Shown here: positions 1 through 64,000 of the stretch, in pieces | Position numbering within the stretch: position 1 is the first letter of the stretch | Layout of the letters: each line of letters starts with the position of its first letter | DNA from: an uncultured Methanobrevibacter sp. | Lineage (GTDB): Archaea > Methanobacteriota > Methanobacteria > Methanobacteriales > Methanobacteriaceae | Assembly (NCBI GenBank): GCA_900314605.1 | Contig: OMVX01000026.1 | Span: 1 to 64,000, forward strand | Direction of reading: 5' to 3' | Length of the DNA: 64,000 nucleotides | The notes under the pieces: model-generated | What the model was told of the DNA's origin: nothing | What the model saw: only the letters and a program-made list of their open reading frames with translations | The model's database searches: none | Translations under genes and position numbers: made by a program

Positions 1-1
1 T

Positions 2-70
2 AATATTGTAATATATTCAGCTAGTTTAAATGGTGTTTCAGCTAAAAAATATACAATAGTTTTAAAGTAA
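2..70 (+). CDS. C-terminus of an adhesin-like protein (partial)
   Basis: The window opens inside a gene: one frame reads to a TAA at 68-70 and encodes 22 residues ending SAKKYTIVLK. The short beta-strand-like, Lys-rich ending resembles the last strand of the Ig-like repeats that end other adhesin-like proteins in this window. Too little is visible to name the protein, and the link is inferred from the ending only. Confidence 0.4.
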   Translation, partial: NIVIYSASLNGVSAKKYTIVLK

Positions 71-232
71 ATGCAATGCATTTACCTAATCTTTTTTTTA
101 TTTCTAGTCTCTTAAAACCGTTAATCCTAAACAAATATTTAGGTATGGTTTTGTAATTTGTAAACTATTCTAAAATGTTTATAGGTCAGTGTTTTGTTAA
201 ATATTAAAAATAATGTTTGAAAGGTGTTATGA

Positions 233-1798
233 TTGTTTGAAAATATTTTTTCAAGTATTAATAATGAAAATTTATTAAAATTTAAAGAAAATGTTTTTAA
301 ATCAAAAAAATATTGGATTAGTTATTTAGTGTTTTTGGCAGTAATTGTATTATCAATATTTAATATTAATAATTATCAACAGCCTTTCTTAGAGTTAATC
401 GTAATTGGACTTGTTTCATTTTTTGGCATAGTTATAATAAGTTTTTTTAATTATCATGATGATAAGGATTTATATAAAACAGCATTTATAATAATTTTAT
501 TATTTGGACTTTTAGTTTGTTTTTTAAATCCTATTTGCAATGTTTCTGATGAAATTGAACATTTAACCCGTGCAGATATAACATCACATGGTATTTTGAT
601 GCCAGATTATGTGAACGGTTCTTTTAAAGTTTCTAGCTTTGTTCCTGACTTTTTTGAAAAAAGTAGAGCATTAACTGTTCTACAAGTAAGTGGGGACACG
701 GCAAAAATTAATAATTCTATGTCTACTTATCATTCAGCTTTTCAGCAAAATCCTTTTTATCCATATATTCCTCAAACAATTGGGATATTGATTGCTAAAT
801 TCTTAGATTTAAATGTTATTTGGGTATTATGGTTGGGAAGAATTTTCAATTTATTATTTTATGCATTTGCTGTATCATATTCAGTTAAAAAATCACCTAT
901 TCTTAAAATTCCTTTAATTGTTACTGCTTGCATACCAATTTGTATACAACAAGCATCTTCTTTTAGTATCGATGGGATGTTTGCAGGATTAGGCTTTTTA
1001 ACTGTTGCACATTTCTTTTATTATTATAAATCAGAAGATTTTTCTATTTCTAATATTGAAATTGTTAAATTTTCGATTTTATGTTTATTATTAGGATTAT
1101 GCAAACTATCTTTTTTAGGAATGATATTGTTATTGTTATGTATACCTTCTTCTAAATTTAAGGATCGATATTCTAAACTTTATATTTTATCTTTTATAAT
1201 AATTTTAGGGGTTATTGGTATATTATGGAGTAAGTTTATTGCTATGCCTTGTTATACTCATTCTTGGAGGGCTGAATATTATAAAAATCATATAATTAAT
1301 CCACCTCAACAAACTAACTATATTTTACATCATCCTGTTGATTTTGCTATTGCTGTTTTACATATTCCAAACACATTATTAAATAGTTCAATATTATCAG
1401 AATTTAATACTGTACATTCAGTTATTCCTCTTCAAAGTAAGGTGTATACTTCAGGTTTTATCTCAGCAATTTACCCTTTATTTATTGGTGCAATATGGTT
1501 AATTTATCCAAAATTAGAAAAAATAAATATTTTTGATAGAATAGGTCCATTTTTAGTTTTAATTATTATTTATGCTGGGACCTGTATTTTACAATTAATT
1601 AGCTGGGGTATGGTTGGTCATTTAGAGGATATGGCTCTTCATGCCAGGTATTTTTTCCCATTATTTGCATTAATACCATTTATTTTTGGATTTAATTCTG
1701 TTAATAAGAAAGATAAAAAATTAGATTTATATATTATATGTTTAACAATAGCCTTTTTAGCGGCTTTTCCAATTAAACTTGTTGCTTTGTATTATTGA
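233..1798 (+). CDS. DUF2142-type polytopic membrane protein
   Basis: This 521-residue protein has about ten or more hydrophobic helices. The segment near residues 103-120 (NVSDEIEHLTRADITSHG) resembles the acidic Asp-Glu-Glu-His motif near the start of DUF2142 proteins, which are related to membrane glycosyltransferases that use lipid-linked sugars. The start is a TTG at 233 behind an AAGGTG ribosome site at 221-226; an ATG at 229 lies in another frame and stops after three codons. It sits next to a methyltransferase and adhesin-like genes, so a role in decorating surface glycans is plausible but inferred. Confidence 0.7.
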   Translation: MFENIFSSINNENLLKFKENVFKSKKYWISYLVFLAVIVLSIFNINNYQQPFLELIVIGLVSFFGIVIISFFNYHDDKDLYKTAFIIILLFGLLVCFLNPICNVSDEIEHLTRADITSHGILMPDYVNGSFKVSSFVPDFFEKSRALTVLQVSGDTAKINNSMSTYHSAFQQNPFYPYIPQTIGILIAKFLDLNVIWVLWLGRIFNLLFYAFAVSYSVKKSPILKIPLIVTACIPICIQQASSFSIDGMFAGLGFLTVAHFFYYYKSEDFSISNIEIVKFSILCLLLGLCKLSFLGMILLLLCIPSSKFKDRYSKLYILSFIIILGVIGILWSKFIAMPCYTHSWRAEYYKNHIINPPQQTNYILHHPVDFAIAVLHIPNTLLNSSILSEFNTVHSVIPLQSKVYTSGFISAIYPLFIGAIWLIYPKLEKINIFDRIGPFLVLIIIYAGTCILQLISWGMVGHLEDMALHARYFFPLFALIPFIFGFNSVNKKDKKLDLYIICLTIAFLAAFPIKLVALYY

Positions 1799-1932
1799 AA
1801 AAATTATATGAGTTTTACTAAGGAATGTTAATATAGTTTATATAATCTGCATTACATATCTAAAGTTTATAATAATTTTAAAAAATTAAGAAATAATTAT
1901 TTGCTTTGTTAATTTTTAAAGGAAGTGTGAAA

Positions 1933-2694
1933 TTGAATAAAGATAATCAAAATTTAACTCATTATAACGATCAATATAGCTATGAAATAGAATATAAATA
2001 CAAAACTAATACTAGATATCAAAGGGATTTAATAAAATTATTAGAAAAAGAAATGAATTATATTCCTAAATCTGTTTTAGATGTAGGATGTGGACAAGGT
2101 CTAAATACAGTTAGATTTGCTAAAGATTGGCCAAATGCAGAAATTACAGGTGTAGATTTATCAGATATTGGAATTGAATATGCTAAGAATCATTATCAGG
2201 CAAATAATATATCTTTTTATTGTATGGATGTATCTGATATGTTATTTGAGGGTAAAAAATTTGACTTGGTTACTGCATTTGAACTTCTTGAACATATTGA
2301 AGATTGGCAGAAAGTAGCAAATGTAATGACAGAAATATCAAACCGTTATATTATGGTATCGGCTCCTATTGGAAGAATGAGGGCATATGAAAAAGAACAT
2401 GGTCATTTTAGAAACTATCAAAAAGGCGAACTAGAATCTTTTTTTGAAAAAAAGGGATTTAAAACTGTTAAAACTTATTATGCAGGATTTCCTTTCTGGT
2501 CACCAATTACTAGAAATTTATTAAATTTACTGCCAATGGATAACACTTCAGATGTTCAAGTAGAAATGGGGCTTCCTAAAAAACTTATTTCTTTATCACT
2601 ATATTATTCATACAAATATTTTTCTTTTAAGAATAAAGGTGATCAATTTGTAGGTCTTTTCGAAAAAATTAAAGAGCCTAATTCTAATGACTAA
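1933..2694 (+). CDS. Class I SAM-dependent methyltransferase
   Basis: The protein carries the SAM-binding motif I VLDVGCGQG, the acidic end of the next strand (GVDLS), a DLVTAFELLEHIED motif typical of the Methyltransf_11/25 group, and no membrane segment. The substrate is unknown. The frame is open from a TTG at 1906, but GGAAGTG at 1921-1927 lies just upstream of the TTG at 1933, so I place the start there (253 residues). The neighbouring DUF2142 membrane protein suggests a small-molecule or glycan substrate; this is inference. Confidence 0.75.
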   Translation: MNKDNQNLTHYNDQYSYEIEYKYKTNTRYQRDLIKLLEKEMNYIPKSVLDVGCGQGLNTVRFAKDWPNAEITGVDLSDIGIEYAKNHYQANNISFYCMDVSDMLFEGKKFDLVTAFELLEHIEDWQKVANVMTEISNRYIMVSAPIGRMRAYEKEHGHFRNYQKGELESFFEKKGFKTVKTYYAGFPFWSPITRNLLNLLPMDNTSDVQVEMGLPKKLISLSLYYSYKYFSFKNKGDQFVGLFEKIKEPNSND

Positions 2695-2848
2695 AATGAA
2701 ATATAGATTTATTTTCTTCCATATAAGGAAGTTAAATTAGTGGGGTTTAAATTTATTTTCTTTCAATTTCCAATCTTTTAAATTAAAAATAATTACTTTA
2801 AAGGTACCCATTTGGTTTGGTAATATTTGTTTTAATTTTATAAACAAA

Positions 2849-3367
2849 TTACCTATTATTTCTCCAATAATTTAATTTTTTGGCTATGTCTCTTCTTGTC
2901 TCATTAAATTGGTATTGGCCTTCATCACCATAACTTGCATAATGAATTGACTGGACAAAGCTACCACAAGAATCAGAAGGTCCTGATGTTGGATAACCTT
3001 TATAGCAAATCATTCCATAAGATGCACCCTTTGGACTAACACCCCAATGGGCACAATTTAAACAAATATTTTCTCCGTTATTAATCATAGAATCATAATC
3101 AGGTTCTTCATAATCATAATATGATCCTCCAAAGTCATAGTCATTATCAGAACTTAGATTTTGACTTAGAACAGCATTCTCTTTAGATACAGACATATAA
3201 CATCTATAACAATAGTATTCACTTCCTAAATCCCCTAATTCATTATTACATATAGGGCATCTAACAACTATAACTTTATCTTCACTAAAGATGGACTTAC
3301 ATTCATTGCACATATAACCATCAATTACTTCATCTAAAACAGCACCACATTTAGGACACAATTTCAT
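2849..3367 (-). CDS. Multi-zinc-ribbon protein of unknown function
   Basis: The 172-residue protein starts with two consecutive zinc ribbons (CPKCG...CNEC, then CPICN...CYRC) in the first 60 residues. An acidic Tyr/Asp-rich linker follows, then a third Cys-rich block (CLNCAHWG...CYKGYP...SCGSF) near 105-140. The Cys pairs imply structural zinc sites and a cytoplasmic protein, possibly binding nucleic acid or a partner. A GAGGGTGA ribosome site precedes the ATG. The function is not recognised. Confidence 0.7.
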   Translation of the reverse strand: MKLCPKCGAVLDEVIDGYMCNECKSIFSEDKVIVVRCPICNNELGDLGSEYYCYRCYMSVSKENAVLSQNLSSDNDYDFGGSYYDYEEPDYDSMINNGENICLNCAHWGVSPKGASYGMICYKGYPTSGPSDSCGSFVQSIHYASYGDEGQYQFNETRRDIAKKLNYWRNNR

Positions 3368-3512
3368 ATTTTCACCCTCTCAAACTTTTTTATTCTATAT
3401 TTTTTAATTTATAAAGAAATATGTTTATATAAATATTATTTAATGAATTTAATTTTAACAAAAATAATCTGGAGCTAATAGAATATATCCTTTTTGGTTT
3501 CTGACTATTTAA

Positions 3513-4499
3513 AGATTATTATTTAATCTAATAAATCTAAAACCCTCCGTATCTATATATACTGCGGAGTTAAGTCTTACATCATATCCCGATGAAAATT
3601 CAACTAATGCAACAATTACTGTTTTAAAAGGAGATACAAATGTTTTTATCAACCCTATTATTGATGTTAAAGTAGGAAATGAAATAACAATCACTTATAA
3701 TACAAACAGTAATGGAACAGTAACAATTAAAGTTAATGGTGAGGTCATCCCTGATGGTAAATTTACTCCAACAAATGTGGGTACTTATAATGTTACTGTA
3801 GAAGTTGCAGAAAATGATTATTACATATCAGGATCAAATGAAACCACATTCACAGTTGAAAAATCTTCAAGTAAAATTTTAGCTAGTCCTGTAAGCACTA
3901 CTTATAATGTAGGTAAATATTTGGTCATTACATTAAAAGATGAAAATGGTAAAGCTATTAGTGGTGCATTATTAACAGTTAACTTAGGTAGTACTAAAAA
4001 ATATAATACTAATGATAATGGTCAGGTTAAAATCAATGTTGGTACACTTACACCAAAAACCTATAATGCAAAGATTAGCTATGCAGGATCTGATAGTTAT
4101 AAAGGTTCTACTGGATCTGTAAAAGTTACAGTTAAAAAGGCTAAAGCTAAAATAACTGCAAAATCAGCAAGCTTTAAACTTAAATTAAAAACTAAAAAAT
4201 ATGCTGCTGTCTTTAAAGACAATAAAAACAAAGCTATAAAAAACACAAAAGTAAGTTTAAAAGTTAATGGTAAAACTAACATTGTTAAAACTAATAATAA
4301 AGGTCAAAGTATTTTTAAAATAACTAACCTTAGAAAAATAGGTTCCTATATTGCTGTTATTACATTTCCAGCAAATAAATACTACAACAAAGTAACTAAA
4401 AAGGTAAAGATTCTAGTTAAAAAATCGCATTATATTAAAATTAATATAAAGAGTTTACAATATCCCTTTATAATTTTTTTCTTTTTTTTTAAAATCTAA
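3513..4499 (+). pseudogene. 5'-truncated adhesin-like protein fragment
   Basis: The reading frame is open from just after a TAA at 3510-3512 to 4499 and encodes Ig-like, Thr/Asn/Lys-rich repeats of the adhesin-like type. A Lys-rich C-terminal domain (about residues 210-300) matches the style of those ending the two large adhesins near 46 and 51 kb. No signal peptide, Shine-Dalgarno sequence or start codon precedes it; the first usable start is a GTG at 3777 inside an Ig-like repeat. After the expected end (KILVKK) it reads on into a low-complexity tail (IIFFFFFKI), as if the original stop was lost. I read it as a relic of a larger gene. Confidence 0.65.
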
Positions 4500-4729
4500 T
4501 CTATATAAAAATATTATTTTAATATAAGACAAGAATCTCATTTATAATAATCTTTTATTTTAATACTGTTTATTTCATTTAACTATTTTTCTTATTTTTA
4601 AAATTATACACATGTTTTATTAGGTAACTTTATATTATAGTGTACATAATTAATTCTAAATTATTTCTTTATGATAAAGTTTAATATATTTTAAATTCAT
4701 ATATATGTATATATTATTAAGGTGAAAAT

Positions 4730-5266
4730 ATGCAAAAAAGAGAAAAAATAATTATCTTGGGACTAATTATTTTAATTATAGGTTTACTAGTGGGTTTGAC
4801 TACTATTTTAATTAACAATAATTCTTTCTTTGATAATGATAAAGTTTTAGATGGGATGCAGAAATATGATTTTAATTCAATATTCAAAATGGATGTTCCT
4901 AAGAATGTTCGTTTTTTAAAGGAATGGAATAATACTGAGGAATTCAGTTTAGGTGATTCCTATACCTATTTGGATAAAAAAAATAAATTTGCAGTTTCTT
5001 ATGCTGATTCTCCCATGATTACTCATGAATTTGTTATTTCAAATTTAGAACTACTGAATAAATCAGGAAATATTACATTTAAATATGATAATGATATGAT
5101 AATCGCTCATAATAAAAAAAATAATGGTAAAATTGGGAAAACATTTGAAAATTGTCATTTTAAAGAAAGAATTATAGTGCAAAAAGGACATACTATAATT
5201 TTTATTTATGGAAATGATTTAGATTTTATTAAATCTATGGCAGATACGATTGAATTTTATCAATGA
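4730..5266 (+). CDS. Membrane-anchored protein, paralogue of next gene
   Basis: A single N-terminal hydrophobic helix (about residues 7-28) is followed by a soluble extracytoplasmic domain of about 150 residues. The motif FKMDVPKNVRFLKEWN is paralleled by FTMKVPKGMHFQKDVN in the following gene, and both have YADSPM or YSDSPV about 35 residues later. The pair therefore looks like a tandem duplication. AGGTGA precedes the ATG. I recognise no family; a surface-bound or membrane-associated role is inferred from the anchor. Confidence 0.6.
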   Translation: MQKREKIIILGLIILIIGLLVGLTTILINNNSFFDNDKVLDGMQKYDFNSIFKMDVPKNVRFLKEWNNTEEFSLGDSYTYLDKKNKFAVSYADSPMITHEFVISNLELLNKSGNITFKYDNDMIIAHNKKNNGKIGKTFENCHFKERIIVQKGHTIIFIYGNDLDFIKSMADTIEFYQ

Positions 5267-5275
5267 GGTGTATGT

Positions 5276-5752
5276 ATGGATAAAAGATTGATAGGTTTAT
5301 TTATAGTATTATTTATATTATTTTCAACTATTGGTAGTGTAGGTGCTGTTAAATTAGTTAATAAAGATTTTGATGACCATTTTACAATGAAAGTACCGAA
5401 GGGCATGCATTTTCAAAAAGATGTTAATGAAACAACTGAAGATGGAATACCTAATCAACAAATTTCTTATTTAAGTGATAGTGGTAATATAGGTATAATC
5501 TATTCTGATTCACCGGTTTTTTCTGAAAATTCAACAGCATTTTTTTCTCAGCAAATGTTTCAAGGAATGTATCCAGACTTATCTAAATGTTATGAAAGCC
5601 ATGAAGGTAATTTAACAATATTAGAACCAGTAACAACCAATGAACAGTATTATCCTATAGTTATTTTATCAAAAGGAAATGAACATGTTGTAATCATAGG
5701 GGATAATCTATCTACAATTAAAAAAATGGGGCATTCTCTTAGATTTGATTAA
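5276..5752 (+). CDS. Secreted or anchored protein, paralogue of previous gene
   Basis: The 158-residue product starts with a typical signal peptide (hydrophobic core at residues 5-20, ending SVGA). A domain follows that is related to the gene before it by the shared VPKG.HFQKD and SDSP motifs. It begins 9 bases after that gene's stop, and its GAGGTG ribosome site overlaps the upstream stop codon, so the two are co-transcribed. Function unknown. Confidence 0.6.
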   Translation: MDKRLIGLFIVLFILFSTIGSVGAVKLVNKDFDDHFTMKVPKGMHFQKDVNETTEDGIPNQQISYLSDSGNIGIIYSDSPVFSENSTAFFSQQMFQGMYPDLSKCYESHEGNLTILEPVTTNEQYYPIVILSKGNEHVVIIGDNLSTIKKMGHSLRFD

Positions 5753-6123
5753 TGATTGAATAAATAATCCTTTTTTCTTTTTTTTCTTTTGTAAAATTTT
5801 GATTTAGTGAATTTAATTTAACACAACTTATTTTTTCTTATTTAACTTAATTTATGAATTTGCTTTCCTTTTTATAATTTTTTTTAGGGTTATATTCACA
5901 TCTAAAAAGTAGGGGTGTTGTTCTCTAAATATTATATAAAAAATTATTTATATCATCTGTTTTAGTATATATTTTTCGGCTCATAGGAGTTCTTTTTTAT
6001 TAATATTTATATATGTCTTGTCATATAATTAATGTTATTATATACGAACATTATACTAATTTATATTAATTATAAAATAAATTAATAAAATGTTTTAAAA
6101 TTTATTATAATGGGGTTTTTCAG
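5753..6123. other. Intergenic, AT-rich, no gene seen
   Basis: This 371-base stretch starts with a T-rich run (5771-5792) that probably ends the upstream transcript. It ends with TATA-like sequence around 6000-6020 and a GGGG ribosome site at 6112-6115 for the HEAT-repeat gene. A less AT-rich patch at 5976-5996 has no recognisable identity. Confidence 0.4.
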
Positions 6124-6600
6124 ATGGAGAAGAATATTGATGAATTAATTGAACAATTAGGTTCTGCTGATGAATTTGAAAGAGAAGAAGCTTTAGGAGA
6201 ACTTCAAATTAGGTCTGATGAAGCTTATGATTCATTAGTTGATGCATTAAAAAATAGAAATAAAAACATTAGAAGATATTCAGCACAAGTTTTAGGTTAT
6301 ATTGCTGATGAAAGGGCAATTGACCCATTAGTTGAAGCTCTTGAAGATAATAATAAGTTAGTTAGAAGGGAAGCTTCAACTGCTTTAATCAGAATTGGTG
6401 AACCTGCATTTCAACCTTTAGTTGATTTATTAAAACATGATAATTGGAGAGTTAGAGGTGCAGCTGCTTGGGCTTTAGGAAGTATGAAAAAACCAGAAGC
6501 TATTGAACCTTTAGAAGAACTTCTTGATGATGAAAGTGGTTTTGTAAAATCTGGTGCTAAATCTGCTATCCATCAAATTAAAGAAGCTAATAATCTTTAA
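6124..6600 (+). CDS. HEAT-repeat protein (PBS-lyase-like repeats)
   Basis: The 158-residue acidic protein consists almost entirely of five HEAT-type helical pairs about 31 residues long. Typical repeat signatures such as AIDPLVEALEDNNKLVRREA and WRVRGAAAWALGSM are visible. Such proteins are scaffolds for protein-protein binding; the partner cannot be told from the sequence. It stands alone with its own upstream region and is followed by a T-rich run. Confidence 0.85.
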   Translation: MEKNIDELIEQLGSADEFEREEALGELQIRSDEAYDSLVDALKNRNKNIRRYSAQVLGYIADERAIDPLVEALEDNNKLVRREASTALIRIGEPAFQPLVDLLKHDNWRVRGAAAWALGSMKKPEAIEPLEELLDDESGFVKSGAKSAIHQIKEANNL

Positions 6601-7034
6601 TTTCTTTTTTTTATTTTATATTTTTATTACTAATTTTTAATCGAGACTCATTTTTTATAAAAAATTATTTTTGATGTAATTTTCATTTTATTTCATTTTT
6701 TAATAATTTAATTTTTTTTTATTTTTTTATATATTTTTTATTTTTAATATATGAACAATGTTTAATATTATACTATTTGTTCTATTTTATTTTATCAATT
6801 AATATGGTTTTAATAGGTTTTTTTGAAAAGTTTAATAAAATTTTAACTAAGTCGGAACATATTTTCCACCATATTTATATATAATAAAATCAAAATTATT
6901 ATTTGATAGTTTTTTAAAATTAATTTATTAATAAAATACTAATTTATTTGAATAAGATATTATTAAATCATAAATAAAAAATTCAATATTATTAATAATA
7001 CTTTTTATATAATTTTATTTTCGGAGGCAATGGT
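6601..7034. other. Intergenic region and leader of the glutamate synthase operon
   Basis: The first part is T-rich and probably ends the HEAT-gene transcript. The second part holds a nitrogen-type operator and TATA box (separate entry), then about 125 bases of AT-rich leader ending in a GGAGG ribosome site at 7023-7027. No small gene or riboswitch fold is evident. Confidence 0.5.
6854..6883 (+). promoter_or_regulatory. Putative NrpR operator and TATA box of gltB operon
   Basis: The palindrome GGAA-CATATT-TTCC lies at 6854-6867 and is followed within a few bases by a TATA element (TTTATATATA, 6874-6883). GGAA-N6-TTCC is the operator described for NrpR, the repressor of nitrogen genes in methanogens, and glutamate synthase is an ammonia-assimilation target. 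The operator would sit on the BRE next to the TATA box, blocking TBP/TFB loading. Only the sequence match and context are seen here. Confidence 0.6.
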
Positions 7035-7958
7035 ATGTGTGGAATTGCAGGAATAGTATATAAGGACGGAAATCTTCATAAGGTTGGGGATGATATGACT
7101 AATATGCTTCATGCTCTTCAACATAGAGGTCCTGATTCAGCAGGTTTTGCATTATATGGTGGTTTAGGTCTTGAAGAGGATGAGTATATTTTAAATATTC
7201 AGCTTGAAAATAATAATCAGAATTTATTACGTAAATTACAAGATCAGATAAATATGATTACACCTATAGAATCAGATAGGTTATTATCTACAACTGAAAA
7301 GTCAAATTTATATCAATGTAAAATTAGACTTGAAGAGTTTCATATGTTAAAACCTTTAATTCAAGAAGTGGATTCTATTAATGAAGATGTTGTTGTAATT
7401 AATGGTGAACATTCATTTAGTATGATTAAAGATGTAGGATCTGTACTTGATATTGCAGATAATTATAATACTCGTTCAATTAAAGGTACACATGCTATTG
7501 GACATACAAGATTTTCCACCGAAAGTGGAGTAGACTTATATCATGCTCATCCATTCCAAACATATATTATCCGTGACATATCTCTTGTTCATAATGGACA
7601 GATAACTAATTATTGGAAGGTACGTGATCCATTAGAAAGGAAAGGTCATGTTTTTGAAACTAATAATGATACTGAATGTTTAGTACATTATATTGCAGAT
7701 AAAATAGATAGTGGATATAGTTTACAGGAAGCTTTAGAACATTCTGTTGAAGATATGGATGGTCCATTTTCCTATATTGTTTCTACACCAAATGGTATAG
7801 GTATTGCTAAAGATAAATTAGGTTTAAGACCTGGAGTTATGGCAGAAAATGATGATATCTTTGCAATCGCATCTGAAGAAGTTTCTCTTGGAAAAGTTAT
7901 AGATACTAATGAAGTCGAACAGATTTATCCGGGTGAGGTAAGGGTATTTGAAATTTAG
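7035..7958 (+). CDS. Glutamate synthase, glutaminase domain subunit
   Basis: This is the class II glutamine amidotransferase subunit of the split archaeal glutamate synthase. It begins MCGIAGIV, so Cys2 becomes the N-terminal nucleophile, and it has HRGPDSAG, GHTRFST and the ammonia-site region HNGQITNY. It hydrolyses glutamine and passes ammonia to the synthase subunit encoded two genes downstream. It starts behind GGAGG and leads a three-gene operon with gaps of 11 and 10 bases. The stretch around residues 45-145 before GTHAIGHTRF is an insertion absent from the short form of the domain. Confidence 0.88.
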   Translation: MCGIAGIVYKDGNLHKVGDDMTNMLHALQHRGPDSAGFALYGGLGLEEDEYILNIQLENNNQNLLRKLQDQINMITPIESDRLLSTTEKSNLYQCKIRLEEFHMLKPLIQEVDSINEDVVVINGEHSFSMIKDVGSVLDIADNYNTRSIKGTHAIGHTRFSTESGVDLYHAHPFQTYIIRDISLVHNGQITNYWKVRDPLERKGHVFETNNDTECLVHYIADKIDSGYSLQEALEHSVEDMDGPFSYIVSTPNGIGIAKDKLGLRPGVMAENDDIFAIASEEVSLGKVIDTNEVEQIYPGEVRVFEI

Positions 7959-7969
7959 TAGGTGATTAA

Positions 7970-8650
7970 ATGGTTGATATATTAGAAATAGATTCTTCTT
8001 CAGTTACTCCTAGAGAATTAAACAGAAAAATCAGATCACTTCATGATGAATATGATAAGATTATAATTAATAATCCTGGTGCAGAACATAATCTAGTTGC
8101 AGGATTAGTAGGTAATGGAAATATTGAAATTAATGGATCTGCGGGATATTTTGCAGGAACTATGCTTGATAAAGCTCACCTTAAAATCCATGGAAATGCT
8201 GGTTGGTTTGTAGGAGATAATATGACCAGTGGAGAGATTATTGTAGAAGGTTCAGCAGGTGATGGTGCTGGACAGGGAATTTATGGCGGCACTCTTGTTG
8301 TTAAAAAAGGTGTTGGCTCCAGAACTGGAGAAATTATGAAAGGAGGTACCATAATAATCGGTGGAGATTCTGGTTTTATGAGTGGAATCTTTATGATGGG
8401 TGGACGTATGATTATTCTTGGAAATTTAGGTGCTGATGCAGCTGAATCTATTCTTAGAGGAGAAATCTTTGTTTTAGGTGAAATTGAAAGTTTAGGAAAA
8501 AATGCGGTTACTGTTGATTTAACTCCTGAAGATAAAAAATCTTTAAAAGAATTACTAAGTCAATATGAATTTAAATTAAGTGATGATGATTATAATAATT
8601 TTACAAAAATTGTTGCAGAAAGTTCAAGACCATCACACGGATTAGAATAG
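7970..8650 (+). CDS. Glutamate synthase, GXGXG (domain 3) subunit
   Basis: The 226-residue product is the separate C-terminal beta-helix domain that is fused at the end of GltB in bacteria. It shows the repeated glycine pattern GNGNIEINGSAGYFAGTM, GNAGWFVGDNMTSG and GGTLVVKKGVGSRTGEIMKG. Its role is structural, holding the glutaminase and synthase parts together. GGTGAT precedes the ATG, and it is the middle gene of the operon. Confidence 0.88.
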   Translation: MVDILEIDSSSVTPRELNRKIRSLHDEYDKIIINNPGAEHNLVAGLVGNGNIEINGSAGYFAGTMLDKAHLKIHGNAGWFVGDNMTSGEIIVEGSAGDGAGQGIYGGTLVVKKGVGSRTGEIMKGGTIIIGGDSGFMSGIFMMGGRMIILGNLGADAAESILRGEIFVLGEIESLGKNAVTVDLTPEDKKSLKELLSQYEFKLSDDDYNNFTKIVAESSRPSHGLE

Positions 8651-8660
8651 AGGTGTTAAA

Positions 8661-10142
8661 ATGCCATATAAAGTTAAAAGAAGCCAAGTATTATGTAAAA
8701 GACATTTTAATAGACCAGGATGTTGCTGGTACTTGTGTGATGATAGGGATGAGAAGATTTGTCACAAATGTTTTTCATGTATTAATAATTGTCCTCATGA
8801 AGTTTATGAAGTGGTTGACGGTGAACCATATGCTGTTTATCCAGATAGGTGTGTAGGATGCAGAATATGTATGGAAATGTGTCCTAATAAAGCGATTGAA
8901 ATAGAAGCTATTCCAGAAGATTATAGGGAATCATGGAAATATCCGGATATAATGGAAATTGAAAGAAAATCCTACTCTGGTAATTATAAAATTAGAAGTA
9001 CAGGAGCTTTAAGAGATATTCCAACTTTTGATGATTTGGTTATCACTCCAGCACAAGTATCAAGACCACCTCTTGATAATTACAGAGAACCTTGTGGTAC
9101 TGATGTAGTACTAGGATCTAGATATGCAGAAATTCCATTAAAAATAGATACTCCTATTATGATTGGGGCTATGTCATTTGGTGCTATTAGTAAAGAAGCA
9201 AAAAAAGCATTAGCTATAGGTTCATCTCTTGCAGGTACTGCAACAAATACTGGTGAAGGAGGAATGTTACCAGAAGAGAGGGAATCTGCAGATAAACTTA
9301 TTGCTCAATATGCTTCAGGAAGATTTGGTATATCTGCAGAAACCTTGAATAAAGGTGATGCTATAGAAATAAAAATCGGTCAAGGAGCAAAATCAGGTAT
9401 GGGAGGACATCTTTTAGGTGAAAAGGTAACTGCTGAGGTTGCAAAAATCCGTATGATACCAGAAGGTTCAGATGCATTATCTCCTGCAAGACATATGGAT
9501 ATTGTAGGACCTGAAGATTTGGCTATGAAAATTTCTCAGCTAAGAGAAATTACAGATTGGAAAGTTCCTATTGCAGTTAAGTTTGCATCAGGTAAAGTAG
9601 CAAGTGATGTAAAAATTGCTGCAAAAGGTGGAGCAGATATTGTAGTAGTAGATGGTATGCAAGGTGGTACAGGTGCAGGTCCAAATGTGATTATGGAAGA
9701 TTCTGGTATTCCTACATTAGCATCTGTTGTTGAAGCAGATAAAGCATTAAGAGAAGTTAACCTTAGAGAAGACGTTAATCTTGTTATTGCAGGAGGAATC
9801 AGAAGTGGTGCTGATGTTGCTAAAGCTATGGCTTTAGGTGCAGATGCTGTATATATTGCTACTGCAGCTCTTATTTCAATTGGTTGTAGGGTTTGTCAAG
9901 AATGTTATACTGGTAATTGTAAAAAAGGTATAGCAACACAATCTTTAGAGTTAAGACATAGATTAAATGTTAAACAAGCAGGGATAAATGTAGCTAATTA
10001 TATAAAAGCAATGACTGAGGAAGCATGTATGCTTGTTCAACAAGCAGGTAATACACATTTATCAAAATTAGAAAAAGAAAATCTTAGAGCTTTAACTCTT
10101 GAAGCTTCAGCTCTTACAGGCATTCCTATGACTGGACTTTAA
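8661..10142 (+). CDS. Glutamate synthase, FMN synthase subunit with ferredoxin domain
   Basis: This catalytic subunit reduces 2-oxoglutarate plus ammonia to two glutamates. Residues 1-85 are ferredoxin-like, with two CxxCxxCxxxCP clusters (CHKCFSCINNCP and CVGCRICMEMCP) for two [4Fe-4S] centres and extra Cys residues before them (CKRH...CCWYLC). The rest is the FMN barrel (IMIGAMSFGAISKEAK, GEGGM, VDGMQGGTGAGP, GGIRSGADVAKAMALGADAV) with a third Cys set (CRVCQECYTGNC) for the 3Fe-4S cluster. Reduced ferredoxin is therefore the likely donor rather than NADPH. AGGTG precedes the start. Confidence 0.9.
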   Translation: MPYKVKRSQVLCKRHFNRPGCCWYLCDDRDEKICHKCFSCINNCPHEVYEVVDGEPYAVYPDRCVGCRICMEMCPNKAIEIEAIPEDYRESWKYPDIMEIERKSYSGNYKIRSTGALRDIPTFDDLVITPAQVSRPPLDNYREPCGTDVVLGSRYAEIPLKIDTPIMIGAMSFGAISKEAKKALAIGSSLAGTATNTGEGGMLPEERESADKLIAQYASGRFGISAETLNKGDAIEIKIGQGAKSGMGGHLLGEKVTAEVAKIRMIPEGSDALSPARHMDIVGPEDLAMKISQLREITDWKVPIAVKFASGKVASDVKIAAKGGADIVVVDGMQGGTGAGPNVIMEDSGIPTLASVVEADKALREVNLREDVNLVIAGGIRSGADVAKAMALGADAVYIATAALISIGCRVCQECYTGNCKKGIATQSLELRHRLNVKQAGINVANYIKAMTEEACMLVQQAGNTHLSKLEKENLRALTLEASALTGIPMTGL

Positions 10143-10210
10143 GCATTTGGCTTATTTTATACCTTTTATTTTTTTTTAATTTTTACAAATTCAAACTTAA
10201 AATTTAAAAT

Positions 10211-10753
10211 CTATTTTTCCAGCAATTCTATCTCTTTTGCAATACATAGTTTACACAGTGCTGTTGGATTTGATAATTGATTATGTTTTACAGGGCAATA
10301 ATAAATTCCATCTTTATATATAATATTCTCCCCTGCTGGGAATGGCATTTTAAGAGGATGAATAGATTCTTCTAATATTAGTGTAGTATATATTGAAATT
10401 AAAGTGTACATTAAAGGAGTTTTATTACTTGTAGATAATTCTACTATTTGACTATTATATTGTTTTTCAAGAATATTTATACAGTCTATAAATTGATTTT
10501 TATCTAATAATTCAGGATAATCATTATTATCATTTTTAATACTTTTAAGTCTATCTAAAAAGTATTTTATTGTAACTTTTAGATATTCTTCTCTATATGA
10601 CTTTTGAATATATTGTCCTTCTCTTTGAAGGTATCCTGATGCTACCATTTCATCATAAAAGGTCATACTTCTTGCTGTTTCTTGTATAATATTTAAAATA
10701 TCATTTTTACTAATATTATCCTCATTGGCTAAAGCTCTTAATTTTATAAACAT
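10211..10753 (-). CDS. UPF0305/DUF2115-like protein
   Basis: The 180-residue methanogen protein has no signal peptide. Its C-terminal signature, FPAGENIIYKDGIYYCPVKH then CKLC at about 150-173, matches my memory of the UPF0305 (DUF2115) family, where conserved Cys and His suggest a metal site. AAGGAAT precedes the ATG. It converges on the glutamate synthase operon and diverges from the next gene. Its biochemical role is unknown. Confidence 0.65.
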   Translation of the reverse strand: MFIKLRALANEDNISKNDILNIIQETARSMTFYDEMVASGYLQREGQYIQKSYREEYLKVTIKYFLDRLKSIKNDNNDYPELLDKNQFIDCINILEKQYNSQIVELSTSNKTPLMYTLISIYTTLILEESIHPLKMPFPAGENIIYKDGIYYCPVKHNQLSNPTALCKLCIAKEIELLEK

Positions 10754-10903
10754 AATTATTCCTTAGAATTGCTTAATAAAATATAATAAATAACAATAAT
10801 AAACTATTTTAAACATTAAAATATATATTATTATTAATTCAAATATTCATTATATTAATTAATTTATTTTAAATTATTATTAATTTTATTCTTTCTGGAT
10901 ACT

Positions 10904-11377
10904 ATGATAACAATTACAAAAAAAGAAAAGAAAGTTTTAGATGCTGTTGGAAAATATGCTGATGACTATGAAGGAGGCATACCTCAAGAAGTTTTAAGAA
11001 ACAAATTAGATATTCATGAATATCAGTTATATGAAATCTTAAACAGTCTTAACAAAAAAAATATTATTAAGCAGGATGAAAACCGTGTAAATCTTCTTGA
11101 AACCGACCAGGAAATTAATACTGTAGATTCAAAACAAGATGTTATTGATGCAGAATTAGATAAGATTGAACAAGATTCATTAGATTTGATTAAAACTATA
11201 GTAAAAGATGGTGTTGTCCCTAAATATGAGCTTGAAGGTAATTTACTTTATGGTCCCTTAAAATTAACAGATTTTAGAATGTATAATGTTATTATTTCAC
11301 TTACTAATAAGGGTATGATTAAACCTGTACGTAGAAATGATGAACAATATTACAGACTTATGTTATCTAGTGATTAA
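10904..11377 (+). CDS. Tandem winged-helix regulator-like protein
   Basis: Two similar segments of about 65 residues are visible. Residues 1-65 include VLDAVGKYADDYEGGIPQEV and YQLYEILNSLNKKNIIKQ; residues 85-150 include LDLIKTIVKDGVVPKYELEG and MYNVIISLTNKGMIKPVRR. Each looks like a winged helix with the recognition helix in the L(Y/N)xxL(N/T) part. A DNA-binding role is inferred. The ribosome site is weak, so the mRNA may be leaderless, and the gene is divergent from the DUF2115-like gene. Confidence 0.6.
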   Translation: MITITKKEKKVLDAVGKYADDYEGGIPQEVLRNKLDIHEYQLYEILNSLNKKNIIKQDENRVNLLETDQEINTVDSKQDVIDAELDKIEQDSLDLIKTIVKDGVVPKYELEGNLLYGPLKLTDFRMYNVIISLTNKGMIKPVRRNDEQYYRLMLSSD

Positions 11378-11494
11378 TATCTGTTTGTTATAATCTTATT
11401 TTTGTTCTAATATTTTTTATTATTGTTTTTAAAGATTTTTTAAAACTTATTTTACTTCTATATATTTTTATGTTTTTAAACATATTGATTAAAG

Positions 11495-11696
11495 CTTATT
11501 TTGGCACTTTCAAAAACTTGGGTGATAAAATTTATTTCAATTTTTTCACCTTAGAAAACATTGGTTTAACAAGTCCAAACATACATATAGAACTTTAATT
11601 TAAATTAAAAATAAATAATAAATCGATGGAAGATTTTTGAGTTGTATAACTTGTAAAAATTAAAATCACTTAAGTTTTTGAAAGTGCCCTTATTTT
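11495..11696. mobile_element. MITE-like element with 17-bp TIRs and 8-bp TSD
   Basis: Perfect 17-base inverted ends lie at 11503-11519 (ggcactttcaaaaactt) and 11672-11688 (its reverse complement). They are flanked by the exact 8-base direct repeat cttatttt at 11495-11502 and 11689-11696. The 186-base interior has no coding capacity. A second copy with the same ends and much of the same interior lies at 60639-60880. An 8-base target duplication implies movement by a transposase supplied in trans. Confidence 0.8.
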
Positions 11697-11705
11697 CTAT
11701 ATTGT

Positions 11706-12494
11706 TTATTTTTCCATTAAAAAATCTTTAATGATTTCTTTTACATAATCAAAGTTTCTTTCGATTAAAACATTGTGTTTTGTATTTTTTAATGTCACTA
11801 ATCTGGAGTTTTTAATATTATCATTAAGCTCGTCAATTGCAGTTCGTGGTATAATAGTATCATCTTCACCATAAAGGATTAAAACTTCTTTATCAATATT
11901 ACTTAAATCATCATATTGGTCATAGTTTTTATGGGTTTTTATAGCTTTTCTAATTCCATTAATATTACGTTTTTTTGCAAGTTCCTTTTTTTGTTTTTCT
12001 AATGTTTCTTTTGATTCATTTAAAATATCATCAGGTAAAATATGCCCTATTATAAAATCAAAAAATTCTTCAAATCCTTCTTCAGAACTCTTCATTATTC
12101 CTTTAAAATCTTCCACCATATCTGACCTAATTCTTGCTGAACATGATATTAAAATAGCTTTATTAATAATTTGAGGGTATTTTGTTATTATTTCCAAACT
12201 TATATGTCCTCCAAGTGAAAAACCTATAATATTTGTTTTTTCAATGTTAATTTTATCAAGGAGTTGTATAATATCATCTGCAAAGAGTTGAATTGAATAT
12301 TCCATTATACCTTCTTCACTTTTTCCATGCCCCCGTAAATCAAGGCTTATAACTTTAAAATAATCTTTTAAATAATTATTTAAATATTTCCAGTATTCTA
12401 AATCATTTGATAAGCCATGAATAAGAACTATAGGGAAACCTTCTCCACTGATTTTATAATGTATTTTTATATCATTAACGTCTTTATAGGGCAT
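11706..12494 (-). CDS. Alpha/beta hydrolase
   Basis: The alpha/beta hydrolase fold shows an oxyanion-hole strand IVLIHG, the nucleophile elbow GFSLGGH (Ser), an acid in ILYGEDDTII and a late His in NTKHNVLIE. This completes a catalytic triad. The frame is open from an ATG at 12521, but family members begin close to MPYKDVNDIKIHYKISGEGF. That Met is at 12494 with AAGGAT upstream, so I start there (262 residues). The substrate is unknown; an esterase or a peroxidase-like C-C hydrolase are both possible. Confidence 0.8.
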   Translation of the reverse strand: MPYKDVNDIKIHYKISGEGFPIVLIHGLSNDLEYWKYLNNYLKDYFKVISLDLRGHGKSEEGIMEYSIQLFADDIIQLLDKINIEKTNIIGFSLGGHISLEIITKYPQIINKAILISCSARIRSDMVEDFKGIMKSSEEGFEEFFDFIIGHILPDDILNESKETLEKQKKELAKKRNINGIRKAIKTHKNYDQYDDLSNIDKEVLILYGEDDTIIPRTAIDELNDNIKNSRLVTLKNTKHNVLIERNFDYVKEIIKDFLMEK

Positions 12495-12521
12495 TCTTTT
12501 CAAATCCTTTAAACATTTCAT

Positions 12522-12852
12522 AATTATATTATGAGTATATTATAATTAGTTTTAACTATGATTATTTATTATTTAATATTTTTAAGGTATTTATAAATTT
12601 TATTTAGATAATTATATTTTAAATTTTATTTTTTTTATCATATTAGTTATAATTTTTAAATTTGTACTTTATTTATATTTAAAAAAGGCATTTTGTATAC
12701 TTTTTATAAATTTTTTTCACATAAATTATATATATACCTAAAATTATAAACTTAATTATAAATAAATAATATTTATAATTATTTTTTTATTATTTTTAAT
12801 TATAATTTATTTTTATTTAATTATTCATTAAAAAATAATAGGAGTTAATTAA
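12522..12852. other. Intergenic promoter region, extremely AT-rich
   Basis: This stretch between divergent genes is mostly A and T. TATA-like elements occur near 12725-12740, and AGGAGTTAAT just before 12853 serves nikR. I see no clean nickel-type palindrome, though autoregulation of nikR would place one here. Confidence 0.4.
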
Positions 12853-13305
12853 ATGATGCGAATCAGTATGTCCCTTCCAAAAAAACTTTTAGCTGATTTT
12901 GATGAAGTTTTAAAAGATAGAGGATATCAATCAAGGTCTAAAGGTATTAGGGATGCTCTTCAAGATTATATTCTCCGTTATCAATGGATGAATGAAATGG
13001 AAGGAGAAAGAATTGGAGTTATAACGATTATTTATGACCATCATTATACTGGTGTAATGGAAGATTTAGCTGAAATACAACATCAATTTAGGGACACAAT
13101 TACTGCTAGTATGCATATACATATGACTGTAAGGTATTGTATGGAAGTTATTATAGTAGATGGTGATGTAAAAGATATACGTTCAGTTACTGAAAAAATG
13201 ATGAAACTTAAAGGGGTAGAACACGTAAAACTTACTAGTACAGCTAATGGTAAAAACTTTGATCATGGAACAGACCCTGATTATAGTCACAATCATACTC
13301 ATTAG
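12853..13305 (+). CDS. nikR: NikR nickel-responsive regulator
   Basis: An N-terminal ribbon-helix-helix (residues 1-45, MRISMSLPKKLL...RSKGIRDALQDYI) is joined to a C-terminal ACT-like metal-sensing domain. The nickel ligands of the family are all present with exact spacing: His77, His88, His90 and Cys96 (HQFRDTITASMHIHMTVRYC). A His-rich tail (HNHTH) may add metal binding. It would tetramerise, bind nickel and repress nickel transport; methanogens need nickel for F430 and hydrogenases. A hydrogenase maturation gene lies close downstream. Confidence 0.9.
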   Translation: MMRISMSLPKKLLADFDEVLKDRGYQSRSKGIRDALQDYILRYQWMNEMEGERIGVITIIYDHHYTGVMEDLAEIQHQFRDTITASMHIHMTVRYCMEVIIVDGDVKDIRSVTEKMMKLKGVEHVKLTSTANGKNFDHGTDPDYSHNHTH

Positions 13306-13648
13306 TTAAACGATAAAAACCTTTTTTTATTTTTTTCTATTTTATTATTAATATTTTTGTCCTATTTTATGATTCAAAATATTATTCCTATTGAAAATAA
13401 AGATAAATATTTATTTATAGTATTATAAAATTTTAAATAATCTTATAATTATTAAATATTTTTTTTATCTAAACTGTAATTTTTAAAATATTGTTAAATT
13501 TAATTTATTTTATAATATTTTTTTGAGTGTTCTCCAAATTCTATTTTATTATAATTTATTCCTTATTTTAATATCTAAAGATTATTTAAGCTTTTTTTTG
13601 AAATTAATTTTTTACTTTTTGTGGATGCTTTTAATCTAAATTATATTA
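13306..13648. other. Intergenic, AT-rich; T-run terminator after nikR
   Basis: The run CCTTTTTTTATTTTTTTC at 13320-13337 is a typical archaeal oligo-T terminator. The rest is AT-rich; a TATA-like stretch (TAAATTATATTA, 13636-13647) is directly next to the following start. Confidence 0.45.
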
Positions 13649-14482
13649 ATGAAAAATGACATAATTTATTTTATGAAATTTAAACTTACTCCTTATCATT
13701 CTAATTTATTTAAAGATAAGGAACGTTTATCAGGATTTTATGAAGGAATACTTGAATATGCAGAATATTTTGATGATTTAAAAAATGATGAAGGATTAAT
13801 TAATAAGGTTGTATATGATTTAGGTTGTGGAGGTGGTGTTTTAACTTATTTTGCAGCCTTATATTTTCAAGGAATAATCGGATTTGAAAAGGAATCTAAA
13901 ATCTCATCTTATGCTGGTGAAAACCTTAAAGATTATGATAATGTTTTAATTATTAATGAAGATGTTTTAAATCTGGAAGGCCTTAATAAAGCTGATATAC
14001 TCATATGTGAAATGTTGGATACAGCATTAATTGATGAGGAAGAAGTTTTAGCATTAAATCATTTTCTAGATTTTAAAGAGGATAATGCAATAGTTATACC
14101 TAAAGAGGTGGTGAATTTTGCAGAGCCTCTAAATATGGACAGATTTAATATTTGTTGGGAGGATAATGATTCTAAACCAAATTATGAGATTCTTGGTCCT
14201 TCAATAATCTATTCTCAAATAGATTTAAATGAAAGAATAGATGAAGATTTCACAACTAATATTGAATTAACATTTTATAAGAATGGAATATTCAATGGTA
14301 TAAAAATTACTACTGTAACATTGATTACAGATAATATTGTTTTAGGCCCTACACCTATGTTTAATCCTCCACTTTTAATTCCTGTTGAGGAAGTTAATGT
14401 TTCAAAGGGTGATATAATTAATTTAAAACTTTCATATAAGATGGGTGGAGGAATAGAAAGTATTGAAACATTAATTATCTAA
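13649..14482 (+). CDS. SAM-dependent methyltransferase, PRMT-like fold
   Basis: Motif I is VYDLGCGGGVLTYFAA with the acidic partner GFEKES. The later segment ADILICEMLDTALIDEEEV resembles the double-Glu region of protein arginine methyltransferases. The C-terminal half is beta-rich, as in the PRMT barrel. The target is unknown. The ATG at 13649 has no ribosome site and could be leaderless; the ATG at 13673 (MKFKLTPYH) is an alternative start. Confidence 0.7.
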   Translation: MKNDIIYFMKFKLTPYHSNLFKDKERLSGFYEGILEYAEYFDDLKNDEGLINKVVYDLGCGGGVLTYFAALYFQGIIGFEKESKISSYAGENLKDYDNVLIINEDVLNLEGLNKADILICEMLDTALIDEEEVLALNHFLDFKEDNAIVIPKEVVNFAEPLNMDRFNICWEDNDSKPNYEILGPSIIYSQIDLNERIDEDFTTNIELTFYKNGIFNGIKITTVTLITDNIVLGPTPMFNPPLLIPVEEVNVSKGDIINLKLSYKMGGGIESIETLII

Positions 14483-14542
14483 AAATTTTTCTTTTTTGGG
14501 TAAATTATAAAAATTTTATTAATTATCTTAAATAGTGATAGT

Positions 14543-15013
14543 ATGATAAAGGAAGATTTAGTAGAATTTCTTAAAGCTTATAAAAAATTAGTAATTATGG
14601 GGATTGGAAATGATATTTGTGGAGATGACGGGATTGGTCCATATATTGTTGAGAATATTAAACATCTAGAATCATCTAATGTCTCTATACTTAATGCTAC
14701 AACTGTTCCTGAAAATTTTACAGGAAAAATTAGAAAAATAGACCCTACTCATATTATAATTGTTGATGCTGTTATAATGAATGAAGGTCCTGGTAAAATT
14801 AAAATTGTAAAAAAAGAGGAAGTTGCAGGTGTAAGTATATCTACACATTCTATGTCTTTATCATATTTGGTTAATTATTTAGAGTTAGAAAAACCTTATA
14901 ATATTTTATTTATAGGTATAGAACCAGAATCTATGGAACTAGGTCAAGGTTTAAGTCCTTTAGTTAAATCTTCCTCAGATGAAATAATTAATATTTTTAC
15001 AGAGATTCTATAG
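14543..15013 (+). CDS. Hydrogenase maturation protease (HycI/HyaD family)
   Basis: The 156-residue endopeptidase has the family N-terminal motif MGIGNDICGDDGIGP, the metal-binding Asp in IIIVDAV, and a conserved His in STHSMSLSYL. It clips the C-terminal tail of a nickel-hydrogenase large subunit after nickel insertion. GTGAT precedes the ATG. The location two genes after nikR fits nickel metabolism. The hydrogenase it serves cannot be told from sequence alone. Confidence 0.85.
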   Translation: MIKEDLVEFLKAYKKLVIMGIGNDICGDDGIGPYIVENIKHLESSNVSILNATTVPENFTGKIRKIDPTHIIIVDAVIMNEGPGKIKIVKKEEVAGVSISTHSMSLSYLVNYLELEKPYNILFIGIEPESMELGQGLSPLVKSSSDEIINIFTEIL

Positions 15014-15114
15014 ATTATTTAAATTCTTTTTTAACCATATTTTAAAAAAATTTATTTTAATGAAATGATATAATATTAATTATGTTTTATTTATTATTAT
15101 AATAATGTGATTAT

Positions 15115-16254
15115 ATGAAAATTTTATGTATAGGTTCAAGATTATTTGATGATGTTTCACCATATCTTAAGGAAAAAGGATATTATTCCATAATTACGGA
15201 ATCTAATCCAAATGCAGAAAATTTAAACTTAGCTGATGATTATTTTATTGGTCCTAGAGGGATGGTTTTTCCATTTAATGTAGCTATTGAGAGAAATGTA
15301 GATGGGGTTGTTCCTTTAATAGGTATTGATCCTCCTCTTATAGATGTTGCAGCTATGAAACAGAAGATGGAATTTGAATATGGTATTCCTGTTGTTGCAT
15401 CAAAAATTAATCCTGTACGTATTGCAAATGATAAATCGAAAACTAAAGAGTTATTTAATTCCATTGGAGTTAATACTCCAGAATCTGCTTATGTTCATAA
15501 AGAAGAATTATATGATTTTGAAAGTATTATTAATTCTGCTGGTTTTACATATCCTCTTGTTTTAAAACAAAATTCAGGGCAGGCTGGAAAAGATATTAAA
15601 GTAGCATTAAATTTTAAAGATGTAGAAGAATACTTTACTCATTATGGTAGTGCTTTATGTGAAAATTTTATTGAAGGAGCTGAAATATCCATTGAAACAT
15701 TAGGTTGGAAAGGTAATTATTTGCCTCTTGTACCTGTATATAAAGGAGATACTTCAATTGAGGGTATTCATCCAATACAAAGGATTAGATATGGTCCTGT
15801 TAATTTTAAAAATTTGGATAATGAAGAATTAAGGTCTCTTGCTCTTAAAATTGCTGAGGGCCTTAAATTTGAAGGGAATATGGATTTGGATTTTATCTAT
15901 GATTATAGTTCATCTAAGGTATATGCAATAGAAGCAAATACCCGTCCAAGTGGAACAAGATATTTGACTCAAGCTTCAAGTACAATCAATCCTCTTGAAA
16001 AACTTATTGATATGGCTACAGGTACTTTTAATATTGACGAAGTACGTGATGAAATTCAAAATTATTATACTGTAGAGATACCTGTCGGCACATTTAATGG
16101 TGAAATCCCAGATAAAACTTTCACATCCAAAGATTATGTAGTTCATGGACCGGAAAAATATCAAAGAATTACAATAAGATCTAAATCAAAAGAAGATTTA
16201 ATTAAACGTGCAAAAGAGTTAACAGGTATGAATATAGAATTACCTAGAGAATAG
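15115..16254 (+). CDS. ATP-grasp ligase (CPSase-like), pseudomurein-cluster type
   Basis: The 379-residue ATP-grasp protein has an N-terminal Rossmann-like part (MKILCIGSRLFDDV), a central ATP-grasp (YPLVLKQNSGQAGKDIKVA, Lys for ATP) and a C-terminal metal site (MDLDFIYD...AIEANTRPSGTR). It resembles the large-subunit half of carbamoyl-phosphate synthase but is too short for that enzyme. In pseudomurein makers a protein of this type is encoded beside the MraY-like and Mur-ligase-like genes, as here, so a ligase step in the cell wall peptide is likely. GTGAT precedes the ATG. Confidence 0.75.
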   Translation: MKILCIGSRLFDDVSPYLKEKGYYSIITESNPNAENLNLADDYFIGPRGMVFPFNVAIERNVDGVVPLIGIDPPLIDVAAMKQKMEFEYGIPVVASKINPVRIANDKSKTKELFNSIGVNTPESAYVHKEELYDFESIINSAGFTYPLVLKQNSGQAGKDIKVALNFKDVEEYFTHYGSALCENFIEGAEISIETLGWKGNYLPLVPVYKGDTSIEGIHPIQRIRYGPVNFKNLDNEELRSLALKIAEGLKFEGNMDLDFIYDYSSSKVYAIEANTRPSGTRYLTQASSTINPLEKLIDMATGTFNIDEVRDEIQNYYTVEIPVGTFNGEIPDKTFTSKDYVVHGPEKYQRITIRSKSKEDLIKRAKELTGMNIELPRE

Positions 16255-16689
16255 TTAATATTAAAAATTATAATGAGTATTATATTTATTATTAGATATG
16301 TCAATAGTATATAAGTCATATTTTTATATTTTTCTATAAAATTTAATTTTAAATATTATTATAATTATTCTCTAGTAAATATTAAAATACCTTATTTTTA
16401 TTTTGTAAAATTAAATTTATAAATTTTTTTTAGTTTTAATAAATTTTTATAGTATTCTTTTTCATTATTTTAAGACTTATATTTTTATTAAATGTAATTT
16501 TAGATAAAATTTTTTAAATTAATCTTTGTATTGTATTATAAAATTTTGGTCAAAGTGAATGTTTTTTTAATTAATATTTTAATCCTCTTGAATATTTTTT
16601 TTATTTTATTTAGTAAAATATTAAGTTTTAAATATTATTAACATCAAAGATTTTAATGTATTAAAATTAAAAAATTTTTGTGGTAAAAT
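16255..16689. other. Intergenic, AT-rich, no gene seen
   Basis: This 435-base stretch between the ATP-grasp and MraY-like genes has several oligo-T runs and no open frame with a start and ribosome site. Nothing else is recognised. Confidence 0.4.
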
Positions 16690-17763
16690 ATGTATGCAAA
16701 TTATATTTTGATATTGTTTTTTATAACAGTGTTTTCAACAATATTCTTTACATGGTATATTAAAAGAGTATTATTAAAAGCAAATATTACTGACAATCCT
16801 ATTGTTAGTGAGCATCGTCATAAGACTGGAACCCCTACTATGGGTGGTATTGCTTTTTTATTTACAATACTATTAGTTTTATCTATTTACTATGAAAACA
16901 ATTTAATTTTTAACACTGGTTTTGTTATGATTGCTGCAGGTATAATGGGGCTTATTGATGATTTGTTAGGTCTTAAAGTATCTGAAGTTCAAAAACTTGT
17001 AAAAAATATTACAGACCATGTTGTTCCGATTGGTTTGCTTAATCTTGAACCAGGTGCTGAAGCTAGAGTTGCATCTGATAAGGCAAAAGCTGAAGTTGAT
17101 GATTTATTGAAAGCAAATAAATTAGAAGTAATTGCTGAACTTCCAATCAAATATGAAACTAGTGAACTTGAACAAATTATATCACAAATTTTTATCGGTG
17201 TTCTTCTTGCACTTACAGGTACTGTTACTACAATTGGAGGCTTTAATTTAGGTATTTTAGTCTACCCTGTTATCATTATAGCTATAATAGGTGCTGTTAA
17301 TACTGTGAACTTGATTGATGGTATGGATGGTTTAGCTGCTGGAATATTATTTATTGCTTCATTTTCATCAATACTGTTCGGATTGATTAATGGAAGATTG
17401 GAGATTATTCCTTCATTTACCTTTATTTGTGGATTATGTCTTGGATTTTTAGTATTTAATAAATATCCAGCATCTATATTTATGGGGGATACTGGTTCTA
17501 TTCTTCTTGGTGCAGGATATGCAACAGCTGTACTTATATGTGATATACCTTACTTTGGACTTTTAGCACTAGGTGTCCCAATCTTTTCTGTTATTGTAAG
17601 TTTACTTCACAGAGCACATTTAATCGAAATGCCTGTAGAGCCTTTACATCATACATTAAACTATAGGGGAATGTCTGAAAAGAAAATTATTTTACTATAT
17701 TGGTCTATAACTGCAATTTTATGTGCTATCGGTTTAATTGCTGATTATTTCATTTTTATATAA
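16690..17763 (+). CDS. MraY-like glycosyl-1-phosphate transferase (pseudomurein)
   Basis: This is a polytopic PNPT-family transferase of the MraY/WecA type. It should load a sugar-phosphate precursor of pseudomurein onto undecaprenyl phosphate on the cytoplasmic face. Key motifs are GTPTMGGIAFL, the paired Asp in GLIDDLLGL (Asp90-Asp91), NLIDGMDGLAAG, FMGDTGS and PLHHTLNYRG, which matches the His-rich MraY signature. Residues about 97-163 form a charged soluble insertion (KAKAEVDDLLKANKLEVIAE) absent from bacterial MraY. It is followed by the Mur-type ligase gene, and it belongs to the pseudomurein cluster. Confidence 0.85.
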   Translation: MYANYILILFFITVFSTIFFTWYIKRVLLKANITDNPIVSEHRHKTGTPTMGGIAFLFTILLVLSIYYENNLIFNTGFVMIAAGIMGLIDDLLGLKVSEVQKLVKNITDHVVPIGLLNLEPGAEARVASDKAKAEVDDLLKANKLEVIAELPIKYETSELEQIISQIFIGVLLALTGTVTTIGGFNLGILVYPVIIIAIIGAVNTVNLIDGMDGLAAGILFIASFSSILFGLINGRLEIIPSFTFICGLCLGFLVFNKYPASIFMGDTGSILLGAGYATAVLICDIPYFGLLALGVPIFSVIVSLLHRAHLIEMPVEPLHHTLNYRGMSEKKIILLYWSITAILCAIGLIADYFIFI

Positions 17764-17914
17764 TTTTAATTTAATATTAAATCATATTATTATTTTTAGT
17801 ATTTTTTTTTAATATTCTTTAGAATATTTAAGTGGAAATATTAAAAAATGGAAAGTTTTTTAAAATATTTCAAACATAAATTTAATAGATTTATTTTATT
17901 GGAGTAAAATTTTT

Positions 17915-19396
17915 ATGGTGAATTTTAAATTATCTATTGATGAGTTAGCGACTCTTATTGGTGGAAAAATCATAACTTCTAATGATTATTATGATAATTG
18001 TGATTTTTCTGGTAAATTTGACTTTTTAGCTAATGCTAAAAAAGGAGATATAGTAATTCGTCATAAAATCAATGGTAAAGGTATTGAAATAGCAGCTTCT
18101 CATAAAATAGCTACACTAATTACCCAAAACCCTACAGATGATGCTATTGAAATGTGTCTTAAATTAAAATTTCCTCTTATTGTTGTAGATAAAATTGAGA
18201 TTGCTAATGCATTTGCTCTTAAATGGGTTTTTGATAATTTTGATTTAAACTCTAAACGTGTTGCTGTTACTGGAACTAATGGAAAATCCACTACTTCTCA
18301 TATGATATATCATATATTAAAATCTTCTAATTTTCATGTTTTTACCAATACTGATTCTCGAAGTGAATTTAACACTTTAATTGATCCAATGGTATCTAAA
18401 ATGATTTATGAAGAGATTGAACAAAATGGGCCTCTTGATTATAGTGTTATTGAGGTTTCAGAAGTGCAAGGTTGGTTAGATGCTTTAATGCATGATCATG
18501 CATATTTAATGACAAATGCTGTTAACCCAGATGTAGGTATTATTACTAATATAACTATGGATCATATTGGTCTTGTTAATTCTATTGATGAAGTTTTAAA
18601 AGAAATTTCCGGTCTTGCTCATGGATTAAATAAAGGTACATTAATTTTAAATAAAGATGATGTTAATGTTTCCCATATTGAACCAAATGATGGTGTTAAA
18701 AAAATATTTTTCTCAATGGACAGTACTAATGTTTCAGGTAATGTAGTATTTGATGAAGATAAAAATATTGTACTTGTTGATAATAAGGAAATTTTAACTA
18801 TTGATGATTTACCTTTTAAAACCAGTCATTTTATTCAAAATACTCTTGCAGCTATTGCTGCATGTGTTGCATTAGGTTTGTCATTAGATGATATAGTTAA
18901 AGGAGTTAAAACATATCAATCACTTAATCGAAGGTTTGTTAAATTAAATAATCATCCAGTTATTTATGATGATTTTGCTCATAATCCTGATGGTATAAAA
19001 TCTACTGTTTATGCAGGTTTTAAATTATTATCTGAGAAGGGTAATTTATGGATAATTAATGCTATTCGAGGTTCACGGGGAGAAACTTTAAATGAATTAA
19101 ATGCTGAAGCTTTAGTTGAAGTTATAAATAAAATATCTAATGAAGATAATCGGAAAATAAACCTTCTTTTATCTAATAGTGAGGATGTTGTAGATAATTT
19201 AAATATTGTAACTGAGGCAGAAAAAGATGTATTTTTAAATGTTCTTAATAATAATAAAATTGAATATACTCATTTTTCTAATTTAAAAGATACATTAAAG
19301 TATTCATTAGATAATGCCGCTGCAAATGATACTATTTTACTTATAGGGGCTCAAGGAATGGATCCTGCTGAAAATATCTTAGAACAGATTTTATAA
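17915..19396 (+). CDS. Mur-type peptide ligase (pseudomurein, pMurE/C-like)
   Basis: The 493-residue Mur ligase has a cytoplasmic N-terminal domain, the ATP-binding P-loop TGTNGKSTT at about 119-127, the NPDVGIITNITMDHIG motif of the central domain and a C-terminal Rossmann domain (HNPDGIKS, then INAIRGSRGETLNEL). It should add an amino acid to the pseudomurein peptide using ATP. The position after mraY suggests the pMurE type, but specificity cannot be read from sequence. GGAGTAA lies upstream of the ATG. Confidence 0.85.
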   Translation: MVNFKLSIDELATLIGGKIITSNDYYDNCDFSGKFDFLANAKKGDIVIRHKINGKGIEIAASHKIATLITQNPTDDAIEMCLKLKFPLIVVDKIEIANAFALKWVFDNFDLNSKRVAVTGTNGKSTTSHMIYHILKSSNFHVFTNTDSRSEFNTLIDPMVSKMIYEEIEQNGPLDYSVIEVSEVQGWLDALMHDHAYLMTNAVNPDVGIITNITMDHIGLVNSIDEVLKEISGLAHGLNKGTLILNKDDVNVSHIEPNDGVKKIFFSMDSTNVSGNVVFDEDKNIVLVDNKEILTIDDLPFKTSHFIQNTLAAIAACVALGLSLDDIVKGVKTYQSLNRRFVKLNNHPVIYDDFAHNPDGIKSTVYAGFKLLSEKGNLWIINAIRGSRGETLNELNAEALVEVINKISNEDNRKINLLLSNSEDVVDNLNIVTEAEKDVFLNVLNNNKIEYTHFSNLKDTLKYSLDNAAANDTILLIGAQGMDPAENILEQIL

Positions 19397-19793
19397 CTTT
19401 TATTTTTACAAGGGTTCATTTAATAAAATTTTCAGATTTATTTCTTATTTTTTATTTAAAAATTTATACATTCTATATTTTTTTCAAAAATTATATTAAT
19501 TTTTATTAAACAGTATTTAAATAAAATTTTTTAAAAGATAGATAATATTATAAATAATAATCACCATATATACTTATAATGTAAAATATTGTTTCTTTAT
19601 TATAATTTTTATTAAGAAATTAATATTTTATTTATATTAATGGTTTATTTATATTAATAATTATTAATTGAAATATTTTAAACCTTTAAATATATATTAA
19701 ATATTTAATTAAACATTAACACTTAATTAAACATTTAATTAAATTATAAATTTATTTAATAGATTTATAAAAAAAATTATTAGTTATAGTGAA
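19397..19793. other. Intergenic, AT-rich with short TTAAACATTTAAT repeats
   Basis: Around 19695-19745 the short unit ATTTAATTAAACATTAA recurs about four times (AAATATTTAATTAAACATTA, ACTTAATTAAACATTTAAT). This looks like promoter-proximal low-complexity sequence. No gene is seen. Confidence 0.45.
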
Positions 19794-19802
19794 GTGAAAT
19801 TC

Positions 19803-20276
19803 ATGCTTATAAAAGTTCGAAGAGATACTTTAATTATTTTGCTATTAGCATTTTTACTTATCTTCAGCGGAAGATTATTAACTTATGTAGCATTTGCTTC
19901 TACTATTGAACAAGAACAAGGTATCCCGATAACTGGAATTCAAATTAAAGGAAATGATGTTATTCCTTTAGAAACAATTAAAGCTAATATAGCAAGTTCT
20001 GGTTTAAGGGAAGGTAGTTATATTGATGGTGATATGTTACGCACTTCTAAAAGGACATTACCACTATCTGAAGCAATCGATGATGCGCAAACATATGCTA
20101 AAAATTCGGTAATCCCTGGTACTACAGCTATGCCGATAGTAGCAGTTGATATTAAAGTTGATAATGAAACTGGAATTGTTACAGTTACAGTTGTAGAAGA
20201 CTTTAATAAAGTATCTTTAGATGGTACTCCAGGTTCCATTTTTATTGGAAGTCATATTAAAGAGGCGGTAAATTGA
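19803..20276 (+). CDS. Exported single-helix protein with POTRA-like motif
   Basis: An N-terminal membrane helix (residues about 9-30) is followed by an extracytoplasmic domain. It starts ITGIQIKGNDVIPLETIKA, which resembles the beta-alpha turn of POTRA domains as in FtsQ; this likeness is weak. The frame is open from a GTG at 19794, but GAAGTG at 19791-19796 fits as ribosome site for the ATG at 19803. Its stop overlaps the TTG start of the next gene by three bases, so the two products are translationally coupled. Position after the pseudomurein genes suggests a cell-envelope role. Confidence 0.65.
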   Translation: MLIKVRRDTLIILLLAFLLIFSGRLLTYVAFASTIEQEQGIPITGIQIKGNDVIPLETIKANIASSGLREGSYIDGDMLRTSKRTLPLSEAIDDAQTYAKNSVIPGTTAMPIVAVDIKVDNETGIVTVTVVEDFNKVSLDGTPGSIFIGSHIKEAVN

Positions 20277-21538
20277 AAAGATCAAAATTAATATTTTTTG
20301 TTTTATGTCTATTTATTACTTTAGCTTCTATAAGTGCAATTTCAGCTACTATGAATTGTATTATTATTAGTGACCCTACCGGTAGTGATCCTAATGGTGC
20401 CGCAGCAGGAAGTATGTCTTTTGAAGAGAACATGTTTCAATCTACCTTTGTAATGTCTACACAACATCAAATTTCTGTCCTTTCAGGGGGAGAAAGTGTT
20501 AAAGAAGATTTAAGATTAAGAATGGTTTGTGATGCATTAGCTAATATTCAGAATGGAGGTAGTGCTTCTTCTGCAGCATCTATTGCTAATTCTTATTCAG
20601 GAATGAGGATGATTGTAGGAGGTCCTAATATAGGAATCGCTGTAGGAGGTTCTTTTGATGCATATTTAATTGTTGAAGAAGATGATGGATCTTATAGTGT
20701 GTCCTATTATGGTGGTGGTTTAGCTGTAATTCCTCCTGGAAAAAAAGGAGCTATTTTTCACATAAGAGATAGTCCAGGTTCTGGTGGAGGAGCTGCAGGA
20801 GCTAGAAAAGCAATTGCAACTGAAATTGCCAAAGAACTAAGAGATGGATATCCTGCTACTAAGATTATGGGTACCGTATTTAAAATGGTAGCAACACAAA
20901 CAGGAGAAGTTTATGGTGGAGGTGCAAATAACCTTTACTGTGGAATAACTACTGGTGATATGTTTACTCCTGATGAATTAAATCAAAAAGGATTTAATAT
21001 GGCAGATGAGTATTCTAAAGTCTGTCCAAAATGTGGATGGTCTATTGCTTTCCCTTCGGCTGAAACTTATGATGTATGTCCATTCTGTCAAGTTCCATTA
21101 CAAACAATATATGCTTATGAAGCATTAGAAAGTACTCTTACAGTAAGTGATAATAATGCAAATGTATTTGTTTATGGTAGTGACGAACAGGGGCTTGCTT
21201 CTACTACAACACTTGTTGTACAATCTGAAGTTCAAAAAAGTGGATATAGTTCTACTAAGATTGCATCTGCAATTAATAAAGCAATAAACAATGGTATTAT
21301 TGTTGGAGTTAATTATGTTGAAGCTAAAGATATAAACATTAATAAGAATGCTAAATCAGTAGGTGTATACTTTACTTCCCTACCTAATGAAAGATCATCT
21401 CCTCCATGGAATTTACCTATAAATACTTTCGTATTGAATATTTTAGGTGCAATTCAGACAGTAATTGGAATTGTAATAGTAATTCTAGTTATATTTAGAG
21501 GTAGATTGCTCAAATCTTTCCAAAATAGATCAAGATAA
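20273..21538 (+). CDS. Exported membrane protein with zinc ribbon, unknown
   Basis: The 421-residue product has a signal peptide (hydrophobic residues 6-25) and a large Gly/Ser-rich extracytoplasmic region including GAAAGSMSF and GSGGGAAGARKAIA. A CPKCG...CPFC zinc ribbon follows at about 245-275, with a C-terminal membrane helix (about 388-410) ending in basic residues. A zinc ribbon outside the membrane is unusual. It starts at a TTG with GAGGCGG upstream and overlaps the previous gene. I do not recognise the family; a cell-wall or division role is inferred from the neighbours. Confidence 0.6.
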   Translation: MKRSKLIFFVLCLFITLASISAISATMNCIIISDPTGSDPNGAAAGSMSFEENMFQSTFVMSTQHQISVLSGGESVKEDLRLRMVCDALANIQNGGSASSAASIANSYSGMRMIVGGPNIGIAVGGSFDAYLIVEEDDGSYSVSYYGGGLAVIPPGKKGAIFHIRDSPGSGGGAAGARKAIATEIAKELRDGYPATKIMGTVFKMVATQTGEVYGGGANNLYCGITTGDMFTPDELNQKGFNMADEYSKVCPKCGWSIAFPSAETYDVCPFCQVPLQTIYAYEALESTLTVSDNNANVFVYGSDEQGLASTTTLVVQSEVQKSGYSSTKIASAINKAINNGIIVGVNYVEAKDININKNAKSVGVYFTSLPNERSSPPWNLPINTFVLNILGAIQTVIGIVIVILVIFRGRLLKSFQNRSR

Positions 21539-21571
21539 TTTTTTTTTATTTTATTTTATTTGAGTGATATT

Positions 21572-21967
21572 ATGGCTTTGATTTTAATTAGGGGAGATAA
21601 TAAAACAAAAATTTTTAATGCAATTGAAGATGTTGAAAAACATGCTTGTTTAAAAATAATTTCAACACCTAAATCTTTAGATTCTAGTGTAGCAGATAAA
21701 ATAGTTTCAAAAATTTTAAATGCAGATTTAAAATCAGTTTCAAAAGTAGCTGTTGCATTTAGAATTGAAGAACATCCTACAGTAGCTATTTCAAAAATTA
21801 GGTCTATTCATCCTCCAGCTCATATTACAGTGGTAAGTGATGAATATGAAGTATATAATGAATTGTTAGATATTTTAGAAAACTCTACTAATTTCAACAA
21901 TAGTAATTCTAAAATTACTAATACTCATACAATTGATTATAAACAAACAAAACCAATTGATTATTAA
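21572..21967 (+). CDS. DUF356-like protein
   Basis: The protein starts MALILIRGDNKTKI and contains SIHPPAHITVVSDEYEVYNEL, which fit my memory of DUF356, a small methanogen family of unknown function. GAGTGAT at 21562-21568 selects the ATG at 21572; the frame extends to a TTG at 21560 that overlaps the ribosome site. The Asn/Thr-rich tail is not conserved-looking. The gene follows the exported pair by 33 bases and may be co-transcribed. Confidence 0.65.
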   Translation: MALILIRGDNKTKIFNAIEDVEKHACLKIISTPKSLDSSVADKIVSKILNADLKSVSKVAVAFRIEEHPTVAISKIRSIHPPAHITVVSDEYEVYNELLDILENSTNFNNSNSKITNTHTIDYKQTKPIDY

Positions 21968-22252
21968 AATTATCAATTTTTTTATTTTCTTTTTTTTTAA
22001 AATTATTTTTTAATTAACTATTTTATATTTATCAAATTTTGAAATTAAATTTTATAGACTCTTTTTCAATCATTTAAAATATTTATTTAATTTATCTTAA
22101 AAAAGCAATTATATATTAAAAATTAAATTAATTTAAAAATTATTTATTATATTAAAATAGTTTAAATATATCTAAAAAAAGTAATTTTATAGTTATATTA
22201 ATGATAATATAAGTAAAAAAAGATAAAAAAAGTATTATAAAATATTTAAGTT

Positions 22253-22750
22253 TTATTTTTTAGATTTTTTAATTTTTACAAGACTTCCTATGGTATTTAC
22301 ATCACTAGAAATATTTTGGAATGATTTTAAATCAATATTTTCATTTTTTTCAATAATCTTAATATTTAATGCTTTTTCCAATTTACGTGCGAGTTTTAAA
22401 TCAGGATCCATTTTTTCAGTTTCAATTTTACTAATAACAGAAACTTTTTCGAATATTTTTTCTCCTAACTGTTCTCTTGAAAGATTATTAGATTCACGAG
22501 CATTTCTAATAATGGTTCCATAATTTTCAACTAATTCCTCTGTAGGTTCATCATCTTTTCTATAGTTCCTTGAAGGTTTATTAGTTCTTTTTTTAGTTTT
22601 ACCTTTTTTCTGCATATATTGACTAGGCTTTGGAACTTTTTGGATTTTTCCGAATTTAGAACAATCTTTACAAACGTCCATAGGAGCCCCATCAATTTTT
22701 ACCCTAACTGGTTTACCATTTATAGGTTTACCACATAATTCACAATCCAT
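22253..22750 (-). CDS. Multiprotein bridging factor 1 (archaeal MBF1)
   Basis: The N-terminal zinc ribbon (MDCELCGKPI...VCKDC) is followed by a basic linker (KKGKTKKRTNKPSRNYRK). The C-terminal helix-turn-helix of the Cro/XRE type (YGTIIRNARESNNLSREQLG, VISKIETEKMDPD) completes the archaeal MBF1 layout. It is thought to act with ribosomes or the transcription machinery. The frame extends upstream to an ATG at 22810, but MDCELCGK at 22750 is the family start, giving 165 residues. Confidence 0.85.
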   Translation of the reverse strand: MDCELCGKPINGKPVRVKIDGAPMDVCKDCSKFGKIQKVPKPSQYMQKKGKTKKRTNKPSRNYRKDDEPTEELVENYGTIIRNARESNNLSREQLGEKIFEKVSVISKIETEKMDPDLKLARKLEKALNIKIIEKNENIDLKSFQNISSDVNTIGSLVKIKKSKK

Positions 22751-23176
22751 ATTTACTAATTGTTTTTTCCTTTTTTTATACTTTACTAATATTGTATATT
22801 TAAAATTCATTCTTTTTATTTAATTTTATTTTTATGACCTAATTTTAAAATTAGCATTTAATTTTCAATCCTTAATAATATAATTATATTTTTTAAATTT
22901 TTATTTGAATTATTATTATAGAATTAATTAGAATTTATTTAGTTTATGTTTTGAATTTTTTTTATTAGTTTAGTTGTTTTTTAGTTTCTATTTCCTTTTA
23001 TGGGTCTTTATTTTTTTTAATCCCTATTTTTATTTTTTTTAAAATATATTTTAACAAAGTATATATATTATTGTTACCTATTTTTATATGAATATAAGAC
23101 ATTTATTTTTATGATATAATAGGATATAACTATTGATAAATTAGTTTAATATTTTATAAAAGGGGAGTGTTTTCTA
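22751..23176. other. Intergenic, divergent promoters of MBF1 and PAN genes
   Basis: This is an AT-rich region with a TATA-like stretch at 23058-23070. GGGGAGTG (23162-23169) is the PAN ribosome site. No other feature is recognised. Confidence 0.4.
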
Positions 23177-24421
23177 ATGGCTGAAAATACTGAAGATTCT
23201 TCACAAGCATTACTTTTAAAAATTGAAGAACTTAAAGATGAGTTAAACATGCTTAAAGAAGAAAATAGCAAAACTAAACGCAATCTAATGTGGAAAGTTA
23301 GAAAATTAGAAAAAGATAAAGTTTTAACTGAAAATGAAAAAATTAGATTAGAGAGGGAAGTAAAATCTTTAAGAGCGGAAGTTGAAAGATTCAGGTCACC
23401 TCCACTTGTCCTTGCAACGATTAATGAAATCATTGATGATACTAGAATGACAGTAAAAAGTAGTACCGGACCAAATTTTTTAATTAATTATTCTAAATTC
23501 TTAGACCCAAAATTATTACAGCCAGGTGCAAGAGTTGCTTTAAATCAACAAACTTTTGGTGTTGTAGAAGTTTTACCTTCAGAAAAAGATGCTAATGTTT
23601 CTGGAATGGAAGTAGAAGAAAAACCCTCAATAAGTTATGATGATATTGGTGGTTTAGAGGATCAAATAGTAGAGGTTAAGGAAACTGTAGAATTACCTCT
23701 TACAAAACCTGAATTATTTAAAGAAATTGGTATAGACCCACCTAAAGGTATACTATTATATGGTCCACCAGGAACAGGTAAAACATTACTTGCAAAAGCT
23801 GTTGCTAAACAAACTAATGCAACTTTTATTAAAATTGTTGCATCTGAATTTGTTAAAAAATATATTGGGGAAGGTGCAAGACTTGTACGTGAAGTATTTG
23901 AACTTGCAAAAGAAAAAGCTCCTGCAATAATTTTTATTGATGAAATTGATGCTGTAGCAGCTAAAAGACTAAAAAGTTCTACAAGTGGTGATAGGGAAGT
24001 ACAAAGAACTTTAATGCAACTACTTGCTGAACTTGATGGTTTTGAATCTCGTGGAGATATTGGTATAATAGGTGCAACAAACAGGCCAGATATATTAGAT
24101 CCTGCACTTTTAAGACCTGGAAGATTTGATAGATTTATTGAAGTTCCAGAACCTAACGAAGAAGGTAGACGTGAAATTTTAAGTATTCATACTTCAAAAA
24201 TGAATCTTGATAAAGAAGCAGATTTAGATTTACTGTCTACTTTAACTGATGGTTGTTCTGGTGCAGATTTAAAGGCAATATGTACTGAGGCAGGTATGTT
24301 TGCAATAAGATCTGAACGTAAATATGTAACTGTAGCTGATTTTATGGATGCAATTGAAAAAATCATGGGTGCTAACCATGATGAAGAATTCCAAAAAGAA
24401 GCAGGAGTTATGTTTGGTTAA
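23177..24421 (+). CDS. pan: Proteasome-activating nucleotidase (PAN)
   Basis: This is the AAA+ unfoldase of the archaeal 20S proteasome. Residues 8-72 form a coiled coil, about 75-140 an OB-like domain ([13 protein letters not shown]...GVVEVLPSE), and then comes the AAA module. It has Walker A GPPGTGKT at 196-203, Walker B IIFIDEID near 251-258, GATNRPD and the arginine-finger region [10 protein letters not shown]. The C-terminal end is VMFG; the usual HbYX docking motif has Tyr, so here Phe stands in. The hexamer unfolds substrates and opens the proteasome gate. A C/D box sRNA lies 16 bases after the stop. Confidence 0.93.
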
Positions 24422-24437
24422 ACAATTTTAGTTTTTT

Positions 24438-24499
24438 AAGGCCTGTGATGAACCCTATGAGCTCTGATATGTGATGAATGATGGGCGAACTGAGGCCTT
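24438..24499 (+). ncRNA. C/D box sRNA (2'-O-methylation guide)
   Basis: A textbook archaeal C/D RNA is visible: a 7-base terminal stem (aaggcct 24438-24444, aggcctt 24493-24499), C box GTGATGA 24445-24451, D' box CTGA 24464-24467, C' box GTGATGA 24471-24477 and D box CTGA 24490-24493. Both guide spacers are 12 bases. The D guide ends ATGGGCGAA, complementary to UUCGCCCAU. From memory that stretch occurs in archaeal 23S rRNA just after the A-loop. The D' guide is ACCCTATGAGCT; I cannot place its target. It may be processed from the pan transcript, and a T-run follows. Confidence 0.85.
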
Positions 24500-24646
24500 T
24501 TATTTTTAATATATATGGGATTATATGAATAATATAGGAATATAAATTTTATAAGGTCCAATAAATGTCTTAATAGAAATCATTTAAAATATATTGCAAT
24601 ATTTTTTATGGTTTTATACATTTATCCTATTTATTGCGCCGAAAAC
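24500..24646. other. Intergenic between sRNA and TraX pseudogene
   Basis: The T-run at 24498-24507 follows the sRNA and may terminate it. The rest is AT-rich and may include decayed 5' sequence of the TraX gene, in which no intact start is visible. Confidence 0.3.
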
Positions 24647-25384
24647 TAGTTCCACAGTATTTATTTTAAAGTTTTTAAGCAGAATTACAGCTCCTATAAT
24701 GTGTTTTTTCATTTCGAAGGATATTTTTACACAAGTAATGTTCATGCCTATATAAAAAGATTATTTATATTCGCTATAATTTCTTATATACCCTATGCTT
24801 TATGCTTCTCAGGAAATTTTATTCCAATTTATTTGGTTAAAGGTACTGTAGTTCCTACTACTATAATTCCATACGGACCAATATCTATTACATATCCTTT
24901 ATTTTTAAATTTTATCAATTCCACTTTAGTTGTATGTGAAAACAGTATGTTTTTCACTTTATTTTTAGATTTGATAAGTATATTTTTATGGGACAAAATC
25001 AATATTCCAGTTTGGGCTAAATTTTTAATTACCCTTGTATTAATGTATCTTGCTTCATTTTCAGATTATTCTTATTTTGGAGTCTTATTTTGTTTAGCAT
25101 TTTATTTTTTAAGAAACAAACCATGGTTCTAATTTATTTCATTTTCTATAATTTCACTTTTATACATATTTCATGTATCACCAGATAATCCTTTTATTTT
25201 TTCTTGGTCTATTGAATTTATGCCTGTTCGAATTGGTGTATTTTTAACTCCTCTTCTTTTGTTGTTCTTTAATGGTGAAAGTGGTAGTAAATCTTCCTTT
25301 AATAAATGGTTTTTTTATATTTTCTATCCTGCTCATTTATTATTAATAGGTTTGCTAGCTACTTTTATCGGAGCATATGTTTAA
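24647..25384 (+). pseudogene. TraX-family membrane protein, broken
   Basis: The readable protein is a TraX-type polytopic membrane protein: FLSRITAPIMCFFIS, then EGYFYTSNVHAYIKRLFIFA, and a C-terminal FYIFYPAHLLLIGLL that is typical of the family. It is broken in at least two places. A frameshift near 24713 separates the FFIS segment from EGYFYTS, and a TAA at 25130-25132 interrupts the frame, which then continues to 25384. The usual first helix with its DHIG-like motif is missing. TraX homologues acetylate pilin in bacteria; an O-acetyl-transfer role in the ancestor is plausible. Confidence 0.75.
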
Positions 25385-25642
25385 TAGGATTTATTTTTCT
25401 TTTTAAATCTCTTTTAATACATTAATTCATTTTTTTATATAAGATGGTTCTAATTTATTTTTTTTTTTAATATTTTCTTTTTACTTTTTTAAAATTATTC
25501 TTTTTTAGGGTTAATTTTTAGTCTAAATTTTATTTTTTTATTTCTTATTTTTATTTTAATAATATTTTTTTTTTTAAAAATTTTATTAGAAATACTTAAA
25601 AATCAATAACTTATTTAAACTATTTTAATAAATATTTAGTTA

Positions 25643-26968
25643 ATGATATTTGATGATGATAATGAATTAATGGGAAATGAAGAAATATTATATGAAGGTA
25701 AACCTAGTTTTTTATTCACATGTAAAAATGTAATAATAGGTTTCGTTGTGGTAGCTTTTATATTGGGCAGTACCCTTACAATTCTTAGCACTATCTCTGA
25801 TTTAGAAGTATATTCTTTTGATTCATTGAGATATCCGATTGCCCAATATGTAAGTTTGGCGATTTACGGATTTATATTTCTAATCATAATATGGAGTATA
25901 TGGAATTTAGTTAATTGGTATTCTATTAATTATATTGTTACTAATGGAAGAGTAATTACCAAATCTGGTATTATACGTGAACAGAAATCCTATATGTCTT
26001 TTAAAAATGTTCAGGATATTAATGTGTCACGTTCAGTATTGAATAAATTATTTGGTGTAGGTACTGTCGTTGTTTCAAGTGCTTATGATAAAGGAGATGT
26101 AGTTTTAAAAAATATCAGGTCTCCTCAAAAAGTTGAAGAAATAATCTTTCAGGGTATGTATTCATCTTCAAATTTTAATAATATGAATTTTCCTAATAAT
26201 AATTTTTATCCTGGGAATAATCATCCTTACAATCCATATCAAAATCCAAATAATCCAGATTATCAACAACCTTATTCCAATCAGCCATATCCTCAGCAGT
26301 ATGGAAGAAATATTAAACAAAATTATTATAATAATCATTATAATCCAGAAGAAGAATATAATAAAGGTTTTGATGATCCATTGTTAGGATTAAGTAATGA
26401 ACCTTTAAGTAATAACCCTAAAGATAATGAGTTATATTATAATGATTATCAAGTTAAAGAAGGATATGATGAGAATATCCATAATCCTCAGGGTAATTTT
26501 GGATATAATAGTAGAGTAAATAATAATTATCCTCCTCAAAATGGAAACTACGACCATAGGAATATTCATAGTTCTCAATCTAATATAGTCTACCAAGGAC
26601 ACTCATTTAAAGATGATTATAGACAGGGTAATGATTCTCAAAATCCTCAAAATTATACTTCTCATGAGTATAATTCTAATTTAAGAGGAAATGTTGATAA
26701 TAGGCCTCATTATCCTCCTCATGAAGGAAATTTCCACAATCACAATAGAGATAATAATTATCATAATCATAATTTAAATCATTATGAAGGTAATAGAGAT
26801 TATCAGTATAATAATCAATATTCTAAACATAACAATTTTAATCAGGAAGAGTATAATAAAGACCAATATGTTTCAGAAAAAGAAAAGGACACACATACTA
26901 AAAAATCTGCTGAAAAAAAGAACAGAAAATCAGTCCTTGCAAAACATGCTCGTAAATTTAAAAAATAA
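25643..26968 (+). CDS. PH-domain (bPH2/DUF304) membrane protein, Asn/Tyr-rich tail
   Basis: Residues 1-95 hold two membrane helices (about 30-48 and 72-95). A bPH2 domain follows (YIVTNGRVITKSGIIREQKS, then IQDINVSRSVLNKLFG-like sequence and VEEII). After about residue 175 the protein is a roughly 250-residue low-complexity tail rich in Asn, Tyr, Pro, His and Gln, ending with a basic stretch (KKNRKSVLAKHARKFKK). The tail looks disordered and has no resemblance to a folded domain. The ATG has no clear ribosome site. The role is unknown; bPH2 proteins are usually membrane-associated. Confidence 0.75.
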   Translation: MIFDDDNELMGNEEILYEGKPSFLFTCKNVIIGFVVVAFILGSTLTILSTISDLEVYSFDSLRYPIAQYVSLAIYGFIFLIIIWSIWNLVNWYSINYIVTNGRVITKSGIIREQKSYMSFKNVQDINVSRSVLNKLFGVGTVVVSSAYDKGDVVLKNIRSPQKVEEIIFQGMYSSSNFNNMNFPNNNFYPGNNHPYNPYQNPNNPDYQQPYSNQPYPQQYGRNIKQNYYNNHYNPEEEYNKGFDDPLLGLSNEPLSNNPKDNELYYNDYQVKEGYDENIHNPQGNFGYNSRVNNNYPPQNGNYDHRNIHSSQSNIVYQGHSFKDDYRQGNDSQNPQNYTSHEYNSNLRGNVDNRPHYPPHEGNFHNHNRDNNYHNHNLNHYEGNRDYQYNNQYSKHNNFNQEEYNKDQYVSEKEKDTHTKKSAEKKNRKSVLAKHARKFKK

Positions 26969-27008
26969 TTATTTTATTTTATATACAATTTATTTTTAAG
27001 GTATTTTA

Positions 27009-28211
27009 ATGACTTTTGACTTTGATGTTGCAATTATTGGTGGAGGACCAGTAGGTTCAAGTTTAGGATATGAACTTCAAAAAAAGGGATTGTCTGTAGC
27101 TATTTTTGAGAAAAAGAAAAATATTGGTTTACCACTTCAATGTGCAGGTATTTTAAACAAATCTATTTTTGAAGTAAATGAATTACCCGAGGATTTAATA
27201 TTAAATTATGTAAAAGGAGCTTATTTACATACAGTTAATCAAACAATGAAAGTTCAAAAAGATTCTCCAGAAGCATATATTATTGATAGAGTAGGCTATG
27301 ATCAATTTTTACTTAACCGTGCTATAGATAGTGGGGTTAAAGTTTTTATGCATCATAAAATAACTGATTTAGATATTAATAAGGGAACAATAATTTCTAA
27401 TGATTGCCAATTCAGTGCTAGAATAATTGTTGGTGCAGATGGACCAAATTCTATTGTTTCTGATAAAATAGGTAATGATTTTAAATATTTTTCTGCTGCT
27501 CAATATTTAGTTAAATTATCTAATGAAGATATGGAAAATTTAGATAATGATTATGTAGACCTTTTTATTAATGGGAATATTACTCCAGGATTTATATGGT
27601 CTATTCCTCTTAAAAATAATTTATTTAGAGTAGGTTTATTTTCTAAAAAAAATTATACAGATGAACTAGATATTTTAAATAATTTTTTAACAGGCAGCGG
27701 AGAATTTCAAAATAATAATTTAAATATTAAAGATTATAAGGTTCTTGAAAAATATCATGGAGTAATACCTAATTATAATAAAAATAAAATTCTTGCAAAG
27801 GGTCGTGCTATTTTAATTGGAGATGCTGCTAGTCAAGTAAAACCTACTACCGGCGGAGGACTTATCTGTGCTTTCAATTGTTTAGAATTCACATCAGAAA
27901 TAATCAATACAGCTATAAAACAAAGGAATATTGATTATTTAAAACATTATCCTGAAGAATGTAAGAAATTGTATTTTGCCGAATTTTCAAATGAAATTAA
28001 AGTCCATAAAACCTTAAGTCTAATGTCTGATAAAGGTTTTGATTATCTCTTTAAAAAAGTTAAAGAAAATGATGGAGAGAGAATAATCTCTGAGTATGGA
28101 CATATGGATAATCAGTCTGTTTTAATTAAAAAATTTATAAAAGAAGGTTTGTTACATAAAATTACACTTAAAGCTATTAAAAATAAAATGAGTAAAATAT
28201 GGAGTAGTTAG
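27009..28211 (+). CDS. Geranylgeranyl reductase family flavoprotein
   Basis: An FAD-binding Rossmann motif (VAIIGGGPVGSSLG) is at the N-terminus. The middle has IIVGADGPNSIVSDKIG, the second FAD motif is AILIGDAASQVKPTTGGGL, and CAGI with GLPLQC follows the dinucleotide site. These are features of the geranylgeranyl reductase family, which saturates the isoprenoid chains of archaeal membrane lipids using reduced ferredoxin or another donor. The exact step cannot be decided; these genomes usually encode several paralogues. AAGGTA precedes the ATG. Confidence 0.8.
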   Translation: MTFDFDVAIIGGGPVGSSLGYELQKKGLSVAIFEKKKNIGLPLQCAGILNKSIFEVNELPEDLILNYVKGAYLHTVNQTMKVQKDSPEAYIIDRVGYDQFLLNRAIDSGVKVFMHHKITDLDINKGTIISNDCQFSARIIVGADGPNSIVSDKIGNDFKYFSAAQYLVKLSNEDMENLDNDYVDLFINGNITPGFIWSIPLKNNLFRVGLFSKKNYTDELDILNNFLTGSGEFQNNNLNIKDYKVLEKYHGVIPNYNKNKILAKGRAILIGDAASQVKPTTGGGLICAFNCLEFTSEIINTAIKQRNIDYLKHYPEECKKLYFAEFSNEIKVHKTLSLMSDKGFDYLFKKVKENDGERIISEYGHMDNQSVLIKKFIKEGLLHKITLKAIKNKMSKIWSS

Positions 28212-28310
28212 TATAATATAAAAATTTTTAAATTCTATTTTCTCAACATTTATGATACTACTATTTCTATATATTTTATTATTAACTTTATAATTAGTTG
28301 GAGGAATATT

Positions 28311-29342
28311 ATGGAATTATTTTTAATTCAATCACAAGAACATGATTTCTTACCTCTTGCTGAATTAAATGCAGTTATAGAATCTGAAGGATTTAATTGC
28401 AATGTTAAAAAATTGCGTTCTGGTTTAGTAATAGTAGATTCAATTAATCCAAATGATTTTGACTATGTTTATCAAAGATTAACTCAACGTTTAGCTTACA
28501 CCCATCAGATTAATCATATACTTTTAAAAACTACTTTACAAGATTTAGATTCTAGGATATCTACACTAGATTGGAATAGTATAATAGAAAGTTCTTTTGT
28601 TGTAAGAGTTAAAACATATGATAGTGATGCAGATGTTGTTGCAATTGAAAGGCGAATGGGAGGTTTAATTTTAGAAAATTCTACTAATCTTAAAGTTAAT
28701 CTTACTAAACCTAATATTACAATACGTATAATTATCTATAAAGATGATGTTTATCTAACTTGTGAAGAATATATTTTAAATAAAAAATATTTCCAAGATT
28801 TTAAACCACATAAAAGACCATTTTTCCATCCAGGATGTATGTCTCCTAAGCTTGCTAGATGTATGGTTAATCTTTCTAGGATTAAAACAGACCAATTATT
28901 ACTTGACCCTTTTTGTGGAACTGGTGGAATGCTTATTGAAGGAGGATTAATTGGAGCTCGTGTAGTTGGATGTGATATTGATTGGAATATGAAAAATGGT
29001 TCGGCTATTAATTGTGAATATGCAGGTGTTAAAGATTTTAAAACATATAAAGTAGATATTAATGAGCTTAAAATGTATGAATTATGTGATGCAGTTGTAA
29101 CAGATCCTCCATACGGTATTTCTACAACAACAGGAGGTAGGGATTCTCTGATTTTTAAGGACTTTTTAATTTCAATCAAAAGAAACATGAAAGATGATGC
29201 TCTTTTAGTTATGGCAAGTCCTCATTTTGTAGACATTGATCAGTTTTTAGAGGAGATTGGTTTTGAAGTTTTAGAGAGATATGAAATTAGAATGCATAAA
29301 AGTTTAACACGTATTATTTCAGTTATTGCTCAGATCAATTAG
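28311..29342 (+). CDS. tRNA (guanine-10-N2) methyltransferase, Trm-G10 type
   Basis: The N-terminal half (1-165) is a THUMP-type RNA-binding region. The C-terminal half is a Rossmann methyltransferase with motif I DPFCGTGGMLIEGGLIGA, GCDID and the base-flipping motif TDPPYGIS. This layout is that of the archaeal Trm-G10/Trm11 enzymes, which methylate G10 of tRNA (N2-methyl or dimethyl). GGAGGAAT precedes the ATG. It is cytoplasmic. Confidence 0.85.
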   Translation: MELFLIQSQEHDFLPLAELNAVIESEGFNCNVKKLRSGLVIVDSINPNDFDYVYQRLTQRLAYTHQINHILLKTTLQDLDSRISTLDWNSIIESSFVVRVKTYDSDADVVAIERRMGGLILENSTNLKVNLTKPNITIRIIIYKDDVYLTCEEYILNKKYFQDFKPHKRPFFHPGCMSPKLARCMVNLSRIKTDQLLLDPFCGTGGMLIEGGLIGARVVGCDIDWNMKNGSAINCEYAGVKDFKTYKVDINELKMYELCDAVVTDPPYGISTTTGGRDSLIFKDFLISIKRNMKDDALLVMASPHFVDIDQFLEEIGFEVLERYEIRMHKSLTRIISVIAQIN

Positions 29343-29869
29343 AATATTTTAATCTTATTGTAAATTTAAAAAATAGTTATTATAATAATATAATAGATTT
29401 ATAGTAATGTTATTAGACCTATAAAAATATTATACTATTATTGTTTTATAGTTTTTTAAAGACAGGATATAATAAATAAAATTATTTTCAAAGAAATTTA
29501 TTTATCTTAAAAAATTAATTGATTTAATTATGATTTTATCCTGCTTTTAATTCATTTTAATAATTTGGTTTTTATTACGCCTTAAAATATAAACTTAAAT
29601 TATTTTTTTAAATTTATTTATTCTAAAGCATAAAAAATAATATATGAAAATATATATAAATATAATTCTATCAATTTTTTAATGGTTATTTTAAAGGATA
29701 AAGTTCGCATTTATATGAATATAATAATTTAAGTATATATATTAAAAAAACTTATTATTCTTATTAAAACAATTCTAAAAACATAATTTTTATATAAATT
29801 TATTATTATGTATTAACATAATTTGATTAACAACTTTATTATAATTTCATTTATTAGTTAAGAATACAT
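29343..29869. other. 527-base intergenic region upstream of cimA
   Basis: AT-rich. Within it, CAGGATATAATAA at 29463 and its near inverse ending ATTTTATCCTG at about 29544 bound an imperfect palindrome of about 83 bases. No gene, leader peptide or T-box-like element was found. TATA-like sequence is abundant around 29730-29750. Confidence 0.45.
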
Positions 29870-29878
29870 GTGGTCAAT

Positions 29879-31366
29879 ATGAAAATAAACATTTTAGATA
29901 CAACATTAAGGGATGGAGAACAAACTCCTGGAGTTAGCCTAAGTTCAAACGAAAAATTACGTATTGCAAGAACATTAGATGATATTGGGATAAATATTAT
30001 TGAAGCAGGTTCTGCAATTACATCTGAAGGAGAACAACAAGCTATTCGCCAGATTACTAATCAAGGATTAGATGCAGAAATTGCAAGTTTTGCACGTTCA
30101 CTCCAAAAAGATATTGATTCATGTATAGATTGTGGAGTAGATACTGTTAATCTGGTCGTACCAACAAGTGATATTCATATTGATTATAAACTTAAATCTA
30201 CTAGATTACAGGTTCAATCTGAAATGGTAGATAATATTGAATATGCTAAAGACCATGGTTTAAAAGTTGAATTATCTGCTGAAGATGCAAGTAGGACAGA
30301 TTTAAATTTTCTTAAAGAAACTTTTAAATTAGCATTAGATGCTAAAGCAGATAGGTTATGTCCATGTGATACTGTTGGAGTACTTACTCCTGAGAAATCT
30401 TTTGATTTCTTTAGTCAACTTTCAGATTTAAACGGAAAACTCAGTGTACATTGTCATAATGATTACGGTTTAGCAGTTGCAAACTCATTACAGGCAATAA
30501 GAGCAGGTGCAACAGAAGTTCATGGTACAATTAATGGAATAGGAGAAAGAGCAGGGAATGCATCTCTTGAAGAAATTATAGTTGCCTTAAATAATCTATA
30601 TGAAGGGCAATATTCAACAGATATAAAATTAAATCAATTATACAATACTTCTATACTTGTATCTAGATCTACTGGTGTTTATATTCAACCTAATAAAGCT
30701 ATTGTTGGTGAAAATGTCTTTGCACATGAATCTGGTATTCATGCTGATGGGGTAATTAAAAATGCTTCTACTTATGAATCAATTACTCCAGAACTTCTTG
30801 GAAGGCATAGGAAATTTGTAGTAGGAAAACATACTGGAACTAAAGGTTTGAATAATCGCCTACTGGAACTGGGTATTGAAGTAAATAAAGAACAGTTAAA
30901 TAATATATTCAAACAGGTAAAAGACTTTGGAGATAAAGGAAAATGTCTTACTGATGTAGACTTGCAGGCTATTGCAGATAATGTTTTAGAAAAGGATATG
31001 GAACAAAAAGTCAATCTTGAAGAAGTTACAATAGTTTCTGGAAATAAAATAACTCCAACTGCATCTGTCAGACTTAAAATTGATGATGATGAAATTTTAG
31101 CTGCAGGTATAGGTTTAGGTCCTGTTGATGCTGCTGTTAATGCTGTTAATAAATGTATCAATGAATTTGCAGATGTAAATTTAGATGAATATCATGTTGA
31201 TGCAATTACAGGAGGTACAGATGCATTTATTGATGTAATTGTTAAGGTTAGTATGGATAATCAAATTATTTCTGCAAGAGGAACAGATTCTGATATTATT
31301 AATGCAAGTATTGAAGCATACTTAACAGGAGTAAATAGATTATTTGAAAATGCAGATAAATTATAA
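29879..31366 (+). CDS. cimA: (R)-citramalate synthase (2-isopropylmalate synthase family)
   Basis: A TIM-barrel acyltransferase (ILDTTLRDGEQTPG, metal ligands SVHCHNDYGLAVAN and NGIGERAGNASLEE) is followed by a linker domain (FAHESGIHADG) and a C-terminal regulatory dimer domain. Signature stretches EAGSAITSEGE and VNLVVPTSDIH match the M. jannaschii citramalate synthase better than LeuA, which has EAGFP and a different loop. It condenses acetyl-CoA and pyruvate for isoleucine synthesis. The frame extends to a GTG at 29870; the ATG at 29879 fits the family start. LeuA remains possible. Confidence 0.8.
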   Translation: MKINILDTTLRDGEQTPGVSLSSNEKLRIARTLDDIGINIIEAGSAITSEGEQQAIRQITNQGLDAEIASFARSLQKDIDSCIDCGVDTVNLVVPTSDIHIDYKLKSTRLQVQSEMVDNIEYAKDHGLKVELSAEDASRTDLNFLKETFKLALDAKADRLCPCDTVGVLTPEKSFDFFSQLSDLNGKLSVHCHNDYGLAVANSLQAIRAGATEVHGTINGIGERAGNASLEEIIVALNNLYEGQYSTDIKLNQLYNTSILVSRSTGVYIQPNKAIVGENVFAHESGIHADGVIKNASTYESITPELLGRHRKFVVGKHTGTKGLNNRLLELGIEVNKEQLNNIFKQVKDFGDKGKCLTDVDLQAIADNVLEKDMEQKVNLEEVTIVSGNKITPTASVRLKIDDDEILAAGIGLGPVDAAVNAVNKCINEFADVNLDEYHVDAITGGTDAFIDVIVKVSMDNQIISARGTDSDIINASIEAYLTGVNRLFENADKL

Positions 31367-31454
31367 TAATTTTTCTTTTCATAGAATTTTTATATTTCGT
31401 TAATAATTTCTTAAAAGTTTTTTTTACTTATATAATTAGTTAGGAGATAATAAA

Positions 31455-31964
31455 TTGGATAATATTACAGGTAATATTCAAATATTAGGATATAAAGGTG
31501 AAATTAAAAGTATCCCTAATATTTTAGATAAAATTAATAAAATTAAAGATCAGTGTTGCGATGACTGTGTTATTCAATTATTAGATGCTAGAGCTATAGC
31601 TGGTAAAAAACATGTTCTTCACGGAATTATTCAGGCTATTGAGGCATTTAATAGAGGGACTAATTTAGCTAATGATTTAGGTATAGAAATATGTATAAGG
31701 ATTTCAGCACAAAGACAGATTTCAAAGGCTTTAAAATTTCTTGGTTTATATGAGGGAAAAATGAATATTTGCATAGTCATGATTGACTGTCCAGATTATT
31801 TTATTGACCAATTAAATGATATTTTTGATAGAGATGATAGTGTATTTGATGCAGATATTCAATATTTAAAAGACCTTTATAATATTTCAGATAATCAACT
31901 ACAATCAATATACATGGAAGACCTATTAATTGATAAAACTACAAGTTTAATTGTTGATGTTTAA
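31455..31964 (+). CDS. KEOPS complex Cgi121-like subunit
   Basis: The 169-residue product carries the Cgi121 core: LLDARAIAGKKHVLHGI, then ANDLGIEICIRISAQRQISKALKFLGL. Cgi121 binds Bud32 and the 3' tail of tRNA in KEOPS, which makes the t6A37 modification. It starts with TTG behind AGGAGAT. It follows cimA by 88 bases and precedes a DegT-family gene by 90; the three may not form one unit. Confidence 0.85.
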   Translation: MDNITGNIQILGYKGEIKSIPNILDKINKIKDQCCDDCVIQLLDARAIAGKKHVLHGIIQAIEAFNRGTNLANDLGIEICIRISAQRQISKALKFLGLYEGKMNICIVMIDCPDYFIDQLNDIFDRDDSVFDADIQYLKDLYNISDNQLQSIYMEDLLIDKTTSLIVDV

Positions 31965-32054
31965 TATGAAAAAAATTTTTCTTAAAGAATATATTCTATT
32001 AATCTAGGTTTTTTAATGTAAATTATATAAGAAAGATGAAAAATGGTGTTTTAG

Positions 32055-33035
32055 ATGGATTTAAAATTTAAACAACCTTTAGGTGAAACTAAAAAGATCA
32101 TGTCTAAAGTTGCAATTGGAAAAACACCACTTGCTGATAAAGATATTTCATTTAAAGATATAGCTGAATATAAAATATTAGATTTGACCCATCATAATCT
32201 TTGTCAATTAGTTAATAGTGGAAATGGAGCAATATTCATAGCTATATCCTCCATTACAGGTACTCTTCTAATACCTGATATGGGTGCATGGCATGGGTTT
32301 AAACAAATTGCTAAATTTTTAAATATACCTTTTATAAATATCAAAACTAATTTAGGTTTAATAGATCTTAAATCATTAAAGGACACTATTAAAAATCTTA
32401 ATAATGAAAAAAGAAATGGATTAATACTTACAAGTTTTGCAGCTTATACAGCTGAACAGAATATAAGTGAAATTTCAAAAATATGTAAGGACTATAACAT
32501 AGTTTTAATAGAAGATGCTTCAGGTTCTATAGGTGACCTTCAGGGAGGTCTTTCAGATGGAAATTTATCAGATATTATAGTTTGTTCTACTGGCTCTCCT
32601 AAAATACTAAATGTCCAGGATGGAGGATTTATCTCAACTAATGACCAGTCAATATTTACAGAGAATAAAATTTTAATAAATTCATTTAAATCTAATGAGA
32701 TTACTGCTAGTGGAATAGCAACAGAATTATCCTATGCTTCACAAAATCTTGAAAATCTTATTAAAGCAACTTCATATATTAAAAGTAATCTTGATAATGT
32801 AGTTCACTCAGATAAAAGAGGAATTAATATAATTTTAAAATCTGACAATAAAAACTTGGCTTATAATTTAAAAAAAGAATTACAATTAGATAAACATAGT
32901 ATGATTACTAAATGTCCTAATTATAATAGACTTAAAATAAAAGGAGTAGCTATTGAAATTAAAAACTTAGATTATTCAGAGTTAAATAAAGAAAATTTAG
33001 ATAATATTATTGAAATAATTAGTAAATATCAGTGA
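32055..33035 (+). CDS. DegT/DnrJ-family PLP-dependent protein
   Basis: Fold type I PLP-family features are visible: LIEDASGSIGDLQGG with the cofactor-binding Asp154 and STGSPKILNVQDGG with Lys183 in the Schiff-base position. It resembles sugar aminotransferases of the DegT/DnrJ/EryC1/StrS family but is shorter (326 residues, usually 360-400), and the N-terminal segment differs. The substrate is unknown. It is convergent with nreA, with only 19 bases between the two stop codons. Confidence 0.7.
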   Translation: MDLKFKQPLGETKKIMSKVAIGKTPLADKDISFKDIAEYKILDLTHHNLCQLVNSGNGAIFIAISSITGTLLIPDMGAWHGFKQIAKFLNIPFINIKTNLGLIDLKSLKDTIKNLNNEKRNGLILTSFAAYTAEQNISEISKICKDYNIVLIEDASGSIGDLQGGLSDGNLSDIIVCSTGSPKILNVQDGGFISTNDQSIFTENKILINSFKSNEITASGIATELSYASQNLENLIKATSYIKSNLDNVVHSDKRGINIILKSDNKNLAYNLKKELQLDKHSMITKCPNYNRLKIKGVAIEIKNLDYSELNKENLDNIIEIISKYQ

Positions 33036-33054
33036 GATAGTTTTTATAAAAATT

Positions 33055-34260
33055 TTAATTATTAGTATTATAAGTATCTTTTTTGAAAAAACTGTCTAAT
33101 GTTGTTTGTTTTGTATGTAACATTTCATTTAAAAGAGTACTTGTCTTAATATAACGACTTAACGGAATTTTTAAGTTTTCACTAACATATCTTACTGCTG
33201 ATTTAAGGTCTTCAAATTCTTTATATGGTTTTGACATAGCTTTTCTCATACATTCACGAACATTAAATACTCCCATTGGAACATAACCTCTATGAGCTTC
33301 TCTTAAAACAAGCAGTCCACTTTGTAGTTTCATTTTATTTAATGCATCTAATACTACCATTTTACTTGTATAATAACATCCACCTACAGTAGAATATTCT
33401 TTTTTATCAGTATTTGTTTCATAATCTGCATATATTAACTCTTCATTTTGCATAACTTTATAAAATGCTTCAATCCATTCATATTGCCATTCTGTAGGTG
33501 TTAATATTATACCATAATAGTTATGAAGGTCATCATTTTCATAAACTCGATATGTGTCTAAAATATTATGTTTACGAACCTGTTTAAGTAAAGTATCTGC
33601 AAGAGAAGAATCTACAGCAGTAATAGACCATCTAGTTGGTACAAGTTTTCTATTTTTTCCTATTCCCATAGCACCTACTGAGAATGCTTTCTGTATTTGT
33701 GAGAATGGTACATTTTTATCATGTAAACTACTTACAGCATTTGTTGCATTTAAATCTGTATCATAAAAGGATTTTTCAAGTTGTCTATCCCATTTTACTG
33801 CTTCAATATCAAAATTTTCTAGTATTGCACTTGGTCCATGAGGCATAGATTCATCTGATATAGAAGCTCCCGTAGGTCTTTTTTTAAAATTAGCTTCTGC
33901 ATCTGTAGATTTTGATGCAAGGGATATGTCTTGAAGTTTTTCAACAAAAGGATTTTCTAAATCTTTAATTCCAATTAATTGTTTACCTCTTACTAGATTC
34001 ATCCTATAATTTAAAATATCCTTTTGGCTTTTATTTTGATCTAACCAGGACTCAGGAGAATCCATAATATAAGTGTCTCCAAGTTGATTAGCCATCATTG
34101 GCCCTGCATATACTTTTGGATAAGACCAACGTCCGATAAATACTGATGGGGGAGTACTACCTTCAAGGTCCCTACCAACTTTAACAGATTTCATATGAAT
34201 ATCTTTAGTTAATCTTTCCAGATATGCATTTTTTGAAGTTCTTTGGTTTCTTCCTTTCAT
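33055..34260 (-). CDS. nreA: NreA-type DNA repair protein
   Basis: The 401-residue protein matches NreA, with conserved segments [51 protein letters not shown] and [17 protein letters not shown]. The C-terminus carries a PCNA-interacting motif (QTTLDSFF, about residues 384-391), as known for NreA. It acts in DNA damage tolerance, bound to the sliding clamp. No Zn-finger Cys set is seen at the N-terminus. The ATG lacks a ribosome site. Confidence 0.85.
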
Positions 34261-34293
34261 AATTTCAATTTTATTATTTATAAAAAAAGTAAT

Positions 34294-35016
34294 TTAAATT
34301 ATAATCTTAACTTTTAATGATAACATTAGTATATAAATGATTAAAGCTAATAAACTCATAATTATTAGAATAATAATTATTAAAAATACTTTTTCTCCAG
34401 TAGTAAATTTCCTTCTAACAGGAAGATCTGGTTCAAGTTTATACCATAAAAAATTAATAGATTCTTGAATATTACAAATAGTCCATATTGGTCCAATTAT
34501 AGGGATAAAAATAAAAATAAATGTATTTAAAATTGAAGAATATGATTCTATATCTTCTTTGTATAATATTTTTTCATATTTATGGATTAATAAATAAAAC
34601 ATAATCCATCTAACAAATGGTATTAGAAAACCAATAGTACGTAGTACAGGATGAATATTTTGGTTTAATTTATTTTTTAAAAGAGAATTAGTTTTATAGT
34701 ACCACCAAATACGGTATAATCCAGAACCCATTATTAAAAGGAGAAGTAATCTTCTAATTAAAAGAACATCTGAATAAATAATTTTGTTCTCATTAGCAGT
34801 ATTTTCTTCATTAATACTAGATATATTATTTTCAAGTACTTTTCTATCTATATTATTTAATTCAGAATTATGTTCTGGGGATACATAAGTATTTAATAAA
34901 TGATTACGTGAAATATCAGGATTATCCTGCCAAGTATGACAATATGGACATTTATTGGTAGTTCTATCTATTTTTTTACCACAACCAATACAATATTTAG
35001 TTTTAGTACCATTCAT
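34294..35016 (-). CDS. Zinc-ribbon membrane protein (DUF4234-like)
   Basis: The N-terminal zinc ribbon (YCIGCGKKID...CPYCHTW) is followed by a hydrophilic linker. Three to four membrane helices follow, including GLYRIWWYYKTN, similar to the G(L/I)YxxxWxY signature of DUF4234. The frame extends to an ATG at 35106, but its first 30 residues look non-coding; MNGTKTKYC at 35016 directly precedes the ribbon, so I start there (240 residues). Function unknown. Confidence 0.65.
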   Translation of the reverse strand: MNGTKTKYCIGCGKKIDRTTNKCPYCHTWQDNPDISRNHLLNTYVSPEHNSELNNIDRKVLENNISSINEENTANENKIIYSDVLLIRRLLLLLIMGSGLYRIWWYYKTNSLLKNKLNQNIHPVLRTIGFLIPFVRWIMFYLLIHKYEKILYKEDIESYSSILNTFIFIFIPIIGPIWTICNIQESINFLWYKLEPDLPVRRKFTTGEKVFLIIIILIIMSLLALIIYILMLSLKVKIII

Positions 35017-35109
35017 TTTATCATTCTTCAATTTAACTTTTTTTTTAAAATTTTGATTATCATAATAAAAATTAAAAATAAAAAAATATTTTTTTATTTT
35101 AATCAATTT

Positions 35110-36036
35110 TTAAGCAAATTCAATTGTACTAGGTGGTTTATCACTTATAGAAAGTGACACGTGTGTTACTTCAGATATTTCAGATGTAATCCTTCTAGAT
35201 ATGGTTCTTATAAGTTCCCATGGAACTTCTGGTACATATGCTGTCATCGCATCAAATGAAGCAACCATTCGCACTACGACTAAATATCCAAAGTCTCTTT
35301 GATCACCTTTGACACCGGTAACTTTAGTGTTAGTTAATGCAGCAAAATATTGCCATAATTCTTTGTCAAATTCTGCTTTTTCAACTTCTTCTCTAACAAT
35401 TGCATCAGCTTCCTGACAGATTTGAATTTTATCACGGGTTAACTCTCCAATAACCCTAACTGCTAAACCTGGACCTGGAAATGGTTGGCGATGAATTATC
35501 TCATCAGGTAAACCTAATTCACTACCAATTTCTCTAACTTCATCTTTATATAATTCCCGAATAGGTTCAACGACTTCTAAAACCATACCACTTGGGAGTG
35601 CAATATTATGATGGGATTTAATTTTTCCTTTAGTTTCAATCCAATCTGGAGCAATAGTACCTTGAATAAGATATTTTGCATCAATTTTTGAAGCTTCTCT
35701 TTCAAAAACATCAATAAATTTTTTACCTATGATTTTTCTTTTTTCTTCAGGATCTGTAACCCCTCTTAATGCTTCTAGAAATTCATCTGAAGCATCTACA
35801 TAAATAAAATTTAATCTCTCTTTGAAAGTGTTAATAACTTGTTCTGCTTCCCCTTTTCTAAGCAATCCATGATTAACAAAAATAGCAGTCAAATTATCGC
35901 CAATGGATTCACCAACAAGAACAGAGCAAACTGAACTATCGACACCTCCAGATAAAGCTATAACAGCTTTTTCATCATTGATTTCATCTTTAATTTTTTT
36001 AACTGCATCATCAATAAACTCTTTAGGACTTAACAT
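35110..36036 (-). CDS. guaAB: GMP synthase subunit B (ATP-PPase)
   Basis: The ATP pyrophosphatase half of GMP synthase carries the PP-loop [10 protein letters not shown] near residue 28. It also has the dimerisation/XMP-binding C-terminal region ([29 protein letters not shown], then PPSTIEFA with the ending used in the family). It adenylates XMP and aminates it with ammonia from the separate glutaminase subunit encoded upstream. GAGGCAT is the ribosome site. Confidence 0.92.
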
Positions 36037-36073
36037 GAATATGCCTCTAAAATAGATTTAAAAAATGAAATAA

Positions 36074-36328
36074 TTATTCATCATCAGATTCAAAATTATC
36101 AACTAGTTCTAAAATAATGGATTCAAGACCATTATCATTACCAGCTTCAATTGCTTCAATGATATCATCGTATTTAACATATTTTTCTATTTTAAAACTT
36201 TTTTCTCCAATACCTGAAATTCTAAAGTCGTATGCAGTATCACCTACAGGTACTTTAATCTGTTCTCTTTTAAGTTCTTGTTTGTATTTTAAAGATTTGT
36301 TTTTTAAATCATCTATATTATCAATCAT
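36074..36328 (-). CDS. Small acidic protein between the two guaA genes
   Basis: The 84-residue, mixed-charge, acidic product has no membrane segment. A beta-rich middle (IKVPVGDTAYDFRISGIGEK) is followed by an acidic C-terminus (ELVDNFESDDE). GAGGAATA precedes the ATG. It lies 37 bases from the guaAB start and 56 from the end of guaAA, so it is likely co-transcribed with GMP synthase. A regulatory or assembly role for GMP synthase is only a guess. Confidence 0.6.
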   Translation of the reverse strand: MIDNIDDLKNKSLKYKQELKREQIKVPVGDTAYDFRISGIGEKSFKIEKYVKYDDIIEAIEAGNDNGLESIILELVDNFESDDE

Positions 36329-36384
36329 ATTTATTCCTCTATATTTTTTTTTTTATTAATAATTAATTTGAATTTTATTAATAA

Positions 36385-36948
36385 TCATAATCTACTTTTA
36401 CAGATTTCATAAAAGTTTAAAAATACTTCATCTCCTTTTGGAGTAGTGTGTACTTCTGGATGGAATTGTATTCCATAAATATCTTTATCTAAATGTTTCA
36501 TGGCTTCGATTTTACATACATCAGAATCTGCCAGTGATTTAAAATTTGAAGGTAAGGTTTTTACTTCATCTTTATGAGAAGTCCATACATCCATTACAGG
36601 AGCTAATCCTTTTAAAAGTTCTTCTTCGTCATGTATTTGTATTTGTACTTGAGCATAACTTTCAGTTTCAGATGTTTCTACTTCCCCATCAAATTCAAGT
36701 GCAATTAATTGATGACCTAAGCATATACCTAATATAGGAATGTCTAAGTTTTTAATATATTCTCTACTATTTCCACTTAAATCAATAGATGGACCTCCAC
36801 CTAAAATTAAACCAATAGGCTTTTTTTCTTTAATTTCATTAAGACTTAATGTGTTATCTACAAGTTCACATGGAATTTTTAAGTTTTCCAAGCTTCTTTT
36901 GATTCTATGATTGTATTGGCCTTTATTATTAATAATTATAATTTTCAT
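36385..36948 (-). CDS. guaAA: GMP synthase subunit A (glutaminase)
   Basis: The class I glutamine amidotransferase has a catalytic Cys in [10 protein letters not shown] and His/Glu in [17 protein letters not shown] is the N-terminal motif. It supplies ammonia to subunit B. The frame extends to a TTG at 36960; the ATG at 36948 ([15 protein letters not shown]) matches the family start, with GGCGAGA as the upstream site (187 residues). First gene of the three-gene guanine operon. Confidence 0.9.
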
Positions 36949-36960
36949 ATTTCTCGCCAA

Positions 36961-37270
36961 GATTATTATAATTTAGATAAATATATTAAAAATATATCAT
37001 TTTTTAAATTATATATATGTATGTATATATTATAATAAAATATTATATTAGTGGCACTTTCAAAAAATTAAGTAATCTTTAGAAAATTCTATTCTCTTCA
37101 TCCCAAAACTTTACTCTTATGATAAATTTTGTGAATTCTTTTATTTTATTTTTAACAATTTATTTTATATAGAAATAACTTCTATATTAATGGCCTATTA
37201 TATTATTAAATTTTAAGTTTTCAATGTATTTTACAAATATTTTATATACTAGGTTATCTAATATTATATT
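36961..37270. other. Intergenic with a lone MITE-type end
   Basis: At 37053-37066 the sequence ggcactttcaaaaa equals the outer 14 bases of the MITE ends at 11503 and 11688. No matching inverted end lies within 300 bases; a diverged partner may be at about 37720. The rest is AT-rich with a TATATGTATGTATATA run near 37013-37028. Confidence 0.45.
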
Positions 37271-37426
37271 ATGGAAGCACAAGATTTAATTTTTATTTTA
37301 ATATCATTAATATTTGCTATTGTTTTATTCTATTTGTTTGTCTGGTTATTACCAGTTATAGCAGTAGTTTTAATAGCATTTTTCTTATATATATTTCTTA
37401 AAAATAGATATAACGACCGTATATAA
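37271..37426 (+). CDS. Small two-helix membrane protein (51 residues)
   Basis: An ATG-started frame of 51 codons encodes an almost wholly hydrophobic protein with two helices around a Leu-Leu-Pro break (FVWLLPVIAVVLIAFFLYIF) and a basic C-terminus (LKNRYNDRI). The composition and the positively charged tail fit a real membrane peptide. The ribosome site (AGGT at 37251) is distant, so the start is uncertain. The possibility that it is chance in AT-rich DNA remains. Confidence 0.45.
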   Translation: MEAQDLIFILISLIFAIVLFYLFVWLLPVIAVVLIAFFLYIFLKNRYNDRI

Positions 37427-37778
37427 AATTTTATTTAATTTATCTATTTTTTATTTTAATTTTTTTTTAAAATTATTTTGTATTGATTTTTTTCATTGAA
37501 TTTTTTATATTTTTAGTAATAATAGTTTAATCAGTATATAATATAAAATATTTTAATATTATTTGACTAAAATTAAAGTTTTAGGATTTAGTAAGGTGTG
37601 TTTTTTTAGTGTCTTTCAAAATCTAAAAATTTTTTACAAAATCCCTATTAAAGATTTTATTTTAAAAATAAAGACAGAAATTATTAAAAAAATTTATTTT
37701 AGGTGAACACATTTATTTTTGAAAGTATTTTTGTTGGACATAAATATGTATTTAAACTAATTTTAATATAATATTTTT
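37427..37778. other. Intergenic with degenerate MITE-like ends
   Basis: CTTTCAAAATCT at 37612-37623 and the opposed TTATTTTTGAAAGTA at 37713-37727 resemble eroded copies of the TIR of the MITE family near 11.5 and 60.7 kb. The interior is AT-rich without a frame. The next gene's ATG at 37779 has no ribosome site, so promoter elements probably lie just upstream. Confidence 0.35.
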
Positions 37779-38951
37779 ATGATATTTAAAAACCAACGTA
37801 ACACTAATATAGAAATATTAAGAATTATATCAATATTATTTATTTTATTTTTTCATTTTTTAATATTTGATTTGGATAAGTTTCATTATACTTTTTCAAA
37901 TCCAAATATGTATGTTGTATATTTTTTGGGGATTTTAGGTAAATTAGGTGTAGATATTTTTATTTTAATTTCTGCCTATTATATGATAGAATCCACATTT
38001 ACGATTAAAAAATTATTTAAATTATGTGGGGCAATTTATTTTTATTCATTTATATTTTTTGTAATGGCTATAATAATTATTACACCTGCTCATATGAGTA
38101 TTTCAGATTTTGGTCAAGGTCTTTTGCCTATTAGCCATAGTGCATATTGGTTTATGACATGTTATATTATATTAATGTTATTTTCTCCTTATTTAAATAA
38201 ATTAATTAAAGGATTATCAAAAAAATCTTTTTCTAAAATAGTATTATTATCACTCTTTTTATGGTCTATAGTTCCTACTATTATTCCTCCTATGACTTCA
38301 TATCCTGTTCAAAATATATTTGTAGGTAATAATTTTCAATATTCTCAGTTAATTTGGTTCTTTGTACTATATCTGGTTGGAAGTTATATTCGTTTATATT
38401 TTAATTTAGATAAAATAAGCAATAAAAAATTAATTGGAGGATTTATAATTTCAATAATTATATCTTTTATTGGAAATTGTTATTTTGGTATGATGGATTT
38501 TAATACTTCTACTAATTATTGGTGGAGTTTACCTATGTTCGGTGTTATGGAGGGATCAATAGGATTTTCATTTTCTTTAGAGAATAAATTCTTTATAATG
38601 ACTGCTGCAATATGTTTACTTTTAATTTTCTTAAAAAGAAAAGAATTTTCAAATAAATATATAAATTATATAGCTGGAAGTGCATTTGGTGTTTATTTAA
38701 TTCATGACAACCTTTTTTTCCGTCAAATATTATGGGGGCACTTAGGTATAAATTCTTTTTATAACAGTCCTTATTTCATTTTAATAATAATTGGAGTGGT
38801 ATTGGGAATTTATATAACTTGTACTTTTATTGATATTCTTAGAAGATCAACTATAGAAAAAGTATGGATATATATAATTGATAATAAGCTCAATTTTATT
38901 TCTAATTGGATTGAACGTATAAACGATTCCTTTAATGAAAAATTTTCATAA
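37779..38951 (+). CDS. Membrane acyltransferase (acyltransferase 3 family)
   Basis: The 390-residue protein has about ten membrane helices. It starts RNTNIEILRIISILFILFFH, which matches the N-terminal helix of the acyltransferase 3 family (NxxLDxLRxxA.L.V...H). The members O-acylate surface sugars or lipids. A His at the end of helix 1 would be catalytic. It borders the degraded IS element and the adhesin genes, consistent with surface modification. No ribosome site is visible. Confidence 0.8.
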   Translation: MIFKNQRNTNIEILRIISILFILFFHFLIFDLDKFHYTFSNPNMYVVYFLGILGKLGVDIFILISAYYMIESTFTIKKLFKLCGAIYFYSFIFFVMAIIIITPAHMSISDFGQGLLPISHSAYWFMTCYIILMLFSPYLNKLIKGLSKKSFSKIVLLSLFLWSIVPTIIPPMTSYPVQNIFVGNNFQYSQLIWFFVLYLVGSYIRLYFNLDKISNKKLIGGFIISIIISFIGNCYFGMMDFNTSTNYWWSLPMFGVMEGSIGFSFSLENKFFIMTAAICLLLIFLKRKEFSNKYINYIAGSAFGVYLIHDNLFFRQILWGHLGINSFYNSPYFILIIIGVVLGIYITCTFIDILRRSTIEKVWIYIIDNKLNFISNWIERINDSFNEKFS

Positions 38952-39018
38952 TTTTAAATTTCTTTGAAACATTTCTTTATGAAAAATGTATTTTTTTTAA
39001 TTAGAAATAAAATAATAT
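38952..39018. other. Short AT-rich spacer before IS element
   Basis: A T-rich run (38990-38999) probably ends the acyltransferase transcript. Nothing else is seen before the IS left end. Confidence 0.3.
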
Positions 39019-40274
39019 TTAGGGGTCTGAAATTTTTTGCTTAAAAATCGGGCTAAAATCTCTTATTTTTTATATTTATAAGATTCATTAATGATAATTC
39101 ATAAAAATACAATTTAATTTTCATTTTAATTTTAATAAAAAGGGTCTTTATATCGTTAAATTTTAATAGTATGTGTTACATATATTTATTTGGTAATTAT
39201 AATGAAACACAGATTAAATTTAGATATTAAAGACCCGAATTATAGTTTGTTGAAAGAAATATTTAAAATTATGGATTGCAGATAATCTTCTGAAATTTTA
39301 GCTTCCTATGGTTTTAAAAACATTGATAAACAAGTATTTATATTTAAAATCATATTTATAAGCATGTTTTTTGGTTTAGACATTCCATTTATCTTAAATG
39401 ATCTAGAATATAAAGAAAAACTTCGCAAATACTTTAATATTTCAGAGGTTTTAAGCGCTGATCAAGTTTATAAAAATTTTTCAAACCAAAATTCTGAAAA
39501 ACTTGTTAAAGCATTAAATCGTATTATAAATTCTAGAAATTGTGTTAAAAGAAGAGGAAAAAGACTTTCATTGTTAATGCAACACCAATGGACTTAGATA
39601 TTAATTTCCATAGAAATAAAAAGACTAAAAAAAATCTTGAATACTTGAATTTAAAATAGAGTTATTCATCTTCTAAAGGATTTTATATTGGATTTAAAAC
39701 AACCATTATAATGGATTTCGATAGTATAAATCCTGTTTCTATTTTAATCCATTCTGGAGCTCCCAATGATGCAAAACTTTTTGATGAAAATATGGAAAAT
39801 CTTCATAAAAGATGAATTATTCAAAAAAGAGATACTTAATTTTGGATAAAGGATATTACAGCTATAAAAATTACCAATTAGGAATTAGCAAATACAAAAT
39901 CATTCCTTTTATTTTCCCAAAAGACAATTTCAAAAGAAACAAACTTAATGACCAATTATCCTATCCATTACCATCATTTATGAAAATAAAGAAAATTAAA
40001 ACAGAGAAAAGATTTTTTAAAAATTAAAAACATGAATTAATAAAAAAAATTAGATAATTGGAAAAAATTTAAACCAATTAGAGGACAAATAGAAGATTTT
40101 TTTAAATTACTGAAACAAGGACTTAATTTAAGAGGAATTCATAAATATATTCCAAAATCTGTTGAAAAAACAGTATATATGAATGTATTTTTAGGAGTTT
40201 TATCATATAGCTAGAATTTAACTCAAAAACAGCCATACAACAATTATCAGAGAACTAAAAAATTCAGACCCTTA
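39019..40274. mobile_element. Degraded IS element with ~20-bp inverted ends
   Basis: The left end ttaggggtctgaaatttttt (39019-39038) and the right end (40255-40274, reverse complement ttaagggtctgaatttttta) form imperfect terminal inverted repeats. They enclose a broken transposase. The length of about 1.25 kb and single-gene layout are like the small IS elements of methanogens such as ISM1, but I cannot assign a family. No clean target duplication is visible. Confidence 0.8.
39202..40213 (+). pseudogene. DDE transposase, multiply disrupted
   Basis: From the ATG at 39202 (MKHRLNLDIKDPN) the frame is stopped by TAA at 39283-39285. A frameshift near 39560 precedes NATPMDLDINFHRNKKT. Further stops follow (TAG after EYLNLK, TGA after NLHKR) and another frameshift leads to LILDKGYYSYKNYQL. 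The last piece holds RGQIEDFFKLLKQGLN. The Asp (MDLD), Asp (LDKG) and Glu (QIED) fit a DDE transposase of IS4-like type. It cannot be functional. Confidence 0.85.
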
Positions 40275-40520
40275 AAATCATTATATTTTTATATAAATTA
40301 AATCATAACATTATTGTAAAAAAAAAAAAATTATCTAGTTAGGAGATTTTTAAAATTATTTATTGTATATATTAATTTTGTTTTCATATTATTTTATTAG
40401 ATAATTTTTTTATGTATTGTTTTGAACAAATATATGTTTATTTGGTTAACGGCATATATTTATTTTAATTCATTCTTTAAGATGAATTATTAAATTTTAA
40501 AAAGTTATGGAGGGTTTAAA

Positions 40521-42437
40521 TTTAGGTTTAAATTAGTCTTTGGTATTGCATTAATTTTTATCTTATTTTTAGGTGTAGGTCTTGTTTCTGCAAGTGAAAT
40601 TGATAATGATGATGCAAGTAGATTAACAGATTATAATATTAAGACTACATCGGTTAATAATGATGGTATTAGTGAAAGTGATGATATTGGTGTGAATGCT
40701 AAGGAAAATAATGATGATACAAATTTCAAATCTTTATCTGCTAGTAATGGTGATAAGGGTGATTTAAAAGATAGTAATGAGGTTTTAAATTTTAGTAGTT
40801 TAAATAATACTATTAATTCAGGATCATCTATTATTGTCTTAGAAAATAATTACACTTATGATAATAGTACTGATTCACGTTTTATTGAATTTGGTGGTAT
40901 TGTCATTAGTCGTGATTTAACTATTGATGGTCAAGGTCATACTATTGATTTAGGTGGACAAATAAGATTTTTAAATGTTAATAATTATTCTATAACATTA
41001 AAAAACATTAATATTATTAATGGAATAACAGTAGGAGAATTTCATGGTGGTGCAGTTCTTATTAATAATGGTAACTGTACAATTATAAATTCCACATTTA
41101 CTAATAATGTTGCATATGCATGTGGTGGTGCAGTAGCTGTTATGACGGGTAATTGTGAAATTATAAATTCTACATTTGATAATAACAATGGACAGTTTGG
41201 TGGTGGACTTGGTGTTAGAGGTAATGCTAGTGTTATAAATTCTACATTTACTAATAACCAAGGAGCTTTTGGTGCTGCAGTTGATATACGGGATGGTATT
41301 TGTAGTTTTATCAATAATTCTTTCATAAATAATGTTGTATACAGATATGGTGGTGCTATTGACCTTTCCCGTGTTAATTATACTTTTATTAATTCAATAT
41401 TTAACTATAATCGTGGAGACTTTAGGGGTGGTGCTATCGCCATAGAAGATTCTAATGGAAGTTTTATTAATGCTACATTTATGGGTAATAAAGTAACAAA
41501 TCCTAATAGTGATGGTGGGGGTGCAGTTTTCATTATAGATGTGATGGGTGTTTCAGTTCATACTACCTTTATCAATTCTAAATTTTTGAATAATACTGCA
41601 ACACTTAATGGTGGTGCAGTTCACCTTGGTGGGGATTGTAACTTTATTAATTCTACATTTATTAATAATACTGCACCTGAGGGTGGTGCATTATATCTGT
41701 ATGGTGGTAGTGGTAATTTTACTAATGTTACCTTCACATCTAATATAGCTCAAGAATATGGTGGTGCAGTCCGTAGTTATGGGACTTTCAATAATTTTAC
41801 AAATGCTTTATTTACTGAAAATTATGCAAAATATGGTGGTGCGGTCTATATAACTGGTAGTGGTAATTTTAACAATGCTACATTTGCTGATAACAATGTA
41901 AGTAAATCTGGTGGTGCATTATATCTGTATAGTGGTAGTGGTAATTTTACAAATAGTATATTTAATAACAATACTGCTAGTGTTTCTGGTGGCGCTGTAT
42001 ACTTTTCTAGAAGTAATGGTATTTTGACCAATTCTACATTTGATGATAATAGGGCAAATTCTGGTGCTGCAGTTTATACTGAGGAGGATAGTGGTGGTGC
42101 AGTTTATATTAAACGGGACGGTATGTTTACTGATTCTAAATTTAATAATAATAGTGCTCAATATGGTGGTGCAGTCTTTATTAATAATGGTAGTTGTACA
42201 ATTATAAATTCTACATTTACTAATAATTCTGCATCAGCACATGGTGGTGCATTATATCTGTATGGTGGTAGTGGTAATTTTACAAATAGTATATTTAATA
42301 ACAATACTGCTAGTGTTTCTGGTGGTGCTGTATACTTTTCTAGAAGTAATGGTATTTTGACCAATTCTACATTTGATGATAATAGGGCAAATTCTGGTGC
42401 TGCAGTTTATACTGAGGAGGATAGTCAGCTAATATAG
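40521..42437 (+). CDS. Adhesin-like protein, N-terminal part (frameshifted)
   Basis: A signal peptide (RFKLVFGIALIFILFLGV...SA) precedes an acidic Asn/Asp-rich linker and a right-handed beta-helix built of PMP-like repeats (GGAV, STFTNNxA). The first standard start is a GTG at 40692, which would lose the signal peptide. The strong GGAGGG at 40509-40514 lies 6 bases before TTT at 40521, exactly as GGAGGA precedes ATT in the second adhesin, so the start is probably there. The frame ends at TAG 42435-42437 after a recombination junction at 42425; the remaining protein continues in another frame. Confidence 0.75.
   Translation, partial: FRFKLVFGIALIFILFLGVGLVSASEIDNDDASRLTDYNIKTTSVNNDGISESDDIGVNAKENNDDTNFKSLSASNGDKGDLKDSNEVLNFSSLNNTINSGSSIIVLENNYTYDNSTDSRFIEFGGIVISRDLTIDGQGHTIDLGGQIRFLNVNNYSITLKNINIINGITVGEFHGGAVLINNGNCTIINSTFTNNVAYACGGAVAVMTGNCEIINSTFDNNNGQFGGGLGVRGNASVINSTFTNNQGAFGAAVDIRDGICSFINNSFINNVVYRYGGAIDLSRVNYTFINSIFNYNRGDFRGGAIAIEDSNGSFINATFMGNKVTNPNSDGGGAVFIIDVMGVSVHTTFINSKFLNNTATLNGGAVHLGGDCNFINSTFINNTAPEGGALYLYGGSGNFTNVTFTSNIAQEYGGAVRSYGTFNNFTNALFTENYAKYGGAVYITGSGNFNNATFADNNVSKSGGALYLYSGSGNFTNSIFNNNTASVSGGAVYFSRSNGILTNSTFDDNRANSGAAVYTEEDSGGAVYIKRDGMFTDSKFNNNSAQYGGAVFINNGSCTIINSTFTNNSASAHGGALYLYGGSGNFTNSIFNNNTASVSGGAVYFSRSNGILTNSTFDDNRANSGAAVYTEEDSQLI
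41910..42092 (+). repeat. 183-bp direct repeat, copy 1
   Basis: The block 41910-42092 (61 codons, GGALYLYSGSG to TEEDS) is repeated at 42243-42425 with about two base differences. In copy 1 the frame continues normally (SGGAVYIKRDG). The two copies lie in the same frame, 333 bases apart. Confidence 0.9.
42243..42425 (+). repeat. 183-bp direct repeat, copy 2, ending at frameshift junction
   Basis: This near-identical copy of 41910-42092 ends exactly where the frame breaks. After it, three bases (cag) lead into 42429-42460, a copy of 41740-41771 (ctaatatagctcaagaatat and onward) in a different frame. The junction therefore joins two sites that do not match. Confidence 0.85.
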
Positions 42438-45400
42438 CTCAAGAATATGGTGGTGCAGTCTTTATTAATAATGGTAGTTGTACAATTATAAATTCCACAT
42501 TTACTAATAATTCTGCATCAGCAGATGGTGGTGCAGTCTTTATTAATAATGGTAGTTGTACAATTATAAATTCCACATTTACTAATAATTCTGCATCAGC
42601 AAATGGTGGTGCACTCTCTATTAAATATGGTAATTGTACAATTGTAAATTCTACATTTACTAATAATTCTGCATCAGCAGATGGTGGTGCAGTTCTTATG
42701 AATAATGGTAGTTGTACAATTGTAAATTCTACATTTACTAATAATTCTGCATCAGCAAATGGTGGTGCACTCTCTATTAAATATGGTAATTGTACAATTA
42801 TAAATTCTACATTTATTAATAACACTGCAAAGTATGGGGGTGCTATTTTCTTAAATTTTGTTAATTATACATTTACAGATTCAACATTTAAATATAATAT
42901 TGTAGAGATGGATGGTGGTGCTATCTCCATATTAGACGCTTCTAGTGGAAGTTTTATTAATGCTACATTTATGAATAATAAAATAAATGGTCTAGAATAT
43001 AGTGAGGGTGGTGCAGTTTGCATTATAGATAGGACTGGTTCTAAATATCTTAATACATTTATCAATTCTAAATTTCTGAATAATAGTGCAACAAGGGGTG
43101 GTGGTGCAGTTTATACTGATGGTATTTGTAATTTTATTAATTCTACCTTTATTAATAATACTGCATATACTGGTGGTGCAGTCCGTATGAATTCATATTA
43201 TGGTAATTTTATAAATGTGACCTTCATAGATAATATAGCAGTATATAGAGGTGGTGCAGTCTTTTGTAATGGGGATCCCTTTAATTTTACAAATGCCCTA
43301 TTCATTAGAAATTATGCAGAAGATGGTGGTGCAGTCTATAATATGGGTCACGCTAATTTTAACAATTCTACATTTACTGATAACCATGTAAATGGATCTG
43401 GTGGTGCATTATATCTCTATAGTGGTGGAGGTAATCTCACAAATAATATATTTAATAACAATACTGCTGATATTTCTGGTGGTGCTATATTCATTTCTAG
43501 GTATAATACTAATGTTTACAATTCTACATTTGCAGATAACATTGCAAATTCTGCTGCTGCAATTTATATTGTAGAAAATACGGTTACATTGGATCCTCTA
43601 TATGTTACTTTTATAGATTCTACTTTTATTGGTAATAATGCTACTGTTGGAGGTACTATTTTCTTAAATAATTCAAAACAGCATTCAGTGTTTAAAGTTA
43701 CTAAGTCTCAGTTTAAAGATAATATGGGTAATATTGTTTATTTAACCAATGCTGACAATATTACTATTGATAATGATACTAGGGCTTTAAGTGACTTTGA
43801 TTTATGTTGTATATATACAAACATGACTGCTATAGTAATGAATTATTTCTATGATTCAACAGGTCATATTTTAGTTAATGTCTCCTGTCTTGATATTCAT
43901 CTGCCTTATGGGATTATTCAAATTATAATTGGCAATAAAACCTATACTGGATATTTAATAGAGGGTCAAGGTGTAATTGACCTTGATGGCGTTAATGTAG
44001 GATATTATGCAGTATCCGTTTTATATAATGGTTCTTCTATATGGGCCAAATCATCTTCAAATGTTAATTTTACAGTTTTTAAGAAAGATGTTGATATGGA
44101 TCTTTCTATAACTAATATTACATATGGTGAAGATGCAGCAGTGGAAGTTATCTTTAATGAAACTGTAGAAGGATTTGTTTATATTAAATATGATGGAAAA
44201 ATATATAATGTAACTGTAAATGGTAGTAAAGCAACAATTATTCTTGATCAATTAGATGCAGGTAATTATACTTTTGATGTTACTTTTGATTCTAATAACT
44301 ATAATCAAACTATTCAATCAGTTAATCTTACAGTATTTAAAGCTAATTCTACTATATCTGCTAATGTAGAAGATGAAGATTATATGGAGAATATTATAAT
44401 TAATGTTACAACACCTTGTGAAGATGGGGTAATTTATGTTGTAATTAATAATCAGACATATAAGGGATATGTTATAGGTGGTGAAGGAAGTATTATAGTA
44501 ACTGATTTAGAACCTGGTTTTTATACTTGTAATGTAACATATAATGGTTCTGATAATTATAATTCTTGCGTTGTTCCTGTTAATTTTACTGTTAATAAGT
44601 TAAATGTTACTATTGTTACTAATGTTGAAATTGATGATAATAATGATGTGTTAATTCATCTTTTAGTTGATGGTGATGATGGTGTGGCTTATGTGATTAT
44701 TAATAATAATACTTATACAGGTCGTATTGTTAATCGTACTGGTGTTATTAATATAACTGATTTGCTTTCAGGTTATTATGAGACTAGTCTTGTTTATAAT
44801 GGTTCAGTTCATTATAATCCTTCTCTCGTTCCTGTTAATTTTACTGTTGATAAATATGATTCTGCAATTTCTGTTAATGTAGTTGATGTTGTTTATGGTA
44901 AGGATGTTATAGTTAATGTTACAACTGACTGTGATGACGGTGAAATTTATATTGAATTGAATGGTCAAAAGTATAGAGGGTATATTCTTGATGGTAAGGG
45001 AAGTATTATAATTCCTTCTTTAGAGCCTGGTTTTTATATTTGTAATGTTACATATACGGGTTCTGATAATTATAATCCTTGTGTTGAATCTGTTAATTTT
45101 ACAGTTAATAAGATTAATTCTACTACTAATACTTTTGTAGAACTTAAGAATGGTGATGTTTATATTAATGTTTTAACTACTGGTGAGGATAGTGTAGCCT
45201 ATGTTATATTTAATGGTACAAATTATACTTGTAATATTACTGGTGGTCAAGGCATGATTATGATTACAGGTTTAGATGCAGGTTATTATGATGCTAATTT
45301 AACTTACGTTGGAAATAAATATTATAATCCTAGTATTTCATATGTAAATTTTGTTATAGGAGATAAAATAGATTCTTCTATATTTGTTAATACATCTGAT

Positions 45401-46231
45401 GTTGTTTATGGTAATGATGTATTAATTAATGTTAGAACCGATTGTGATGATAGTATTGTTTATGTTATTGTAAATGGTCAAATATTTGAGGGAAATATTA
45501 TTGATGGTATTGGTTTAATTAGAGTTAGTGGTTTAGATGCTGGTAATTATGAGTTTAATGTAACATATAAAGGATCAGATATTTATAAACCTTGTGTTGC
45601 ATCTGTTAATTTCACAGTTAATCCTCAATCTACTTGTATCCGTGCTAATGATGCTAGCTATATTATAAATTATGGCGGTACCTATAAAGTTAACTTTGAT
45701 CCTTTACTTGAAGGAGTAAATATTACCTTTACTATAAATGGTAAAAATATATCTTCAACACTTACTGATAAATCAGGTATAGCTGTTATTAATTTATCTC
45801 CATCACAATTAAGTTCTATTGGTGCAGGTTCTCATAATATGATTGTAAGTTTTGCAGGTAATAAAAATTATCTTCCATTTAATACTACAGTAAAAGTCAG
45901 TATTAATAAGGAAAATACATTGTTTTCTAATGTTAAATCAGTTAAAAAATACTATAAAAGTAATGCTAAAGCTATACAGTTAACTGCAACATTAAAAAAC
46001 AGTAAAAATAAAGTTATAAAAAACCAATGGGTTTACTTTAAAGTTAACAATAAGAAAACTTATAAGGTAAAAACAAATTCCAAAGGTGTAGCTAAACTTA
46101 CACTCAACCGTGCTAAAATTAAAGCTTGTAAACTTAATAAAAAAGGTAATTATAAGTTCACTGTAACTTATAAAACTACTAAAACATTTAAACAGGCTAC
46201 TAAAAACGGTAGATTAAAAGTTTTAAAATAA
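42431..46231 (+). CDS. Adhesin-like protein, C-terminal part (frameshifted)
   Basis: The frame resumes at 42431 (NIAQEYGGAV) and continues the PMP-like beta-helix to about 43720. A linker follows, then about six Ig-like repeats of 90-95 residues (SITNITYGEDAAVEVIF, DAGNYTFDVTFDS and related) to about 45620. A Lys-rich C-terminal domain ends the protein (VKSVKKYYKSNAK...GRLKVLK). The first ATG is at 42698, with no ribosome site or signal peptide, so this half is unlikely to be secreted alone. Together with the preceding part it makes one surface protein of about 1900 residues. The domain layout is that of methanogen adhesin-like proteins. Confidence 0.75.
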   Translation, partial: NIAQEYGGAVFINNGSCTIINSTFTNNSASADGGAVFINNGSCTIINSTFTNNSASANGGALSIKYGNCTIVNSTFTNNSASADGGAVLMNNGSCTIVNSTFTNNSASANGGALSIKYGNCTIINSTFINNTAKYGGAIFLNFVNYTFTDSTFKYNIVEMDGGAISILDASSGSFINATFMNNKINGLEYSEGGAVCIIDRTGSKYLNTFINSKFLNNSATRGGGAVYTDGICNFINSTFINNTAYTGGAVRMNSYYGNFINVTFIDNIAVYRGGAVFCNGDPFNFTNALFIRNYAEDGGAVYNMGHANFNNSTFTDNHVNGSGGALYLYSGGGNLTNNIFNNNTADISGGAIFISRYNTNVYNSTFADNIANSAAAIYIVENTVTLDPLYVTFIDSTFIGNNATVGGTIFLNNSKQHSVFKVTKSQFKDNMGNIVYLTNADNITIDNDTRALSDFDLCCIYTNMTAIVMNYFYDSTGHILVNVSCLDIHLPYGIIQIIIGNKTYTGYLIEGQGVIDLDGVNVGYYAVSVLYNGSSIWAKSSSNVNFTVFKKDVDMDLSITNITYGEDAAVEVIFNETVEGFVYIKYDGKIYNVTVNGSKATIILDQLDAGNYTFDVTFDSNNYNQTIQSVNLTVFKANSTISANVEDEDYMENIIINVTTPCEDGVIYVVINNQTYKGYVIGGEGSIIVTDLEPGFYTCNVTYNGSDNYNSCVVPVNFTVNKLNVTIVTNVEIDDNNDVLIHLLVDGDDGVAYVIINNNTYTGRIVNRTGVINITDLLSGYYETSLVYNGSVHYNPSLVPVNFTVDKYDSAISVNVVDVVYGKDVIVNVTTDCDDGEIYIELNGQKYRGYILDGKGSIIIPSLEPGFYICNVTYTGSDNYNPCVESVNFTVNKINSTTNTFVELKNGDVYINVLTTGEDSVAYVIFNGTNYTCNITGGQGMIMITGLDAGYYDANLTYVGNKYYNPSISYVNFVIGDKIDSSIFVNTSDVVYGNDVLINVRTDCDDSIVYVIVNGQIFEGNIIDGIGLIRVSGLDAGNYEFNVTYKGSDIYKPCVASVNFTVNPQSTCIRANDASYIINYGGTYKVNFDPLLEGVNITFTINGKNISSTLTDKSGIAVINLSPSQLSSIGAGSHNMIVSFAGNKNYLPFNTTVKVSINKENTLFSNVKSVKKYYKSNAKAIQLTATLKNSKNKVIKNQWVYFKVNNKKTYKVKTNSKGVAKLTLNRAKIKACKLNKKGNYKFTVTYKTTKTFKQATKNGRLKVLK
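42449..42838 (+). repeat. Five tandem 78-bp repeats inside adhesin
   Basis: Units begin at 42449, 42527, 42605, 42683 and 42761, each starting ggtggtgca and encoding 26 residues of the GGAxxINNGSCTIxNSTFTN type. Units 1 and 2 are nearly identical; 3 and 5 are alike and 2 and 4 are alike, so the array has grown by pairs. A further unit lies at 42165-42242. One unit is one or more turns of the beta-helix. Confidence 0.9.
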
Positions 46232-46276
46232 AAAAGGAAATATATTTATTTTCCTTTTCTTTTTTTCTTTTTTTTA
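46232..46276 (+). terminator. Hairpin and T-run terminator after adhesin
   Basis: A 9-base perfect stem (aaaaggaaa 46232-46240, tttcctttt 46250-46258) with a 9-base AT loop is followed by long T-runs to 46276. It begins directly after the adhesin stop. Confidence 0.75.
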
Positions 46277-46695
46277 ATAAGGTATATAGTCCATTTTATT
46301 TTATAATACATTTTTTTTCTGATTTTTTTGAAATATATTATAATAAATAATTTATAATTGGTAAAAAAGATATGGACTTTTTAAAAACATCAAATGTGAT
46401 AAATAATTATATTTTATTAATCGCCATCTATAGCTAATTCTATTCTAATTATTTTAAATAAAAAAAGCAAGAATTTTCTAATAACTATTTTAAGTAAATT
46501 ATATATAATCTTAACAATAATATTATAAAAGTAAATAATTTATAATATAAAATATTAATATTCCATTAATATTAATTATTTATTTAATTTAAATATTATT
46601 TTTCTAATGTATATTATTATTAAATTTTTAGATTATTAGGAGTTTAATTATTTATTTCATAAACAATTTATTATAATGTTTGTAGGAGGCTTATT
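46277..46695. other. Intergenic region upstream of glmS
   Basis: AT-rich, with no glmS-type leader structure or reading frame recognised. GTAGGAGG at 46682-46689 is the ribosome site for glmS. TATA-like stretches occur around 46500-46560. Confidence 0.35.
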
Positions 46696-48477
46696 ATGTG
46701 TGGTATAGTAGGTTGTGTATTAAAACAAAAGAATGCAGCACCTATATTACTTGATTGTATCTCTAAACTAGAATATAGAGGATATGATTCAGTAGGTATT
46801 GCAACAGAAAACAATAAAATCTATATTAAAAAAGATAAAGGAAAAATCATTGATGTTAACACTAATCTTGATTTAGCAGATATGGAGGGCCAAAGTGGTA
46901 TTGCTCATGTACGTTGGGCAACACATGGAGATCCAAATAAACTTAATTCTCACCCTCATACTGATGAAGAAGGTTCTATTGCTGTAGTCCATAATGGTAT
47001 TATTGAAAATTATGATCAAATTAAAGCTCGTTTAATTAGTGAAGGTCATGAATTTAAATCTGATACTGATACTGAAGTCATTCCACATTTACTTAAAGAC
47101 TTTATGAATGAAGGTTTAAGCCTTGAAGAAGCTATGAGGGAAACTGTTAAAGTTATTCATGGTGCTTATGCAATTGCTGCAGTATGTGTTGATGAACCTG
47201 GTAAGGTTGTTGCAACAAGAAAGGACAGTCCTCTTATTGTAGGTATTGGAGATGGGGAATTTTTTGTAGCTTCCGATTCTCCTGCTATTTTAAAGTATAC
47301 AAATAATATTATTTATCCAGAACGAGATGAAATTGTCACATTAACTATGGATGGAGTTAATATTACTGATATTGAAGGTAATGTTTTGGATAAAGAAATT
47401 GAAACTATTGATTGGACTCCAGAAATGGCTCAAAAAGAAGGTTTCGATCACTTTATGATAAAAGAGATTTATGAGGAAAGTGATGCTGTAAGAAATACCT
47501 TAACTGAAAAAGAAAGTATTAGGGAAATTATTGATGATGTAAAGGATGATATTAATAAAATTGTCTTTGTAGCATGTGGTACTAGTTATCATGCATCACT
47601 TACAGGTAAATATTTAATAGAATCAATGAGTGGTATAACAACAGAAGTTCTACTTGCCAGTGAATTTAAATATTCTGCTAAAACATTAGATGAACGTACT
47701 CTTGTAATATTTATATCACAATCTGGTGAAACTGCAGATACTTTAAAAGCTCTTGATGTTGCAAATGAAACTAGTAAAACTCTTGCTATTGTAAATGTTG
47801 CAGGATCTTCTGCAACTCGTAGAGCAAAATATGTTATTCAAACTCAGGCAGGTCCTGAAATAGGGGTTGCAGCAACAAAAACATATATCTCACAGTTAAC
47901 TGCAATTTATTTACTCGCTGCACTTCTTGCAGATAATCAGGAATTGCTTGATAAGTTAGAAAAGGTACCAAATTATATAGATGAGATTTTAGAGGATGTT
48001 GAACCTCTTAAAATTATGACAGAGAAATATAAATACACTGATGATTTCTTCTATATTGGTAGAGGTTTTGTTTATCCTACAGCACTTGAAGGTGCACTTA
48101 AACTTAAAGAAATTACTTATATTCATGGTGAAGGTTATGCTGCAGGCGAATTAAAACATGGTCCACTTGCACTTATAGATAACTGTATACCTGTTGTGGT
48201 TATATTACCTCCAGGTGAAAATCATAGGAAAACCATGTCTAATTTGGAAGAAGTTAAATCCAGAGGTGCTGATGTTATAGGTATTGGTGCTAAATCTGAT
48301 GAAGGTATTATTAACAAATCTAAGGATTATTTCTTAATTAATGATGAGGTTGATGATATTATAGCACCACTTGTATATATTATTCCTCTACAGTTAATGA
48401 GTTATTATATTGCTGTTGAGAAAAACTTTGATCCTGATAAACCTAAAAACTTAGCTAAGTGTGTTACAGTAGAATAG
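46696..48477 (+). CDS. glmS: Glutamine-fructose-6-phosphate aminotransferase
   Basis: The class II glutaminase domain (MCGIVGCV, Cys2; HVRWATHGDPN; HNGIIENY) is followed by two SIS isomerase domains (FVACGTSYHASLTGKY, ISQSGETADTLKAL, EIGVAATKTYISQ) and the typical end PKNLAKCVTVE. It makes glucosamine-6-phosphate from fructose-6-phosphate and glutamine, the entry to UDP-GlcNAc and to pseudomurein and surface glycans. GTAGGAGG precedes the ATG. Length 593 is normal. Confidence 0.93.
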   Translation: MCGIVGCVLKQKNAAPILLDCISKLEYRGYDSVGIATENNKIYIKKDKGKIIDVNTNLDLADMEGQSGIAHVRWATHGDPNKLNSHPHTDEEGSIAVVHNGIIENYDQIKARLISEGHEFKSDTDTEVIPHLLKDFMNEGLSLEEAMRETVKVIHGAYAIAAVCVDEPGKVVATRKDSPLIVGIGDGEFFVASDSPAILKYTNNIIYPERDEIVTLTMDGVNITDIEGNVLDKEIETIDWTPEMAQKEGFDHFMIKEIYEESDAVRNTLTEKESIREIIDDVKDDINKIVFVACGTSYHASLTGKYLIESMSGITTEVLLASEFKYSAKTLDERTLVIFISQSGETADTLKALDVANETSKTLAIVNVAGSSATRRAKYVIQTQAGPEIGVAATKTYISQLTAIYLLAALLADNQELLDKLEKVPNYIDEILEDVEPLKIMTEKYKYTDDFFYIGRGFVYPTALEGALKLKEITYIHGEGYAAGELKHGPLALIDNCIPVVVILPPGENHRKTMSNLEEVKSRGADVIGIGAKSDEGIINKSKDYFLINDEVDDIIAPLVYIIPLQLMSYYIAVEKNFDPDKPKNLAKCVTVE

Positions 48478-48589
48478 TTTTTTTTAATTTTAATTAACTA
48501 TTTTATTTTTTAAAATATTTTATAATTGGAATAAAGGTAATTATTTTCAAATAAATTTTACCATTTTTCCAATATTATCATATTCTCAT

Positions 48590-48620
48590 CCATGTTTTCA
48601 CCCTTAAATGTGAAAGATGG
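48590..48620. repeat. Hairpin-forming inverted repeat
   Basis: CCATGTTTTCAC at 48590-48601 pairs with GTGAAAGATGG at 48610-48620, with one unpaired position, around an AT-rich loop. Outer arms are only loosely complementary. It could be a terminator of the glmS transcript or an operator; no T-run follows, so neither is settled. Confidence 0.4.
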
Positions 48621-48660
48621 TCAAAATATGGAATTTGAAAACTCACTATACATTTAAAAT

Positions 48661-48837
48661 GTTTATATTCTTTATTAAAATAAATTAAAAAAATATTCTT
48701 TATTAAAATTAATTTAAATGTTTATATTCTTTATTAAGATAAATTAAAAAAATATTCTTTATTAAAATTAATTTAAATGTTTATATTCTTTATTAAGATA
48801 AATTAAAAAAATATTCTTTATTAAAATGTTTATATTT
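48661..48837. repeat. 59-bp tandem repeat, three copies
   Basis: The unit starts gtttatattctttattaa and recurs at 48661, 48720 and 48779; the last copy is partial. Copies 2 and 3 share one base (aagat instead of aaaat). It is non-coding and lies in the promoter region of the adhesin gene, so changes in copy number could alter promoter spacing. Confidence 0.8.
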
Positions 48838-48920
48838 TTAGCTCTTAATTCCTAAAGAACTTTTTTTTTAAAATTATATAACAAATATTTTTAAAAAAAC
48901 TGAATACAGGAGGATTTAAT

Positions 48921-51167
48921 ATTAAGTTAAAATCAATTTTTGTTTTAACAATGATTTTATTTCTATTTTCATGTTTAAGTTTAATTTCTGCAACTAATGT
49001 TAATATAGATGAATCTCTTGATTCAACAGATTATAGTATACAGGAACTATCAAACAATGATTATTTAGATAATGAAGAAATTAGTTTAGTCAGTAATCAT
49101 GATAAAAATTCTAAAGATAATGGTGAAAGTGTAAAAGCTAATGAGGGTAGTTTAGATATTAGTCAATTAAATCAGACCATTAATTTAGGTTCTGAAGATA
49201 CTATCAAATTAGAAAATGATTATGCATTTAACAATAATACTGACTCTGGTTTTATAGAAACCGGTGGTATAATATTGGAACGTAGTTTAACTATTGATGG
49301 TCAAGGCCATACTATAGATTTAGGTGGAAAAATAAGATTTTTAAATACTTCAAACAATACTTTAACTTTAAAAAATATTAATATTATTAATGGTTTCTCA
49401 ATGGTGGATGGTGGTGCATTATATTTAGAAGGTAATGCTACTATCAGTAACTCTACATTTACAAATAACAATGTAAACCATCATGGTGGTGCAATATATA
49501 TAGTAAATAATATTACAGATATCCTCGATTGTACATTTATCAATAATAATGCTTATGGTCAGGGTGGTGCAATTGCTACAGAGAATCATCTTACTGTTAA
49601 TATAAAAGATTCACAGTTTTTAGAAAACAATGCAACTAAAGGTGGTGCATTAAGTATTTATGGTATTGTTATAATTGAGGATTCCATTTTTAAAAACAAC
49701 TATGTATCTGGTTCAGGAGGAGCATTTTTTAAGATGGGAGGTCGTGTGAACATTACAAAATCTGAATTTATAAATAATAGTGCAGGGATTGGTGGTGTAT
49801 TTTTTACAAATGGAGGTACAGTTAATATTAAAGAGTCTTCTTTTTATAATAATACTGCTTATACTGGTGGTACTGCTTTTCAGGAAGAATATACAAAAAT
49901 AAATATTAAAGATTCTAAATTTAGAAATAATTCTAAAGATAATATTGTTTGCACTGAAATAAGAGATGATATTAAGGTAGATGATAAAACAAAAGATCAT
50001 AGTGATCCTAATTTGGTTCTTACATATACTGAAATGGAGGTTGACATTAAAAATTATACATATGATACTATAGGTACCATTGAGTATAATGTTTATTGTG
50101 CAGATGGAACGGATATTGATGAAGGGATTATGATTCTTTTAATTAATGATGAAATATATAAAATCCAAAATATCACTCATGGTGGTAGTGGATTCATTAC
50201 TCTTTTAGGTTTCGATGCAGGAAACTATAATTTATCTCTTATATATAATGGAAGTTCTGATTTTGCAAGTTCAATATTTGGACCAATTAATTTTACAGTT
50301 AATAAACATAATATTGATATGAATATTACCTCAAATAATATTACTTATGGTAATATTGCTTTATTTAATATTACAATTGAAAATATTACTGATGGGGTAG
50401 CATCTTTGATTTATAAGAATAAAACTTATTCTACTAATATTACTGGTGGGGTGGGTTCTATTTATCTTAATGGATTAGATGCAGGTAATTATAACTTTAA
50501 CATTACTTTTGATTCTAAAAATTATTATGCAACTAAAAATATTAATTTAACTGTAAATAAACAAGCTACTCGTATTATTGCAAAAAATGCAAATTATATT
50601 ATAAATTATGGCAGCTCATATAAAGTTAGATTAAATAAGAAAGTTGCTAATCTTAAGGTTCAATTTTTATTAAAGGGTAAAACTATAGCCACTACTAAAA
50701 CTGATGCTTCAGGTCTTGCAAAAATTAAATTATCTTCTGCTCAATTAAAAAAAGTAAGAGCAGGTACATGGAAAATGATGGTAATTTTCCAAGGGGATAA
50801 AAACTATGTTAACTCTAATGTTACTACTAAAATAACTATTAAAAAAGAAAATACTAAATTGTCAAATGTTGGACCTTTAAAAAAATACTATAAATCTACT
50901 GATAAAACAATGCAGTTAGTAGCTAAATTATTAAACAGTAAAAATAAAATTGTTAAAAATCAAATAGTTTACTTTAAAGTTAACAATAAAAAAATATTTA
51001 AAGTAAAAACTAATGCTAAAGGGGTAGCTAAACTAACACTAAATGCTCCACTAATAAAGAAATGTAAATTAAACAAAAAAGGCAAATATAATTTTACTGT
51101 AAGCTATAAAACTACATCAACATATAATCAATGTAGAAAAAATGGCCGTATAACAGTTATAAAATAA
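48921..51167 (+). CDS. Adhesin-like protein with non-canonical ATT start
   Basis: The signal peptide (KLKSIFVLTMILFLFSCLSLISA) precedes an acidic linker and PMP-like beta-helix repeats (about residues 80-330, GGALYLEGNATISNSTFTNN). Ig-like domains and a Lys-rich C-terminal domain (KKYYKSTDK...GRITVIK) like that of the first adhesin complete the chain. The first ATG (48951) falls inside the signal peptide's hydrophobic core and would drop the basic start. AGGAGGA at 48908-48914 sits 6 bases before the in-frame ATT at 48921, which gives the usual KLK start. Probably exported and held to the pseudomurein wall. Confidence 0.8.
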   Translation: MKLKSIFVLTMILFLFSCLSLISATNVNIDESLDSTDYSIQELSNNDYLDNEEISLVSNHDKNSKDNGESVKANEGSLDISQLNQTINLGSEDTIKLENDYAFNNNTDSGFIETGGIILERSLTIDGQGHTIDLGGKIRFLNTSNNTLTLKNINIINGFSMVDGGALYLEGNATISNSTFTNNNVNHHGGAIYIVNNITDILDCTFINNNAYGQGGAIATENHLTVNIKDSQFLENNATKGGALSIYGIVIIEDSIFKNNYVSGSGGAFFKMGGRVNITKSEFINNSAGIGGVFFTNGGTVNIKESSFYNNTAYTGGTAFQEEYTKINIKDSKFRNNSKDNIVCTEIRDDIKVDDKTKDHSDPNLVLTYTEMEVDIKNYTYDTIGTIEYNVYCADGTDIDEGIMILLINDEIYKIQNITHGGSGFITLLGFDAGNYNLSLIYNGSSDFASSIFGPINFTVNKHNIDMNITSNNITYGNIALFNITIENITDGVASLIYKNKTYSTNITGGVGSIYLNGLDAGNYNFNITFDSKNYYATKNINLTVNKQATRIIAKNANYIINYGSSYKVRLNKKVANLKVQFLLKGKTIATTKTDASGLAKIKLSSAQLKKVRAGTWKMMVIFQGDKNYVNSNVTTKITIKKENTKLSNVGPLKKYYKSTDKTMQLVAKLLNSKNKIVKNQIVYFKVNNKKIFKVKTNAKGVAKLTLNAPLIKKCKLNKKGKYNFTVSYKTTSTYNQCRKNGRITVIK

Positions 51168-51711
51168 TATTTAACCATTAAAAGTAGGATTTTGATTATA
51201 AAAGACATAACATTACATAACTCTTTATAATTTATATAATTCCTATTTTTTTTATATTATCTATTAATTTTATTTTTGTTGTTTTATATATCCATTTTTC
51301 TCTATTTTTTATTTTTTTTATTCAATTAACTTTTTTTTACATATTTTTTCATTTAATTAACTTAATTTTAATTTAAATTTTTACAGTTTTTTTTATATTA
51401 CATATTTACATATATGTGTTTATGTGTATTTACACACTTACACACTTATATAATTATTTTTTTACTCAATCTTTTTTTTTTTTTACTTTATCCCTTTATT
51501 TTTTCATTCTCTTAAAATATTTATTTTAATTAAATTTTGAAGTATTAACAGTTAGAGTGATTATTTTTGCTGTTGGCTATTAATTAGATCATATTATTAA
51601 ATAAATATACTAATTCTATTTTAATGATAATAATTATTCATTAATATATATTTTTTATAAAAAGGATTATCATATTATATCTATATTCTTGAATTATTCA
51701 TTTTTTAAGGT
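51168..51711. other. 544-base AT-rich intergenic region
   Basis: Long T-runs (51240-51500), a purely repetitive ACATATATGTGT...ACACACTTACACAC stretch around 51400-51450, and A/T filler. It separates a plus-strand adhesin from a minus-strand flippase, so it is a shared terminator zone. No small gene is visible. Confidence 0.4.
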
Positions 51712-53142
51712 TTACTTTCTATGAATTACACTTCTAATTATACTTTTATCATTTTCATCAAATCCTCTTAAAAGTATTAAACATATAAAGTAAATGATTA
51801 TTCCAAGAATTATACCTATCCATAAATTTACTCCTGTATAATATAATACAAGTCCCATAATTACTGATGAGATAATTATTTTTATAACATCAAATAGGGT
51901 TTTTATTGAGGGGTGGTATTTGGTTTTAAAGATTATAATAAACATAATAATAAATATATAAATTTCACTTAGTAAAGTTGCTATTGCAGCACCAAGCTCT
52001 TTGAATTGGCTTATTAATATTAGATTAAGTATTACATTTACAAGTACAGCTGTTCCATAAATTTTAGTATTAGTTACCTCTTTATGAGATGAGTTTAACA
52101 GTAATCCACCAGACCCATTAATAAATAAAAATGGTATTGTAAATATTAAAAATTGTATAATTATACTTGATGATATATATGCATTACCATAAATTAGAAC
52201 AATTAAACTTTTAGCATAAATAACTACACCGATGCTTATAGGAATTGATATTAAAAGTAAATATTTTATTGATTTTTCATAGGACAATTTAAGTAAATCG
52301 TCTGAATTTTTATATAGTTTACTCATCACTGGAAAAATTACAGCAGTATAAACTGTATATAATGTTGTAAGTATGGTAATAATTTTATAGGATGCATTAT
52401 AAATTCCTGTAGAATATGCAGTAGTCATAAAACCTAACATTGTCATATCAATATTAAAATAAATACTATTAAATAAATTCATTAATCCAAATGGTATTGA
52501 TCTTTTAATTAATATCTTCCAGTATTTAAAATTAAATTTAAGTTTAGGGCGATAGATTTTTCTTGAAACTTGTATACGTAAATATAAATAAGAAGTAAAA
52601 TATGCAATTAAATAGGATAATGTTACACCGATTAATCCTAAATCAAAATAAGCACATATGATTACTAGTGATAATAGTAAGAATGAATTAAGTAATGTAC
52701 TTTTTGCGGTGTATGACATCTTTTCATAGGCTTGAAAAACAGAATTTAAAATTAGAGTCATATTTATAAAAAGATTTTCAATACCTATTAACAAACAAAC
52801 TGTAATAACAATCTTTGTATCGCCTTTTAAATACAAAATTAATCCTATAAAAAGAATTACAATTATTGAGGAAATTGTTTTAAGTGGAATAGCATTATTT
52901 AAAAGATCTGGTAAAAGGTCATGTTCTCTTGATACATCTCGAATAAGTAATTGGCTTATTCCAAAATCCATAAACATTCCAAAAACAATAGAAAGTGATA
53001 TTGCAAAGGATAATATTCCGAGATTGCTAGCTCCAAGATATCTTGCAATTATAATGGTCCATACAAAACCACATATCGCAGTAAATACCTGTGAGGACAT
53101 CATCCATCCAGAATTTTTAAAAATTTTTAGAATTTCACTCAT
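51712..53142 (-). CDS. Polysaccharide flippase (Wzx/MATE family)
   Basis: The 476-residue protein has about 12-14 membrane helices. It starts EILKIFKNSGWMMSSQVFTA, then IARYLGASNLGILSFAISL, both typical of Wzx-type oligosaccharide flippases of the MOP superfamily. It would move lipid-linked glycan units across the membrane. The neighbouring glycan genes support this. AGATGAA precedes the ATG. Confidence 0.85.
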   Translation of the reverse strand: MSEILKIFKNSGWMMSSQVFTAICGFVWTIIIARYLGASNLGILSFAISLSIVFGMFMDFGISQLLIRDVSREHDLLPDLLNNAIPLKTISSIIVILFIGLILYLKGDTKIVITVCLLIGIENLFINMTLILNSVFQAYEKMSYTAKSTLLNSFLLLSLVIICAYFDLGLIGVTLSYLIAYFTSYLYLRIQVSRKIYRPKLKFNFKYWKILIKRSIPFGLMNLFNSIYFNIDMTMLGFMTTAYSTGIYNASYKIITILTTLYTVYTAVIFPVMSKLYKNSDDLLKLSYEKSIKYLLLISIPISIGVVIYAKSLIVLIYGNAYISSSIIIQFLIFTIPFLFINGSGGLLLNSSHKEVTNTKIYGTAVLVNVILNLILISQFKELGAAIATLLSEIYIFIIMFIIIFKTKYHPSIKTLFDVIKIIISSVIMGLVLYYTGVNLWIGIILGIIIYFICLILLRGFDENDKSIIRSVIHRK

Positions 53143-53689
53143 AATTTCATCTTTTTTTAATTAAAAATTTATTATTTAATAAATCATTTAATATAGTTTA
53201 TAATAATATTTAAGATTTTGATATTTATATTTACACTAGATTTTTTTATTTATTAATTTTAAACATGTTAAATCTTATTTAAAAAGGTTAAATTATTATC
53301 TTGCATAATAAATAATGATTTTTAGGGACTTATTAATTAATCAATTTTTGTAGTTACAATCTGATTTTATATATTTTTTAACTATTATATTATTCTCTAA
53401 TTATTTAATTAATGTTTTTTAACTAAGCTTCCAATCATGATATTTTTAAAATTATTAAAAATTATTAGGTTTGTTTTAAAATTTCTTCCCAAATATTTAG
53501 AAAGTTTTGAAATAATTTTTAATCTATTTAGTTCCTTAATTATATATTTTTTTAATAAATAATTATTTAATCCATTTTTTGATTTATGTCTATAAGTATA
53601 TTATAAATAAAATTTAAATCAATAAATAATTAAAATAGAATATCTTAATTTATTAAATTTTAATTTTTAATTTTATAAGGGGATATTAT
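53143..53689. other. 547-base intergenic region between flippase and GRE
   Basis: Both flanking genes read away from it, so it holds two promoters. It is AT-rich with no open frame of note. A few less AT-rich points (for example 53430-53440) have no recognised identity. Confidence 0.4.
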
Positions 53690-55780
53690 ATGAATATTTA
53701 TTTTAGGAAAATTGCAGGACCAATTTTTAACAGGGCTCAAAAAAGTAATTTAGGTAGAAAATCAATTAATATTGTATTTTTAACTCGTAAATTTATTTGG
53801 AGATTTAATAATAAAACAACTGCAGGTGTATATCTTGTAAAAAATATTCATAAAATCTTTAATACGAATCCTAAATTAAGCTATGCAATTCAGATAAAAA
53901 AGCTTTTAGATAAAGTAAATATTCAAATAACAGATGAAAATTTTATATTTTTCCTTGATGAATTTAAAATTTTATCTTATAATAATATTAGAGTAGACAA
54001 TATTTCAATTGATTATTCTAGAACACTTGATAATTCTTTACATGATTTTAAAGAATTTTATTCTCTAAAAAAAGTAAATAATACTAAAAATATTGATTTT
54101 ATCCAAGACCAATTAGATATGATTGAAGGTATTGAATTATTTATATTAAAAATTATAGATGCTATTAAAAATTCTAATAGGCAGGATAAGGATAAATATA
54201 TAGGTTTTTTTGAAAATATTATTAATAAAAAGGTTACACATTTTGAAGAAGCTTTACAGCGTATTTTGTTTTATAATCAAGTTTTATGGCAAACTGGTCA
54301 TTATCTAAATGGATTAGGGCGATTAGATAAGATTTTACAAGATTTATATTATAATGATATAAATAATAATTTTTTAACGAAAGAAGAAGCTTTTAATTTA
54401 ATTAAAAACTTTTTAAAATCTTTACATTCTTATTATTGGTATAAAAGTACTGCTTTTCTGGGGGATACTGGTCAGGTAATAATTTTAGGTGGAAAAGAAA
54501 CAGATGGCACATATTTCTATAATGATTTAACTTATCTTTTTATAGAAGCAATAAACCAACTTCAATTACCAGATCCTAAGGCACTTCTTAGAGTAAGTAA
54601 AGATACTCCAAGAGATTTAATTGAATTATCTTTAAAAACAATGAATACTGGTTGTGGAAGTCCTCTTTTATCTAATGATGATATTGTTATAGATAAAATG
54701 ATTGAATTTGGATATGATGCAGATGATGCATATAATTATGTTGTATCTGCATGTTGGGAGCCTAGTGCAGTTGGAAAAGGACTTGAACAAAATAATATTA
54801 ATTTTTTATCATTTTTAAAACCATTAAATAATATATTTGATAATGAATCAGAGGAATTTATAAACAGTATAAATGATTTTGATAATTTGTTTGAAACATA
54901 TAAAACTTATTTAAAAATTGAGGCAAATAATCTTATAGATATTCTAGACGATGTAGAATTTAATACGGACCCAATTTTATCTATGTTTATAGATAATTGT
55001 AAATATAATCAACTAGATGTTACTAATGGTGGTGCTAAATATAATCATTATGGTATAACAACAGTTTCACTTGCAAATACTGTAAATAGTTTATATAATA
55101 TAAAACAGTTTGTATTTAAGGATAAGAAATTTTCTCTTACCGAATTTAACAATATACGAAAAGATAATTTCACTGACTGTGATGATTTACTAGAACAGTT
55201 AAAAACCAATCCTAAACACTTTGGATGTGACGATGAAGAGATTATTTCACTAACAAATGAAATAATTGAATATTTAGAAAACTGTTTTAAAGATTATAGA
55301 AATAAATTTGGAGGTCGTATTAAATTTGGTTTAAGTTCACCTTCTTATATAAGTGGTGGAGAAATAATATCTGCTTCATTTGATGGTAGAAGAAATGGAG
55401 AACCATTTTCAACACATATATCTGCAGATTTAAATAATGATTATACAGAACTTATGAGATTTGCTTCTAAAATTGATTATGAAGGATGTAAATTTAATGG
55501 TAATGTAGTGGATTTAATGGTATCACCTAATTTTATTAAAAATAATTTTGAGAAATTCACTGATTATATTCTACTTTCAATTAAATTAGGATTTTATCAG
55601 ATGCAAATGAATGTTGTTGATAGTAAAACATTAATTGAAGCGAAAGCTCATCCAGAATTACATACTAATCTTATTGTACGGGTTTGGGGTTTTAGTTCCT
55701 ATTTTAATGATTTACCTTTAAGTTATAAAGATTTACTTATTGAAAGAGCTTTAAAAAATGAAAGAAAGCTTTCATTTTAA
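53690..55780 (+). CDS. Glycyl radical enzyme (PFL/GDH family, unknown substrate)
   Basis: A 696-residue glycyl radical enzyme. The C-terminal glycyl loop is RVWGFSSYF with Gly667 as radical site, the thiyl Cys355 is in VVSACWEPSAVG with Glu357 two residues on, and HYLNGLGRLDKIL matches the family. The C-x-E pattern is that of diol/glycerol-type dehydratases or lyases, not the Cys-Cys of pyruvate formate-lyase. About 95 residues shorter than many relatives, mostly at the N-terminus. It lies 45 bases before its activase and between flippase and glycosyltransferase genes. The substrate is unknown; a sugar or polyol is possible. GGGGAT precedes the ATG. Confidence 0.85.
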   Translation: MNIYFRKIAGPIFNRAQKSNLGRKSINIVFLTRKFIWRFNNKTTAGVYLVKNIHKIFNTNPKLSYAIQIKKLLDKVNIQITDENFIFFLDEFKILSYNNIRVDNISIDYSRTLDNSLHDFKEFYSLKKVNNTKNIDFIQDQLDMIEGIELFILKIIDAIKNSNRQDKDKYIGFFENIINKKVTHFEEALQRILFYNQVLWQTGHYLNGLGRLDKILQDLYYNDINNNFLTKEEAFNLIKNFLKSLHSYYWYKSTAFLGDTGQVIILGGKETDGTYFYNDLTYLFIEAINQLQLPDPKALLRVSKDTPRDLIELSLKTMNTGCGSPLLSNDDIVIDKMIEFGYDADDAYNYVVSACWEPSAVGKGLEQNNINFLSFLKPLNNIFDNESEEFINSINDFDNLFETYKTYLKIEANNLIDILDDVEFNTDPILSMFIDNCKYNQLDVTNGGAKYNHYGITTVSLANTVNSLYNIKQFVFKDKKFSLTEFNNIRKDNFTDCDDLLEQLKTNPKHFGCDDEEIISLTNEIIEYLENCFKDYRNKFGGRIKFGLSSPSYISGGEIISASFDGRRNGEPFSTHISADLNNDYTELMRFASKIDYEGCKFNGNVVDLMVSPNFIKNNFEKFTDYILLSIKLGFYQMQMNVVDSKTLIEAKAHPELHTNLIVRVWGFSSYFNDLPLSYKDLLIERALKNERKLSF

Positions 55781-55825
55781 ATATTTCATACATTTTTCAA
55801 AAACATTCTATTTTAAGGTAATATT

Positions 55826-56596
55826 ATGACAGTTAGAGTTACAAACATTCAACATTTTTCATTACATGATGGTCCAGGAATAAGGACAACTGTATTTCTT
55901 AAAGGATGTAATCTTAATTGTCCATGGTGCTGCAATCCAGAAAATATTTCGTTTGAAATAGAAAAATATTTTGAAAATGGATTAAATAAAGAATTTGGTT
56001 ATGATATTTCCTTAAATGAATTAGAAAAAGAAATCCTAAAAGATGAAATATACTATAATAATGGAGAAGGAGGAGTAACTTTTTCAGGTGGAGAACCTTT
56101 TCTTCAAATAGCAAATATTATTCCTCTTTTAAAAAGCTTAAAAAATAAGGGAATTAATATATGTTTTGAAACTTCTCTTAGTATAAACAGTAATTTAGTT
56201 TTAATGGCTATAGATTATATAGATGAAATTTTTATTGATATCAAGCTTTTAGAAAAGGAAAAGACTTTCAATATTCTTAACTTAAATCTTGATTTATATT
56301 TAAATAATTTAGAAATAATCAATAATTCAGATATTAAAAAAGAAAATATTACATTTAGGATTCCATTAAACATGGAATATACTTTAAATAAAAAGAATAT
56401 TGATCAGATTATAAATCTTTTAAAAAGATATCCCTATAAAGTAGAAATATTCAAAACCCATAATCTTGCTGAAAATAAGTATAAATTATTAGATAAAAAG
56501 CAGGTTGAAATCAAAGAACTTTCTGATAATCAAATAAATGATTTTTATAATCAAATTAAAGAAATAACTGAAAATGTTGAAATAATTAGTTTGTAG
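55826..56596 (+). CDS. Glycyl radical enzyme activase (radical SAM)
   Basis: A radical-SAM protein with N-terminal HFSLHDGPGIRTTVFLKGC and the cluster motif C28-x3-C32-x2-C35 (CNLNCPWC), then VTFSGGEPF with SAM-binding Gly-Gly-Glu. The length (256) fits a short activase without the extra ferredoxin-like insertion carried by many dehydratase activases. It makes the glycyl radical on the enzyme encoded just upstream. AAGGTAAT precedes the ATG. Confidence 0.9.
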   Translation: MTVRVTNIQHFSLHDGPGIRTTVFLKGCNLNCPWCCNPENISFEIEKYFENGLNKEFGYDISLNELEKEILKDEIYYNNGEGGVTFSGGEPFLQIANIIPLLKSLKNKGINICFETSLSINSNLVLMAIDYIDEIFIDIKLLEKEKTFNILNLNLDLYLNNLEIINNSDIKKENITFRIPLNMEYTLNKKNIDQIINLLKRYPYKVEIFKTHNLAENKYKLLDKKQVEIKELSDNQINDFYNQIKEITENVEIISL

Positions 56597-56745
56597 TCAT
56601 CACTCCTCATTGAAAGTAGATTAAAAAATAAAGAATGCTTGTATTTTAATTATTTCATTTACATTTTTTTACAATATTCTTTTTTTTAAGGAATATAATT
56701 TAAATAAATAATAATTATTATTTAAAATTAAATAAAAATTAAAAC

Positions 56746-57609
56746 TTATTTGCTTTCTTCATCATTTATATTTAAAATATCTTCATCAATATCTCCTAAA
56801 CTGAAAGCTCTTCTATGGAATACATAATTTTTTATATCTTTAAATGCTTCATAATGGTGTTCTGCACTTGTATCTGATTCAAATAATGACTCATCATAAC
56901 AGTCATTTCTTACGAAAAATGCATTGACTCCGTTAAAATCACAACCTACAAGAGTATAACCTTTAAGTTTATTTAAATCATGTAATGCTTGTAGGCTTGC
57001 TCCCATATTAATATCACCATCCCAAAAAGTTTCATTTTTCTTTTTTATCCAAACAACAGGAGGGAAATAAGCTGCATTATATTCCATTATTAAAACTCTT
57101 GGTTTATAGTTAGTTATAGCTTTTCTAACCCAATAATCTGTTGTATCTATATCAATAGATAACAGGTCTAAATCTTTAGGCACATTATTTTCATCAAAAA
57201 TCTCTTCAATATTTTCTGGTGTAATAAATGAATGCTGAATTGTTAATAGGTCTTTATTAATTGCTTCATCAAAATTTTCTAAAGCTTTGTTATAGGATTT
57301 ATTATCACCTTCAATCCATAGTCCTTTCCAATTTTCTAAAAGTAATAATGTTGTATTACATTCTAGTCCATCTTCTACACCAAATTCACAAAAAAATTTA
57401 TTAGTTGTTCCAATCCGATTGAAAATCTCATGTATAATTCCATCTTCTCCATTTTGTGAAAAAACTGATTTGCCGTAATGAGTGATACGTTTGGAGTCTT
57501 TATATTTTGGGTTTTGATATAATTGTTCTTCCAATAGATACCAATCAAATTTTCCTATTTTATCTATTAAATTTTTAAGATTTATGTCAAATTTAGTTTT
57601 TAAATTCAT
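56746..57609 (-). CDS. FkbM-like methyltransferase-fold protein
   Basis: The 287-residue protein has Rossmann-like methyltransferase motifs: FCEFGVEDGLECNTTLLLLE (SAM motif), LWIEGDN, DLLSIDIDTTDYWV and VLIMEYNAAY. These resemble FkbM-type sugar O-methyltransferases. Nothing else identifies its target. It is the last gene of a minus-strand operon, 12 bases after the DUF4422 gene, with GGAGTTGGGAT as ribosome site. Confidence 0.6.
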   Translation of the reverse strand: MNLKTKFDINLKNLIDKIGKFDWYLLEEQLYQNPKYKDSKRITHYGKSVFSQNGEDGIIHEIFNRIGTTNKFFCEFGVEDGLECNTTLLLLENWKGLWIEGDNKSYNKALENFDEAINKDLLTIQHSFITPENIEEIFDENNVPKDLDLLSIDIDTTDYWVRKAITNYKPRVLIMEYNAAYFPPVVWIKKKNETFWDGDINMGASLQALHDLNKLKGYTLVGCDFNGVNAFFVRNDCYDESLFESDTSAEHHYEAFKDIKNYVFHRRAFSLGDIDEDILNINDEESK

Positions 57610-57621
57610 TATCCCAACTCC

Positions 57622-58446
57622 TTAAAAGAAATAATTTGTTAACTTTTCTTCTATATATTTTCCAATCCTTTTGTTAAAAAAGTTATGATATAAAAATAAA
57701 TATAATTTTCTTATAAGTTTATTATCAATAAGTTTCATTCTAAAATTTAATTTTGTACCAATATAGTAAAGAGGTCTTTCTTTAATTTTTAATTTTTTAT
57801 ATTCAACCCAAACATTGAATATTGATTCTGAAATAAGTCCAAATACTCTTGGATTTTTTTCAATATCAATTTTATTTTCTACTTCTTCAAGTATTGGAAA
57901 TATCCAATTACAATACTCTTCAACAATTTCCTTTTTAGCAATAAACATATTATAATTAAAAAAACTGTCTTGAGATAATACTTCATCAAAGGTTTTCAGA
58001 TAGTTTGGATAATCATTTTTAATTATTTCTCTTGTAATTTTTAAAGCATCACTAAAATAGTTTCCTTTAAAAGTCTCCCAATATGTTCCTTTAATCAATT
58101 TAGATTTTTTAGAAACTATTATATCGTGATTTGATAAATCTTCTATTATTGCTTTTTTTTCAAGTCTTTTTCCATCTTTTCCTTTGAAATAACGTCTATA
58201 ATGGCATAATCCAATTATATCTGCATCAGATTCCTTCCACATCCAATATAATCCTGTTAATTCACAGTAATCCTTATTTTTTGAAGAAATATTTCCTTTA
58301 AAACTATCATCACTTAAAAATCCTAAATTATCTTTTCCATTTCTGCCAACGAATAAGGGGATGTATATCTCATCTTCTTTAATTTTTTTTATATCTTCTT
58401 CACTATGTGAGATAACATAAATTCTGATATTTTCGTTTTGGCTCAT
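57622..58446 (-). CDS. DUF4422 glycosyltransferase-like protein
   Basis: The product starts IRIYVISHSEED and has IYIPLFVGRNG, CELTGLYWMWKESDADIIGL and HYRRYF, which are the DUF4422 core. The family is found with capsule and O-antigen glycosyltransferases. It likely transfers a sugar to a lipid-linked glycan. Operon gene 3; GAGGTAA precedes the ATG. Confidence 0.8.
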   Translation of the reverse strand: MSQNENIRIYVISHSEEDIKKIKEDEIYIPLFVGRNGKDNLGFLSDDSFKGNISSKNKDYCELTGLYWMWKESDADIIGLCHYRRYFKGKDGKRLEKKAIIEDLSNHDIIVSKKSKLIKGTYWETFKGNYFSDALKITREIIKNDYPNYLKTFDEVLSQDSFFNYNMFIAKKEIVEEYCNWIFPILEEVENKIDIEKNPRVFGLISESIFNVWVEYKKLKIKERPLYYIGTKLNFRMKLIDNKLIRKLYLFLYHNFFNKRIGKYIEEKLTNYFF

Positions 58447-58498
58447 CTTTTTACCTCTTTTATTAATAAAATATCATTTTTATAAGAAAATAGAATTT

Positions 58499-59494
58499 TT
58501 AAATATTTTTATAAATATTTAAAAGCTGTTCAGCACGTTTTTCAATAGTATGGCTTTTATAAAACTGAAGATTTGATTTAATATCACATTTATAAGTTCT
58601 ATCTCTTAGAACTTTATATAATTCATCTTCAGAACATATAAATGTTTTCTCTTTTACTTCATTAGGTATGTCTGCATCTTCTAATGTAATTACTGGTTTT
58701 TCACAAGCCATTGCCTCAACTATTGGCATCCCATATCCTTCATATTTAGAAGGAAATACAAAAACATCCAAACTATTATAAAATTTATTTACCTGATTAT
58801 CTGCTACATATCCTAAAAATTTTACTCTTTCATCACCTTTTGCAACCTTTTCTAATTTTTCTAATTCTGGACCTTTACCTCCAATTAAAAGTTCAGAATT
58901 TTCAATATCTGCATCTAAAAATGATTTAATTAAAATTTCATTTCTTTTCCTGTGATCAAGTCTTGCAATTGTTCCAACAGTAAAAGTATCATTTTCTTTA
59001 GGTTCTGGATGAAATATATCACTAATTGGCGGTCCTAATATTGTAATTTTATCTAAATCAACTCCGCCATATTTTTGTAAAGGTTCTAAGAGTTTTGAAT
59101 TATTCAGTACAATGTGCTCACATTTAATTGATTCTTTAATAGATTTTAATAAAATTTTTTCCCGAATAGATTTATTTTGATTTACATCATAAACATCATG
59201 AATAGTTACAACTGTTTTAGATTTATTTGCTCTAATTGCTTCCATTGGGCTTAATGCATGAAAAACATCAGAGTTTTTATATTTTTTTTTATTTAATATC
59301 CATTTTAATTCTAAGTAAGAATAATAAAAATATTCTAAAGGGTTATCAGTATAAGGTAAAATACTATCTTCTTGGGTGATGACTTTTAAATTAACATCTT
59401 CTCTATTTTTTAAACCCTCATATACATTTTCGGCATAAGTTCCTATGCCTCCTATTCTAGCATCAATAAATCTGGTAATTAATGTAACATCCAT
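58499..59494 (-). CDS. GT4-family glycosyltransferase
   Basis: This GT-B fold protein has the N-terminal GGIGTYAENVYEGL, the linker region FTVGTIARLDHRKRNE and the donor-binding FPSKYEGYGMPIVEAMACEKPVI (E-x7-E pattern), as in glycogen-synthase-like GT4 enzymes. The frame is open from a GTG at 59503, but that triplet is part of GTGAT, the ribosome site for the ATG at 59494. It should use a nucleotide sugar for glycan assembly. Operon gene 2. Confidence 0.85.
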   Translation of the reverse strand: MDVTLITRFIDARIGGIGTYAENVYEGLKNREDVNLKVITQEDSILPYTDNPLEYFYYSYLELKWILNKKKYKNSDVFHALSPMEAIRANKSKTVVTIHDVYDVNQNKSIREKILLKSIKESIKCEHIVLNNSKLLEPLQKYGGVDLDKITILGPPISDIFHPEPKENDTFTVGTIARLDHRKRNEILIKSFLDADIENSELLIGGKGPELEKLEKVAKGDERVKFLGYVADNQVNKFYNSLDVFVFPSKYEGYGMPIVEAMACEKPVITLEDADIPNEVKEKTFICSEDELYKVLRDRTYKCDIKSNLQFYKSHTIEKRAEQLLNIYKNI

Positions 59495-59531
59495 TATAAT
59501 CACTTATTAAAATTAAATTTAAGGAATTTTC

Positions 59532-60536
59532 TTAATTTCTCTGATAAAAATCTTTTTTACGGATGGTATCATCTAAAAATGGGGTAGATACTTCATGCAA
59601 TACAGTATTTTCACTAGCTACAATTGAATGTATTACACCAGGTTTTATACGAATAGAATCATTTTTTCCAAAATATTCTTTTTTATCCTCAAATTCTATG
59701 TATCCTGATCCTGAAAGGATATACATAGTTTCATCTTTTTTATCATGATAGTGTAAGGATGTTTGGAATCCTTCTTTTAGATATAACTCTTTAGTTAAAT
59801 ATTTATCAGTATAGACAAGTATTTTTTCATATCCCCATGGTTTATCTGTCTTATTTTTATATTCTTTTTTAACTGTTTCTAATTCTTTGTTTGTGTCAAT
59901 AGCCATCCAAAATAAATCATCTTCTTTATAATAACCTAAATTATTATTTTTTGCTAAGAGGGGGAATAATGTTTTTTCAATATCTCCGGTTTCAAATTCT
60001 CCAAAATCAAGTAAACCTTTAGTAAAGTAGATTCCACCATTGATATATTTATTTAATAAAGGTTTTTCTTTAAAAGATTCTATTTTATCTCCAACAAGTT
60101 CAACTATTCCATAAGGAGATCTCATTTGGGTTACAAACATTGTAACAGGGCAATCTGATTTTTTACCTTCTTCTATCATTCGTTTAAGGTTTAAATCAGC
60201 AACAATATCTCCATTCCTAATAACAACTTCTTTTTCTTCATCAAGAGCTTCCATTCCAAGGCGGATAGCATTTAAAGTCCCTAAAGGTTTATCTTCAATA
60301 ATATAATGTATTTTTATTCCATTATATTCATCACCATATCTTTCTTCGATTTTTTCATGGAGAAAACCTGTTAGTAAATATACTTCATTTATTCCAGCAT
60401 TTTTAAAATCAAATAATTGTTTATCTAATATAGTGTAATCTTCTTTAATTTCCACTAATGGTTTTGGTATTTTTTCAGTAATTGGTTTTAATCTTTTACC
60501 AAAACCCCCACAAAGAATCATTCCAACGATTTTCAT
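59532..60536 (-). CDS. Sugar-phosphate nucleotidyltransferase fused to cupin
   Basis: Residues 1-230 are a nucleotidyltransferase ([22 protein letters not shown], then [10 protein letters not shown]). Residues 240-334 form a cupin of the mannose-6-phosphate isomerase II type ([46 protein letters not shown]). The fusion is like the bifunctional GDP-mannose enzymes. Preferred sugar and nucleotide are not clear. The frame extends upstream to 60608, but those 24 residues are unlike the family; AGGTTA precedes the ATG at 60536. First gene of a four-gene operon. Confidence 0.8.
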
Positions 60537-61207
60537 TCTGTAACCTTTTATTATTTTTTTATATGAATGTAATATATTTTTTTTAATTATTTTTTTATAT
60601 AACTTCATTTATATAAAGTAATTACATAATAAATTTAAGGCTCTTTCAAAAACTTCTGTGATAAATTTTATTTCCAATTTTTTAACCTAGAAAAATTTTG
60701 TTTAACACATCCAAACATACACATAGGTCTTTTATTTTTATATTACACAAAAAATATATAAGTTCCACTTAATATATTAAGTTATCATTTTTTAAATTTA
60801 AAATAAATAATAAATTGGCGGAAAATTTTTAGGGTGTATAACTTGTAAAAATTCAAATCACACTAGTTTTTGAAAGTGCCAACTTTAAGTTTAATAAAAT
60901 TTATATTTTATATATAATATTATTTTTTCTAATGAATATATTTTTATTTTCAAAACCTTGAGATTTAGAAATTTATTATTACTAATTAAAGTTAAGTGTT
61001 TATTTATATGAAAACATATTATTTATTATAAATATTTTAAAAATAAATCTTTTAAAAATTCATTATTAATGAAATATTTAAACCCATAATCTTGTTAAAA
61101 GTAAGTATATATAAAATTAAAATAATATATAAATAAAATAGGATAATAATTTATTACAATCAAGTAATAGTTAATTAATTTATAATAATTATTAATGAGA
61201 GTGTATT
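60537..61207. other. Intergenic with a MITE copy and two promoters
   Basis: Divergent genes flank this region. It contains the second MITE copy (separate entry) at 60639-60880. The rest is AT-rich with several TATA-like stretches (for example 61108-61115), and GAGAGTG at 61198-61204 is the ribosome site of the glycosyltransferase gene. Confidence 0.5.
60639..60880. mobile_element. MITE-like element, second copy
   Basis: The left end ggctctttcaaaaactt (60639-60655) and the right end agtttttgaaagtgcc (60865-60880) match the ends of the 11.5-kb element. Interiors share long stretches, for example the segment ending ccaaacatac and the segment gtataacttgtaaaaatt. It carries about 56 extra internal bases. 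Flanks aaatttaa (60631-60638) and aactttaa (60881-60888) agree at seven of eight positions, consistent with an old 8-base target duplication. Confidence 0.8.
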
Positions 61208-62338
61208 ATGAACATTTATTGCTTATATCCATATCTGACAAATAATGACCTATTAAAATTAGGGGTTATTCCTTATTATTTGACAAAATATTATGGTTAT
61301 AACAGTACTTTTATTAACTTTAATTTTGATGATTATTCTTATTTAGAAGAGGATTTATCCATTTTAAATATGGATTTTATTGAAAAAAAATATTCTTTTG
61401 ATATATTAAATGTAATGAGATATTTGAGGAAAAATTCAAAAAATATTGATATTTTTGAGTGTGTTCATTATTCAATCCCTACTTTTACATATTTTTTAAC
61501 TTATAAAATATTTAATAGAAAAGGAAAAACCTATTTTAAGATAGATACAGATTATAATACTGCTTTAAGATTAAATGGTTTTAAAAAAGGATTAAGATAT
61601 CTATTTGAATCAAAGATGTCTATTTTTATCTTTAAACATCTTATTGATTTTGCAACAATCGAAACTAAAAAGGCTCAAAATGTTTTTCTAGAATCTCACC
61701 CTATTTATAAGAAAAAACTCCATTATTTGCCCGCTACCCTTAGTCTTAATTCAGAAATTAAAAAGGAGAAAAAAAATCAAATTATTTCTGTAGGAAGAAT
61801 TGGTTCTCATCAAAAAGCAAGTGAAATAGTTTTAGAATCATTTAAAAAGGTTAAAGAACAAACAAATAATGATTGGATTTTAAAAATGGTAGGTCCTATT
61901 TCAGAAGAATTTAAGGATTATATTGAAGATTTTTTTAAAGAAAATCCTAGTTTAAAAAATTCCATTATTTTTACAGGTAATATTGTTAATCGTAAAGAAC
62001 TTTATGAGATTTTTGCAGAGGCTAAAATCTTCTGTTTACCTTCAAGATATGGTTCATTTGAAATAGTATTTACTGAAGCATTATTTTATGAAGATTATTT
62101 ACTTATCACTGATATTGGAATAGGGGAATATCTTGTAGAAAATACTAATTTTGGCCAAATTGTAGAAATTGATGATGTGGAAGATATAACTTCAAAAATG
62201 ATTTATGCAATAGAAAACTATGATGATATTGTTCATAATAATAATATTAATCTTAAAAAATTTATTGATGATGAATTTGCACCTCTAAAATATGCAAAAA
62301 TGGTGGCTGAAGAGTTAATAAAGTTATTTTCTAAATAA
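61208..62338 (+). CDS. Glycosyltransferase, GT4-like
   Basis: The 376-residue protein has the GT-B C-terminal half: IISVGRIGSHQKASEIVLES, then FTGNIVNRKELYEIFAEAKIFCLPS, GSFEIVFTEALF with the donor Glu pair. The N-terminal half is less typical. It belongs to the glycan locus but reads in the opposite direction. GAGAGTG precedes the ATG. Confidence 0.8.
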   Translation: MNIYCLYPYLTNNDLLKLGVIPYYLTKYYGYNSTFINFNFDDYSYLEEDLSILNMDFIEKKYSFDILNVMRYLRKNSKNIDIFECVHYSIPTFTYFLTYKIFNRKGKTYFKIDTDYNTALRLNGFKKGLRYLFESKMSIFIFKHLIDFATIETKKAQNVFLESHPIYKKKLHYLPATLSLNSEIKKEKKNQIISVGRIGSHQKASEIVLESFKKVKEQTNNDWILKMVGPISEEFKDYIEDFFKENPSLKNSIIFTGNIVNRKELYEIFAEAKIFCLPSRYGSFEIVFTEALFYEDYLLITDIGIGEYLVENTNFGQIVEIDDVEDITSKMIYAIENYDDIVHNNNINLKKFIDDEFAPLKYAKMVAEELIKLFSK

Positions 62339-62345
62339 TTTTTAG

Positions 62346-62445
62346 GGTGTTTGCCAATTTTATTGTTAAATAATCTCTTTTTAATTTCAAAAATAAATGA
62401 TTTAAAGAGATTTTAAAAATATGTTTTAGGCCTTTGGCAGATACC
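62346..62445. repeat. ~100-bp palindromic repeat before nuclease gene
   Basis: The ends ggtgtttgccaa (62346-62357) and the reverse complement ggtatctgccaa (62434-62445) agree at 10 of 12 positions. Between them is a second pair, aatctctttt and ttaaagagatt. This looks like a terminator or a small MITE of a different kind. No TSD is evident. Confidence 0.4.
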
Positions 62446-62478
62446 ATTATCAAATAATTAATACTAGAGGGGATATAT

Positions 62479-64000
62479 ATGTATGATATAAATTTTTATG
62501 GAGCAGTTGGAGAAATTGGTGGAAATAAAATTAAGGTTGATATGAATTCTACTTCCTTAATGTTAGATTTTGGTATGAGTTTTAATGAAGTAGGAAAATA
62601 TTTTGATAATTTTGTTCAGCCTCGTAAGGCAAATGGTCTAGAGGATTTTTTGGAACTTAATTTACTTCCTCATATTAACGGTATTTATCGTAAAGATTAC
62701 CTTAGACATACAGGTAACGGTTATGATAAAACTCCCTCAATAGATGGACTACTATTATCACATGCTCATGCAGACCATGCAGATTATATTAAATATTTAA
62801 GACCTGATATTCCAATTTTTATGTCAGTTAACTCTAAAATAATTTTAGATGTTATAGACCAGACTGGTTTAGGTAAAGAATTAACTACACTTAAAAGACA
62901 ATTTGAAATGGTGCCAAAGAAAAGAGGTGATGGTTACACTAAAATAAGATCACCTGATAATCAGGTTAAAAGAAATTTGATTGTACTTGAACCTTATAAA
63001 AAAGAGAATATTGGAAATTTAGATGTTCAGCTAGCACCTGTTGATCATTCACTACCAGGGGCAGCTGGCTATTTAATCGAAGGTGATGAAAGAATAGTAT
63101 ATACTGGAGATTTAAGATTCCATGGTCGATGTCGGGATTCAACAAAGGAATTTGTAAAAAAAGCTAGTAAATTTTCACCAGATATAATGTTATGTGAAGG
63201 TACAAGGATTAACAGTGAAACTCATAAAAAAGAAATAGATGAAAATGGTGAAAAGATAGAATATCTTGAATATGAAGAAGATATAGAAAAAAAGGCTTAT
63301 CCGTTAATATCTGACTGTAAAGGTTTAACTGTTATTAATTTCCCACTTAGAGATCTTGACAGATTAGTAACATTTAGAAATGTTGCAGAACAAACTGGTA
63401 GAAAGTTACTTATTAATACTAAACAGGCGTATATGTTAAAACTTATTGAAGAGCAGAATAAGGAGAAAACTATTTATCCAAGTTTAAATGATGAACATAT
63501 TGGTATTTATATTTCAAGAAGAGGTTCAGGATATCTTGGTGAAGAAACATTTGTCTCATATGATGGTAACTGGACAGTAGCTACAGATAAAGACTTAATA
63601 ATTAAAGACTATGATAAGTGGGAAAGAGTATTTTTTGAATATGATAATTTTTATACCTACCGTGATGTACGTGCTGGTCAGGAGAATTTCATGATTCGTG
63701 CAGATAATTTTTCATTTATGGAGTTAATTGATATTGAGCCTGAAAATGCAATCTATATTCACAGTACGACTGGAGCATTTAACACTGAAATGGAGTTAAG
63801 TAAAGAAATTACTGATAATTGGTTAAGTCATTTTAATATTCCACAATATGAACATTTCCATGTTTCAGGTCATGCTAAAGGTTCAGAGTTACTTGAAATG
63901 ATTAGAACCGTAGACCCTGATATTTTATATCCTATACATACAGATGATCCTGGAGCATTTGATGTACTTAAGGATGATGGGATAAATGTTATTCATCCAG
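62479..64000 (+). CDS. RNase J/beta-CASP-like metallo-beta-lactamase nuclease (partial)
   Basis: The gene begins at an ATG at 62479 behind GAGGGGAT and stays open to the end of the window. The metallo-beta-lactamase signature HAHADHADYI is present (HxHxDH), together with GNKIKVDMNSTSLMLDFGMSF, DHSLPGAAGYLIE and YTGDLRFHGR. Near the end EHFHVSGHAKGSELLEMI matches the RNase J/beta-CASP region, and YPIHTDDPGAF follows. It probably degrades or processes RNA. A long insertion at about residues 230-300 has an acidic stretch; the 3' end lies outside the window. Confidence 0.8.
   Translation, partial: MYDINFYGAVGEIGGNKIKVDMNSTSLMLDFGMSFNEVGKYFDNFVQPRKANGLEDFLELNLLPHINGIYRKDYLRHTGNGYDKTPSIDGLLLSHAHADHADYIKYLRPDIPIFMSVNSKIILDVIDQTGLGKELTTLKRQFEMVPKKRGDGYTKIRSPDNQVKRNLIVLEPYKKENIGNLDVQLAPVDHSLPGAAGYLIEGDERIVYTGDLRFHGRCRDSTKEFVKKASKFSPDIMLCEGTRINSETHKKEIDENGEKIEYLEYEEDIEKKAYPLISDCKGLTVINFPLRDLDRLVTFRNVAEQTGRKLLINTKQAYMLKLIEEQNKEKTIYPSLNDEHIGIYISRRGSGYLGEETFVSYDGNWTVATDKDLIIKDYDKWERVFFEYDNFYTYRDVRAGQENFMIRADNFSFMELIDIEPENAIYIHSTTGAFNTEMELSKEITDNWLSHFNIPQYEHFHVSGHAKGSELLEMIRTVDPDILYPIHTDDPGAFDVLKDDGINVIHP

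Follow-up and report, generated by a model that had tools for sequence, protein, structure and literature searches.

The gene at 40521-46231 is an adhesin-like protein (ALP) gene from a Methanobrevibacter-type archaeon, of a known kind and from an ordinary gene family, and its reading frame breaks at 42425/42426. Either faulty assembly or plain decay probably accounts for the break. Loss of a single base at an assembly join is the leading explanation, with about an even chance of being correct, and ordinary decay ranks a close second. That the gene is a switch operated by repeat recombination is possible but improbable. The case calls for caution, as adhesin genes rich in repeats can look frame-broken at repeats of assembler length in methanogen genomes assembled from short reads; such apparent breaks could inflate pseudogene counts and yield false candidates for phase variation. 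A break that proved genuine and reversible would be a rare instance of archaeal adhesin switching.

The window analysed here, the whole stretch of 64,000 nucleotides, makes up nearly all of a 64.2-kb contig in a draft genome of 2.37 Mb and 103 contigs. About 40 ALP genes are present in the genome of this gut Methanobrevibacter-type archaeon, and the gene under study is one among them. It is composed of two parts:

40521-42434, forward strand: N-terminal part, a signal peptide followed by right-handed beta-helix repeats (Beta_helix, Chlam_PMP, Pectate_lyase_5)
42425-46231, forward strand: C-terminal part in an open frame, with beta-helix repeats, Ig-like Big_3_5 repeats and a basic C-terminal domain

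The beta-helix repeats of the N-terminal part match PF13229 (E 7e-17) and PF02415 (E 5e-31), and the Ig-like (Big) repeats that come after the beta helix, in the C-terminal part, match PF16640 (E 2e-25). A hydrophobic N-terminus, KFRFKLVFGIALIFILFLGVGLVSAS, read by eye from the translation and present in paralogs too, is consistent with a signal peptide or membrane anchor. The suggestion that this is an adhesin is thus borne out, in the sense of an adhesin-like surface protein with beta-helix and Ig-like repeats. In methanogen adhesin-like proteins, a signal peptide, a beta helix and Ig-like repeats are the standard arrangement (PMC11532034), and the ALPs of Methanobrevibacter and Methanosphaera share with this gene an N-terminal signal or anchor, a right-handed beta-helix, archaeal Ig-like (Big) repeats and membership of a large multi-copy family (PMC11532034; AbM4 genome, PMC3746419). 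Unlike those ALPs, the gene is split over two frames, with the break at 42425/42426, and has no recognisable start codon, carrying TTT at the start position. Within the ALP family it thus counts as broken or mis-assembled.

Downstream lie glmS (46696-48477) and a second ALP gene (48921-51167); three nearly identical tandem copies of a 59-bp sequence (98%) occupy the intergenic stretch 48652-48827 upstream of the latter. Transposase-like remnants, two open reading frames lacking a Pfam match, are found just upstream of the ALP gene (39286-40024), and the adjoining sequence at 39002-39330 resembles sequence near glmS in relatives. An orthologous locus was sought within the genus (three other genomes) as well as in collections of genomes, viruses and phages, and none was found at the corresponding place; the contigs of the three relatives stop approximately 340-630 bp upstream of glmS. 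The closest homolog, in a sister genome (G002:C43), shares only 55% identity across the part of the C-terminus that matches.

The region of the break is a mosaic of repeats:

41910-42092, forward strand: first copy of a 183-bp block
42243-42425, forward strand: second copy of the block, with 2 mismatches to the first; its first 41 bp equal 41682-41722
42327-42425, forward strand: exact 99-nt repeat of 41994-42092, whose right end is the break and whose size is that of the assembly's contig overlap
42425-42426, forward strand: frame-changing junction, from frame 0 to frame 2
42429-42460, forward strand: exact 32-bp copy of 41740-41771 in another frame, at a distance of 689 (2 mod 3)
42435-42437, forward strand: TAG stop met in the upstream frame
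42238-42443, forward strand: net insertion of 206 bp between two 78-bp repeat units, read from an exact 52-bp repeat (42160-42211 = 42444-42495, distance 284)
42447-42829, forward strand: tandem array of about 4.9 copies of the 78-bp unit, in the downstream frame

The original prediction had described the duplicated 183-bp block, a switch after its second copy to a copy of 41740-41771 in another frame with a stop at 42435, and an intact C-terminal 3.8 kb in the new frame, and all of these are confirmed and lie far beyond chance. The two mismatches between the copies sit at block positions 22 and 84. The 99 bp form the longest exact repeat within the gene, bounded on the left by a single mismatch. 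The inserted 206 bp consist of the second block and an 18-nt patch, so that the junction reads as a block copy, then the patch, nearly all of which equals 41740-41757, and then a repeat unit. Donor cassettes for the insert were sought across the rest of the genome, where just weak matches (65-80%) were found. The downstream frame stays open over 42425-46228 and closes with TAA at 46229-46231; the two halves of the gene are open for 647 and 1268 codons, respectively, with no further stop.

A separate defect lies at the 5' end of the gene:

40509-40514, forward strand: Shine-Dalgarno-like GGAGGG, read directly from the sequence, a motif that also precedes the paralogs
40521-40523, forward strand: TTT where relatives have ATT in an ungapped comparison with the G002:C43 homolog, the L069 paralog and the paralog at 48921; the start codon is missing

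The codon at 40521, where the prediction had the gene begin, is TTT and cannot be counted as a start. Paralogs carry ATT, ATA or ATG at this position, and in a gapless alignment from the Shine-Dalgarno motif a second TTT, at 40527, matches the ATG of the G002:C43 homolog. No in-frame ATG, GTG or TTG occurs from the stop at 40491 to the GTG at 40692, which is already past the signal peptide. Therefore, a repeat event alone would not render the gene translatable by the usual rules.

In many ALPs whose long frames are intact, ATT, ATA or ATC stands in place of ATG, GTG or TTG at the expected Shine-Dalgarno distance before the signal peptide, an observation for which the automated scan was too noisy to be used as a statistic. 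Such genes are found at 48921-51167 in the window and at L069 3589-6075, L074 2239-4983, L080 440-6406, L082 5123-9799, L086 5438-8602 and 11257, L126 4939, L131 2902 and L160. In one family of ALP paralogs, ATA stands precisely at the position of ATG in the others. These adhesins may start at near-cognate codons.

Repeats of k-mer length can produce misjoins in short-read draft assemblies. Here, exactly 99 nt are common to the contig ends in several pairs, including C88L/C16R, C63L/C96R and C20R/C32R, as is characteristic of de Bruijn assembly from short reads; the assembly also has N gaps, and its smallest contigs are about 2 kb. The frame of the ALP gene breaks exactly where an exact repeat of this overlap length ends. 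The only other 99-nt coding self-repeat in an ALP, L078 3615-3713 = 4118-4216 (contig C73), has a break of the same type exactly at the left end of its second copy; an assembly defect of this kind is probable there too. No break falls at the ends of the remaining 17 coding self-repeats in the ALP sequence analysed (60-96 nt; stretches totalling 0.95 Mb of the 2.37-Mb genome), and the 79- and 96-nt coding repeats tested carried no frame break. Breaks at repeat ends are thus seen in 2/2 repeats of 99 nt versus 0/17 of 60-96 nt (Fisher p ~0.006), a comparison that was made post hoc, after the coincidence had been noticed, and that rests on just two 99-nt coding repeats. A third interior repeat of 99 nt (L078 343 / L174 16585) is non-coding and hence uninformative. 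It should be noted that interior repeats matching exactly over 96, 97 and even 101 nt are also present, so that 99 nt is no absolute ceiling.

It is because of the 2/2 versus 0/17 breaks and the match to the overlap length that the loss of one base in assembly leads. The mosaic suggests that repeat units of the beta-helix array were duplicated and patched, and that the array drifted in this way. The frame discrepancy is most likely absent in the cell: a short-read assembler would have bridged an exact repeat of 99 nt, as long as its overlap, and dropped one base at that join. The assembly signature, the 99-nt coincidence and the occurrence of this defect in another ALP are shown, and the opening of both halves without another stop is counted on the same side. 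As with misjoins at k-mer-length repeats, the defect falls precisely at the end of an overlap-length repeat, twice in one assembly; the misjoin itself is inferred from the assembled sequence. Assembly error over the repeats, which the original prediction had itself named as grounds for giving it up, has thereby become the leading explanation. The claim that the break arose by repeat recombination stands insofar as the duplicated block is pieced together from repeats lying upstream, but the frame loss itself may be absent in the cell, given the overlap-length coincidence and L078.

Several observations speak against an assembly error and for a real pseudogene, a reading with somewhat less than an even chance, in which illegitimate recombination or a replication template switch would have inserted the 206 bp out of frame, the start codon having been lost before or soon after, as part of a wider decay among the adhesin genes. 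Without a crossing read, a de Bruijn path is not expected to create the adjacency at the junction, and the 20-mer spanning 42425/42426 occurs once in the genome; further, a real rearrangement likewise ends where the repeat ends. The mosaic junction fits such an event. The missing start codon falls in unique sequence, which suggests a truly dead gene. Several other ALPs of the genome are broken as well: L069, L070, L076 and L121 carry one-base breaks away from the known 99-nt repeats, a sign that real decay is common, and truncated copies are found at L067 and at 3513-4496 of the window. The break in L070 coincides with the end of a 56-nt repeat; as it falls inside an A-run, it is read as an ordinary one-base change. 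In L077 (2134-2201, contig C63), an exact 34-bp tandem duplication within a beta-helix repeat of an ALP shifts the frame. Conserved housekeeping genes in the window are unbroken, and the G002:C43 homolog is itself frame-broken. Intestinal Methanobacteriota are reported to exceed other lineages in pseudogenes and adhesin-like proteins (PMC13135261). However, decay leaves the coincidence of the break with the end of a 99-nt repeat unexplained, here and in L078, and would have to be very recent, with both halves still fully open.

Bacterial repeat-mediated phase-variable adhesins have a repeat array in a surface-protein gene, where a length change not divisible by three silences the downstream part. 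The ALP gene resembles them in its array and in the cutting off of its downstream part by such a change, and phase or antigenic variation would mean that cells of the population turn the adhesin on or off by repeat recombination, which we regard as improbable. All 18 of the exact repeats of at least 20 nt that span the junction are spaced 2 mod 3, whereas those confined to either side are all spaced 0 mod 3; a homologous deletion across the break would in principle restore the frame, and the C-terminal frame is intact. Yet this spacing is no evidence of switching, because any loss of frame among coding repeats is expected to show it. The prediction that a second event could restore the frame accordingly holds for the spacing but not for the gene, which would not be turned on: the frame can be toggled, and the start codon is absent. 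Artefact or not, the gene is no demonstrated switch, because the start codon is missing too. Unlike the bacterial adhesins, it has no short or simple-sequence repeat tract at 42425/42426 and no recombinase or invertible element among the Pfam-annotated genes of the window, and its break falls on an assembler-length repeat. An intact alternative copy or strain variation was not found with one genome per species compared, and none of the papers searched linked adhesin-like proteins, Methanobrevibacter and phase variation. For these reasons, together with the L078 parallel, the view of a switchable or variable surface protein is not supported. The frame-shifting duplication in L077 speaks for repeat-driven switching, but most other ALP breaks are one-base changes and not repeat events. 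A wider proposal, that gut methanogens switch individual ALPs by out-of-frame recombination in beta-helix arrays, by the 206-bp mosaic insertion here and the 34-bp duplication in the C63 ALP, is a shade less probable still. Programmed frameshifting at the start or at the junction, by which the sequence as it stands would give a full-length protein, was considered and set aside as very improbable: a U UUA AAU-like heptamer does lie in the short frame of ATG 40507, just before the signal peptide frame, but such a motif is expected often at 25% G+C, that ATG shares sequence with the Shine-Dalgarno motif and lacks one in front of it, and no slippery sequence is present at 42425.

As a candidate for reversible slippage, the 34-bp duplication in L077 is better than the gene at 40521-46231. 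Elsewhere in the window, the truncated copy at 3513-4496 is a C-terminal ALP fragment without a signal peptide, and a TraX-like gene at 24650-25381 lies in two reading frames or pieces and is likely a pseudogene.
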